From: Haematococcus lacustris
Lineage: Eukaryota; Chlorophyta; Chlorophyceae; Chlamydomonadales; Haematococcaceae
Assembly: GCA_030144725.1 (NCBI GenBank)
Contig: JASKMD010000003.1
Span: 15,578,582-15,642,581 of the forward strand
Direction: 5' to 3'
DNA length: 64,000 nt
Each line of letters begins with the position of its first letter. Within the stretch, counting starts at the first letter, position 1. The notes below the pieces were generated by a model. It was not told where the DNA came from and did not search any database. It saw nothing but the letters and a program-made list of their open reading frames with translations. Both the position numbers and the translations under genes were made by a program. Below, piece by piece: positions 1 through 64,000 of the stretch.

Positions 1-421
1 GGTTGTAGCATGTCTTGAAGTTTGGGTTGGCGAAGAACTTGCAGAAGTCCTTGAGCTGCCTGAGCATCAGGGGGTCCTCGCAATCAAGGGGCAAGGGAGG
101 GCCAGTGGGTGCTGCGGGTGCAAGGGCTGCCAGGCGGGCGCTGCAGCGCCTTTGGGGGGGTTGCGTGATTGGCTCAGGTTCTGACTCTGACTCTGACTCT
201 GACTCACAGTCAGACTGTGGCTCTGGCTCTGAGCCACAGTCTGACTCGGAGTCAGAGTCAGTGTCAAACTCCATGCTGGCAGGCTGGGCAGGTGCTGGCT
301 GGGCAGTGGCCCGTGGGGGGAGTGGGGGTAGGGGGGGAGCATCAGGGGGTTGGGGAGGCTGCACGGCTGGAGGCTGAGGGGCGCTGGCATATCCCGGGGA
401 GGGGTAGCCAACCAGGCATAA
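1..421 (-). CDS. 3' portion of an acidic, Pro-rich protein, runs off the window
   Basis: One minus-strand frame stays open from 421 to the left edge. A plausible splice acceptor (AG at 423-422) opens the exon, and an in-frame ATG lies at 274-272. The product starts with a Pro/Ala-rich stretch, continues with Asp-Ser and Glu-Ser dipeptide runs (about 165-270), and ends in a more ordinary segment reading LRQLKDFCKFFANPNFKTCY. That last part looks like true coding sequence: varied residues, no repeat. I do not recognise the family. The plus strand has Ser-rich shadow frames over the same repeat, which look less natural. It could be a terminal or internal exon. Confidence 0.4.
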
Positions 422-567
422 CTGTCCTACCTAACTTTCTAAGCGATTTTTCTCTTGCTTGCTTACAGGTCTCCCCAAGCCACTAGCTACATCGTGCTCG
501 GCGCAACGCGACGAGCCGAAAGAGCATAGTGAAGTTGGTCAACGTCCAAGGTCGGCGGTACAGGACG

Positions 568-3500
568 ATGGTGAAGACGGCTACGGTGTTTGTGTTTGCT
601 TGCCTGATTGTTCTTCTCCCGGGAAATGTTGCAACCTTTTGGGACCGACTCATAAACGTGGCCGACACGACAGTGGCAACAGGACAGGACCCCTTGGGGG
701 CGGTGACCGGCCCTGCGTGGGTCGAGCGTGACATGATAGGATCATTCCCAACTGAGTTCGCACATTTACAAGTATGCAATCGGCTTCAATTGACTCGAAC
801 GCCTCAAATGGCCTGGATTCCCATAACGTACTCCCGCTCGAGCCTAAATGGCCGAGACGCGGAAATGCCAATGTCTGTATGCCACCACCAGGTCGACAAC
901 AAAACCCAGGAGACGCAAGCTCTGCAAGACGCCATTAGACAACCAGACAGAAGGCACAGGAACGCTACTTCCCAGCTCGCCAAGAAAGGTATTTGCTGCA
1001 TTGACAGAGGTCCGTGCACTAGCCTGAACGAGACTGTGCCTAACGACCACACCTGTGCCCAGTGCTACACCACAAGGAGCAGCAACTGGCTAGCTACCAG
1101 AACCAGGCACCCACACACCCACAGCAACCAATCAGAGGACGAACAGCCCAATTACCAGCCCAGGCCGCTGCGGGAGTCTACCTTGCATGCTTTACATGCT
1201 GGCCTGCTGCCCTGCACCAGGCACCCACACACCCACAACAACCAAACAGAGGATGAACAGCCCCCTGACCAGCCCAGGCCGCTGCGGGGGACTACCTTAC
1301 CTGCTTCCCATGCTGACCTGCTGCCCCGCACAGATATGCATGTCACAGAGATGCCAACTGACCATGCTGACATGCAGGCTGACAATAGACATGGCGCCCA
1401 GCCCCACCACCACCTGCCAGCCCTGACCGCTACAGCCTTGCATGACCAGCTGGCTGTCACAGAGATGCCAACTGACCATGCTGACATGCAGGCTGACAAT
1501 AGACATGGCGCCCAGCCCCACCACCACCTGCCAGCCCTGACCGCTACAGCCTTGCATGACCAGCTGGCTGTCACAGAGATGCCAACTGACCATGCTGACA
1601 TGCAGGCTGACAATAGACATGGCGCCCAGCCCCACCACCACCTGCCAGCCCTGACCGCTACAGCCTTGCATGACCAGCTGGCTGTCACAGAGATGCCAAC
1701 TGACCATCCTGACATGCAGGCTGACAATAGACATGGCGCCCAGCCCCACCACCACCTGCCAGCCCTGACCGCTACAGCCTTGCATGACCAGCTGGCTGTC
1801 ACAGAGATGCCAACTGACCATCCTGACATGCAGGCTGACAATAGACATGGCGCCCAGCCCCACCACCACCTGCCAGCCCTGACCGCTACAACCTTGCATG
1901 ACCAGCTGGCTGTCACAGAGATGCCAACTGACCATGCTGACATGCAGGCTAACAATAGACATGGCGCCCAGCCCCACCACCACCTGCCAGCCCTGACCGC
2001 TACAGCCTTGCATGACCAGCTGGCTGTCACAGAGATGCCAACTGACCATCCTGACATGCAGGCTGACAATAGACATGGCGCCCAGCCCCACCACCACCTG
2101 CCAGCCCTGACCGCTACAGCCTTGCATGACCAGCTGGCTGTCACAGAGGTGCCAACTGACCGTCCTGACATGCAGGCTAACAATAGACATGGCGCCCAGC
2201 CCCACCACCACTTGCCAGCCCTGACCTCTACACCCTTGCATGACCAGCTGGCTGACACAGAGATGTCAACTGACCATGATGACACGCAGGCTGACAATAG
2301 ACATGGCGCCCAGCCCCACCACCACCTGCTTGTGAACTGTAAGGGGGCCCTCCACATTGTTGCCAATTTGCAACCCCCCATGGGACATGCGGATTGGGAA
2401 CCCCTTCACAACACCCAGACATGCCCTATGATAGACATCGTCACCATGGGCATTATCATGTGGATAATGATACGAGCTGGGCGTCACCACCCCCAGCCAC
2501 CCACCAAAACAGAGTCTCACAAATGCATGAGAAAACAACGCAAGAATCTTACTAAACTACAAGCCACGGCCCACACCACTGCCTACAACTGGCTACACAA
2601 TATAGATGGCACCAGCAGCGGGTGGGTAACCATAGGACACCTGGCCCACCAGACCCACACCTACCTAACGGGAAGGACTAACAACAAAACCTATACCATA
2701 AACCAGTACAACACAACCATCCAGGCATACATGACCTTCCGTATTAACACGCACACGACCTACACCACCGACAACATTAAGAGGTTGACCATGGGAGCCA
2801 TTAACTACCTCACACACATCGGCTGGCTGCTCATGGCAGCAGGTGACATAGAACCAAACCCTGGCCCTGAGGGACCCTACTTTGAGAAACAAGTAGCCCA
2901 CCATTGCCAAATCCATGCCCTGAACATGGTAGTAGGACACCCATGGTTAAGTAACCAAGACCTGGCCAACTTCCACACTTCGGAACTCAACGCGCGACAA
3001 GGCGACCAGATGTGGGCGCTAGCCAGAGACGAACAAGGCGCGTGCAACGACACAGTCGTTAACCTCTACCTGACATCACACTACGGCCTCAGCACACACA
3101 CAGTGGCGCAACTTAAAACTGGAAGGGACTGGTCGACCCGCCACCTCGACGCCCTAGCCGAAACCCACGGCATCACCGCCTTCCTGTGCAAAGCCCCCGC
3201 CCATAGCATGGCGATCAGGAAACACAACGATATATGGTACCTCCTTGACTCCGAAGCGACGACCCCTACACCGCTGCGGGTCACCGGCAATCGCGCGTAC
3301 CATGCAGCCTGCGAGATACAAACTATTACCACTATCTCGCACCCCACAGCACCTATGACAGCGGCCCGCACCAGGGCAAGGCTTGGGCCTATCATCAGCA
3401 CCTCAAACCACACCTTCACAACGGCAGCGGCATGCATCGGGGCAAGGCCAGGGCCCACCAACCCCCGGAAAACACATAGGCCCTACTGGGAAAGCCAACA

Positions 3501-6500
3501 CAAGAAGTGCTGCTTGGTGCACGCCATTAACATGGCCATGGGAGAACCAATGATTAACCCCGAAGACGTCATCACCCACTGCAAAACACTAGACACGCAC
3601 ATCCAAGACCTGGCCACCAAGGCAAGGCAAGAGCATAAGCCAATCCCACTACAAAACAATCTCCCACACATCTACCACGACCAAGGCAACTTTACCATAT
3701 CCACCATCAACCACTACCTATACCACTACCATAAAGACCTACACCTATGCCCAACAACACAGGAACTACCCCACGGCAGCATCACTCAAGAGCTCCTCAC
3801 TGGGACCACCGGCAAGCCGGACAGCCACACCAACACAGTAGCTGCCATCCTTTTCACCGACAACCACGCCACCACCATCCGCCACATGGACAACGCCTGG
3901 CACTGGCTGGACTCGGAACGGGACCACCCACAGCGGCTGGACACCCCGGCAGCCTGGAGTCAGCTGCATGGCAGGCTTGTCCAAATCAGAAAAGGGACCG
4001 CGCAAAACACCAACCTCATTGAGCCCTTATGCTGGCTGGCTGACCCGACCACCCGCGCCACAACGGAGCAACTGGAACAACACCTACGCACCACCTATGT
4101 GGACCTCACGAACTTAGGCCGGGATACACCCGCACACAGCCCCCTTGCAGATCGGCCAACACCCAGAACCGACACTTCACAACAAACGAGCACCAAGCGC
4201 AAAGACACGCCACGAGAGGATGCCCACCCACCGGCTAAGCCCACCCAGCAGCCGCCAAACCGCCAAGCAGCACCCACGGTTACCCTTCCCACCACGCAAC
4301 GCAACACTACACGGCCCGCATCATCACGTCCCACCAGTTGCAGCACCATACGGCGACCCAAACCCAGGGCTCTGCCTAGAGACACGCACACGCAGACGTC
4401 AATGTACCAATACCTCAATGTAGCCCCCACCCTGCCCCCTACCGCCTACCAAACAGCTAACCCACCTGAAGACACAACAGCCCAAAGCCAACGCAATACC
4501 CTCCCAAGCCAGATGCCACAGCCCACACCTAGCCGGACAACCATCACCCTCACTACCTTCAACGTCAGAGGCCTCCACAGGTCCAGAAAAGATGTCCTAC
4601 ACCTAGTGCACACGCACAGCCCGGACATTCTGATTCTCACTGAGACTATGACCCAACCAAAGAGCAACAACCCCAGCTGCGGATGGCTAAAACGAGTTAT
4701 GCCCAACTATATTGTCCACCGCCACCGAGGCCACAGCGAGGTACTCATAGGCATCAAACACGACCTTGCTATCCAGACGCATGCCACTATGCTACCGCCG
4801 TGCACAGACGCGGAAGTAAACACTCGATGCGTGATCCTGACCCTACGCCAGCACAAATGCGAAGAGCTTACCATCGTAGCCACGTACTGGCCCTCAGGAG
4901 ACAACGACGACGCGATCCCGTTGCGAGAGAAAATGCAGGAACACATACGAACAACCACAGAACGCGCTCCCGGATCACTCATTCTGGCGGGAGACATCAA
5001 CGCCACGATGAGAAAAGAAGATCGATACGGACACACCGAGTATACACAAGACCGCATGATGAGGAAGTTCGCCGATATGCTGCTCCTGTCCGAGGCCGAC
5101 CCCGGGGACCGGGCCTGGACCTACCAACAACCACACTGCAACAGCCGCATCGACGCCATCCTGACGCGCGATGCTCGACACGGATCAGAGCACCGCACGC
5201 ACGTCGACACGCACGCGTACCTCAGTGACCACAGACCACTCACCGCCACCCTAACCACAGCCAGACTGGGCATAAACCTAGCAGCCATACGTACACCCCA
5301 GAAGCAATGCCATACCGTCCTCACCACCCCCATCACCAACAACGACAGGGAAGCCTACCGCCTAGCTGTGCAACAGCCCAGCTCAGGCGCCCCACAGCTA
5401 CATGCACGACTGACAGCCTACCTGGCACCTATGTACACAGAAGCCACCCACTTCCTGGCCACGCTAGACAAGGCAAACCCACACCATCCACAACGTCTAG
5501 CACAAGTGGCAGGTCTCACAGCCAGGGAGGCTGTGGACACCGCATCTACTATGCTTACTACCCTCCTGGAAACCTGCAGGAGGACTGCCATGCAGACATG
5601 CAACACTAAGACCCTAACCAGAGGAGGGCAACACTACCAACGCAGAACCATGTGCAGGATCAGACTGGCACTAGGGGAAAAGCTCAAGACTACTAGGAAC
5701 CTCTGCCGGCAGGCAAGACTGCTATTCAAACAAAACGGCTCCCACCCGACGATTGGAGATCTCATCCCAGAGACGGACACGACCAACGCAGAGGTGAGGG
5801 AGGCGGTACAAGCGCGCCAGGGAGATGACCCAACCGAGGATCACGTGCCGGCCGCACTCGCCAAGCTAACCAACTCCTACCGCGACCAAATACACCAGCT
5901 GGACGACGACGACTCCGCTCTCGCCATCGCGCAAGCCAGAGTCAGAATGCAACAACTCATCAGCACCCAGCCTAAGAAAGCTAACAAACACATTCTTCGC
6001 CCGTCCCGCACCGACCACAAGGGCCTGCAAGCGCTATCGGATCCCGACACAACGAAGACCTGCACAGCCCCGGCCGACCTCAACCGGATTATCACCGCCG
6101 CCTACGGACAGAAGCTGACGCCGCCAAACCCGAAGACCGGCCATTACACCAACACGCTGACCAGAAACTATCCCTGGGCCCGCCCCAAAGCCGACGACCC
6201 CTTCACGTTGCACACCTGCAAAAATATACATTGGCTGCACACAGCCATCATGGACAAAGCAGGCTTTCAAGAATGCCTCAGCAGGCTGGCAGGAGGCAAA
6301 GCACCAGGGCCAGACGGCATTGAGAACGAGATCATCAAGATGTTGCCATGGGAGATGAGGGACACTATCCACCAGCTGTTCATCATCATGTGGGCCACAG
6401 GCTGCACACCCACAACATGGAAAACCAGTGACACCTGCCTGCTTTACAAGGACAAGGGCCAGGAAACTGATCTCAATGCCTACAGACCTGTAGGGCTGGC

Positions 6501-8609
6501 AAACACTATCTACAAGCTTTGGACCAGTCTCATCACCAAGACACTGTACGAATATGCAGAAGCCAACGGGATGCTCAGCAACTGCCAAGCTGGTTTCCGG
6601 TCCCACAGAGACACCACCCAGCAGCTACAGATGCTAGTCATGGCTCTTGAAGATGCTAAACTGGCCAAGACAGATATCTACGCGCTCCTTGTCGACTTTA
6701 CCAGCGCGTTCAACACCACCTGCCAGGACAAACTACTATGGATCATGCACGACCTAGGCTTCCCCACGGACGCTACCGACGCTGTAAAGGACCTATACAC
6801 GGGCGCCACAACGCGCTTCAAAACTCCCTACGGCCACACCGACCCCGTACCCGTCGACCGGGGCACCATCCAGGGAGACTCGCTCTCACCCTTCCTGTTC
6901 CTCATCTATATCGAACCCCTCCTACGCTGGCTCCAAGTAGGAGCGAGGGGGTACAAGTTTACATCAGAGACAACCGACAGCGCCGGGCGATTTACAATTG
7001 GTAGCATCGACTACGCGGATGACATCGCTATCCTATGCAACTCGATCAGCAATCTACGCTGCCAGGCAGACAAGCTCTCCGCCTACTCCGATTGGGGCCA
7101 CCTCATCATATCACACAGCAAAACCCTCGCCACAGCCGCACTCCACAAGGCACACCAGTCCGGCAGGTGCAGCACACTAGCGGACGCGGAAAAGCAAGCC
7201 CGCAGGGAATTGCAACACGTGCGGCTGCAAGGAAAGCCGGTCACCTACCTCCCCCCAACCGCACCCTTCGCCTACCTAGGAGTCCTGCTCACCACGACAC
7301 TCAATTGGAAACCACAACACATGGCCATGGCGGCACAACTCAAACAAAAGCTGGAGAGACTACGGCGCTCCTTTGCCAGCGCCAGACAAGCCATCCACAT
7401 CATCAAGACAGCCATCATTCCCAGCCTGGCCTACAGCTTCTGCGTAGTCCCGTGCACACCAGGAGACCTAGACCTATACGACAGAGCAGTCAACCAATGC
7501 GTCAAGAAAAAGTTGAGGCTACCGTTAGGCACAACCAATGCCGTCATCAGGGAGGACATAGACAAGCTCGGCCTAGGCATCAGCTCCACAGCCCAGGAGT
7601 ATCATGCAAGGAACACCACAGCCCTCATACATAGCCTCCAATCTGCGGACGACACACATGCCCACATAACCAGGAGCATGCTCCACAAACAAATCACTTG
7701 GCTCTACGCTCAAGCTGCCAAGCATGGACACCGCATGATCAATATGCTGCAACACACCCTTCGTGCCAGGCAACTCCTCCATGCGACCACAGCCCAGCTC
7801 AAGGCCACACACCAAGGAGAAGAACTGTACCCTAAGGAAACCAAACTACTTGGGCAGCTCATCACACAGGACAACAGCCCCCTCCCACATGACATAGTCA
7901 ACGCAAGCATCACATGCCTCAAGAGCCTTGGTATCAAGCATGCTTCCGAGCTCCAACAAGCCATTGCCGACGACACATACATCATATCAGGAAAGATGCT
8001 AAAGAACCGCTTCGGCAACAAGGTCAAGCAAAAACACTACATCGCCCTCAACAAGCTGGCGGCCATGGCGTCCCGGGATAAGTGCCCGACCGCGACTGAA
8101 GCTAAAGCCATCGCAGATAAACGTGACACCACCATGGACCTGACAGCTGCACAAAGAAAGATAAAACACTGGGCCGCGGGACTAACAGAACTCGCACCCA
8201 TCGGAGCCGAAGAGGACACTACGCACCGCTACGCTGACATCAGGGCCTTCACGGTAGCCAAGCTGCCACCCACACAGCCACCCGCACAAGAACCCATTGC
8301 GGAGCGTGCCCAACCACCCGACGACACCCTACGGCGCAGCTCTAGGGTTCGGAACAAACCCCCAAAGCCATCACCCGCGACCCCACAACCCAAACCACCG
8401 CCCAAGATCGGCAGTAAGAGACAAGCAGACGACAGACACATCCAGACCATACCAGAGGATGTGATACACATACCCATCATGACCCTAGATAGCCTCCCCA
8501 GCTGGAAAGCTAATGCCGCGTGCGAACGCAGTGCCAAGGAACTAGGGATCACGCTAGGAGCCATGTATGATCACCAAGAATCCATCACCAAGATCGATGG
8601 ATGGCACTG
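568..8609 (+). CDS. Retrotransposon polyprotein: 38-aa repeats, 2A motif, two Josephin-like proteases, APE, RT
   Basis: The frame is open upstream to 529, but 568 is the first ATG. Numbering from there: a hydrophobic leader (about 2-22); a His/Pro/Asp-rich 38-residue repeat array; a hydrophobic stretch ending in the 2A motif D760-I-E-P-N-P-G-P767 (2845-2868). Josephin-like domain 1 follows with Q775, C780, H879 and D894; domain 2 has Q977, C982, H1100 and D1115. The APE shows N1332, E1359, D1476, N1478 and the SDH motif D1554-H1555. The RT has the first aspartate D2043, a GD at 2103-2104 and YADD at 2149-2152. A basic, proline-rich tail follows. The Q-x4-C, C-x2-H and H-x14-D spacings match the ataxin-3 Josephin layout, with Asp in place of Asn. 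The 2A motif should release an N-terminal repeat protein from the protease-APE-RT part. The frame is intact for about 2680 codons, so the copy may be young. Codons after the gap belong to something else. Confidence 0.85.
1102..2330 (+). repeat. 114-bp (38-aa) in-frame tandem repeat, about 11 units
   Basis: Units start at about 1344, 1458, 1572, 1686, 1800, 1914, 2028, 2142 and 2256, an exact 114-bp period. Central units are almost identical, and the last two are diverged. Two older units of the same length but different sequence precede them (1102 and 1216). The period is a multiple of three, so the frame is kept. The encoded unit contains TDHADMQADNRHGAQPHHHL and is rich in His, Asp and Pro. 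Confidence 0.9.
2800..2868 (+). other. 2A ribosome-skipping peptide
   Basis: The codons read GDIEPNPGP, matching the 2A consensus D-(V/I)-E-x-N-P-G-P. They follow a hydrophobic run (IGWLLMAA) of the kind found upstream of active 2A peptides. Skipping would occur between the final Gly and Pro (2865/2866), separating the repeat protein from the protease-APE-RT polyprotein. 2A peptides are known from picornaviruses and from several non-LTR retrotransposons. Activity here is inferred from the motif. Confidence 0.85.
2869..3990 (+). other. Two tandem Josephin-like cysteine protease domains
   Basis: Domain 1 (about 2878-3330) reads EKQVAHHCQIHALN, then HSMAIRKHNDIWYLLDSE. Domain 2 (about 3484-3960) reads ESQHKKCCLVHAIN, then HATTIRHMDNAWHWLDSE. 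Both place Gln five residues before the nucleophilic Cys, a His three after it, and a catalytic His 15 residues before an Asp, as in Josephin deubiquitinases (Q9, C14, H119, N134 in ataxin-3). The two domains share little outside these motifs, so the duplication is old. Confidence 0.75.
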
Positions 8610-9109
8610 NNNNNNNNNNNNNNNNNNNNNNNNNNNNNNNNNNNNNNNNNNNNNNNNNNNNNNNNNNNNNNNNNNNNNNNNNNNNNNNNNNNNNNNNNNN
8701 NNNNNNNNNNNNNNNNNNNNNNNNNNNNNNNNNNNNNNNNNNNNNNNNNNNNNNNNNNNNNNNNNNNNNNNNNNNNNNNNNNNNNNNNNNNNNNNNNNNN
8801 NNNNNNNNNNNNNNNNNNNNNNNNNNNNNNNNNNNNNNNNNNNNNNNNNNNNNNNNNNNNNNNNNNNNNNNNNNNNNNNNNNNNNNNNNNNNNNNNNNNN
8901 NNNNNNNNNNNNNNNNNNNNNNNNNNNNNNNNNNNNNNNNNNNNNNNNNNNNNNNNNNNNNNNNNNNNNNNNNNNNNNNNNNNNNNNNNNNNNNNNNNNN
9001 NNNNNNNNNNNNNNNNNNNNNNNNNNNNNNNNNNNNNNNNNNNNNNNNNNNNNNNNNNNNNNNNNNNNNNNNNNNNNNNNNNNNNNNNNNNNNNNNNNNN
9101 NNNNNNNNN
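8610..9109. other. Assembly gap, 500 N
   Basis: A run of exactly 500 N, the usual placeholder for a gap of unknown size. It hides the 3' end of the retrotransposon and possibly the 5' end of the following gene. Confidence 1.
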
Positions 9110-9512
9110 GAAGATGTTCCTCCAGAGATGGGTTCAGCAACGGACTTCGGGGCCGCAGTGGCTGCAGCTGCCAGGCTGCCCTCGTGGCGCCACCTGCCCC
9201 CCCTGCCCCCCCTTGCCCGCCCCCCTACTTCCCCGGCCGCTCCCCACCCCATGCTGCTGGTGCCATGAGTGTCACGGCAGGCGGCGGGGGCAGCGCCATG
9301 GAGGGGGATGTGGGCGCGCCAGCAGCAGCACCACTGGGCAGTGCGGAGGCAGCAGGACGAGGAGGGGCGGGGGGGGAGGGGGGGAGCGCGTCAAGGGGAG
9401 ACCAGGAGTACTTTGGTTGCTGGGGGCTGTGTGACTAGCGGTGGCTGCGGCTCACCTGGCCTGCCTCGCCCCCAACTCCCAAAACAGCTCCTCCCTGTCC
9501 TCTGCCCCCCAG
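9110..9512 (+). other. Post-gap sequence, possible 5' exon of the leucine-rich gene
   Basis: GC-rich sequence with an open plus frame from an ATG at 9265 (Gly/Ala-rich, to 9438) and a pyrimidine-rich tract that leads into the acceptor at 9511-9512. It may hold a first exon of the next gene. I cannot join it with a clean donor, so I leave it unassigned. Confidence 0.3.
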
Positions 9513-17938
<8,426 letters not shown>

Positions 17939-18399
17939 GCCATGGCGGCAGCACCTGGGGTTGGGCAGGTATTTAGCGCACGGCGCAATGATAGGCAGCA
18001 GGTGGAAATAGCAACGACAGGCATCCGTGGGGGCCGGGTCAGGCTGTTGTGGGTGCATGATACGCGTATGCTAGTGCGGCAATTAGACCGGGAGCGTATG
18101 TAACGAAGATTACAGTTGGGTTTAGAAAACCCAAAAACTTCAATCCTTTACATTAAAAAGGGGAAAGTAAGACTTTGTGGTTCCCCGTATAAGCCAGCAA
18201 CAAATCCTCTTCCACCTCGCTGTCCGAAGTGGTCGTCACAACGGTGAGCAGGCTTCCGCGGGTGTTACTGTAACCGCAGTTTCAGTGAAATAGTGCAGAA
18301 GTTTTACTGTAACCGCTAACTTGGTTAGGGTTAGACACACTCTACAATTTCACACAGAGGCCAAACATCCGGCTACGGTAAGGAACACAGTGGCTTGGT

Positions 18400-18415
18400 G
18401 GTGTTGAGAAACACC
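18400..18415 (-). terminator. Histone H4 mRNA 3' hairpin
   Basis: On the minus strand the sequence is GGTGTT-TCTC-AACACC, a perfect 6-bp stem with a 4-nt loop, about 60 nt past the H4 stop and flanked by CCGG. Size and position match the 3' hairpin of replication-dependent histone mRNAs, though the sequence differs from the animal version. Confidence 0.85.
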
Positions 18416-18475
18416 GGTTTGTTGGGATCATGGACCATGGACAACTACTGACATCGACTCCTGCTGGGAACATGT

Positions 18476-19431
<956 letters not shown>

Positions 19432-19474
19432 GCCCAGGCACTGCCGCCAGTGCAACACCACCAGCAACAAAACC

Positions 19475-19490
19475 GGTGTTTCTCAACACC
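19475..19490 (+). terminator. Histone H3 mRNA 3' hairpin
   Basis: GGTGTT-TCTC-AACACC, identical in stem and loop to the H4 hairpins, preceded by AACC and followed by ACC. Confidence 0.85.
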
Positions 19491-19541
19491 ACCTCCCATC
19501 ATGGAACCAGACATAGAGCCTGTCTGCCGTTGACAACCTGT

Positions 19542-20560
19542 GGTCACCCCCGCCATTGGCTGCACCCCTGAAAACTATCTGACTGATCTATAAGAGTTTT
19601 TCAGCGAACCTTGCACAGCGCGGTGCAGCTCTCTAGCGCGAGGCTAGCGGGCTGCTCGGGCTGATGTGCACCTGTGCCGGGGCGGGCGTGGGTGTTGAAA
19701 GATAGGGTCGCGTAGTGGCGGGAATGGCCTGCTGAATGGGTCTGTGATCGGCGAGCAGCTATCGCGCCCAGCTGCCCAGAGGCATGGACGGGCTCAAATT
19801 TCTCGTGTCACGCCACCCCATGTCAAATTCTTCGAAATGGGCACTTTTACGGCCGGCATAACTGTCCAACCAGGACGTCAAATGATGAACTGCCACTTCT
19901 GTGCGGCTCCTAGTGTGGGTCTCTAACGTGTCTATTAGACAGAAACGCGTTGCCTTCATATGTGGGCCGTTCCATGTGTGGGCGGCAAACACAATTATCA
20001 GCACAATTGCTGCATCTTTTTCACCGGTTGTTGTTGCTCGTAGTTGCTCGGGAGCCACAGGTTCCAATGTATTGGCCGCATTGTGCAACATGCAATTCTG
20101 CGACTTGTACTTGGCAGCAGGTTCAGCAATAATCCGCCGTCGCAGTCACGCCCCTAGCATGGGAGAGGGTCTCAATGCGTTCTGGGACGCAGCAACACTG
20201 TTGCGTGCCGACCTGAAAACTTGCAATGTCCAGTCACGATGCGAAATTCACTCCGCGCTGGGTCTAGGCTGCTTACAGCAGTCGCTAAGAGTGTCTACGA
20301 AGCCCAAGAACACGTCGCATGTTGAGGGCCAGCCACCCGGCAAACCGCTCGTCAGGCCACAAGCATCCCATCGCACCAATCGGCGGCCTCATCCGTGCAG
20401 AAATGAGTAAGAAAGTTATCTCTTGAGCCATGGGGGTGCAGCCAATGGCGGGGGTGACCCTGTGCATATTCTTTCTCTGGTGTATTGCCTGCTTGAAGTG
20501 CCACATGTAACCAACCCTTTGAATCAGCGTGAACTTCCAGTTTCAAAATCTGACCTGATC
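19542..20560. other. Intergenic, nothing recognised
   Basis: About 1 kb of lower-GC sequence. A 169-codon plus frame at 19901-20410 has no recognisable motif and I do not call it. No repeat links it to the rest of the window. Confidence 0.6.
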
Positions 20561-21010
20561 GGTAGGCCACACTTCTAGTACCTCATCTTCACGCGTGGGT
20601 CCTTAGCAAGCTCAATGAGCACCCTGGTGATGAGCTCAGGGGCGCGCACCATGCAGTCCACCTGCAAGCTCACATACTTGCCCGACAGCCGCTTCACCAC
20701 CTGCGGCCCCAGAGCAGGCAGCAACAGGCTCTCAGGTCGCTGGCAAGCGCAGTGAGGCCCACATGCTGGTGCTGCATCACATGGCCCAGCTGGCGGGCAC
20801 TGGTGTAGACCAAGCTTGCATTGGTGTTACAAAGTGTGACAATGAGCTGGGGGGGTGCGGTGGCCGTCCTGCTAGGCCCCCTCTGATGTCATGTCGCAAG
20901 GACCATGGCAGGACAATTGCTCAATGTTTGAGGGACACCGGCCTTACACAGCATGAAGATCAGCACAACAGATGCAGCAGCTTGATGTCAGACCCAGGGC
21001 CGTCCCACAT
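20561..21010 (-). pseudogene. Copied last exon and intron of the DUF493 gene
   Basis: This 450-bp block is a near copy of 34423-34872. It holds the last coding exon (20739-20575, ending DPRVKMRY and a stop) plus about 270 bp of the preceding intron, including the splice acceptor. No upstream exon follows, so it cannot make the full protein. The exon is undamaged, and small changes such as GKYVSLQVD against GKFLSLQVD separate the copies. The retained intron shows a DNA-level copy. Confidence 0.75.
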
Positions 21011-21050
21011 CTCCCGTATCTATGACAGTGAACGGATATATCAACCATGC

Positions 21051-21128
21051 TGTATCCCTATCCACAGTCAGGGCCTCACATGCTGTATCCCTATCCACAG
21101 TCCTATGTTGTATCCCTATCCACAGTCA
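21051..21128. repeat. Three tandem copies of a 19-20 bp motif
   Basis: TGTATCCCTATCCACAGTC occurs three times with short spacers, at the 3' end of the coiled-coil gene and overlapping its last codons. Confidence 0.8.
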
Positions 21129-21757
21129 CGCTCCTGGTTGCGGGGGGGGGCCAGGCTGCTGGACTGGGTGGCTGGGTGGCAGGCTGGCTGCGTGGCTGGC
21201 TTGGTGCCTTGGCTGCTGAGCATGCCTCGCAAGAAGGGCAGTGACACCCTGGAGCGCATTAGGAGATTCCACTTGTCCTTTTGGTCCTTGCTGAAGCCCT
21301 TGTTGGCTGCGGCCACCTGTGCCCGCAGCTGCTCTAGCTTGATGCTGGTGGTGGTTAGCTGCCTCTTGGTGTGAGCCAGCTCCGTGCGGGCCACTGCCAG
21401 GTCTTTGTGGGCGGCCTCCAGGGCAGCCGCTGTGTCAGTGAGTTGGGCTTGTGTGCCCTGCAGCTGCTGCAAGAACGCCTCCTCCATCTGGTCGACCTGC
21501 TGCATGAACCCCAGGAGGTCTAACTGCTGCTGTTGCTCACGCTGATCAACAAAGACCATCAGGCTGAGGTGCCGCTCCCTCAGCTGGCTGTACAACTCCT
21601 TGGAGCTTAGAAGATCAGCATTGAGGGCTGCATGCGCAGCGGTGACGGTTGCATGCGCAGCGGTGAGCTGCTCCATGCTCTTGGCTGCTTTATGCCTAGC
21701 TTGGGTTTTTGCCCCATTGGCTCTGTTTGCTCTAGTTTGTTTTTTGACGGGTGCCAT
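21116..21757 (-). CDS. Coiled-coil protein related to the transposase-like gene at 31073
   Basis: 213 residues in a single exon. A basic N-terminus (KKQTRANRANGAK) precedes a long Gln/Ala/Leu-rich coiled coil (about 30-150). Then comes a segment FSKDQKDKWNLLMRSRVSLP and a disordered tail. The N-terminal and KD-DK-R-RVSL motifs recur in the protein at 31073-33099 ([30 protein letters not shown]), so the two belong to one family. Here the transposase-like C-terminal half is absent. It may be a truncated mobile-element gene or a domesticated head domain. Function unknown. Confidence 0.55.
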   Translation of the reverse strand: MAPVKKQTRANRANGAKTQARHKAAKSMEQLTAAHATVTAAHAALNADLLSSKELYSQLRERHLSLMVFVDQREQQQQLDLLGFMQQVDQMEEAFLQQLQGTQAQLTDTAAALEAAHKDLAVARTELAHTKRQLTTTSIKLEQLRAQVAAANKGFSKDQKDKWNLLMRSRVSLPFLRGMLSSQGTKPATQPACHPATQSSSLAPPRNQERDCG

Positions 21758-22838
21758 GTCAGGCAGAAGGGCAGTGAGGAGGTGTTGGGAGGTGGTGGTA
21801 GGCAGCTGGGCCTGCTAGGGTGGGCTGCTGGCAGGTGTTGTGGTCAGGAAGGGATTGTGGTGCTTGGGCTCCTGCAATTGACACGCCATGGCTCACTGAG
21901 CTTAGAGAGTAATATTGATTCTTCTGTTGCAGCTGGGCATATGAGTAAAGTAGCCTTTGATATTGCGATCAGCACAAAAATACGACATCTCTCTGAGTTT
22001 TGGCTGGATTTGCTGTTATGGCTGCAAATCCTACCTGCTCAGCGGAGCCGCAGTTGAAGCTTGGAAAAGCCATTCAGGTGTGCCATGGTGTACTCGGACA
22101 CTCCTGCATCATCACATGTTCGTCGGGTAACCTGTGCTGGCGCGGGATAGGTGGCAACTGCTGCGTGCACCTCACCTCGCGGGCTGGCAGCAGCGCCTAT
22201 ACGTAGAGCACTAAGAGCACGCCTGCACTGCGCGATGTCTTGAGGGTGGCCGGCGGATCCCAACCACCCTGTCGACCACAATCGAAGCAGCTGCAGGTTG
22301 CTGCCAGAACAAGAGTCCGCGTTTAAGCCATGCCGCATAGGGCTAAAGACATCGGCCTGCTCCCGGAGCAATCGGTCGCATGTAACGGTCTTACATGCCA
22401 AAACATCAGAGTTGGGAGGCCCTGATCCACAGCAGTGAGAGACCGGTGTGTGTCCCTAACCTAGGAGTCGGGACTGTGTCCCTAACCTATTCGCTAGAGC
22501 CCTAATCTATGCACACTCTAGCGCACACACATCCCCTTTGTAAGGGGCAATCGAATTGTTTGTTTGTTTGGCTCATGGCATGATACACATGTCACTATCG
22601 CTGCCGCTGGTGCCGCCGCTGCCACTTCCGCTTCTTCTATGCAGTTGCACCGACGATTGAGGGGCCCAGCTCGCTGCGGAGTTGTGGGAGGCTTTCCTGT
22701 CGCGCGGCGATGCCAGGCGCGTGCCTTCTAAAGGCTGTATCGTACGTTGCGCGCTAATAGCACTCATTCACGGAGTCATGCCTGCAACAGGTCCGCAGCG
22801 GAGGGGCTTCCAGCAGCCTGTTGCAGCAGACAGTGCCC
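21758..22838. other. Intergenic or 5' region of the EF-hand gene
   Basis: No ORF is convincing here. The stretch 22780-22838 is open in the frame of the EF-hand gene back to a TAG near 22760. A possible acceptor (CAG at about 22793) could bring in an upstream exon. Confidence 0.5.
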
Positions 22839-25800
22839 ATGGACAGGCTCAGGTACCAATCACGGCTGCTGTTTGAGTACCTTGACACAGATAGAGACGG
22901 TGAGCGTGCTGATAGCCAGGAGCAGCGCCATCCCACGGCCAGCCTGTGACTTCGCCTAGCCGCCGGCCCGTATCATGGTGCATCACCAACATTACTCTGC
23001 AGCTGGTGCCCACACTACATGGGTTAGCAATACAGGGTCAGTGTTATTGCAAGCATGGCAGGACGCCAGCCTCTGCTGCTGACTGCATGCAGGGGCGCTA
23101 ACGCCTGAGCAGGTGGAGCAGTACGTCCGTGACTACAGCACCTCACGTCTAGGCTCCGGCCTAGAAGAACTGTGGGTGTTTGACCGTGCCAGCTATGACA
23201 CAAGCTTGGAATGGGAGTGAAAAGAATGACCCATGAGAGCTGGGTGGCTCCGCAGCCGTGCCTCACTCTATGAGGCTGCATAGCTGTACCTTACACATGC
23301 CACACTACCCGCATGGTTGCATGGTGTCATATGAATGTTTGGTTAGCGCTGCTGCTGGGTTGAAGGCTGGTGAGGCTGGGGCCTTTGCCTTTGCCTGGCA
23401 GTGCGGCATGGTGCTGCTCTCCTTCAGGGCACACATGAGCCCCCCTCTCAGCTGTTCCTGACCTTTGCGAAGAGTCACAACCCCCTTGGGAGGGCGGGTG
23501 GCCAAGCAGCCTGATAGCTGACAATCTGCACTGTATAACCTAATCATTTTCCTTTCTCAGCCCCCCTTGCCTGCTGACAGCAGGCACCAAGCCGTGCTTG
23601 CGCGCAAGTCAGCGCTGGGCTTCGAGGCCTTTGTACAGCTTGTCAGAAACCAGGTGCGTGGCAGGAGGTAGGTTGTTCAGCCTGCTGCTGGCATGCCATT
23701 GCTGTTCAGGCTGCCAGGCTGCTGCTCTGCCCTGAGGCAAAGCCAGTCCCATGTTGAATTCTGAATGGGACATGAAGCCAGCTGGCAGGGCAGTACAGCC
23801 TTTTGTCAGGTGCATGATGGCAAGTAGGACATGCCAGCATGGCAGTGGCGTGCATGCTCTTCTGTGTTTACTGTCGTTAATCATGGACTCAACATCATAA
23901 GCTCGCACCATGTACATCTTGCAGATTGATACGGTGTCAGCCAACACCACTTTTGTCTCCAGCCAGTTGAAGGGCGCAGAGCTGGGCAGGTGAGCAGCAG
24001 GTGCCAGGCCTACCAGCAGCCGTGCTAGAGGTGCACATGAACGCCGACGCACAGCCAGCAGCAAGGCATAGGCATACAGACATGGAATACCATTGAATAC
24101 ATCAGGTGGGTCACAAAGCAAACATTACCCATGTCATGCAGCCTAACGTAGGGCTAACAGGGCCAAGTAGGTGAAAATTCACATACAGACATACAGACAT
24201 AGACATAGGCATAGGCGTAGGCCCACATGGTTAAGCGACAGGGCCTGGCTCCGTGTCAGGCACATGCTGGCCTGGAGGCCATTGGGACACAGTCACTGTC
24301 GCTGCAGGTCATGTGAAGTAATGCTGCGCAGCCCCTGCCTTCCTCCCCGCCATTACACACATGCTGTCGGTCAACATGGAGGCTAGCAGCACATCAGGAT
24401 GTCTGGAAACCTCTGTAGGCGGTGGGGTAGGGAGCAGGCGATGGTGTGGGGGGTGGGGTGTTGGCAGTTGGGTAGCATGAGGGATATCTGGGTGCAGCAC
24501 CCTTGATCGCAAGCAGGCGGTGGAGTGGGTGGGTGCCCCACAGGACAGCAGTCAGTGTGTCCAGACCCCTTGGTGTGCATCACAGCCCTGGGCACCCTGC
24601 AGTGCTCACTGGCCCACCGCATGCGGCATGTCTGCTCCAACCTGTACTGCTCTGCAGGCTGCAGTACAAGAGTGCAAACACCGCAAAGGAGCTGTCCCGG
24701 GCCCTGGCCATATTCAAGCTGCTAGGTACAGTCCACAACCTTGCTAGTGCCACAGAGCCTTGCTGCCATGAGCAGTAGCAGCAGCAGCAGAGCCCAGAAA
24801 CACCTCCTGGCAGCAGCAAGAGCAGCAGCAGCAGTGCCCCTTGGGCTCATCCTGGCAACAGCAGGAGCAGCAGGGCAGAGGGCAGTATGGCATGCAGCCT
24901 GTGCTGCTTGGCTGCCTTGATCCAGGCCTCTGGCCAGGGCGGCATCAGGCACGAGGAAACCGCTATTGAGCCAGTATGTCGTCGTGCAAGCTTATGGCTG
25001 CTACATGACTGAGCACCACCCCGCAGCTCAGCACCCTTGCAAGCTGTAAGCGAGACGTGACGATTGAGGTGCATGGTGTGCATGGCATGCAGACTTCAAT
25101 AATGACAACCTGCTGGCTGTCAGCGAGCTGAGCCGGGTGCAGGGCATTGAGAAGAAGGTGTTTGATAGTGTCCTGGCAGACGCAGGTGAGCAATGGCCAC
25201 ACCCAGGGCTGGGCTGGGCTGGGAAGCGTCCTTAGGCGAACCAGGCATTTTCATGCTGCAGGGCTGCTCCCTACCCTGCTGCTGCCCTGCCAGGGCTCTT
25301 GCACCTCCTGGCCTCCTGGCTCACGCCTCCTGGCAACACGGCGCAGCATGGCGAGATAGTCCACGCAGTGTGCACTCATGAGCTGCATGCTGCCGGGTGC
25401 ATGCTGTAGCATCTATTCAACAGCCAGGCATGCCATCAGGTGTGCTGGCTGTTGACACGAGTGACCACACAAATCCCTTCAAACCCCCCAAAGTCGAAAG
25501 TCACACAAAGTCACAAGTCACACAAACTCGCATGCCGCACAGAATGACTAATTCACCAGCGTGTGCCCCTGCAGACTCCAACAACGATGGCTTTCTCACC
25601 TTTGAGGACTGGCTGGACAGCTACAGCCGGGAGCGACCAGTGCTGCTCTCCATGGCGGTCATGGCCGCACATGCCGCAGTCTTCTACGTGTTGCTCAACT
25701 CACCCCTGGACACGCTGTTCAAGGCGCTGGGCGCCATCCTGCTGCTGGTGCGCCCCAACATGGTCACCAAGCCCGTCATTTACGTGTACCAGGTGCTGGC

Positions 25801-25870
25801 AGCGCTGTGGAATAGGGCCAAGGCGGCCGCAGAGACGATGGAGCAGGGGGGCAGTCTGAAGGGTGCGTGA
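22839..25870 (+). CDS. EF-hand membrane protein, 7 exons
   Basis: Phase-consistent exons 22839-22899, 23093-23216, 23581-23653, 23925-23989, 24658-24725, 25093-25185 and 25575-25870 give 259 residues. There are three EF-hand-like loops: DTDRDGALTPEQ (16-27), DFNNDNLLAVSE (131-142, Gly replaced by Asn) and DSNNDGFLTFED (162-173). Two hydrophobic segments follow (about 180-202 and 208-240), so the protein probably sits in a membrane with Ca2+-binding loops at its N-terminal side. Exons 6 and 7 both begin at the first Asp of a loop, which suggests exon duplication. The ATG at 22839 is the simplest start, but an upstream exon is possible. Family not recognised. All splice sites are GT-AG. Confidence 0.75.
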
Positions 25871-26626
25871 AGGTGGCCACCTTAGGTGACAGCAGCCATA
25901 TGAGTGTGTTCAGCAGCAGCAAGAGCGCTAGTGACAGTGCTGGCATCAGTGAAGGAGCGGCGGCAGCAGCAGCAGCAGCAGCAGCGACAAAAGCATGTGT
26001 GACAAGAGTGCCAGCGGGCATGAAACCAGCAGCAGCAACAGCAGGTTGGGCATTTGGTTGCGTGCGGCGCTTAAACCTCCAGGCTGCTGTAGCAGCACCA
26101 CCAACGAGAGCTGGCCAGCATGGGCAGGGATGAGGTCAGGGGCAGGGGCAGGGGCCAGTAGGGGGGCCAGGGGCAGGGGCATGGGTGTGGACATCTGGTG
26201 AGGTGGCAGTGCCTGTGTTGGGCTGCCTGATGGTTGGCATTGAGGGGGGCGGCAGCGCCCTTGTCTGGCAGCTGATGAGCTCATGCTATTCAAGCAGGGA
26301 GCAGACAGGCAGGTGAGCTGAGGCGGTGTGGCGACATGGGAATGCAATAGGTGGACATGCCCATAGCCTGATGAGCAGACCTCCGGCGGCAGCTGATGTG
26401 GCGCATAGTGCAATGTGAGCTGGGTAACCAAGCTGAGCTTCACCCAGTACTGTAGCCTGGCCTGCTGGCATTGCGCAGGAGTAGTCCAAAAGCAGTTGTT
26501 GGCCGAATGGTCATCATCATTGCGCGGCAATCTCAGAAAGGCGCTGCTGCAATTCCTCCGATTTATTGCGTGATGCATTGTTTACCAACAATGAAATCAG
26601 GCCTAATACATGCAGCTGAGCTCATA
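25871..26626. other. Intergenic / 3' UTR of the EF-hand gene
   Basis: GCA-rich and GGGGCA-rich low-complexity sequence (25910-26200), then unremarkable sequence up to the duplicated histone block. No gene seen. Confidence 0.6.
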
Positions 26627-27160
26627 CGCACTTCAATCGGGGCAGCTGAGGGCGAGGAGCAGTGGTGGGAGTGGGACCTGTACAGCACGCTGTGAGCCAT
26701 GGCGGCAGCACCTGGGGTTGGGCAGGTAGTTGGAGCACGGCGCAATGATAGGCAGCAGGTGAAAATAGCAACGACAGGCATCCGTGGGGGCCGGGTCAGG
26801 AGCCCTGTTGTGGGTGCATGATACGTATGCCGGTGCGGCATGGAGACAGGGAGTGGATGTAACCAAGATTACAGTTGGGTTTAGAAAACCAAAAAACAGC
26901 AATCCCTTTACATTAGAAAGGGGATAGTAAGACTTTTTGATTACCCGTATAAACCAGCTGCAAATCCTCTTCCACCTCGCTTTCCGAAGTGGTCGCTACA
27001 TCGGTGCGCAGGCTTCCGCGGATGTTACTGCAACCGCAGTTTGTGCAGAAGTTTTACTGTAACAACTGCTTACCGAAGAAGTGGGTTAGGGTTAGACATA
27101 CTACACCATTTCACGCAGAGGTCATACATCCGGCTACGGTAAGGAACACAGTGGCTTGGT

Positions 27161-27176
27161 GGTGTTGAGAAACACC
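27161..27176 (-). terminator. Histone H4 mRNA 3' hairpin, copy 2
   Basis: Same 6-bp stem and TCTC loop (minus strand) as at 18400-18415, 58 nt past the H4 stop. Confidence 0.85.
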
Positions 27177-27234
27177 GGTTTGTTGGGATCATAGACCATG
27201 GACAACTACTCCCTGACTCCGGCTGGGAACATGT

Positions 27235-28192
<958 letters not shown>

Positions 28193-28235
28193 GGCCTTGC
28201 CACAACAACTAGTGCAACTCTACCAGCGACAAACC

Positions 28236-28251
28236 GGTGTTTCTCAACACC
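28236..28251 (+). terminator. Histone H3 mRNA 3' hairpin, copy 2
   Basis: GGTGTT-TCTC-AACACC, the fourth occurrence of this exact hairpin in the window, each just past a histone stop codon. Confidence 0.85.
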
Positions 28252-28553
28252 ACCTCCCATCATGGAACCAGACATAGAGCCTGTCTGCCGTTGACATCCT
28301 CTTGCCTGTTGGAATTGCCGCACGTAACCAAGCCAAGCCACGTGTGCCCATCCGAGCACCTTGCCCTTGGAAGACAAACTGTAATTCAGACCCTCCCAAC
28401 TCTGAGAAAGCCATGTACACAACCTTGTCATGCATGTCCCGGTGCCGAGACGTGTGCGATTGGCGTAGCACCGTGCGGCATGCGATGACCGCTTAGTCTG
28501 CTATACGCCCGTAATGCCAGGAACCCCGTAAACGAAAAAAGTGCGCCCACCAA

Positions 28554-29777
28554 TCAGGTGTTCCCAACTAACAGAAAATGACAGGAAACCGATCCTTGGC
28601 AGTAGGACGGCTGTAACTCTGCACTCACTGAGCCAAATATTATGCTAGATGATTCACCGTGTAGCCAACCCGGCCAGCTACCTTTCACCCATCCAAAATT
28701 GATATACACTGAGTGGGCCGTGCACAACAAAGCGTCAAAGTTAGTGATTTAAATTTGAGCGGTAGCGGAGCATGCAGTCATCGCTGCGACCGCCCGCGTC
28801 GCTTAGGCTGCTCAACATGAGCATGCGCGTCGGCGGCAGCAGTCGGATCGAAAAGCGGTTGCAGCGATGTGGCACTGAGCCCACCTCCTCCCCATACCTG
28901 GAGGGCAATGCCACAGCTCGACCATTTTGACTTACAGCATGCTACTTACTAGGTTGTGCTCCTCTCAGACATTGCTACAGACAATCATAATCAGACAAGC
29001 CAAAAGCTCACTTTGGTCTGTGACCCCCAACTCCCTTAGCCGATCTCAGGACCGGGGCCATGCAGTCAGACACACAACTCCACACCATGACCGAATCAGG
29101 ACTCGGCTCCTCTGAGAGTTACACTCCCCTACATCCCATCCACCTGCGTGCAAAGTTTCATAGCTCAACTGCCACCCCCCAGCCCCGTAGCCCTGATTCT
29201 GCTTGGAGAACATGATGTCACTTTGAAGATGTCAAACTGATAGAGGCCTGGGCTGTTTAACGTGCGGTTTGTTTCAATAGATGCGCCAATGGGTCAAGAA
29301 CAAACGTTTTATAGCCATTTTCTTGTGGGTGCAGCGGGTGCAACACAGTGATGGACACAGTGGAGGAGGGGGGTTATAAGCCGGTGATACCTTAGTGTGC
29401 GCCGACCCAGATGGTGTATTCGGCGGAAGCGAGTATAACTATATGTTCCAATCACCCCGTCTAGGCGCCCTGCACGCCCGGCAGGCATCGCGATGGGTGT
29501 TTGCCGGACATTCCATGTGTGCACAACCCGCTCACTGCGCTAGGTAGATGGGGCCACAGCGATGTGGCTCACCGTGCCAAGGAGACCCATATCGCCGCTG
29601 TGGTTTGTTCGCGGGCACATGTGGCAGTACGCGGGCAAAAACTCCAATGGCTTGCGCTGATGGTCAGATGACGCGCATTGATTTGCAGCTACCAATGTGA
29701 TAAACTCTATCGAAAACGATGCAGTATTGAGAGAGTAGTTGCATGCATATTACCAACCCCATGTTGGGAACACCTGA
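28554..29777. mobile_element. 1224-bp non-autonomous DNA transposon, copy 1
   Basis: It begins TCAGGTGTTCCCAAC and ends with the reverse complement GTTGGGAACACCTGA. It is flanked by the 7-bp duplication CCACCAA on both sides. The interior matches 61389-62575 along its length. No conserved ORF is seen: the longest frame of copy 2 is broken here by stops. Terminal repeats plus a 7-bp duplication indicate cut-and-paste transposition. I do not assign a superfamily. Confidence 0.88.
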
Positions 29778-30247
29778 CCACCAATCCAGCCGGTCGCTCT
29801 CACCACATCGCGCAGCGCAAGTCAGCTATGGGAGTGCTTCGCAATGGCGTGGTGGACTCCTAACGCTATAAGGGCAAGTACAGCCGGCAATCCTAATTCC
29901 TCCCGGCTCAACTAACCCGACACTGTTTCCTTAATGTAGGCGCGCTCATAGTCTTACATCTGTGAGGGCATGGTCTGAGATAGTACAAAATCAGCATCGC
30001 ACCTCTCAGTGCGAGGTAAGGACTGACATGTACATGTGCACGAAGCTTGCTATGTTGCTTGTGAAGAACACATTGCATAGAGCAGAATGACCCGCCCTTG
30101 GTGCCGCTGTCAATGTAGGGAAAGCATATGTTATCAGAACGTAATTGACCTCGTGCATACTAGTACTCAACAACACAATGCTTGACAATTGTTGCAGGAT
30201 CTGGCCGCCACCACCACCACCACCATCACCACCACCTCCTAGCCTAC
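29778..30247. other. Intergenic, nothing recognised
   Basis: About 470 bp between the transposon and the C-rich arrays. No ORF or repeat found. Confidence 0.6.
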
Positions 30248-30330
30248 CCCAGCCCTGCCCCCAGCCCTGCCCCCAGCCCTGCCCCCAGCCCTGCCCCCAG
30301 CCCTGCCCCCAGCCCTGCCCCCACCCCTGC
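30248..30330. repeat. (CCCCCAGCCCTG)n 12-bp repeat
   Basis: About seven units of a C-rich 12-mer leading directly into the (CCCCG)n array. Confidence 0.85.
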
Positions 30331-30978
30331 CCCCCGCCCCGCCCCGCCCCGCCCCGCCCCGCCCCGCCCCGCCCCGCCCCGCCCCGCCCCGCCCCGCCCC
30401 GCCCCGCCCCGCCCCGCCCCGCCCCGCCCCGCCCCGCCCCGCCCCGCCCCGCCCCGCCCCGCCCCGCCCCGCCCCGCCCCGCCCCGCCCCGCCCCGCCCC
30501 GCCCCGCCCCGCCCCGCCCCGCCCCGCCCCGCCCCGCCCCGCCCCGCCCCGCCCCGCCCCGCCCCGCCCCGCCCCGCCCCGCCCCGCCCCGCCCCGCCCC
30601 GCCCCGCCCCGCCCCGCCCCGCCCCGCCCCGCCCCGCCCCGCCCCGCCCCGCCCCGCCCCGCCCCGCCCCGCCCCGCCCCGCCCCGCCCCGCCCCGCCCC
30701 GCCCCGCCCCGCCCCGCCCCGCCCCGCCCCGCCCCGCCCCGCCCCGCCCCGCCCCGCCCCGCCCCGCCCCGCCCCGCCCCGCCCCGCCCCGCCCCGCCCC
30801 GCCCCGCCCCGCCCCGCCCCGCCCCGCCCCGCCCCGCCCCGCCCCGCCCCGCCCCGCCCCGCCCCGCCCCGCCCCGCCCCGCCCCGCCCCGCCCCGCCCC
30901 GCCCCGCCCCGCCCCGCCCCGCCCCGCCCCGCCCCGCCCCGCCCCGCCCCGCCCCGCCCCGCCCCGCCCCGCCCCGCC
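30331..30978. repeat. (CCCCG)n array, about 130 units
   Basis: A nearly perfect CCCCG pentamer run of about 648 bp. The other strand is (CGGGG)n, with G4 tracts every five bases that could form stacked G-quadruplexes. It lies 95 bp upstream of the ATG of the transposase-like gene. Length may be approximate, since such arrays assemble poorly. Confidence 0.95.
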
Positions 30979-31016
30979 CAGCCCAGCCCAGCCCAGCCCA
31001 GCCCAGCCCAGCCCAG
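30979..31016. repeat. (GCCCA)n array
   Basis: A short GCCCA run at the end of the CCCCG array. It is the same pentamer as the long array at 38767-39046. Confidence 0.9.
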
Positions 31017-31072
31017 CTTGTGTCGCTTTGTGGCTTTGCACCTCAGCAGCCACCCTACTCAGCAGCCACCCT

Positions 31073-31145
31073 ATGGGTCGTCTCAGCAAACGCACCAAGG
31101 CCAACAGGGCCAATCTTGCTCGTGGGCATGCAGCAGTGGCAGCAA

Positions 31146-31176
<31 letters not shown>

Positions 31177-33099
31177 AGCATCAACAGCAACAGCTGCCAC
31201 AGAGGCAGAAGGGGCCAGATCTGCCGCTGCCTTGCAAGTGTGCGAGGCAGAACTTGAAGAGGCCAGATCTCAGCTTCGCTCATGCCAGAGTGTCAACATG
31301 CGCACCGCCACAGACCTGCAAGAGTGCCGAGAGCAATTGCACCAGTCCCAGCAAGCGTTGCAGCAGTCTGAGAGTGAGGTGCTTGCCTTGCAAGTGTCTT
31401 TGCATCGCTGCCGAGCAGAACTTTCAGCTGCAAAACAAGAGCTGGCAGCATGTAGGAGCATGAGAACCCAGCTGGCGATCACGCAGGCACAGCAAGCAGC
31501 AGCTAGGAAGGACATGCCCAAGGACGTGCGAGACAAGATGTCTTGGCGGCACCGCACTCGGGTGTCACTTAACACCTTGAAGCGTTGGCATGGCATGCGG
31601 GGTGCACCACCGTGCACCCAAGCAGCCAACCCAGCAGCAGCCTTTAAGGCCCCCCCTCCCCCCCGCCACAAGGAGCGTGACACCCTGACAGGAGCCTACA
31701 CTGCAGCCTATGCATGCAGCAATGCGGCGTTGTTAACTTTGCCCAACGTGTCATGCCAGCAGCTAGGCCCGCTCCGCACAGCTGTGGCGGCTGCAGAGTT
31801 TCCGGATGCCCCACCTCAACCTCAAGCTGGGCCTTCCAAAGTGCGCCGGCACCAGCAGATGCTCACTCGTAAAATCCAAGGCACATTCAAATGTGAGTAC
31901 CATGGAATGTTACCAGAGTGTTACCATGGGGTGTTACCATGGGGTGTTGTTATGGGTTGTTGTGGTGAGGTTGTTGTGGGATGCTGTTATGGGGGGTCTC
32001 CATGGGTTGTTACCATGGGGTGTTGATATGTGGTAGTGCCAAAATGTGAATAACCTGGACTGGAGTTGGGATGTGTGTGCGTGCATGCGCAGGCCAGTTG
32101 AGCAAAGCGCCAGCAGTTCACGTCCAGATGGATGGCTGCACCATCAAGAATGGCAAGGTTGTGCTGTTTTGTGCAAGTGCATCCATCCCAGCTCATGTCC
32201 CCTCCCTGCCCACCTCAAGCCTGACTGCTGGCCCCCCTACGCCCTTGGCTGCTGGCCCCCCTACGCCCTTGGCTGCTGGCCCCCCTACGCCCTTGGCTGC
32301 TGACCCCCCTACGCCCTTGGCTGCTGACCCCCCTACGCCCTTGGCTGCTGACCCCCCTACGCCCTTGGCTGCTGACCCCCCTACGCCCTTGGCTGCTGAC
32401 CCCCCTACGCCCTTGGCTGCTGACCCCCCTACGCCCGTGGCTGCTGGCCCCCCTACGCCCGCCCAGATCCTAACACATGGCCAAGAGCCGTCCAGGATCT
32501 TGTGTCGAGTGTCTGATATCCGCAAGTGCCCCGACAGCACTGCGGCAGCACAAGCACATGATTTGGAGCAGCTACTCAAAGAGGCCAATCTGTGGGAGTT
32601 GCTGGCTAGTGTCACAGTGGACAGTGCTGCAAGCAATGTTGGGCGCACGGGTGGCCTTGTCGCCCTCGTCAACGTTTCCCGCAGGCGTGAAGGCCTGGCC
32701 CTAATCATGTTCTGGCCTTGCCTCAGCCATCTCTACCACAATGTTTTGCACCAGGGCCTGACAGCATGGGGCAAGGCAGAGGACCGTGGGCGGCAAGGGT
32801 TGTCAGCGGAGGTTGCCTTTAGCATTGAGCGGCTTTGCAGCCTCATCATGGGGCAGTGGGATGGACTGCCCAATATGGGGGGTGGGTCCAAGCCCAGCTT
32901 CCCTACCCTTACCCGGTGGGGCAGCTTCGTGACAGCTTGCCTATCCCTTACCCGTGTGCTTGGGCCCGTCAACTTCTACAAGATCCCACCCAAGCAACGG
33001 CCAGCCCAAAAAACCCGGTTGGCTAATCTTCGAAGCTTTGTGGAGAAGCACATTCAGCAGCGTACCAAAGCAGCCCCATCCTCAGGCCCAATCCTTTGA
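31073..33099 (+). CDS. Transposase-like coiled-coil protein, 2 exons
   Basis: Exons 31073-31892 and 32093-33099 join in phase across a GTGAGT...CAG intron and encode 608 residues. Order: basic head ([13 protein letters not shown]), Ala-rich stretch, coiled coil (about 45-140), a [18 protein letters not shown] segment, then after the splice a [12 protein letters not shown] segment. A ten-unit octapeptide repeat follows, then a region with [10 protein letters not shown] and [16 protein letters not shown]. The last motifs recall the D-x-x-x-N and C-x2-H/H parts of RNase-H-fold transposases such as hAT, which is my best but unproven guess. The first ATG after the C-rich arrays was taken as start. 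A shorter relative lies at 21116-21757. The early end suggests a truncated or domesticated transposase. Confidence 0.6.
32224..32462 (+). repeat. 24-bp in-frame repeat, 10 units
   Basis: Ten copies of a 24-mer encoding PPTPLAAD or PPTPLAAG inside the second exon of the transposase-like gene. Confidence 0.9.
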
Positions 33100-33239
33100 C
33101 TAGGGGGTGCTGCTTAGGGGCCCTCCCTTATCGGTGACTCTATGCTAGGGGGCATAGCCAAGGGAAGCGTGAAGGGGGTGCATGGTTTTGCATGGCATGA
33201 GGTGGATGTGGAAAGGGGTGGTGCCATGGGGGGTTGCTA

Positions 33240-33480
33240 GTGAGGCCGGTTGGGAGGACACATGGTGCGGCGAGGGAGTGTTGTAACACGGCAGGTTTGA
33301 GCACCGTGGATGGAAACCCATGCCTGGATGGAAGCCCATGCCGGGGGGGGGTTGCTATGGAATGTAGAGGCCTGGCCTTGCAAGTGCTGGCGGGGTGCTA
33401 GTTGGGCCGGTTGGGAGGACACATGGTGCGGCGAGGGAGTGTTGTTACACGGCAGGTTTGAGCACCGTGGATCGAAGCAT
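33240..33480. repeat. Direct duplication of about 75 bp
   Basis: The stretch beginning GGCCGGTTGGGAGGACACAT occurs at about 33244 and again at about 33405, each ending GAGCACCGTGGAT. They are separated by unrelated sequence, 3' of the transposase-like gene. Confidence 0.8.
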
Positions 33481-34422
33481 ATGTCTCGGTAGTGATGTCC
33501 GCAGTGATATAGCAACACAACGAAGGCTGCGTACCTGCACACATGCTCTCGCTACAACGAACAAAGGACGTGAACAACGGAACCCGCAGAAAAGGCTACA
33601 ATAGACAAGTCCCGCGGTCACTTTGACTGATAGGCCACATAGTCTACTGTAATCAAAGGTGAAGGGTGCACATAGTGTCTTGATGAACCGCTAGAGTATA
33701 GAGCCGCTCCGTCTCTCGCTTGAGAGCGCGAGCGACGCAAATAACAAGTGCGAGCTAATCGATGCTAAGATGTGTGCTGTTGTCCTAAGTGAGGCATCAG
33801 CAATGGTATGAGTGCGTTAGACGGGCATTTCAGCTTTTCAGCTTCAAATCTCGCGATTGCGGCCGTCGCAACACAATGCGCGCGGGCATACATTACTTTG
33901 TTAGCTACATCACGGCAATGTCTAGAAGCTCGAGGGTGAAGGAGGCGTGCATGGTGATATCTGCCCACAAAATGTAGGCCAGGTTCACGCCTAGGTTGGA
34001 CATCATGTGTACAGTCATTGAAGCTCGGGACACCCATTACGTGTAGCTTAGTGAGTTCTCTACATCCTGATGTGCTTCGATCATCAGTTTGCTACGTGAG
34101 CGAGAAATAAACTCAGTGTACGGGATACCCCCCCTATTGCACCTTGCCCTTGGAAGACAAACTGTAATGACGGACCTCCATGTCCCGTGACGGACCAGAT
34201 GCGGTCGATGCTTGTGCATCGTCGATGTGTTGCCGCATGCACGGAGCTGGACCATCAGGAGCGACAGAGACAGCATCGAGCGTTTGCCTATCACATGGTT
34301 TCATTCACCAAGCCAGTCTACCACAGTCGGGTCGTCCATCACACAGCAGGGCTTCGGTGTCTGTCAACTGGCGTTGGCTATAGACATGCGGTCAGTGAGA
34401 GCTGCTGACCAGTCTCCGGATT
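33481..34422. other. Intergenic, nothing recognised
   Basis: About 940 bp. A roughly 30-bp string (CACCTTGCCCTTGGAAGACA and neighbours, 34140-34168) also occurs at 28357-28386, a likely repeat footprint. No gene seen. Confidence 0.6.
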
Positions 34423-34436
34423 GGTAGGCCACACTT

Positions 34437-36568
34437 CTAGTACCTCATCTTCACGCGTGGGTCCTTCGCAAGCTCAATGAGCACCCTGGTGATGAGCTCA
34501 GGGGCGCGCACCATGCAGTCCACCTGCAAGCTCAGAAACTTCCCTGACAGCCTCTTCACCACCTGCGGCCCCAGAGCAGGCGGCAGCAGGCTCTCAGGTC
34601 GCTGGCAAGCGCAGTGAGGCCCACATGCTGGTGCTGCATCACATGGCCCAGCTGGCGGGCACTGGTGTAGACCAGGCTTGCATTGGTGTTACAAAGTGTG
34701 ACAATGAGCTGGGGGGGTGCGGTGGCCGTCCTGCTAGGCCCCCTCTGATGTCATGTCGCTAGGACCGTGGCAGGACGGTTGCTCAATGTCCGAGGGACAC
34801 CTGCCTGACACAGCATGGAGATCAGCTCAACAGATGCAGCAGCCTGATGTCAGCCCCAGGGCCGTCCCACACGCCTTGGCCATGCTTCCGTGGGCGTCAT
34901 GACTCGCAGGACTTTGCACAGCCTGGCACACCCAGGCTGTGGCCAGGCCAAGGGGACCCTGCCAGCCTGGTGTGAGATCTGGGTGTGCGCAGCCCACCTT
35001 GACGTCTGCCGCCATGTCCACCTGCACCTGGCACACTCGCTGTATGGTGGCCACACAGTCCTGCAGGAAGCCGGGCTCGTTGCGGCCCACTATGGAGAAG
35101 CAGTGGCGGTGGGGGAACTGCACCAGGCTGGACAGGATGAGCCCATCAGTGCGCTCCGTGTTCTGCGGGCCAGCCAGACCAGCAGGCGGCAGGCTCATGC
35201 AGCCGTGGGCCCCGACACGGCGGGTCATGTGCCGGGCCTGGCTGCAGGATGAGGAAGGCAGGGTGGTGTGTAGTATTGGGGTGGCGCATAGCAGTTCTGG
35301 AGCTGCAGAGTTAAGGCTAAGCACGCCTGTTGGTTGACCAGGGCACAGTCAATGAGGGTGTCCAGGGCAGGAGATAACCCAGGGCAGGTTTCCACCTCAC
35401 ACTAGGCCTCACACCTCACACTCGGGAACTAGCAGCCCGCTTACGCTCCCTTGTCAGCCTTGTATGTCCAGCTGCCTGGTGAAGTACCTAGGAGGCCCCC
35501 TGGAGATGTGCCCAGCGGAGATGCGGCTCACAGCCTGCTGCCTACGCCCCTCATTCTCACCAGCCGTGGGTGCCTGCTGCATGCCTTACCCTACCAAAAC
35601 CTCAGGCAAGTCTCACGCCACACAGCCCATAGGCTGGCGTGACACCACCCGTGACATCACATGGGCCAGTGATGACTGGGCAGGCCGACAGGGGGCCGAG
35701 CATGCCTGTGGGTGAAGTGTGGCGGACATGGATTCATGCGTGTGACGTATTGGTGACTGCCATGCTACACATGCTGATGATGGTGATGCGATGAGGAGGA
35801 GCTGGACCGCAGCGAGCCCATCAGGCCTGAGGGCAAAACCCCTCTGCAAGTCAGGCGCGGGACCGCTTGTTGCGGTCAGCCTGGAGCAAGCGGTTTGAGG
35901 CGACTCAGCATAGGCAGGCCACACAACCCCTGCACTGGCGTTGAATCAATATCACCCCACCTGCAGCACCTCACAAACCAGTCCAACAAGCTTCCGGCTA
36001 TTAAGAGGGAGAGATGACTACTCCGATGAGGGAAACGGTGTGCATGAAAGAAAAGAGCTCACGCTTAACCACGGCCTGATCCCACAGCTCACGCCTAGGC
36101 TTCATCTACCCCCTACACCACCTGCCACCCACCTCCACCCAGTCTGGGGGATCCAGGAGGCCACGCATGGCCGACACAGCCACGTCCCACCGTGTGGCCC
36201 CCATTTCATTGATCACTTTGCCACTCCGCTCATCCACCAGCAGGCCCTGGCTATTGAGAGACAAGCCTGGGGCCATGGGCACGAGCAGCACTGTGTACAG
36301 CTGCTGACATGCTGCAGTGGGTATTGACGATGCAGTGTGGACGAGCCATTGTGGACTGCAACAAAAAAGCAGAGACAACCACACAGCGCAGGGCACCACC
36401 TTGTAGAGCTTCCGGGAGGTCGTCGTCGGATGTGATGCGTGATAGGTCCCCACACCGCACATGGTGGGAACGTCGCTGGCGTGTTATAGCAGGGAGCGAC
36501 GATGGAGAACGAGGTACAAGGGAGTAGCAGCGCAATGCCATCGCTGAGCCCAACGCGCTGCCTGACAT
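34437..36568 (-). CDS. DUF493/YbeD-family protein, probably plastid-targeted
   Basis: Four phase-consistent exons (transcript order): 36568-36400, 36311-36133, 35162-34998 and 34601-34437, 225 residues. Exon 1 gives a Ser/Arg-rich leader (MSGSALGSAMALRCYSLVPR), resembling a chloroplast transit peptide. Exons 3 and 4 carry the DUF493 (YbeD) pattern: QFPHRHCFSIVGRNEPGF, then LSGKFLSLQVD and a C-terminal L-x-x-DPRVKMRY. Bacterial YbeD is a small ferredoxin-like-fold protein of unclear role, and plants have longer plastid versions. Exon 2 (VDERSGKVINEMGATRWDVA) matches the extra N-terminal part as I recall it. The last exon and part of the intron were copied to 20561-21010. Confidence 0.72.
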
Positions 36569-37042
36569 TCGTGTTCATGTGCAAGCTGGTTCTATCCTGG
36601 TATTATTATCTCGTCGGTTCGCGGATAGGCCCTCGGTCTACGCAGAGAATCAGAGGAAAATAGAATACCCAAAGTTACGCGAATAGACCCTATGTGAGGA
36701 GCTGCATGCGAGCCCGCGATATCTTACGCAACATGCCTGGCATGGGTCTTGAAGTTCAAGTTGAACCTGTCTATTTCCTTGTTGGGTCCTCCAGCTCCCA
36801 GCTGCATTGCACCCAGCTGCAAACCAAGCCAATCCTCGTATAACCCTCGTACAACTTAGACTTTACGGCCCTGGAGCTTTGAACTATTCAATGCTAAAGA
36901 TACCTGGGAGGTAAATACATGACTATAAAAACTATAGCATAGGTACCTTGCGAATGTCGCAATTACACACTCGAGCAAAGTGATATGTGCTTTGTGAGCA
37001 ATCGGCGTTTTCGCCCCCGTGCGACGTTTCAACGTCGCACCA
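36569..37042. other. Shared upstream region between the DUF493 and FLV genes
   Basis: A 474-bp divergent spacer, less GC-rich than the flanking exons. It probably holds both promoters. No specific motif recognised. Confidence 0.5.
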
Positions 37043-38398
37043 ATGTTGCAAGGCTGCAAGGTGCCGGATTCCAATCGCCTAGCGAATCCACGATGTGGGA
37101 GTAGTATGCGGCCGAAAGCGCTGAGGCTACCTATCGAGTCTCGCGCCCCGCACAACCCATGTCGCGCGAGTGTGCCACCTCATCAAAAAGCGAGACCTAC
37201 TGTGTGCTTCGCGGTGGTAAAGCCCACCGCCCCGCCAGACACAAAGGTACGAGGACAACCACCTGTCCAGGCTTGTTTCCGTGTATACCTCGTGTTCCGT
37301 GAGCACACAGGCCCAGGGGTGTGTTGGTTCGCTGCAGCCCCCTTGTCCCTCACTAGAGCTTCCATTTGAGCCGGACCACCAGGGACCACTAGTGGCCACT
37401 AGCGGGAATACTAGGGACCACTAGTTGGCAATAGTCGCCCGACTCAAGTGGTGTCATTGGACTGTGTGGAGGATACCCAGTGCACATGGACATGGTGCAT
37501 GAGTGCCTACCACCTACATCATTGCCTGACCCGCGAGGGCTATTGTGTAGAGTGGGCATGAAAACATGCACTAATGTAAGCTGATGACAGCTCAACAAAG
37601 GGGGGCACACACTACTGTGCCTCAGCAGGCTGCTGCTGCTGTTGTGCCTTGGGAGGCTTGTCTCGCAGCCGCTTGTAGCCCAGGCCAGGGTACTCCTTGC
37701 CCTTGGCTGGCAGCGCTCCCTGGTCTGGCCAGAAGCACAGCTCCAACGGCCGCCACCTCCTCCAGCATCCCATCCTCTTCTTCTTAGCCATCATGCGATG
37801 TCAGCTGTCGTTGCTGTTGGTTTGCTGCAGCAAGCGCCTGTGGAGGCAGTGTTAGTCGACAGTGTGACTGTGCAAGACCTGGCCAGCGGCGTCAAGGTCC
37901 TGCGGGGCCTCTGCAGCAATAAGCTGCGCATGGAGGTGGAGTACATGTTGAAGCATGGCACAAGTGACAACAGCTACCTAATCTCTGTGAGTGACATGAC
38001 AGGTGTTGTGGTATGCCCCTGCCACGCCTCTAGCCCCCGGAAACTGTTCTAGTCGAAGCAGGAGCGTTGGCATGTTTACACGAGGTTACCTGAGCCTGTG
38101 TGTGGTGAGGTTGAGTCGGCCCCTGCCACGCACTGCCTCTAGGTGCCTGGCGCCACTGTGTTGGTGGACGTCCCTTATGAGGCCTATGAGACCATGTTCA
38201 GTAAGTGGCTCAGCTGACCTGGCTCCCAGGCTGTGAAGGACAGGCTGGCAGCAGCAGCACCTTACCCAGTGTTGCTCACCCAGCTCAACAGCTCAGCAGG
38301 TACAGCTGTGAAAGCCAGCATGGCCCAGCCCCTTTCCAAGCTTCACCCAACAGGGTGCTGTCTACCCCTCACCTCACCACAAGCACCAGATGCACCCG

Positions 38399-38476
<78 letters not shown>

Positions 38477-41400
38477 TGTCGACTCCCCTCCGCCCCTCAC
38501 CCCTGACCCCACAGTGTCTACCCTGGCGAGCGCCACACCGCTGGCTGGTCTGACCCACCTGGTGTTGACGCACCTGGACCCCAAGGCCCTGCCCACTCTT
38601 GAGGCGGTGCTGAGTGCGGCCACTGCTGCGGGGGCCAGGCCCACACTCATCTTGTCCAACCCGGCGCTCCGCCTGCTGCAGGCCACATGGGGTGCGGCGC
38701 CTCCTGCTCCCACACACCAAGACAGACACTGCTTCATAGGATGCATGCGCCTTGTACAGCTGCTAACCCAGCCCAGCCCAGCCCAGCCCAGCCCAGCCCA
38801 GCCCAGCCCAGCCCAGCCCAGCCCAGCCCAGCCCAGCCCAGCCCAGCCCAGCCCAGCCCAGCCCAGCCCAGCCCAGCCCAGCCCAGCCCAGCCCAGCCCA
38901 GCCCAGCCCAGCCCAGCCCAGCCCAGCCCAGCCCAGCCCAGCCCAGCCCAGCCCAGCCCAGCCCAGCCCAGCCCAGCCCAGCCCAGCCCAGCCCAGCCCA
39001 GCCCAGCCCAGCCCAGCCCAGCCCAGCCCAGCCCTGCCCAGCCCAGCCCTGTATGCTTCAGGGGCAGTTCAAGGCTGTACAGGCGCCGGCCACTTGCTGC
39101 TTGTTGCTGCAGGTGAGGCGGCGGCCAAGGCCAGCCTGCTGTCCCGCGTGCAGCTCAGCTCCGCCCGGTCAGGCCAGGTGGTGGCCCTAGGCAGCCAGCC
39201 AGGCCAGGAGCTGAGGCTGGAGCTCACGCCCACACCCCGCTGGCCAGACCTCATGGCAAGTGTGACCCTGAGAGCAGCAAGTGTGACATGGGGATGTGGC
39301 AGCTGGCACGGAGCTTGAGCCCACATTCCCGGCAGCTGCATGACTCAGCTATGCCCCTCTGCCATGGCAACCCTCACACCGCTTAGTGCTTGCTCCTGCT
39401 CTATGAGCTGAGCCAGCCTGGCAATGGGCGGGGTGCTGGATGTGCAGACCGTGTACCACCCGCCCTCGCGCACCCTGTTCTCATCAAAGCTGTTCTCAGC
39501 CCATGTGGCACCCCCCAAGGTGGGTCGGGCCACATCAGGCCACCTCAGGGGCTGCTGTGCTCTGTTGCACAGGCGGAGCAGGGGCTGCTGCGTCTGGTGG
39601 GCAACACCACAGCCCCAATATCTGGTCACAGCCACTGGTCACAGCAACCACATAGCAACCACGTATCAACCACACAACAGCTGGGGTAGGAGCCTGCCTA
39701 GGGCAGGGTAGGGTATGCAGGGTATGCAGGTCAGGTTGCACTGCCCTCCCTTTTCCTGCCTTGACTCGACCCAACACCTCCTACCCTACACCCCCTACCT
39801 CACACTTCCTACCTCACACTTCCTACACCCCCCCGACCGCCCCCCCCTTACCCCCCTACCCCTCCCTCTCCCCCTGCCCCCTGCAGGGCGCAGTGTTTGA
39901 CACTCAGAGTGGGGGCTGGGAGGCCTACAAGGACGACTGGCGCTACTTCTTCGACTGCATGCTGGCGCCCTCTCCACGCCAAGCGGCCGCCGCCCTGGAG
40001 AAGCTGGACATCGTGGCCGCCACACAGGGGGCGCGGGAGCGGCCTGCAGCCCAGCTGGGGCAGCAGGTCAATGCCAATGTGCAGCGGTGGGTGGAGGGCG
40101 CAGAGGGGTGTGCCATGAGGGGTGATGAGCCGTGAGATATCCGCCGGCAAGTAGAGGGGGCCGCTGCTGCTGGTAACTGCCCGCTACAGCTGCCTGACTT
40201 GGTGTTGTGCAGCCTTGGTGGTGGTGGGTGGTGGTGGCGGTGGTTGGTGACCCATTCATGCCCATGCCCATGCCCATGCCCATGCCTGCATCTGCCACTG
40301 CCAGCTGCTACCCAAACAAGCGCCTCGCCTGTTGCTACCCCAACCCCCAAACCTGACCTAGGCCCACTCCCCCGCTGCCCCGGGCTGCTGTGTCTTCATT
40401 GGTTCAGGCTCATTGCTCCCCTGAAGGAAGAGTTTGGCTGGCTGCGGGCCCTGCTGGTAGGGCGCTCCAGCCCCCCTGGGCCCCGCAGCCCCCCCTCCCC
40501 CTCCCAGGCCTCCCCTGCCGACCTCAGAACCCCAGCCACCCAGCCGCTGAGCGTGGCGGTGGTGGCCCCCCTGCATGGCCCCGCCATCAGCTCAGCCCTG
40601 ACTCAGCTGCTGCGGGAGTACCAGGACTGGGTGGCTCAGCAGATTAAGGCTGCGGACGCCGCCAGCGTGCTGGTGCTGTATGCGAGTAAGTGCTGGGCAG
40701 GCAGGGGGTAGGCTGGCAGGCAAGGGGGCGGGCGGGCGGGCTGGCATGGGGCATGGGGGCAGGCAGGGGGCCAGGCTGGCAGGCAGGGGCGCTCTGCTGG
40801 GGGTTTGTGGTGTAGGATGCTCTGCTGGGGCTGGTGCGGGATGGTGGCAGCAGGGGAAGCGATTGCACGAGGTCAGGACCAGGGGCAGGGCAAGGGCAAG
40901 GGCCAGGGGAGTATGGTTTGATAGCATGGAGCCCCGCCCCGCCCCGCCCAGCTCACCTCCGCATCAACAGATGAGCCAGGTCATTGCTGACTCACGGCTA
41001 CCCCGCCTGCTTGCTGCCGGTGCGCTGTGCTGCAGGTGCGTACGGCAACACTGCAGCTCTAGCACAGGTAGGGCTGAGCCCAGCACTGGTGGAGAGGGGC
41101 TGGGCATGAGGGACCCTGTAGGGTTGAGAGTGACCCGGCAGCCGCAGTGTGACGGCCCAGGGCCATGGCCGTAACCCTTTGGCAGCTCCCTGTGGCACCA
41201 TCTCATCCCCCCTGAACCCGTGGCCCTCTCCCTGACCCCCTCACCCTCTCCCTGACCCCCTCACCCCTCCCTGACCCCCTCACCCTCTCCCTGACCCCCT
41301 CACCCCTCCCTGAACCCCCTCACTCCCTCACCCCCTCAGCCCTTGGTTTCGTGTTGTCGATCCATGATGTCAATGGTGTCCATGATGTCCATGGGGCGCA

Positions 41401-44400
41401 GGCCATCAGCCGCGGCATCACCAAGTCTGGCGTTGGGGTTGAGACGCTGAACCTTGAGGAGGCTAGCCTGCCTGAGGTGGAGGAAGCTATCAAGAAGGCG
41501 GATGGTTTCATCATAGGTGTGAAGGAGTGACACGCCTGCCACAACCACCGCAGGATGCTTGTCCACTGTGTGTTGCCTTATGGTGGCAGATTTTATGCGC
41601 CACGCCTGCATGCGCACATGCATGTGCATGCTGCCATTGCCATGCAGGCAGCCCAACCCTTGGGGGCCATATGCCCACCCAGGTCACCGTAGCCCTGGGC
41701 ACCCTGCTGCGTGAGCAGTCAGCCAAGAGCATGCCCTGCGGGGTGTTTGGCAGCTTTGGGTGAGTGCAGCAGCAGGCGGTGCTGCATTGCGGGCCGGGCC
41801 CCTGGAGGCCTGTGCAGCTGGCAGTCATGCGCATGGGGGTAGGCACGCGCATGGGGCGCAGGCTCGCAGCTGTTGGAGTGACAGTGTGACATGGCATTGT
41901 GGGCTGAGGGCTGGAACGGGGTGGCTGAGTGGGGCAGGGCGGTTTGAGCACCTGAGTCCTGCTTGACGGAGCTTTCAGGGGTGAGGGTGGGTGGGGTGCT
42001 GCTGGGGGAGGGGTGCACTGACAGCCAGGCTGAACAGGTGGCGGCTTGCTTGCCTGAGCTGGTAGGGTCGGCCTAAACAGGCCAGGTACCGAGCACCATC
42101 ACCCCCTGCACTGCCCCACACAACCCCCACACAGGACGCGCTGTTGCCCCAGGTGACACGGTTTGTTGCGGCAGCTTGGCTCACAACTGGGATGGTGGGT
42201 TTGGGTCGCAGGTGGAGCGGCGAGGCAGTGGATGAGATGGAGAGGCGGTTGCGAGATGCTGGCTTCGCCTTCGCCTTCCCCGCCATCCGTGTAAAGTTTA
42301 AGCCCACGGCCAAGGTGCAGTCAGCCCCCCGGCCCTGCCAGGCTGTCACATTGGTACAGGCTGCAGCAGGTCACGCGCCCCATGCTGTACTCCACAACCA
42401 CTGCACCCGATGCCCCAACCCTACAACATCTATATGTATCAACAACATCTATATCTACATAAAAAAATTAGGGGGTCAAGATGAAAAATGTGCTCGGAAT
42501 GGCCTGCGATTCTGCGTGCGACCTCGCCAACGTTTTTCACCGCATAGTACATCGAGGAAACCCAGCGCGAGTCACTGTGCGGTAAGATCAAAAGTCGTTC
42601 TGAAAATTGGAGGCCTTAAAAATAAAGATGAGTAGTGGGTCTGGTAATGTAGAGGCCAGCGCGTCTACTCGCGATGTTTCGTTTTGAATGGTCTGGCCGG
42701 CCCGTCAACCGACAGTCCAGTCAAACAAAGACACCCTACCCCTGCGGAGTACAGCCCCGGCCTCAATGCCTGGCGTTTGCGGCTGCTCTCCACCTGTTCC
42801 TTTCACTGCCAGCTCCCTAGATGTAGATGTAGATGTAGATGCTCACGGATGCGGCGCTTGGCCGTGTCGTGCGTGGCGTGCACGTCAACCTTGCGCACTG
42901 TCTATGCGGTAAAACATGTTCAGCCTCTGCTTCAGCGCGAGGGAGCCTCACGTCCCCAATGCACCTGATGGCAGGTGTCTAGCCCCGAAAAGCAGTCAGG
43001 CTAGCAGCAGGGCAGCAGCAGCAGGGGCAGCAGCTGCAGGGGCAGCAGCAGCAGGGGCAGCACCTGCAGGGGCAGCAGCAGCATCAGGAGCAGCAGCAGC
43101 AGCAGCAGCAGGAGCAGGAGCAGCAGCAGCAGCAGCAGGGGCAGCAGCAGCAGCAGTAGCAGGGGCCGCAGCAGCAGGGGCAGCAGGGGCAGCAGCAGCA
43201 GGGGCAGCAGGGGCAGCAGCAGCAGGGGCAGGAGCAGCAGGGGCAGCAGCAGCAGGGGCAGGGGCAGCAGCAGCAGCAGGGGCAGCAGTAGCAGGGGCAG
43301 CAGCAGCAGGTGCAGCAGCAGCAGCAGGTGCAGCAGTAGCAGGGGCAGCAGCAGCAGGGGCAGCAGCAGCAGGGGCAGCAGTAGCAGGGGCAGCAGCAGC
43401 AGGGGCAGCAGCAGCAGGGGCAGCAGTAGCAGGGGTAGCAGCATCAGGGCAGCAGCAGTTGCAGGGGCAGCAGCAGCAGGGGCAGGAGCAGCAGGGGCAG
43501 CAGCAGCAGCTGCAGGGGCAGCAGGGGCAGCAGCAGCAGGGGCAGCAGTAGCAGGGGCAGCAGCGGCAGGGCAGCAGTGGCAGCAGCAGCAGCAGCAGGA
43601 GCAGCAGCAACAGCAGCAGCAGCGGCAGCAGCGGCTGGGGCGGCGGCGGCAGCAGCAGGGGAAGCAGCAGCGGCAGCAGCAGGGGAAGCAGCAGCGGCAG
43701 CAGCAGCAGCAAGGTCAGCAGCATCAGGGCGAAATGTTACGTCTGAGCTGCGATCATGGCTCGGCACGGGGTGGCGCCAGTGCGCGGAAAGAAATATAAC
43801 ATCACGCAGGTTGGCCCATCAATTTGAATGAAATGAACATAGCGCAGGTTGGTTCATCATGGTCCAGGGACTGGGCTGCACCTCACGGATGCGGCGCTTG
43901 GCCGTGGCGTGGGTGGCGTGCACTCTGCGCACTGCCTATGCGCACTGCCTATGCGTGCACTTTGCGCACTGCCTATGCGGTAAAACATGCTCAGCCTCTG
44001 CTTCAGCGCAAGGGAGCCTCACGTCCCCAATGCACCTGATGGCAGGTGTCTAGCCCCGTAAAGCAGCCAGGCGAGCAGCAGGGGCAGCAACAGCAGGGGC
44101 AGCAGCTGCAGGGGCAGCAGGGGCAGGGGCAGCAGCCGCGGCAGCAGCAGTAGTAGGCAGCAGGCAACAGCAGGGGCAGGAGCAGCAAGGGCAGCAGCAG
44201 CAGGGGCAGCAGCAGCAGGGGAAGCAGTAACAGGGGCTGCAGGGGCAGCAGCAGCAGGGGCAGCAGGGGCAGCAGGGGCAGCAGCGGCAGCGGCAGCAGT
44301 GGCAGGGGCGGCAGGGGCAGTAGGTGCAGGGGCAGCAGAAGCAGGGGCAGCAGCGGCAGCGGCAGCAGGGGCAGCAGGGGCAGCAGCAGCAGGGGCAGCA

Positions 44401-47400
44401 GCGGCAGCAGCAGCAGCGGCGGCGGCGGCAGCAGTAGGGGCAGCAGCAGCGGCATCATCACCAGCAGCAGCAGGGGCAGCAGTAGCAGGGGCAGCAGCAG
44501 CAGGGGCAGCAGCAGCAGGGGCAGCAGGGGCAGGGGCGGCAGGGGCAGTAGGGGTAGCAGCAGCAGGGGCAGCAGGGGCAGCAGCGGCATCAGCAGCAGC
44601 GGCATCAGCGGCAGCGGCATCAGCGGCAGCGGCGGTGGCGGCAGCAGCAGGGGCAGCAGCAGGGGCAGCAGCAGCGGCAGCAGCAGCGGCTTCATCACCA
44701 GCAGCAGCAGGGGCAGCAGTAGCAGGGGCAGCAGCAGCAGGGGCAGCAGCATCAGGGGCAACAGCAACAGGGGCAGCAGAAGGCAGCAGTAGGCAGCGGT
44801 AGGCAACAGCAAGGGCAGCAGCAGCAGGGGCAGGAGGGGCAGCAGCGGCAGCGGCAGCAGCGGCAGCAGTGGCAGCAGTGGCAGCTGTGGCATCAGCAGC
44901 AGCAGCGGGAGCGGCATCAGCGGCAGCGGCGGCGGCGGCGGCAGCAGGGGCAGCAGCAGGAGCAGCAGGGGCAGCAGCAGCAGGGGCAACAGGGGCAGCA
45001 GAAGGCAGCAGCAGGCAGCGGTAGGCAACAGCAAGGGCAGGAGCAGCAGGGGCTGCAGCGGCAGCGGCAGCAGCGGCAGCAGCGGCAGCAGCGGCATCAG
45101 CGGCAGTGGCATCGGCATCAGCGGCAGCGGCGGCGGCGGCAGCAGCAGGGGCAGCAGCAGCGGCATCATCACCAGCAGCAGCAGCAGGGGCAGCAGCAGC
45201 GGCATCATCATCATCAGCAGCAGGGGTAGCAGTAGCAGGGGCAGAAGCAGCAGGGGCAGCAGCATTGGTAGCAGTAGCAGGGGCAGCAGCAGCAGGGGCA
45301 GCAGTTAACCGACAACTAACATGGCATGATGGCGTAACAACATATTGGCATGATGGCATGACAACATATTGGCATAACGACATGTTGGCACAACATTATC
45401 TTTGCTTTACTACTGCTTTGCTGTTGATGCTATGAACATGTTGCATTGGGCTTTCAACAGGTAGTAGCTTTACGGCCGTCCCAGCCACGCATTGCAGCCA
45501 TGTCTTTCTGTCCGTCCGATGTGGGACGGGCCTACTGTACTAGTATAGGAATACAACATCTATACATAGATACTGGTCATTACACCCTGTGCACTACTCC
45601 TCAGCCTGCGCCTCGTCATCATTCTTGACACTATTCCTCCTCGCCCCCTCACTCTTGACACCACACCTGGCCCGGACATCAGTCAGCCAGGCCTGCCTCA
45701 GACCTGCTCCACCCGGTCCTGGACTTAGACTGCTGCGAAGCTGACGGGACAGTATCCACCCCAGCAACTTAAGGCTTGAACAACTGCACCATGTCTTTTG
45801 TCGCCGTCCTGGGCTGCACGGAATACTCTTCTCTGCGGTTATGTGCATGCTGTCTGAGCGGCTGATGTGAAATGGTTTACACATTTCGTCACACCTTTCA
45901 TCCCACCTGTCGCGCGTGACTGCAGGACGTGTTGATCTGCGAAGATAGCGGGCGCGACCTGGCACTGCGCGTGAAGAAAAAGGCGCGCGCTAAGGAAGCA
46001 AACGCAGCAGCGGGAAAAGGCGCGCAAAATGCGTCCGGCTCGCAGCTGGCGGCCGGGCGACTGGTGGGCTCGCTGGCGGTGCTGACGGCGCGTGATGACG
46101 ACGCGTCCGCCGCGATGTTGGCAAGCTGGATTGCGCAAGTAAGCCCTCGCACACACAACCAGCCCGATGGTGAGCTGAGCTTCGCACAATGCTTTTGTGT
46201 CTCGCTCGGTTGGCCTACCCGTCCCTTCCGTGCATGCGCCAGTGCACAGCTTGGGCTGCATGTTGGCTGGGGCATTGCTTGTTTGGCTGAGCAGTGTACA
46301 GTATGCAGTGTGATTCATCTGTGCGGGTGTAGAAGTACATAGCAGCAGGCAACTACTGGTGGGAGGGTAGCAAGGTCACGCCCCGAGGCTACTCTTCTCC
46401 TGCAATGCAGGCCTGAACGCAAGGGCATAGTCTTACTTCCTCTCTTTGAGGAGGCAGCTGTTGTCAGTTTCCACATATAGACCTGCCATGGCCCTGAGAG
46501 TCCCTCTGCCGCCTTCAACCGCCTCTTTACCTCACTGTTTACCTCACTGTTTACCTCTTTACCTCACTGTAACTTAGCAGCCCCTGACTGCTCCTGCCCA
46601 GAGCGTGAGTGAGGGGGTGGGGGTCAGGCTGGGGCAGGGTCGACAGGTAGTGGGCCATGGCAGTCGCTGACACTGCGCCCCTGTCACCCCCCACAGGCCA
46701 GCTTTGACCCCCCTGGGCTGACCGTGTCTGTGAAGAAGGACCGGGCCATGGAGCCACTGCTTCAGGTGGGCCTGGCAATCGGGCAGTGGGCCGGGGCAAT
46801 CTGGCTAGGCTGCCTGGCTGGGCTCAAAGGAGCTGAGAGGCGTTACATGAAGTCAGAAGGCGGGTGGGCGGGCATGCAGATAGGCAGGCGGGCGGTAGGC
46901 GGGTGGGAGGATAGGCAGGCGGACAGATAGGCAGGCGGGCGAATAGGCAGCCATGGCCGGCCATCCAGCTGTTTGCGTGGAGAGCCCATACCACCTCTCT
47001 CGCCATCCTAGTTAGCTGCTCACGTGACAAGGGTGATCAGCCAGATCAGTGTTTGATCACGCCACCGGGGAGCGGTGCCGTGTGCATGCACGCGTGTGTG
47101 TGTGGTTGTGCTGCAGGTTGGCAACCGTTTTGCCATCAGCATGGTGCCTGAGGGCCAGGACAAGCTGATCATGCGCCGCCTGGCCCGGCCCTTTGTACCA
47201 GGGGAGGACAGGCTGGCAGGGCTGGACACCTCCCCCAGTGAGCTCACGGGCGCACCTCTGCTGCAGGTGCGGCCCCCTCCCCGGGCAGGAGGCCCGCTGT
47301 GCTGCCCAGCCGCCTTGCTAGCATGCGCAGCCAGGCAGGTGGCAGCGAGGGTGGGCTGGTGGCTGTGTGCGTAAGAGGTTGGCTGGTGACTCGACCTCGA

Positions 47401-47778
47401 TGTCTTGCCTGCGTCTGGACCCAGCTAGCAGTGTGGGGAAGATGGGGATGGGGGTGTGGGCAGAGGGGGAAGGCAGGGAGCGGCATAGACAGGAGGCGAA
47501 GGGAGCTGGAGGAAGTTGGGAGGGGGGGTGGCAGGAGGTGGCTGTGGCGCAACATCTCAGCATTAGTGGCAAGATTGATCTGTGTGTCAGCGCTGCCAGC
47601 GTGTGAGTGATGTGTGGTGCACCTGCAGGCTGCTAATGCTCACATGGAGTGCCAGGTGGCGTCTCGCATGGAGGCAGGGGACCACTACCTGGTGTACGCC
47701 ACTGTGCTTGCGGGGACCGTCGTCAATGACGGTGCACCCACGGCAGTGCACCACCGGAAGGTGGCCAACCATTACTGA
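37043..47778 (+). CDS. FLV: Flavodiiron protein (FLV), plastid, 17 exons
   Basis: Exons: 37043-37246, 37831-37986, 38143-38200, 38230-38299, 38515-38691, 39113-39255, 39448-39519, 39887-40086, 40408-40685, 41036-41067, 41402-41516, 41648-41759, 42212-42314, 45926-46138, 46697-46765, 47117-47266 and 47629-47778 (TGA), about 766 residues. Exon 1 resembles a transit peptide. Then come the metallo-beta-lactamase-like domain ([33 protein letters not shown]), the flavodoxin domain ([44 protein letters not shown]) and the flavin-reductase domain ([39 protein letters not shown]). Plastid FLVA/FLVB reduce O2 at photosystem I. The usual HxExDH iron ligands read HLDPKA and the LFSND aspartate is Lys, which favours an FLVA-type subunit; I am not sure which. 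The exon 6 donor is GC (GCAAGT). Exons 3 and 4 are only 29 nt apart and do not join in frame. Confidence 0.92.
37334..37762 (-). mobile_element. Family 2 Fanzor-like fragment in FLV intron 1
   Basis: A minus-strand match to the 3' parts of the elements at 55468 and 62688: about 265 bp of conserved non-coding end (hairpin arms 37362-37374 and 37439-37451), then the last roughly 50 codons ([20 protein letters not shown]). It breaks off at about 37762. Everything 5' of that is missing. It lies in reverse orientation within the first FLV intron. Confidence 0.8.
38400..38472. repeat. (TGCC)n microsatellite in FLV intron
   Basis: About 18 TGCC units just upstream of the acceptor of exon 38515, the third such array placed before an acceptor in this window. 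Confidence 0.95.
38767..39046. repeat. (GCCCA)n array in FLV intron
   Basis: About 55 units of the pentamer CAGCC in the intron 38692-39112, with two CTGCC variants at the 3' end. Confidence 0.95.
42315..45925 (+). repeat. 3.6-kb FLV intron with two GCAGCAGGG minisatellite arrays
   Basis: The intron between exons ending KFKPTAK and starting DVLICEDSG holds two large arrays of GCA, GGGGCA and GCAGCAGGG words (about 42995-43730 and 44070-45303). Each follows a related leader of about 150-190 bp (42845-42994 and 43885-44069). The leader-plus-array unit is therefore duplicated, with a period of about 1.05 kb. Long Ala- and Leu-only frames across it are artefacts of the repeat. Confidence 0.85.
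45304..45400. repeat. Short tandem repeat ACAACATATTGGCATGATGG
   Basis: Three to four degenerate copies of a roughly 21-bp AT-richer unit just after the second array in the same intron. Confidence 0.6.
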
Positions 47779-47812
47779 TACCCAGTGTTGCGTGTTCAAA
47801 AGGAAAGACTGG

Positions 47813-47925
47813 AGTGAGTGCAGTCATCAAGGGTGCGACCGAGGATGCTACAACATGTTTGTAGTAGCTAAGTGAGATTACCCACAGTCAAGCATGTTGT
47901 TCCTTGTTGAATGATTTTTGTTTGA
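47813..47925 (+). ncRNA. Solo family 1 Fanzor 3' end, candidate guide-RNA region
   Basis: About 110 bp matching the non-coding 3' ends of the elements at 49525 and 56508, with no coding sequence attached. The hairpin arms are 47850-47861 (ACAACATGTTTG) and 47889-47900 (CAAGCATGTTGT), 11 pairs plus one G-T. It begins 35 bp after the FLV stop and may lie in the FLV 3' UTR. RNA identity is inferred from conservation and folding only. Confidence 0.5.
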
Positions 47926-48323
47926 CTGGACATGGACCTCACAAGAGACCTTGTTCAACCTTACCTTGTCTAACCTTGACCTTCCATCTTCGCTTGGTGT
48001 GATGTGACAGCCCATGAGGTGACACGGTGAACATTAGCACACGAGGATGATCGCTAACATACTGCCTCTTCAGCCTTGCCTACACTTGAGCTGTAGATGG
48101 GCTGGCCCACCCATACAAAAGGCCAATAACACAACACATAGAGATTATAGTCTTTAGCCTCGTGTTCAGCATGGTTTGCAGCTAGGTGAAATGCAGTTGG
48201 GAGCTAAAAGACCCAACAAGGAAGCTGACATGTTTGAAATACCCATGCCCCAGGCATGTCGCGTGAGATGTTGTCGGCTCGCATGCAGCTCGTCAGATTG
48301 CTAGACCCGAATGGACATCGGCA
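47926..48323. other. FLV-LSM1 intergenic region
   Basis: About 400 bp of AT-richer sequence that should contain the LSM1 promoter. No specific motif recognised. Confidence 0.5.
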
Positions 48324-48776
48324 ATGGATGTAGTTCGCGAGCCTGCCTTACCGGGGGCAGCATTAGCTGAAGAGCTGGACAAACGACTGCTAATACAGCT
48401 GCGGGACGGCCGCAAAGTTCTGGGTGTATTGCGCAGCTTTGATGCTTTTGCCAACTTAGTGGTAGAGAGCTGCGTCGAGCGTATCATCGTTGGAGAACAG
48501 TATGGCGACATCCCACTGGGGACGCAGCTGATACGAGGGGAGAACGTGGTGCTGTTAGGAGAAGTCGACCCCTTGCGTGAGGTCCCGGACAACCTGGTCA
48601 AGGTCTCTGCTGCAGACATCAGACAGGCACTGAGGGCTGAGAGGGAGCTGAACAAATTGAAGGCGACCTTGAGGTTTGTTAACATTGGTTGGTCGTCCCA
48701 GCCCAGCCAGCTTGAACACTACTATGTTACTCATGACTGCAGGTCACGCATGGACTTCCTAGACTTGGACGGCTAA
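48324..48776 (+). CDS. LSM1: LSM1, U6-like Sm protein of the mRNA decapping complex
   Basis: Exons 48324-48673 and 48743-48776, 127 residues, ending SRMDFLDLDG. The Sm fold is clear: LDKRLLIQLRDGRKVLGVLR (Sm1), FANLVVESCVERI, the LSM1-typical YGDIPLGTQLIRGENVVLLGEVD (cut here only by description), and a charged C-terminal helix. LSM1 heads the cytoplasmic LSM1-7 ring that binds deadenylated mRNA and promotes decapping. The 69-nt intron is a multiple of three and has no stop, so unspliced reading stays open. I prefer splicing because AG|GTTTGT and TGCAG flank it and the joined end fits LSM1. Confidence 0.92.
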   Translation: MDVVREPALPGAALAEELDKRLLIQLRDGRKVLGVLRSFDAFANLVVESCVERIIVGEQYGDIPLGTQLIRGENVVLLGEVDPLREVPDNLVKVSAADIRQALRAERELNKLKATLRFVNIGWSSQPSQLEHYYVTHDCRSRMDFLDLDG

Positions 48777-49524
48777 GCAACCGCTACCCTTCCTGCATTT
48801 TGAGCATGTGTGGGCATTGTCAGGCCTGGGGATGAGGCTACAAACCCCTGGATAGTATTTGCGACAGTGTTTAGGACAGGGCTGGTGGGATTGTGTTCCA
48901 GGATGAAGTTGCTACAGGTACCCATGACAAGTGCCTCTGTTGCTGGAGTAGCAAGAAGCTGCTAACCGTCTGCAGTGCAATAACTATTCTTGAAGGAAGC
49001 ATTCCCCCAGTGACCTGGTATGCCTGGTATGGCTGCTTGGCCCTGCATATGCATGGCTTAGGTGCTGTGCTTGGACCTGAGCCTTCCCTCACACCTTCAG
49101 TGTGGCTATATCATGGGTGGATTACCATGGGACTACCTGCACAGTGCCCTTGCCAAAGAATGCAGCAGCATTGCCTATTGGGGCACTCGCAAGCTGCAGC
49201 CTTCCCATTGTGCCTTGCTCATGCGTGCTGCCTGGTGTCGAGCAAATCAATTGGCGCGTTTCTAAAGCCCACCTGCGTCCCTGGCCCCCGTGTGCAACAT
49301 GTGCCTGATCATAGGTAAAAAAGTACTACGCAAAGGCAGAATCAGGTCCTCATTTGGGGTGGTGGTTTGACTATATGGAGTACACCTTCCACACATGGCA
49401 TGGGCGCCTACCACCTACACTGTTGCTTGACGCTTGCGACAGGCCAGTTGGCATGACTGACATGCACTGATGGCGCTGCGATCCAAACACTGAAACACAT
49501 TTCATTTTCAAGTTCGTCCGGCTA
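48777..49524. other. Intergenic with a faint family 2 fragment
   Basis: Mostly unrecognised. At 49370-49445 the string GCGCCTACCACCTACACTGT and its neighbours resemble the conserved 3' end of the family 2 elements (GAGTGCCTACCACCTACATC at 37500, 55620 and 62850), probably an old remnant. Confidence 0.4.
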
Positions 49525-49649
49525 AGTAATGATTGTGTAATGGATCTCATTTCCGCCCCACTCCGGTTGCCGGCACTCCGGTTGGATGGCGACCTGATGC
49601 ACCCCCTAGCACGACCACTCCGCTTGGATGGTGTTGCTAAATCCCTGTG

Positions 49650-51247
49650 ATGCCGCCGAAAAGGAAACGCAAGCGCCCCGTCACCCCCGCACAGGGTGCA
49701 GCCGGTAAGCCACTAAGCCACTAAGCTCAACGAAAGGCTAGGCCCCCCTCACGACGCGACGCAGTGTGCACCACGCGACATTGCGACTCCATGTAATGCA
49801 GGTGCCAGTGGCAGTGGGCAGCAAGAGGATGAGGGGCAGGGACAGGGTGAGCAGGAGGTGATTGCAGAGCGGCGCCAGGTGATCAAGGCCGCCTTTCGTG
49901 CCCTTGTGGAGGTAGCGCAGCCTGACCTCAGCCCAGCTCAAGTCGATGCAGTGGTGGCACAGGTCAACCAGCGCATGACCATGGGCAGCATGCAGTGTTG
50001 CCTGGCAGCGGTCAAGACCATGCTGCTCCAGTCCTTCCTTGGCCAGCCTACTCCCGGCTTCCCAGCAGCAGGTCCAGCCCCATGCCCCCCTCCCCCACCT
50101 GACCCAGCCTGCCCTCCCTACGCTCACCCCCGCCTCCCCACACGCCGCTCACCCCGCAGTGCAGCCCCCCCAGCCCGGCTGCCCCCCCCAGTTCAGCTGG
50201 ACATCGAGGACCCCAACCTGCTGCCACAGATCAAGGCTGCCATGGACCTGCTCACCAACGCAAGTGTGCAGGAACACCTGATGCATGGCCCCCACCACCG
50301 CGGCATCAGGTTGCTGCCCGGTGAGGTGGCCGTGTTTGAGCAGCCCAGCAGTGCCTGGCCAGTTGCCAAGCTCCAGGAACTGGACCAGGTGCACCTGCAA
50401 GGCGACATCAACTCCCTCAATGTCAATGCAACCACAATCATCACAAGCATCACAGAGTACTACCGGCACCCGCAGCGCTTCATCACGTGGTGGGCCAAGG
50501 CAGTCGGGGTGGTAGATCTACCACCCTCTAGAGGGGGGGTTCAGCAAGGAGGCACAGAAGCACTTCCCACAGTCAATGCAGACCTGACAGGCTGGTGATC
50601 GTGGATGAGTTCCGCACCAGCCGTGTCAACTCGTCTGTGCATGCCCGTCAGCCATGTGAGCTGCACCTGCCGCCTGGCCAGCCTAGGCCCGCAGACTGGG
50701 TACCCCCAGCAGGCCAGGTCAACCACCGGCTGTTGCGCCCAGCCTGGAGCCTGCGGCATGCTAAGTGTGTGCGGGGCCTGAAGTGGTGCCATGAGTGGCC
50801 GCCCAACCCCCCTCCCCCTCCCCCTCCCCCTCCCCCAGCCCCCCTTGCCCAGGACCCCCCTGCCCCTGCCCAGGCCCTCCTTGCCCAGGAGCCACCTGCT
50901 CAGCACCACCCTCCCCCTGCCCAGGCCCAGCACCCTCCCGCAGCCCAGGACCAGCCACCTGCCCAGCCCCCACCTGGCCCAGTGCCACGACCCCAGGCCC
51001 CCCCATGGGGCAGGTGGCTGACCGGGACACCAACCCGTGCCTCAACTTCCAGCGCATTGGGGAGAGCAAGCAGCGCCCCCTGGAGTTGTGCAGCTGGAAG
51101 GACCTGGATGCCCTGGCCCCCATTGGCAAGGAGTACCATCAGCGCTACAAGCTGGTCAATGACCGGCTGCCCAAGGTCAGGCAGAGGCTGCACCGGGCTG
51201 CAGAGTACCGGCGGGGCATTGATGGCCGGGCCCGCAACAATGCGTAG
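49650..51247 (+). pseudogene. Fanzor-like nuclease gene, copy A, defective
   Basis: Exon 1 (49650-49704) encodes a nuclear-localisation-like start (MPPKRKRKRP). A 97-bp intron (GTAAGC...GCAG) leads to exon 2 at 49802. The N-terminal half is open to about 50510. After the deletion it resumes at the RuvC-II-like motif VDEFRTSR (about 50603), followed by VRGLKWCHE, a Pro-rich linker and, in another frame, the RuvC-III-like motif ADRDTNPCLNF (about 51015-51050) and the stop at 51245. The missing middle and the frame break before DRD make it inactive as a nuclease. It may still supply a 3' RNA. Confidence 0.75.
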
Positions 51248-51339
51248 GCCCTAGTAGTTTGCACAGGCTGTTAGCCTTTCAAGCATTAAGCTGTTAGTTT
51301 TGATGAGGTGCCCAGTGGTCATGGGGGATTAGCCCCAGA

Positions 51340-51470
51340 ACGTGCCACCGGAGTGGGGTTTGTAGTCATCAAGGGTGCGACCGAGGTTGCTACAACATGT
51401 TTGCAGTAGCTGAGTGAGATTACACACAGTCAAGCATGTTGTTCCTTGTTGAATGAGTAGTGTTTGTCTG
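51340..51470 (+). ncRNA. Family 1 conserved 3' end, candidate guide RNA (copy A)
   Basis: Conserved across three copies. Hairpin arms 51392-51403 and 51431-51442 (12 positions, one G-T pair) enclose TAGCTGAGTGAGATTAC. It starts about 95 bp after the stop codon. In TnpB and Fanzor loci the guide RNA is encoded at the element's 3' end, which is the reason for the call. Confidence 0.4.
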
Positions 51471-51475
51471 GTGGG

Positions 51476-52140
51476 TGAGTATGAGCTGAGGTGTCTATGC
51501 CCCAAGCCTTGTGAGCTGCGCCTGCCACGGGACCAGCCTAGGCCCGCAGACTGGGTGATCCCAGCAGGACAGGTGATCCAGCAGCTGCCATGCCTAGCAT
51601 GGAGCCAGCAGCATGCCAAGTTGGTGGGGGCCATGAGCTGCCAGCCCCTCCTCGCTCTGCCCAGGCTTCATCTCCCCCTGTCCAGAACCCTCCCTCCGCA
51701 CCTGGCCCAGTGTCCCTTCCCACAAGCCCCTTCATGAGCCTGGTGGATGGACCGGGACACCAACCAGTGCCCAAACATTCAGCACACTGGGGAGAGCGTG
51801 CAGCGCCCACCGGCGATGTGCAGCTGGTAGGGGCTTGTAGGCTCTGACTGCCTCTGGCAAGGAATACCAGCAAGGCTACAAGCTGGTTAATGACTGTTAG
51901 ACTGAGGTTTGACAGGGCTGCACAGTGCCAGCAGGACAACGATGGCTATGCCCGCAACTACCCATAGGGTCAAGTAGAGCGGTCAGATTCTACTAAGCTC
52001 AGTAGCTAACCAGGCTGAACTAAACCTCACAACCATCAAGCTCGAAGTGTTGACAGGAAGCGTCCAGGGACAGGAATGTGCCACCAGGGATGGGGTTTAT
52101 AGCTGGCAAGGGTACCCATGGATGAAGAGGATACCGTGGA
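51476..52140 (+). pseudogene. Decayed family 1 Fanzor fragment (A')
   Basis: 51510-51968 parallels the last exon of copy A (CCTTGTGAGCTGCGCCTGCC, GGACCGGGACACCAACCAGT) with many substitutions, deletions in the Pro-rich linker and stops. 52075-52140 resembles the conserved 3' end. It is tandem to copy A in the same orientation, so it is an older insertion or a local duplication. Confidence 0.7.
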
Positions 52141-53652
52141 GGGAGACCCACCCACAGGCCAAACACCCTTGCTGGAGATGCCTTGCTTGGGATGCAGTGT
52201 TGATTTCTGCTAGCTGGAGTGTTCTGATGGAGTGTTCAGCATCGACGGGCCATTCTACGCTTGTGTTGTACGATGCCCTACCCCTCACTGCCTCCTTGTC
52301 CTGGGCTCAGCGGCGACGCGACAATTGCAATTGACAGCGTTTGGTTGCACAGACTCTCATGCTCCTACTCCTTGGCTCATGCCTACTAGATTGCCATCAA
52401 GCTTCCAACCTTACATGAATATGACGCATATTACCTGCATGAGCAGGCAAAGTAACGGCTAGCTGCCTAGTCAAGTGGCTAGCCGCCCTCAGATGGCTTG
52501 CCGCCCATGAATGGCTTGCCGCAACTGCTTTGCCATCTTGATTCATGCCTGATAGCTGACAATGCACCATGGTTGTGTGCTGCATTGAGACAAGTTTATT
52601 CTCCCCACTGAATGTTTTGGATTCCTCCTCCATGTGTCGCTAAATAAATCATCGCAACCCGTGCAGCCATGCAGCCCACACAAACAACAGCATCAGAGGC
52701 TGGGCCCAGCTCCCTCCAGGTCATGCTGGTACACTGCAAGCAGAACTTGTGGATGACTCTGTATGCTAAGGCCTTTCCTAGTCCACCGGCTGCTGGCTGT
52801 CACCCAACTGTTGTGTCACTCATGTGGAGTGAGGGTGCGCCTGCTCAGCATTCATCTTCATTGAGAAGCATGTTTGGGATGCCTTTGCTGACAGGGAAGC
52901 GACGACCAGTTTCTGGGCAAATGAGCGCTCCCTCTTCAAGCGTTACCTGCACAGCCAATGCTGGGGGTGCTTGAGCATGATGAGGTGTAGCAATGTGTGC
53001 TGGCAGGAGCATCCCTAGAACGCAGTCCTCACCTCTAGCAGTGCATGGTGGAACTTTCGAAGGAAGTCATCGTTGTGAAGCATGTCACTGCTCACAGTTT
53101 CTGGTAGCCCTTCTCGGCAGCCCATCTGGAGTCCAATAAAGAGGGTTTGGCTACACTCCTCCTGTCAATTGCTACTATTTCCAGTCATGGGTGCAGTTGC
53201 TACTACTCACACTTTGCGCGCCTTGAAGGAAAGCAGGCCATTGGAGTCTGGGGAACATGTGGCGCAGGAAGTCTGCAGTGAACATGCCATGGGGTGCACT
53301 TCCTGCCTTGAGCAGTTGGTGCCCACGACTGTTAGTTCTTACCTGGGTCATAGTCTGCATCCCGCTCCTCAATCTTTACTGCTTCAATGAGAAAGGGGTA
53401 GTTCTTCTGCACCCCCTTGATGTGGCAGGCTAGCATGTTGTGCGTGAGCAGCTTCATTCACGCCAAGCAGGCTACAGGCAAGTAGCCAGGTCTATGACCC
53501 ACGGAAGCACTGCACCGCCGCCGCTGAAGCCGACACGACGGAGACAGTTTGTGTCGGTTAGCGCCGTTGTAAATTCTTTCCTGCCGTGTGTTGCCCCAGC
53601 CCCTTCCTTTTGCTCTTTCTCTGCAGCGGAGAAGGGGAAACAGGTCTTCGAG
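52141..53652. other. Intergenic, nothing recognised
   Basis: About 1.5 kb with small repeats of GGCTTGCCGCC-like words (52470-52530) and a 101-codon plus frame at 52669-52974 lacking motifs. The last 200 bp should hold the RPL18 promoter and 5' UTR. Confidence 0.5.
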
Positions 53653-54979
53653 ATGGTGTGTGCATGCGAATGCGAGCTGGCCGCGCCGTCAGCACAAATG
53701 TCTCAGCCTGCACCCGCTCGGAACTGGTGGTGACGCGCAGGGTAAGGACCTGAAAGCTGGCGGCCGCAGCAAGAAAGTCCATCGCACTGAGCCAAAGAGC
53801 GAGAATGTGTATCTGAAGCTGCTGGTCAAGGTGGGGATGCTCGTGTTATTGCTTGCTCTTACCTGTTATCTACCCCCCACCCCATGGTTCAGCCCAGCTC
53901 TTGCTTCCTGCTCGCAGCTCTATCAGTTTTTGGTGCGCCGCACAACCAGCAAGTTCAATGCGGTGATCCTTAAGCGTTTGGTACAATCGCGGACAAACCG
54001 CCCACCCATTTCGCTGTCCAAGCTGGCCAAGTTCATGGCCGGCAAGGTGCTTTGAGCGGCATTGCTAACAGCACAGTCAAGCAGCACCCTATTCAGAGGC
54101 ATGGTTTGGTCTGAGGGAGCTGGGGGGGCCTTTTAGCAGTGTGTTTTCTGGCTTCGTTACAGGACGACAAGATCGCAGTGATTGTGGGGACAGTGACAGA
54201 CGATGTCCGCTTGTACGAGTGCCCAAAGCTGCGAGTGGCAGCATTGCGATTCACTGAGACCGCTCGGGCACGTATCGTCAAGGTGACCCGCAGAGTAGCG
54301 ATGCAACTTGTCAAGAGATGACTACACATGAGCAGCAACAGCGGTCGAGCAGCAGTCAAGAGCAGCAGCAAAAAGAAGCAGCAACAGCAAGAGTAGGGGG
54401 GCCATGTATTTCGGTGTATGACCCGCAGGCTGGGGGTGAGGCTATGACATTCGACCAGCTGGCCCTGGCCCGCCCTACGGGCAAGGACTGCACCCTTCTG
54501 CGCGGGCCCAAGAGCCACCGCGAGGCAGTCAAGCACTTTGGTGCTCCAGGTGGGCAAGCTTGGGCGATACTGTAAAGAGCTTACAACGCAGCCTTATAGT
54601 TGCACAGAGGCACCACAGAGGCTTGCGACAAACTGCAGTTACCCTGAGTAGTGCTGGTTGTGTGTGACAGCCAATGGGCTCGTAGCCTCAGGCAACAGCG
54701 TTTTTGAACACAGTGTCCTGCTGACAAGAAGGACAACAGGAATCTACTAGCAGTGATGGCCTGCGTTAAGTGTAGTGTGTTCATGCCCCTGTGAACATTC
54801 TGTCTGCATGTACTGTGACATGTCCACCTCTGATTGTCTGTGTCCTAGTAATGCCAAGGGGTGGGTGTGGTATTGTTGCAGGCGTGCCTGGCTCAGATGC
54901 CAAGCCGTACGTGCGCTCCAAGGGCCGCAAGTTTGAGAAGGCTCGCGGTCGCAGAAAGAGTCGAGGCTACAGAAACTAG
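53653..54979 (+). CDS. RPL18: Ribosomal protein eL18 (RPL18), 6 exons
   Basis: Exons 53653-53655 (ATG only), 53741-53830, 53918-54046, 54163-54282, 54429-54549 and 54882-54979, all phase-consistent, 186 residues, the usual eL18 length. Diagnostic stretches: [84 protein letters not shown] and the basic end [15 protein letters not shown]. It is a structural protein of the cytosolic 60S subunit. The first intron splits the start codon from the rest, a familiar pattern for ribosomal protein genes. All introns are GT-AG. Confidence 0.95.
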
Positions 54980-55467
54980 GCTGCAGCCACAGCTGCCAGC
55001 CAGCTATCAGCCAGCTGTCCCTGTTGTGGAGCTGCTGTGGCGGGTGCTCCTCTTGCAGCGCTGCTGCTGATTGCAGCCAGCCAGCCGTTGTGACAGCAAG
55101 GAATGCTAACTCACAATGTTCTGTCCAGTGCTGCTGAAGGGAGAACCAGCAAATGTGTAACAGCAGTACAGTCTCACAACCTCGTGAGCAGAGCAGCCAA
55201 ACACAGAGGGGGCTGCATGCAACAGGTTGGGGCAGGGTAGTTCAAGCTGGCCTTGTTTGCGCTGCGCACAATGAGTGCTGCGTGCGTGACATGCACGGCC
55301 AGTGCTTCAGGTGCGTAAACACGACCATCCTGTGCTGGAAGGAACATTTCGACGATGGTTTTGGAGGCCTTGCCTCTGACACTAAAGCAGTGTGGATAAC
55401 ACTTGCATCTAAGCCACTCAAACTCTGTTGTCAAGAACACACCAATGTTAAGCTGTCCAATGGTGCT
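54980..55467. other. RPL18 3' region, nothing else recognised
   Basis: About 490 bp with no supported gene. A 135-codon plus frame (55153-55560) has no motif and runs into the mobile element. Confidence 0.5.
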
Positions 55468-55468
55468 T

Positions 55469-55732
55469 GGCAGCCCCCTTGTCTCTCACTAGGGCCTCCA
55501 TTTGAGCCGGACCACCAGGGACCACTAGCGGGAATACCAGGGACCACTAGTGGGCAATAGTCGCCCGACTCAAGTGGTGTTATTGGGCTGTGTGGAGTAC
55601 ACCCAGTGCTCATGGCACATGAGTGCCTACCACCTACATCATTGCCTGACCCGCGAGGGCTATTGTGTAGAGTTGGCGTGAAAAACATGCACTAATGTAA
55701 GCTGATGACAGCTCAACAAAGGGGGGCACACA
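55469..55732 (-). ncRNA. Family 2 conserved 3' end, candidate guide RNA (copy C)
   Basis: About 260 bp of non-coding sequence conserved in three copies. It folds as a long hairpin with arms 55498-55510 (CCATTTGAGCCGG) and 55565-55577 (CCGACTCAAGTGG), 13 positions with G-T pairs. Inside are repeated CCACTAGTGG palindromes. It follows the stop codon directly. RNA identity is inferred. Confidence 0.4.
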
Positions 55733-56409
55733 CTATTGTGCCTCAGCGGGCTGTTGCTGCTGTTGGGCCTCGGGAGGCTTGTCTCGCAGCCGCTTGTAGC
55801 CCAGGCCAGGGTACTCCTTGCCCTTGGCTGGCAGTGCTCCCTGGTCTGGCCAGAAGCACAGCTCCAGCGGCCGCCACCTGCTCTCCCCAATGCGCTGCAT
55901 GTTCAGCGTTGCATTGCAGTCCCTGTCCAGCCACCTGCCTGGCTGTGGAGCTGGCTTGGCTGTGGCAGCCTTGCCCTGGGCCTTGCCTTTGCCCTTGGTG
56001 GGTTCAGCTGCCGGCTCAGCCTTAATGCGCTTGTTGCGCTTGGCTGGCAAGGGAGTGCTGGGCCCTGGCTCTGAGGCTGCTGCCGGTGTGGCCTCCTGGC
56101 TGCTGCGTGGGCCTGTGGGGGCTTGCGGGGGGCCACTACCGGGCACCACATCAGGCCCCTCACTGGCTGGTCACGCTGCTGGCCCCAGGCTGGGCGCACC
56201 AGGCGCTGTTCCACCTGCCCTGCTGGGGGCTTCCAACCTGGACGCCTGGTGGGCTGATCATAGTCCAGCTCCTCCTCACAGAGCTGCTTGCCATTCACTG
56301 CTGAGCTGACCCGGGTGGTGCGGTGCTCATCCACAAGCACCACCCTGAACCGCCGCTGGTCTGCGCCCCCACACCACCTTGCAGCAGGCCCGCAACACAG
56401 CGTCAGCAC
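55733..56409 (-). pseudogene. Fanzor-like nuclease C-terminal part, copy C, frameshifted
   Basis: On the minus strand VLVDEHRTTRVSS (RuvC-II-like) and VRGLMWCP lie in one frame. The basic linker (PAKRNKRIKAEP) and RWLDRDCNATLNMQ (RuvC-III-like) to the stop at 55733 lie in the next. The shift is explained by a lost base in a C run: CCC here (plus strand GGG at 56109-56111) where copy D has CCCC (63343-63346). The 5' half is missing, so this copy is dead as a nuclease. Confidence 0.75.
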
Positions 56410-56507
56410 CCCAGCCTCCCCCGGTGCTCACATGCAGTCACAACGTCATGACGTTACATCCCCAAGGCCGGGATGGGTGTCCAGGGTGGTGCCTTGGCGC
56501 CCTCAAA

Positions 56508-56650
56508 GTGGTCAGACAAACAAAACTCATTCAACAAGGAACAACATGTTTGATTGTGGGTAATCTCACTCAGCTACTACAAACATGTTGTAGCAACCTC
56601 GGTCGCACCCTTGATGACTACAAACCCCACTCCGGTGGCACGTTCTGGGG
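56508..56650 (-). ncRNA. Family 1 conserved 3' end, candidate guide RNA (copy B)
   Basis: The same conserved block as at 51340 and 47813. Here the hairpin arms ACAACATGTTTG and CAAACATGTTGT are perfectly complementary (12 bp). In copy A and the solo copy one position becomes a G-T pair, so pairing is kept. Confidence 0.45.
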
Positions 56651-56735
56651 CTAATCCCCCATGACCACTGGGCACCTCATCAAAACTAACAGCTTAATGC
56701 TTGAAAGGCTAACAGCCTGTGCAAACTACTAGGGC

Positions 56736-59191
56736 CTACGCATTGTTGCGGGCCCGGCCATCAATGCCCCGCCGGTACTCTGCAGCCCGGTGCAGCCTCT
56801 GCCTGACCTTGGGCAGCCGGTCATTGACCAGCTTGTAGCGCTGATGGTACTCCTTGCCAATGGGGGCCAGGGCATCCAGGTCCTTCCAGCTGCACAACTC
56901 CAGGGGGCGCTGCTTGCTCTCCCCAATGCGCTGGAAGTTGAGGCACGGGTTGGTGTCCCGGTCAGCCACCTGCCCCATGGGGGGGCCTGGGGTCGTGGCA
57001 CTGGGCCAGGTGGGGGCTGGGCAGGGGGCTGGTCCTGGGCTGCGGGAGGGTGCTGGGCCTGGGCAGGGGGAGGGTGGTGCTGAGCAGGTGGCTCCTGGGC
57101 AAGGAGGGCCTGGGCAGGGGCAGGGGGGTCCTGGGCAAGGGGGGCTGGGGGAGGGGGAGGGGGAGGAGGGTTGGGCGGCACCTCATGGCACCACTTCAGG
57201 CCCCGCACACACTTAGCATGCCGCAGGCTCCAGGCTGGGCGCAATAGCCGGCGGTTGACCTGGCCTGCTGGGGGTACCCAGTCTGCGGGCCTAGGCTGGT
57301 CAGGCGGCAGGTGCAGCTCACATGGCTGACGGGCATGCACAGACGAGTTGACACGGCTGGTGCGGAACTCATCCACGATCACCAGCCTGTCAGGCCTGGG
57401 ATCCGTGCTGGGCCTGCTGGGCTGCTCCACCACCTTGCGAAACCCCGCCCGCACCGCCCCCGCCTTCCACCCACTCTGGCTGAAGTTGCCCGCTCCCAGG
57501 AACACCGCCACTCCCCTCTCTTGGTGGTAGTGCTGGCGTGACACCCACTTCATCCCATTCACCACCTGCAGGTCAGGTCAGGTCAGGTCAGGTCAGGTCA
57601 GGTCAGGTCAGGTCAGGTCAGGTCAGGTCAGGTCAGGTCAGGTCAGGTCAGGTCAGGTCAGGTCAGGTCAGGTCAGGTCAGGTCAGGTCAGGTCAGGTCA
57701 GGTCAGGTCAGGTCAGGTCAGGTCAGGTCAGGTCAGGTCAGGTCAGGTCAGGTCAGGTCAGGTCAGGTCAGGTCAGGTCAGGTCAGGTCAGGTCAGGTCA
57801 GGTCAGGTCAGGTCAGGTCAGGTCAGGTCAGGTCAGGTCAGGTCAGGTCAGGTCAGGTCAGGTCAGGTCAGGTCAGGTCAGGTCAGGTCAGGTCAGGTCA
57901 GGTCAGGTCAGGTCAGGTCAGGTCAGGTCAGGTCAGGTCAGGTCAGGTATTAGGTCAGGTGCCAGGTCAGGTCAGGTCATACCTTCTTGCAGAAGCCCTC
58001 AATGATGCGCTCCTGGGCATGGTGCAGCGCCAACCGCTGCCGGCGCCAGCGTGGCTTGAGGTACTCCTCCCACAGCGGGTCCCAGGTGGCCTTGAGGGCC
58101 AGGATGTGGGCCTGGAGGCCATCCAGGGTGGTGCCAGCTGGGGTGGCAGCTGCCAGCTGCTGCAGCTGTGGCTGGATGGCAGCTGACCAACGCGCTGTGT
58201 CCTTCTTGGCTTTGGTAAGCCCGCTGTCATGCTTAAGCTGCCCCTTGGTCAGCTCCCACTCCCACTGCCTGAGCACCTGACCTGTGGCTGGGTCCCGCTG
58301 TGCTTGCTGAAACCTCCTGCCACCACCCCGACTGCCTTGGCCCACCAGCTGATGAAGCGCTGCGGGTGCCGGTAGTACTCTGTGATGCTTGTGATGATTG
58401 TGGTTGCATTGGCATTGAGGGAGTTGATGTCGCCTTGCAGGTGCACCTGGTCCAGTTCCTGGAGCTTGGCAACTGGCCAGGCACTGCTGGGCTGCTCAAA
58501 CACGGCCACCTCACCGGGCAGCAACCTGATGCCGCGGTGGTGGGGGCCATGCATCAGGTGTTCCTGCACACTTGCGTTGGTGAGCAGGTCCATGGCAGCC
58601 TTGATCTGTGGCAGCAGGTTGGGGTCCTCGATGTCCAGCTGCACTGGGGGGGGCAGCCGGGCTGGGGGGGATGCACTGCGGGGTGAGCGGCGTGTGGGGA
58701 GGCGGGGGTGAGCGTAGGGAGGGCAGGCTGGGTCAGGTGGGGGAGGGGGGCATGGGGCTGGACCTGCTGCTGGGAAGCCGGGAGTAGGCTGGCCAAGGAA
58801 TGACTGGAGCAGCATGGTCAGAGACATGACCGATGCCAGGCAACACCGCATGCTGCTCATGGTCATGCGCTGGTTGACCTGTGCCACCACTGCATCGACT
58901 TGAGCTGGGCTGAGGTCAGGCTGCGCTACCTCCACAAGGGCACGAAAGGCGGCCTTGATCACCTGGCGCCGCTCTGCAATCACCTCCTGCTCACCCTGTC
59001 CCTGCCCCTCATCCTCTTGCTGCCCACTGCCACTGGCACCTGCATTACATGGAGTCGCAATGTCGCGTGGTGCACACTGCGTCGCGTCGTGAGGGGGGCC
59101 TAGCCTTTCGTTGAGCTTAGTGGCTTAGTGGCTTACCGGCTGCACCCTGTGCGGGGGTGACGGGGCGCTTGCGTTTCCTTTTCAGCGGCAT
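56736..59191 (-). CDS. Fanzor-like RNA-guided nuclease homologue, copy B
   Basis: Exon 1, 59191-59137 (MPLKRKRKRP, NLS-like); 97-bp intron; exon 2, 59039-57983, ending CKKV at the AAG|GTATGA donor; pentamer-filled intron; exon 3, 57565-56736. Exon 2 gives an N-terminal helical region and, late, WEWELTKGQLKHDSGL and RWRRQRLALHHAQERI. Exon 3 gives VFLGAGNFSQ, the RuvC-II-like VDEFRTSR (Glu at 57370-57368), VRGLKWCHE, a Pro-rich linker and the RuvC-III-like ADRDTNPCLNF. This order is that of Fanzor/TnpB proteins. Two frame breaks are visible, near 58335 and just before DRD (about 56970), and I find no RuvC-I DPG motif. It is probably inactive unless splicing repairs these. The first break sits where RuvC-I should be. 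Confidence 0.72.
57566..57982 (-). repeat. (GGTCA)n array filling a Fanzor intron
   Basis: About 80 GGTCA units (57569-57979) occupy nearly the whole 417-bp intron of copy B. The donor GTATGACC and acceptor CCTGCAG lie at its very ends. Copy A has lost this intron with its flanks. Confidence 0.95.
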
Positions 59192-59288
59192 CACAGGGAT
59201 TCAGCAACACCATCCAGGCGGAGAGGCCGTGATGGAGGGCGCATCAGGTCGCCATCCATTCGATTGGGGCGGAAATGGTATCCATTAC

Positions 59289-59625
59289 AATACATCAATT
59301 ACTGCACTGCGTTTCTACATTTACTGACATACTCCCAAGAGCAGCCACACTCCCAAGAGCAGCCACAAGCAGTTGGGTAGACTGGGACTGCAATGTAGCG
59401 CATGAGGAGAGCAAGTGGCGCCCACTGTTTAAGTTTCTGCTTGGCAGTAACCTCTTAGGAGTCGTGTTGACGCATCATTGTCAGGGCGGTGGGCGCCACC
59501 GCAAGTTCTGAAGAAAGACATGCTGACATGAGCAGCGACTTACCACACATACTATCCAAGTTACCGCTCACCACCGCTGCGGCACCCAATCCGCACCTGT
59601 TCACTAACCGTGATCAACAGCGAGG
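59289..59625. other. Upstream region of the PsbP-like gene
   Basis: About 340 bp with no supported gene. It probably contains promoter and 5' UTR. A plus frame from 59489 lies out of frame with the exons. Confidence 0.4.
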
Positions 59626-61068
59626 ATGCGGACCATTTCATCGCGCGCGTCTAACCCCACCGCGATTGCCAAGGTATAATCCAGTACGCAGAATCCGACG
59701 AGCTGGAGATGGAGTGGAGGGAAACGACTTGGCACTTTTCCCTTCCAGGTCACCCGCCCAGCCGCTGCTAGATGCGCACGAGTATGCGCCGGATCAACTG
59801 TAGCAAATGACGTCGCAAATGCAGGTCAGTATAGCCTGAGTACTGGTGGAGAAGAGCGTCGCGATTGGATGTATTTTCTGGTTGCAGAGCCCGTCTCGAG
59901 GCGGCAGCTGTTAGAGCTTGCATCCCTGACTGCCCTGGCCATCGCGCAACCTGTGCAACCAGCACTGGCCGCGAAAGGTCAGGCGCCGTTGGCAAGGACG
60001 TGACAGGCACTGTCACATGTGCTCATCGCAGCACCAGTGATTTGTGTGTGCAGCTCCAAAAGGCTTTAACCCTTTTGAGGATTTGAACGATGGCTACAAG
60101 TTCTTGTATCCCTTTGGGTGAGCATGATCACCTCCCCAGGAGGTTAGCCTCGTATGGTGGAGCTGCCCAGTGGTACCCGGAGTGCTAAGTACCTTCCAAC
60201 AGCTCAACGGTTGTGTGGCCTCCCTTCCTTTTTCAGATGGCAAGAGGTGGCAGTCACAGGGGCCGATGTTGTCTTCAAGGACATTGTAGAGCCCCTTGAG
60301 AGTGTCAGTGTGACCCTGACAAAGACAGAGAAGCAAGACATCACAGAATTTGGGGAGATTGATGAGGTACAGCACCTTACAGTGGCTAGCAGCCACTTGT
60401 GCCTTCTGCACCTCACCTCCTTCCCCTATTCATCCAGCAACTATGCACGGGGTGTGCAGGTGGCCGAAGCGTTAGCACGAAACGTGCTCACCACACCCAG
60501 CCAAGAGGTCAAGCTCATCGCCACTAACAAAGTGGGTGGCCTGCTACTGTCAAGCAGCTCAGATGGCAGTCTACGCTGGCCCAATGCTCGTATGTGCAAG
60601 CAACTGGCCATGTTGCTGGAGAAGCATTGTGCCTCATTCTTGGTCTCATTGCAGAGGGAGCTCAATGGCCGCAACTACTACGAGTTTGAATTCACCGCGG
60701 CCACACCCAGATACACACGCCATCAGCTAGCGGTGGTGGCAGCAGCCAATGGTGAGGGGCCAGCCGACCCTGCTCACACTCTTGATCTGATAATCCTTGC
60801 TGGATGGGCTACATAAAAGCTCAGCCCACTCACCTCTTCTCTGCTGATGTTAGTGCCTGCACACCACAGCCATGCAATCCTAGGCCCCGCTGCATGCATA
60901 TTGGGCTATACCCTTGCATGACACAGTTCAATGGCCAGAGAGTGATGGTGGTTTGCCCCCGTTGCAGACACCTTCTACACCCTGACTACCGGCTCAAACG
61001 AGAAGCGGTGGGGCAAGGTGAAGGACAGGCTGCAGACGACCATCAGGTCCTTCACACTGACAGTGTAG
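59626..61068 (+). CDS. PsbP-like thylakoid lumen protein, 8 exons
   Basis: Phase-consistent exons 59626-59673, 59749-59824, 59888-59977, 60054-60117, 60237-60366, 60460-60531, 60655-60751 and 60968-61068, 225 residues. The leader is bipartite: a Ser/Arg/Ala-rich transit part, then a twin-arginine lumenal signal VSRRQLLELASLTALAIAQP ending in PALAA, typical of Tat substrates. The mature part is PsbP-like: GYKFLYPFGWQEV, VFKDIVEPLESVSVTL, KQDITEFGEIDEV, NGRNYYEFEFTAATP and TLTTGSNEKRWGKVKDRL. It most resembles PPL1-type proteins, which in plants support photosystem II repair. The exact subgroup is uncertain. Confidence 0.9.
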
Positions 61069-61368
61069 AGCAACCTGCCGCCAGTACAATATCAGCAAGG
61101 TCGCTTGCAGGACGGTGCAGGCTGGGCTAGGTCGGCACTTGGATTCATGTGTGACTCGGCCTCGCGGTTTTACATGCTGAAATGCACCGGCAGACGGAGC
61201 CGGGGTGCCATTGGCCAAGTTTATTGAACACTTGTGTCTAGCAGGGAGTGCAACTGAAGCCTTCAGTAAAGGATGCATGATGATGATGGTGGCTTACACC
61301 GCTTAAGCCGTCAGCCGCTAGGCTGTATGGCTGCCCTCCCCCTCTAGGGGTTCGAAACTTTCTGCAAC
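61069..61368. other. 3' region of the PsbP-like gene
   Basis: 300 bp up to the transposon end. No gene or repeat seen. Confidence 0.5.
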
Positions 61369-62592
61369 TCAGGCGCCCCCAACATTCAAAAAATGGCAGT
61401 AAACCGACCCCTGGTAGTAGGACGGCTGTAACTCTGCAGTCGCTGCGCCAAAGTTAATGCTAGCTGGCTCAGTATGTAGCCAACCCAGCCAGCTGCCTTT
61501 CACCCATCCAGAATAAACATACACCGAGTAGGCCGTGCACAACAAAGCATCAAAGTTAGTGATTCAAATTTGGGCCGTTGCGGGGCATGCCGTCATCGCT
61601 GCGACCGCCTTCGTCGCTTAGGCTGCTCTACATGCGCATGCGCGTCGGCAGCAGCAGTCGGATCGGAAAGCGGTTGCGGCGATGTGGCAATGAGCCTACC
61701 TCCCCCCCTTACCTAGAGGGCAATGCCACAGCTCGACCATTGGGACTTACAGCATGCTACTTACTAGGTTACGCTCCTTTTAGACATTGTTACACACGCT
61801 CATACTCAGATATGTCAAAAGCACACTTTGGTCTGTGACCGTCAACTCCCTTAGCCGATTTCGTGGTCAGGGCCATGCAGTCAGTCACACAGCTCCACAC
61901 CATGACCGAGTTTGGACTCGGCTCCTCTGAGAGTTACACTCCCCTACATCCCATCCACCTGCGTGCAACGTTTCATAGCTCAACTGCCACCCCACAGCCC
62001 CGTGGCCCTGATTCTACTTGGAGAACATGATGTCACTTTGAAGATGTCAAACTGATAGAGGCCTGGGCTGTTTTACGTGCGGTTTGTTTTGATAGATGCG
62101 CCAAGGGGTCAAGAACAAATAAAATATAGCCATTTTCTTGTGGGTGCAGCGGGTGCAACACAGTGGAGGACACAGTGGAAGAGGGGGTGTATTAGCCGGT
62201 GATACCTTAGTGTGCGCCGACCCAAATGGTGTATTTGGCGGTAGCGAGTATATTTATATGTTCCAAACACCCCGTCAAGGTGCCCTGCACGCCCGGCAGA
62301 CATCGCGTTGGGTGTTGGCCGGACATTCCATTTGTGCACAACCAGCTCACTACGCTAGGTAGATGGGGCCACAGCGATGCGGCTCACCGTGCTAAGGATG
62401 CCCGTCTCGCCGCTGTGGTTTGTTCGCGGGCACATGTGGCAGTACGCGAGCAAAGACTCCAATGTCGTGCGCTGATGGTCAGATGACGCGCATTGATTTG
62501 CAGCTACCAATGTGCCAAACGCTATCGAAAACGATGCAGTATTTAGAGAGTACTTGCATGCATATTACCAACCCCATGTTGGGGGCGCCTGA
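61369..62592. mobile_element. 1224-bp non-autonomous DNA transposon, copy 2
   Basis: It begins TCAGGCGCCCCCAACAT and ends with its perfect 17-bp reverse complement. It is flanked by the 7-bp duplication CTGCAAC. It has the same length and orientation as copy 1 (28554-29777), with scattered substitutions. An 86-codon frame at 61578 is not conserved in copy 1. Confidence 0.9.
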
Positions 62593-62688
62593 CTGCAACG
62601 CAATTCAGAGCAAGGTGTAAAAAGAAAGGTGCACATGGGCTCAAAATGAAGTCATGCAAGTTCTCATTATTGTTGATGCATGAGCGTG

Positions 62689-62966
62689 CAGCCCCCTTGT
62701 CCCTCACTAGGGCTTCCATTTGAGCCGGACCACCAGGGACCACTAGTGGCCACTAGCGGGAATACCAGGGACCACTAGTGGGCAATAGTCGCCCGACTCA
62801 AGTGGTGTTATTGGGCTGTGTGGAGTATACCAAGTGCACATGGACATGGTGCATGAGTGCCTACCACTTACATCACTGCTTGACCCGCGAGGGCTATTGT
62901 GTAGAGTTGGCGTGAAAAACATGCACTAATGTAAGCTGATGACAGCTCAACAAAGGGGGGCACACA
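62689..62966 (-). ncRNA. Family 2 conserved 3' end, candidate guide RNA (copy D)
   Basis: Homologue of 55469-55732, with hairpin arms 62716-62728 and 62793-62805 and one extra internal GTGGCCACTAG copy also present at 37390. Confidence 0.4.
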
Positions 62967-63773
62967 CTATTGTGCCTCAGCGGGCTGTTGCTGCTGTTGG
63001 GCCTCGGGAGGCTTGTCTCGCAGCCGCTTGTAGCCCAGGCCAGGGTACTCCTTGCCCTTGGCTGGCAGCGCTCCCTGGTCTGGCCAGAAGCACAGCTCCA
63101 GCGGCCGCCACCTGCTCTCCCCATTGCGCTGCATGTTTAGCGCTGCATTGCAGTCCCTGTCCAGCCACCTGCCTGGCTGTGGAGCTGGCTTGGCTGTGGC
63201 AGCCTTGCCCTGGGCCTTGCCTTTGCCCTTGGTGGGTTCAGCTGCCTGCTCAGCCTTGGTGCCCTTTCTGCGCTTGGCTGGCGGGGGAGTGCTGGGCCCT
63301 GGCTATGAGGCTGCTGCCGGTGTGGCCTCCTGGCTGCTGCATGGGGCCTGTGCACTCCTACAAATTAATCCACCACATAAAATTTTAATAGATGGTAGTT
63401 TGCAAGAAATAAAACATATTTTGCAAGAAAAATATTTTGAAAAAAATCAACAGCTGTTGCGCTGTGGCCCGCAACCTATCCCTGCACTCATCCCTGCACT
63501 CTAGCCACAGGGCCACAGCGCAGCCGCCTTTGAATTTTTAAATATATCTATTCTGAAAAATGTGTTTTATTTTCTGCAAACTACCATCTATCAAAAATTC
63601 AGCCCGATCGGACAAGGTCGGTCAACACGCAGGGACGGACGCAGGGATTAATTTGTAGGAGTGTGGGGGCTTGCGGGGGGCCACCACCGGGCACCACATC
63701 AGGCCCCGCACTGGCTGGTCACGCTGCTGGCTCCAGGCTGGGCGCACCAGGCGCTGTTCCACCTGCCCTGCTG
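62967..63773 (-). pseudogene. Fanzor-like nuclease C-terminal part, copy D
   Basis: It encodes on the minus strand VRGLMWC..., then (after the MITE) a basic linker and RWLDRDCNAALNMQ to the stop at 62967. The C run is CCCC, so the frame is continuous across the linker, unlike copy C. An in-frame TAG (plus strand CTA in CCTGGCTATGAGG, about 63305) replaces a sense codon and, with the insertion and the missing 5' half, inactivates it. Confidence 0.72.
63353..63663. mobile_element. 311-bp MITE inserted in Fanzor copy D
   Basis: Perfect 19-bp terminal inverted repeats (CACTCCTACAAATTAATCC and reverse complement) are followed by a second, longer inverted pair (AGATGGTAGTTTGCAAGAAA against its complement near 63570-63600). 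The sequence is AT-rich and can fold back fully. TG is duplicated at 63351-63352 and 63664-63665. Copy C preserves the uninterrupted site (CCTGTGGGGGC at about 56112-56122). The CACT- terminus and 2-bp duplication recall CACTA-type elements, but the superfamily is not certain. Confidence 0.88.
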
Positions 63774-64000
63774 TCCACATTGCTCAGGCCGTCTTCCAAC
63801 TATGTGTTATATCTTCCTTGTGCTTGCTGCAACGAGCCGTCTTCAATAGCTGGGGCTCGCTGGTCATCTTCCTGTTGCTGAGGGAACTGGTGGAACGGAA
63901 GTAGTGCAACGAAGTAGTGCACAGTGTCAAACCAGCAGTCCAGGCATGATGCGCTGAGGCTGACTGATCATCCCCGCCATGTTTCAAGAGCTGCTTATCA
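63774..64000. other. Right edge, nothing recognised
   Basis: The last 227 bp carry no supported gene or repeat. Confidence 0.5.

Follow-up and report, generated by a model that had tools for sequence, protein, structure and literature searches.

Tandem Josephin-type domains in the replicase of a Dualen-like LINE from Haematococcus lacustris, a putative deubiquitinase in cis

The window analysed in this work, a stretch of 64,000 nucleotides of the Haematococcus lacustris genome, contains a non-LTR retrotransposon copy, and we confirmed that its polyprotein harbours two consecutive Josephin domains, J1 and J2, encoded at positions 2869-3999 of the forward strand. The element is best read as a Dualen-like LINE with two endonucleases and, as part of its replicase, a putative deubiquitinase in cis. 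We estimate at roughly 0.6 the probability that this deubiquitinase, after 2A-mediated release of the N-terminal protein, acts on the replicase or RNP or on proteins at the insertion site and lets the complex escape ubiquitin-dependent clearance.

Organization of the element

The readable part of the copy extends from 418 to 8609 on the forward strand. Its 5' end, at about 418, is where similarity to another copy, L035, begins, and its 3' part is lost in a run of 500 Ns (8610-9109) that interrupts the polyprotein ORF. This ORF (568..8609, forward) starts at the ATG at 568, is also open from a GTG at 529, and has no stop codon before the N run. In a sibling copy (L031+L032), 99.8% identical to that of the window, the frame remains open to a stop at its own position 11612 and continues into a PD-(D/E)xK-like C-terminus that lies beyond the N run of the window. 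The N-terminal part of the polyprotein comprises in-frame tandem repeats of 114 bp (38 residues) at 1341..2329, seen both by reading the sequence and as similarity matches recurring in steps of 114.

The sequence GDIEPNPGP (residues 759-767; 2842..2868) fits D-(V/I)-E-x-N-P-G-P, which we take to be the 2A ribosome-skipping motif, with a predicted skipping site before Pro767. The motif ends at 2868, one base ahead of the start of J1 at 2869. Downstream of the Josephin pair, the same ORF encodes an APE-type endonuclease domain at 4555..5232 (PF03372, Exo_endo_phos, 50 bits; exonuclease III 1ako, E 3.5e-4) and a reverse transcriptase (RT) domain with a YADD motif at 6472..7281 (PF00078, RVT_1, 82.9 bits), all on the forward strand. 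The initial annotation, which had placed a Josephin pair in a retrotransposon ORF directly after a 2A motif and before the APE domain, was thus correct on both counts. Among solved RTs, a set with no Dualen reference, that of the element is nearer to R2 proteins (E 1.7e-22) than to LINE-1 ORF2p (E 5.7e-12).

P0001, a polyprotein of more than 3000 residues with many domains, is 99% identical to the window over residues 760-1160. It contains an RNase H domain (PF00075, 68.4 bits), the region of which is unreadable in the window itself owing to the N run, and a weakly matching PHD-like finger (E 0.0029 to 0.06). A C-C-H-C finger and PD...E-x-K are found in the sibling copy and in 44 aligned sequences, which comprise P0001 and relatives; a sequence search of the PDB with the PD-(D/E)xK-like C-terminal region returned no match. 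Judging from these sequences, the layout appears Dualen-like, namely N-terminal protein, 2A, Josephin, Josephin, APE, RT, PHD-like finger, RNase H and zinc finger/PD-(D/E)xK-like endonuclease, with everything past the RT taken from sibling copies.

Identification of the Josephin domains

J1 (2869..3342) and J2 (3463..3999) both match Pfam Josephin PF02099, with 35.2 bits (E 1.4e-8) and 48.3 bits (E 1.3e-12), respectively, for a gathering cut-off of 26. The catalytic Cys of J1 is Cys780 (2905..2907), together with Q775 (2890-2892), H879 (3202-3204) and D894 (3247-3249), and that of J2 is Cys982 (3511..3513), with Q977 (3496-3498), H1100 (3865-3867) and D1115 (3910-3912). Counted from the ATG at 568, these residues, as well as H783 and H985, are precisely those initially proposed. 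The final strand of the predicted J2 model stops at about 3993, beside the end of 3990 given earlier for the pair.

The full pattern Q-x4-C-x2-H ... H-x14-D occurs at exactly two places in the ORF, J1 and J2. In 2000 shuffled versions of the ORF, at least one such pattern was found in 64 and at least two in a single one; these counts and the Pfam scores rule out a chance motif. We looked for Ulp1 (C48) or OTU profile matches, but Josephin is the sole Pfam family listed for J1 or J2 at a maximal E of 10, with the proviso that few matches weaker than about 0.1 pass the HMMER filters. Other protease families were rejected on the grounds that Pfam listed Josephin alone for both domains. At E <= 0.01, PF02099 was detected in 15 of the 18 members of alignment A2 and 13 of the 18 members of A1.

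Searches with single sequences gave weak results, with PaJOS at E 0.015 and Josephin-2 at E 0.33 for J1, and Josephin-2 at E 1.5, below a ribosomal protein at E 0.25, for J2. Strong matches to solved Josephins need a family profile rather than one sequence: in a PDB-profile search, the family profiles of J1 and J2 match human Josephin-2 and ataxin-3. The predicted structures of both domains have a Josephin-ubiquitin complex as their best solved match, which places them in the Josephin fold and not in the non-protease fold that the initial annotation had named as the alternative. J1 and J2 thus resemble the Josephin family (PF02099; ataxin-3, ataxin-3-like, Josephin-1/2) by a profile match that covers almost all of the domain, by their predicted fold and by the Q/C/H/(N or D) layout. 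Nevertheless, the eukaryotic Josephin chains share only 16-22% identity with them in the structure matches, and unlike ataxin-3 or Josephin-1/2, J1 and J2 form a tandem pair within the polyprotein of a retrotransposon.

The bacterial proteins PaJOS, BpJOS and PcJOS share the fold of J1 and J2, with a weaker profile match. As PaJOS and BpJOS are clippases by entry title, and as one relative of the element carries Ulp1, J1 and J2 might remove another ubiquitin-like tag such as SUMO or NEDD8, or clip ubiquitin irreversibly in the manner of the bacterial enzymes. We consider this improbable, however, since the top profile and structure matches are eukaryotic Josephins that cleave ubiquitin.

Conservation and selective constraint

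In the H. lacustris genome, the Josephin pair is spanned by 68 of 148 match rows, and for 26 of these 68 the reading frame stays open over 3000 codons or more, which makes a recently active element plausible. Both domains have invariant Q, C, H and D in 30 genomic loci, the best 30 of the 148 rows (31 rows, with WIN and L002 representing one place), more divergent copies falling outside this count. A 2A-type motif precedes J1 in all 30 loci and in 33 of 34 H. lacustris proteins.

For a broader tally, Josephin domains were counted with rebuilt HMMs and a full-length rule. Segments shorter than 115 residues were dropped and 114 were kept, of which three rows of P0012 lie outside the 111 tallied. 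The catalytic Cys is present in 107 of the 107 segments that cover it, the other four being J2 rows truncated before the Cys; the His is found in 111/111 and the Asp in 108/111, in segments whose collection with family HMMs is biased toward copies that retain the active site. The initial annotation had staked its proposal in advance on the conservation of Cys, His and Asp in related elements, and this conservation is observed. P0026, in which the front of J1 is fused to the rear of J2, probably by a gene-model splice, is part of the 111 segments and was left out of the J1/J2 tree.

The Josephin pair is under constraint. Comparison of the two subfamilies gives a dN/dS of 0.15 (J1) and 0.21 (J2); within the subfamily of the window, the ratio of mean dN to mean dS is 0.13 for J1, 0.38 for J2 and 0.82 for the linker between them. 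For the linker, too, the ratio is low, at 0.26, both when the subfamilies are compared and inside the second one. Non-LTR elements are able to acquire flanking sequence, and a host deubiquitinase gene might have been caught by chance in one copy as a functionless passenger. Such an origin is contradicted by the distribution of the pair, which is spanned by the 68 genome rows and carried by divergent subfamilies and by proteins from other sources, and by the constraint acting on it, so that we regard it as extremely unlikely. Similarly, copy number and spread rule out a single-copy capture or an assembly chimera.

The oxyanion Gln, at position -5 of the Cys, is absent from 16 of the 34 H. lacustris J1 domains, all in subfamilies other than that of the window, and is retained in J2 of H. 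lacustris; outside the proteins labelled H. lacustris, 2 of 24 segments lack it. From this pattern, J2 is probably the main catalytic copy, and J1 of the Gln-less subfamilies, in which Cys, His and Asp are kept, may serve mainly in ubiquitin binding. The loss of Gln in many J1 copies and the weak PHD-like finger in P0001 could also be taken to mean that both domains are catalytically weak and bind ubiquitin so as to anchor the replicase on ubiquitinated chromatin or proteins. However, J2 and the single Josephins have kept Q, C, H and nearly always D, which makes this quite improbable.

Josephin domains in related elements

Of 26 proteins without the H. lacustris label in which 900 or more residues precede the RT, 21 carry a Josephin. 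The five others have room for the domain and no detected Josephin, indicating that it is not indispensable to the clade, and Ulp1 is found in place of Josephin in one relative. The arrangement first described in the window is shared in part: Josephin itself recurs, but it is single in 16 of the 21 Josephin proteins and doubled in five, and of their 24 segments, 13 have the His-x14-Asp spacing, the remainder separating His and Asp by 16 to 20 residues. The 2A motif precedes Josephin in just one of the 21.

In a midpoint-rooted RT tree, Josephin carriers are found on both sides and the label does not cluster. No count of gains or losses was drawn from it, as the J0 rows are mostly proteins that end short of the Josephin region. 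In the J1/J2 tree, J1 of H. lacustris groups with J1 of P0114 and of P0077 (95/91). Given the long branches, this is only suggestive of an old duplication, and the doubling in P0113 and P0122 looks like an event separate from that of H. lacustris. A search for the origin of the domain, run with the J2 alignment among 788 candidates of similar length, yielded no protein at E <= 0.001.

Proposed role

The 2A motif would free the N-terminal protein during translation, and the replicase would then begin at Pro767, with the two Josephin domains immediately after. As the motif is located immediately 5' of J1, J1-J2 would remain joined to the endonuclease-RT part and could act as a deubiquitinase in cis. 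The data establish the identity and position of the domains, their predicted fold and residues, and their conservation and constraint; 2A skipping, catalysis, ubiquitin as substrate and a protective role are inferred. Most likely the domains would strip ubiquitin from the replicase or RNP, or else from proteins where the element inserts, and the complex would thereby escape ubiquitin-dependent clearance.

Cysteine proteases within polyproteins commonly perform maturation cleavage, and a polyprotein as long and as rich in domains as P0001 could call for it, the Josephins cutting it further after the first separation at 2A. A candidate site, TRGG, which loosely resembles the C-terminus of ubiquitin, lies between APE and RT in 4 of 5 aligned H. 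lacustris proteins. However, H. lacustris P0017 is gapped at this place, relatives have NPGG, NPTG, NPSG or other letters there, and P0088, in which no Josephin was detected, retains a similar stretch. Apart from one site within the RT, no other family-wide Gly-Gly site was found among 14 proteins. Moreover, the entries of the solved eukaryotic Josephin matches are titled ubiquitin complexes or deubiquitinases. Maturation thus seems unlikely, and of the two roles initially proposed, we consider ubiquitin stripping the likelier.

Relation to known systems and significance

A 'cysteine protease' was reportedly described in Dualen by Kojima and Fujiwara in 2005. The protease of the H. lacustris element is a Josephin. 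According to excerpts of PMC4640811, the two endonucleases occur together in Dualen, and an RNase H is present in Dualen/RandI; in the H. lacustris family, APE and RNase H are accompanied by a PD-(D/E)xK-like C-terminus, a candidate restriction-like endonuclease. The same excerpts describe LINEs reported from nematodes, NeSL and Utopia, whose N-terminus also bears a cysteine protease of ubiquitin/SUMO type, but this protease is Ulp1-like and the elements are RLE-type without APE. Ubiquitin/SUMO proteases on transposition proteins are also known from Ginger1, Mutator and Helitron elements with OTU or Ulp1. Those are DNA transposons, and the excerpts of PMC2836005 that report Ulp1, OTU and C19 proteases in several transposon classes, and suggest a role of the ubiquitin pathway in transposition, make no mention of Josephin. 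No transposon-borne Josephin is mentioned in excerpts of PMC6431247 and PMC10318531, and neither 'Josephin' nor 'retrotransposon' occurs in the main-text portions of the H. lacustris genome paper, PMC7617258. In the open-licence literature, a body that does not include the original Dualen report, we found no transposon-encoded Josephin in print.

More tentatively, and with somewhat less than even confidence, we propose that a widespread clade of dual-endonuclease LINEs, from H. lacustris and other, probably microbial-eukaryote sources, has equipped its replicase with a PCIF1-like domain, a finger resembling chromatin readers and an ataxin-3-type ubiquitin eraser, of which some lineages have two, and edits ubiquitin marks of the host at the integration complex or in its vicinity. 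That a broad LINE clade keeps a Josephin, with Ulp1 in its stead in one relative and with two copies in H. lacustris and five other proteins, brings one more enzyme family to the position that Ulp1, OTU and C19 proteases occupy in other transposons. J1 and J2 are compact domains amenable to expression and assay. As the relatives keep a Josephin with its catalytic core, these elements may come with a defence of their own against the ubiquitin-tagging system of the host, or with a tool for it.

Layout of the ORF and its genomic copies

In the window, the retrotransposon frame is stop-free from the ATG at 568 (it is open already from 529) up to a 500-base N run that interrupts the ORF (8610-9109). 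Near the front of the polyprotein lie 38-residue His-rich tandem repeats, encoded by nine in-frame 114-bp units (1341-2329, + strand). The 2A motif (2842-2868, +), the Josephin domains J1 (2869-3342, +) and J2 (3463-3999, +), an APE endonuclease (4555-5232, +) and the RT (6472-7281, +) follow. The active-site residues named for both domains in the initial annotation proved exact when the ORF was read. Their pattern occurs at these two places only in the whole ORF; among 2000 shuffled versions, 64 contained at least one pattern and a single one contained two or more.

With the Josephin pair as a query, we found at least 148 match rows in the genome. At least 68 of these, the window's own included, span the pair (from residue 4 or earlier to residue 373 or later), and at least 66 of the latter are stop-free; all are lower bounds, as 110 of 854 candidates were scored. 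The proteins that are 96-99% identical to the window in the pair are labelled H. lacustris. A sibling copy, L031+L032 (G000:C175:15558600-15573500), starts about 20 kb upstream of the start of the window copy (418-8609) on the same contig and is 99.77% identical to it over 7269 bases; either the event behind the two copies is recent, or the assembly has duplicated the region. The sibling frame has more 38-residue units. It remains open as far as the stop codon at 11612 (L031+L032 numbering) and, close to this end, encodes a zinc finger and the stretch RPD...LLEIKY.

Conservation and constraint

The initial annotation had made its protease proposal depend on the conservation of Cys, His and Asp in related elements, and they are conserved: Cys in 107/107 covering segments, His in 111/111 and Asp in 108/111, with Glu in two of the exceptions and Gln in one. 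The Gln at -5 of the Cys is present in 49/49 H. lacustris J2 domains covering the position, in only 18/34 J1 domains and in 22/24 segments from elsewhere. All scored H. lacustris segments share a His-Asp spacing of 14; of the 24 segments from elsewhere, 13 have it. At the 30 best-ranked loci of the genome search, all eight residues (Q, C, H and D of J1 and J2) are unchanged.

Between the two subfamilies of these loci, Nei-Gojobori dN/dS is 0.15 for J1, 0.21 for J2 and 0.26 for the linker. Mean dN/mean dS values in the window's subfamily (11 rows, 10 places) are 0.0089/0.0701, 0.0083/0.0220 and 0.0371/0.0454, respectively, and in the other (20 loci) 0.0374/0.2701, 0.0523/0.3252 and 0.0251/0.0964. 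By these values, the Josephin domains are under constraint in both subfamilies; the short J1-J2 linker appears almost unconstrained in one of them only, the young subfamily to which the window belongs.

Among the 34 H. lacustris proteins with a complete J1 preceded by at least 60 residues, 33 have the motif GD(I/V)ExNPGP no more than 45 residues upstream of this domain. The motif also precedes J1 at 30/30 genomic loci, and a Josephin in only 1/21 non-H. lacustris proteins.

Affiliation of the element

Among solved RTs, R2 proteins (1.7e-22) are closer to the RT of the element than LINE-1 ORF2p is (5.7e-12). In the related protein P0001, an RNase H (68.4 bits) lies downstream of the RT. A C-C-H-C finger and PD...E-x-K, most letters at ≥90%, mark the C-terminus of 44 aligned sequences as a candidate RLE-like domain by motif; a PDB sequence search with this region found nothing. 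With APE, RNase H and this candidate RLE-like domain, the family would have the layout that PMC4640811 describes for Dualen/RandI.

Upstream of RNase H, and downstream of a PHD-like finger where one is found, related proteins carry a PCIF1_WW-like domain (PF12237; P0001 2910-3031, P0091 1740-1884, P0095 3198-3368, P0122 3070-3213); the corresponding part of the window falls in the N run. It scores above the Pfam cut-off in P0091, P0095, P0122, P0079 and P0088 and is diverged in H. lacustris. An HMM built from this domain of six LINE proteins matched 102 of 127 proteins searched, the six included. PF12237 derives from the cap methyltransferase PCIF1, which, among the retrotransposon literature matches listed, is named only for human LINE-1.

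Josephins in related elements

Our related set comprises 126 proteins (the best 120 of 166 RT-search matches plus those from the protein search with the pair). Of these, 50 carry no H. lacustris label and were not counted under that species; most of them come from ena, jgi and lgn. As for the same arrangement elsewhere, which the initial annotation had proposed to look for, the Josephin itself recurs in 21 of the 50, but two Josephins are present in only five, J1 being partial in one. Josephins occur in 21/26 of these proteins with ≥900 residues before the RT and in 0/24 with fewer; none was detected in the Parachlorella kessleri protein. Pfam places P0077, P0114, P0118 and P0119 above the Josephin cut-off of 26 bits, and P0086 (25.1), P0122 (23.4) and P0080 (18) below it. 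In P0110, a Ulp1 (C48) protease occupies residues 661-779, where relatives have a Josephin; this protein also has two 2A-like motifs. The P0012 gene model, with three Josephins, one Josephin fragment and two 2A motifs, and with APE and RT absent from its listed Pfam domains, is probably two element fragments joined.

Possible functions

Published work describes Ulp1 in nematode NeSL/Utopia LINEs (PMC4640811) and Ulp1, OTU and C19 proteases in DNA transposons (PMC2836005). In the open-licence literature, we found no report of a transposon-encoded Josephin. The original description of Dualen reportedly mentions a 'cysteine protease', and this is the main risk to the novelty of a transposon-borne Josephin.

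The stretch between APE and RT (ORF residues ~1680-1700) reads TRGG-QHYQRR in the window and NPGG/NPTG/NPSG-xH(Y/F)xxR in many relatives. It is possible that the Josephins are maturation proteases of the polyprotein, TRGG of H. lacustris being the only interdomain Gly-Gly candidate seen; however, the stretch varies among relatives, and a relative without a detected Josephin retains a similar one. If the 2A motif is functional, the replicase would begin with a proline, immediately followed by the Josephins. The most economical reading of the sequences is that the Josephins would serve as a deubiquitinase acting in cis on the replicase, which fits their position at its front, the catalytic residues kept in J2 and in single Josephins, and the replacement of the Josephin by Ulp1 in one relative.
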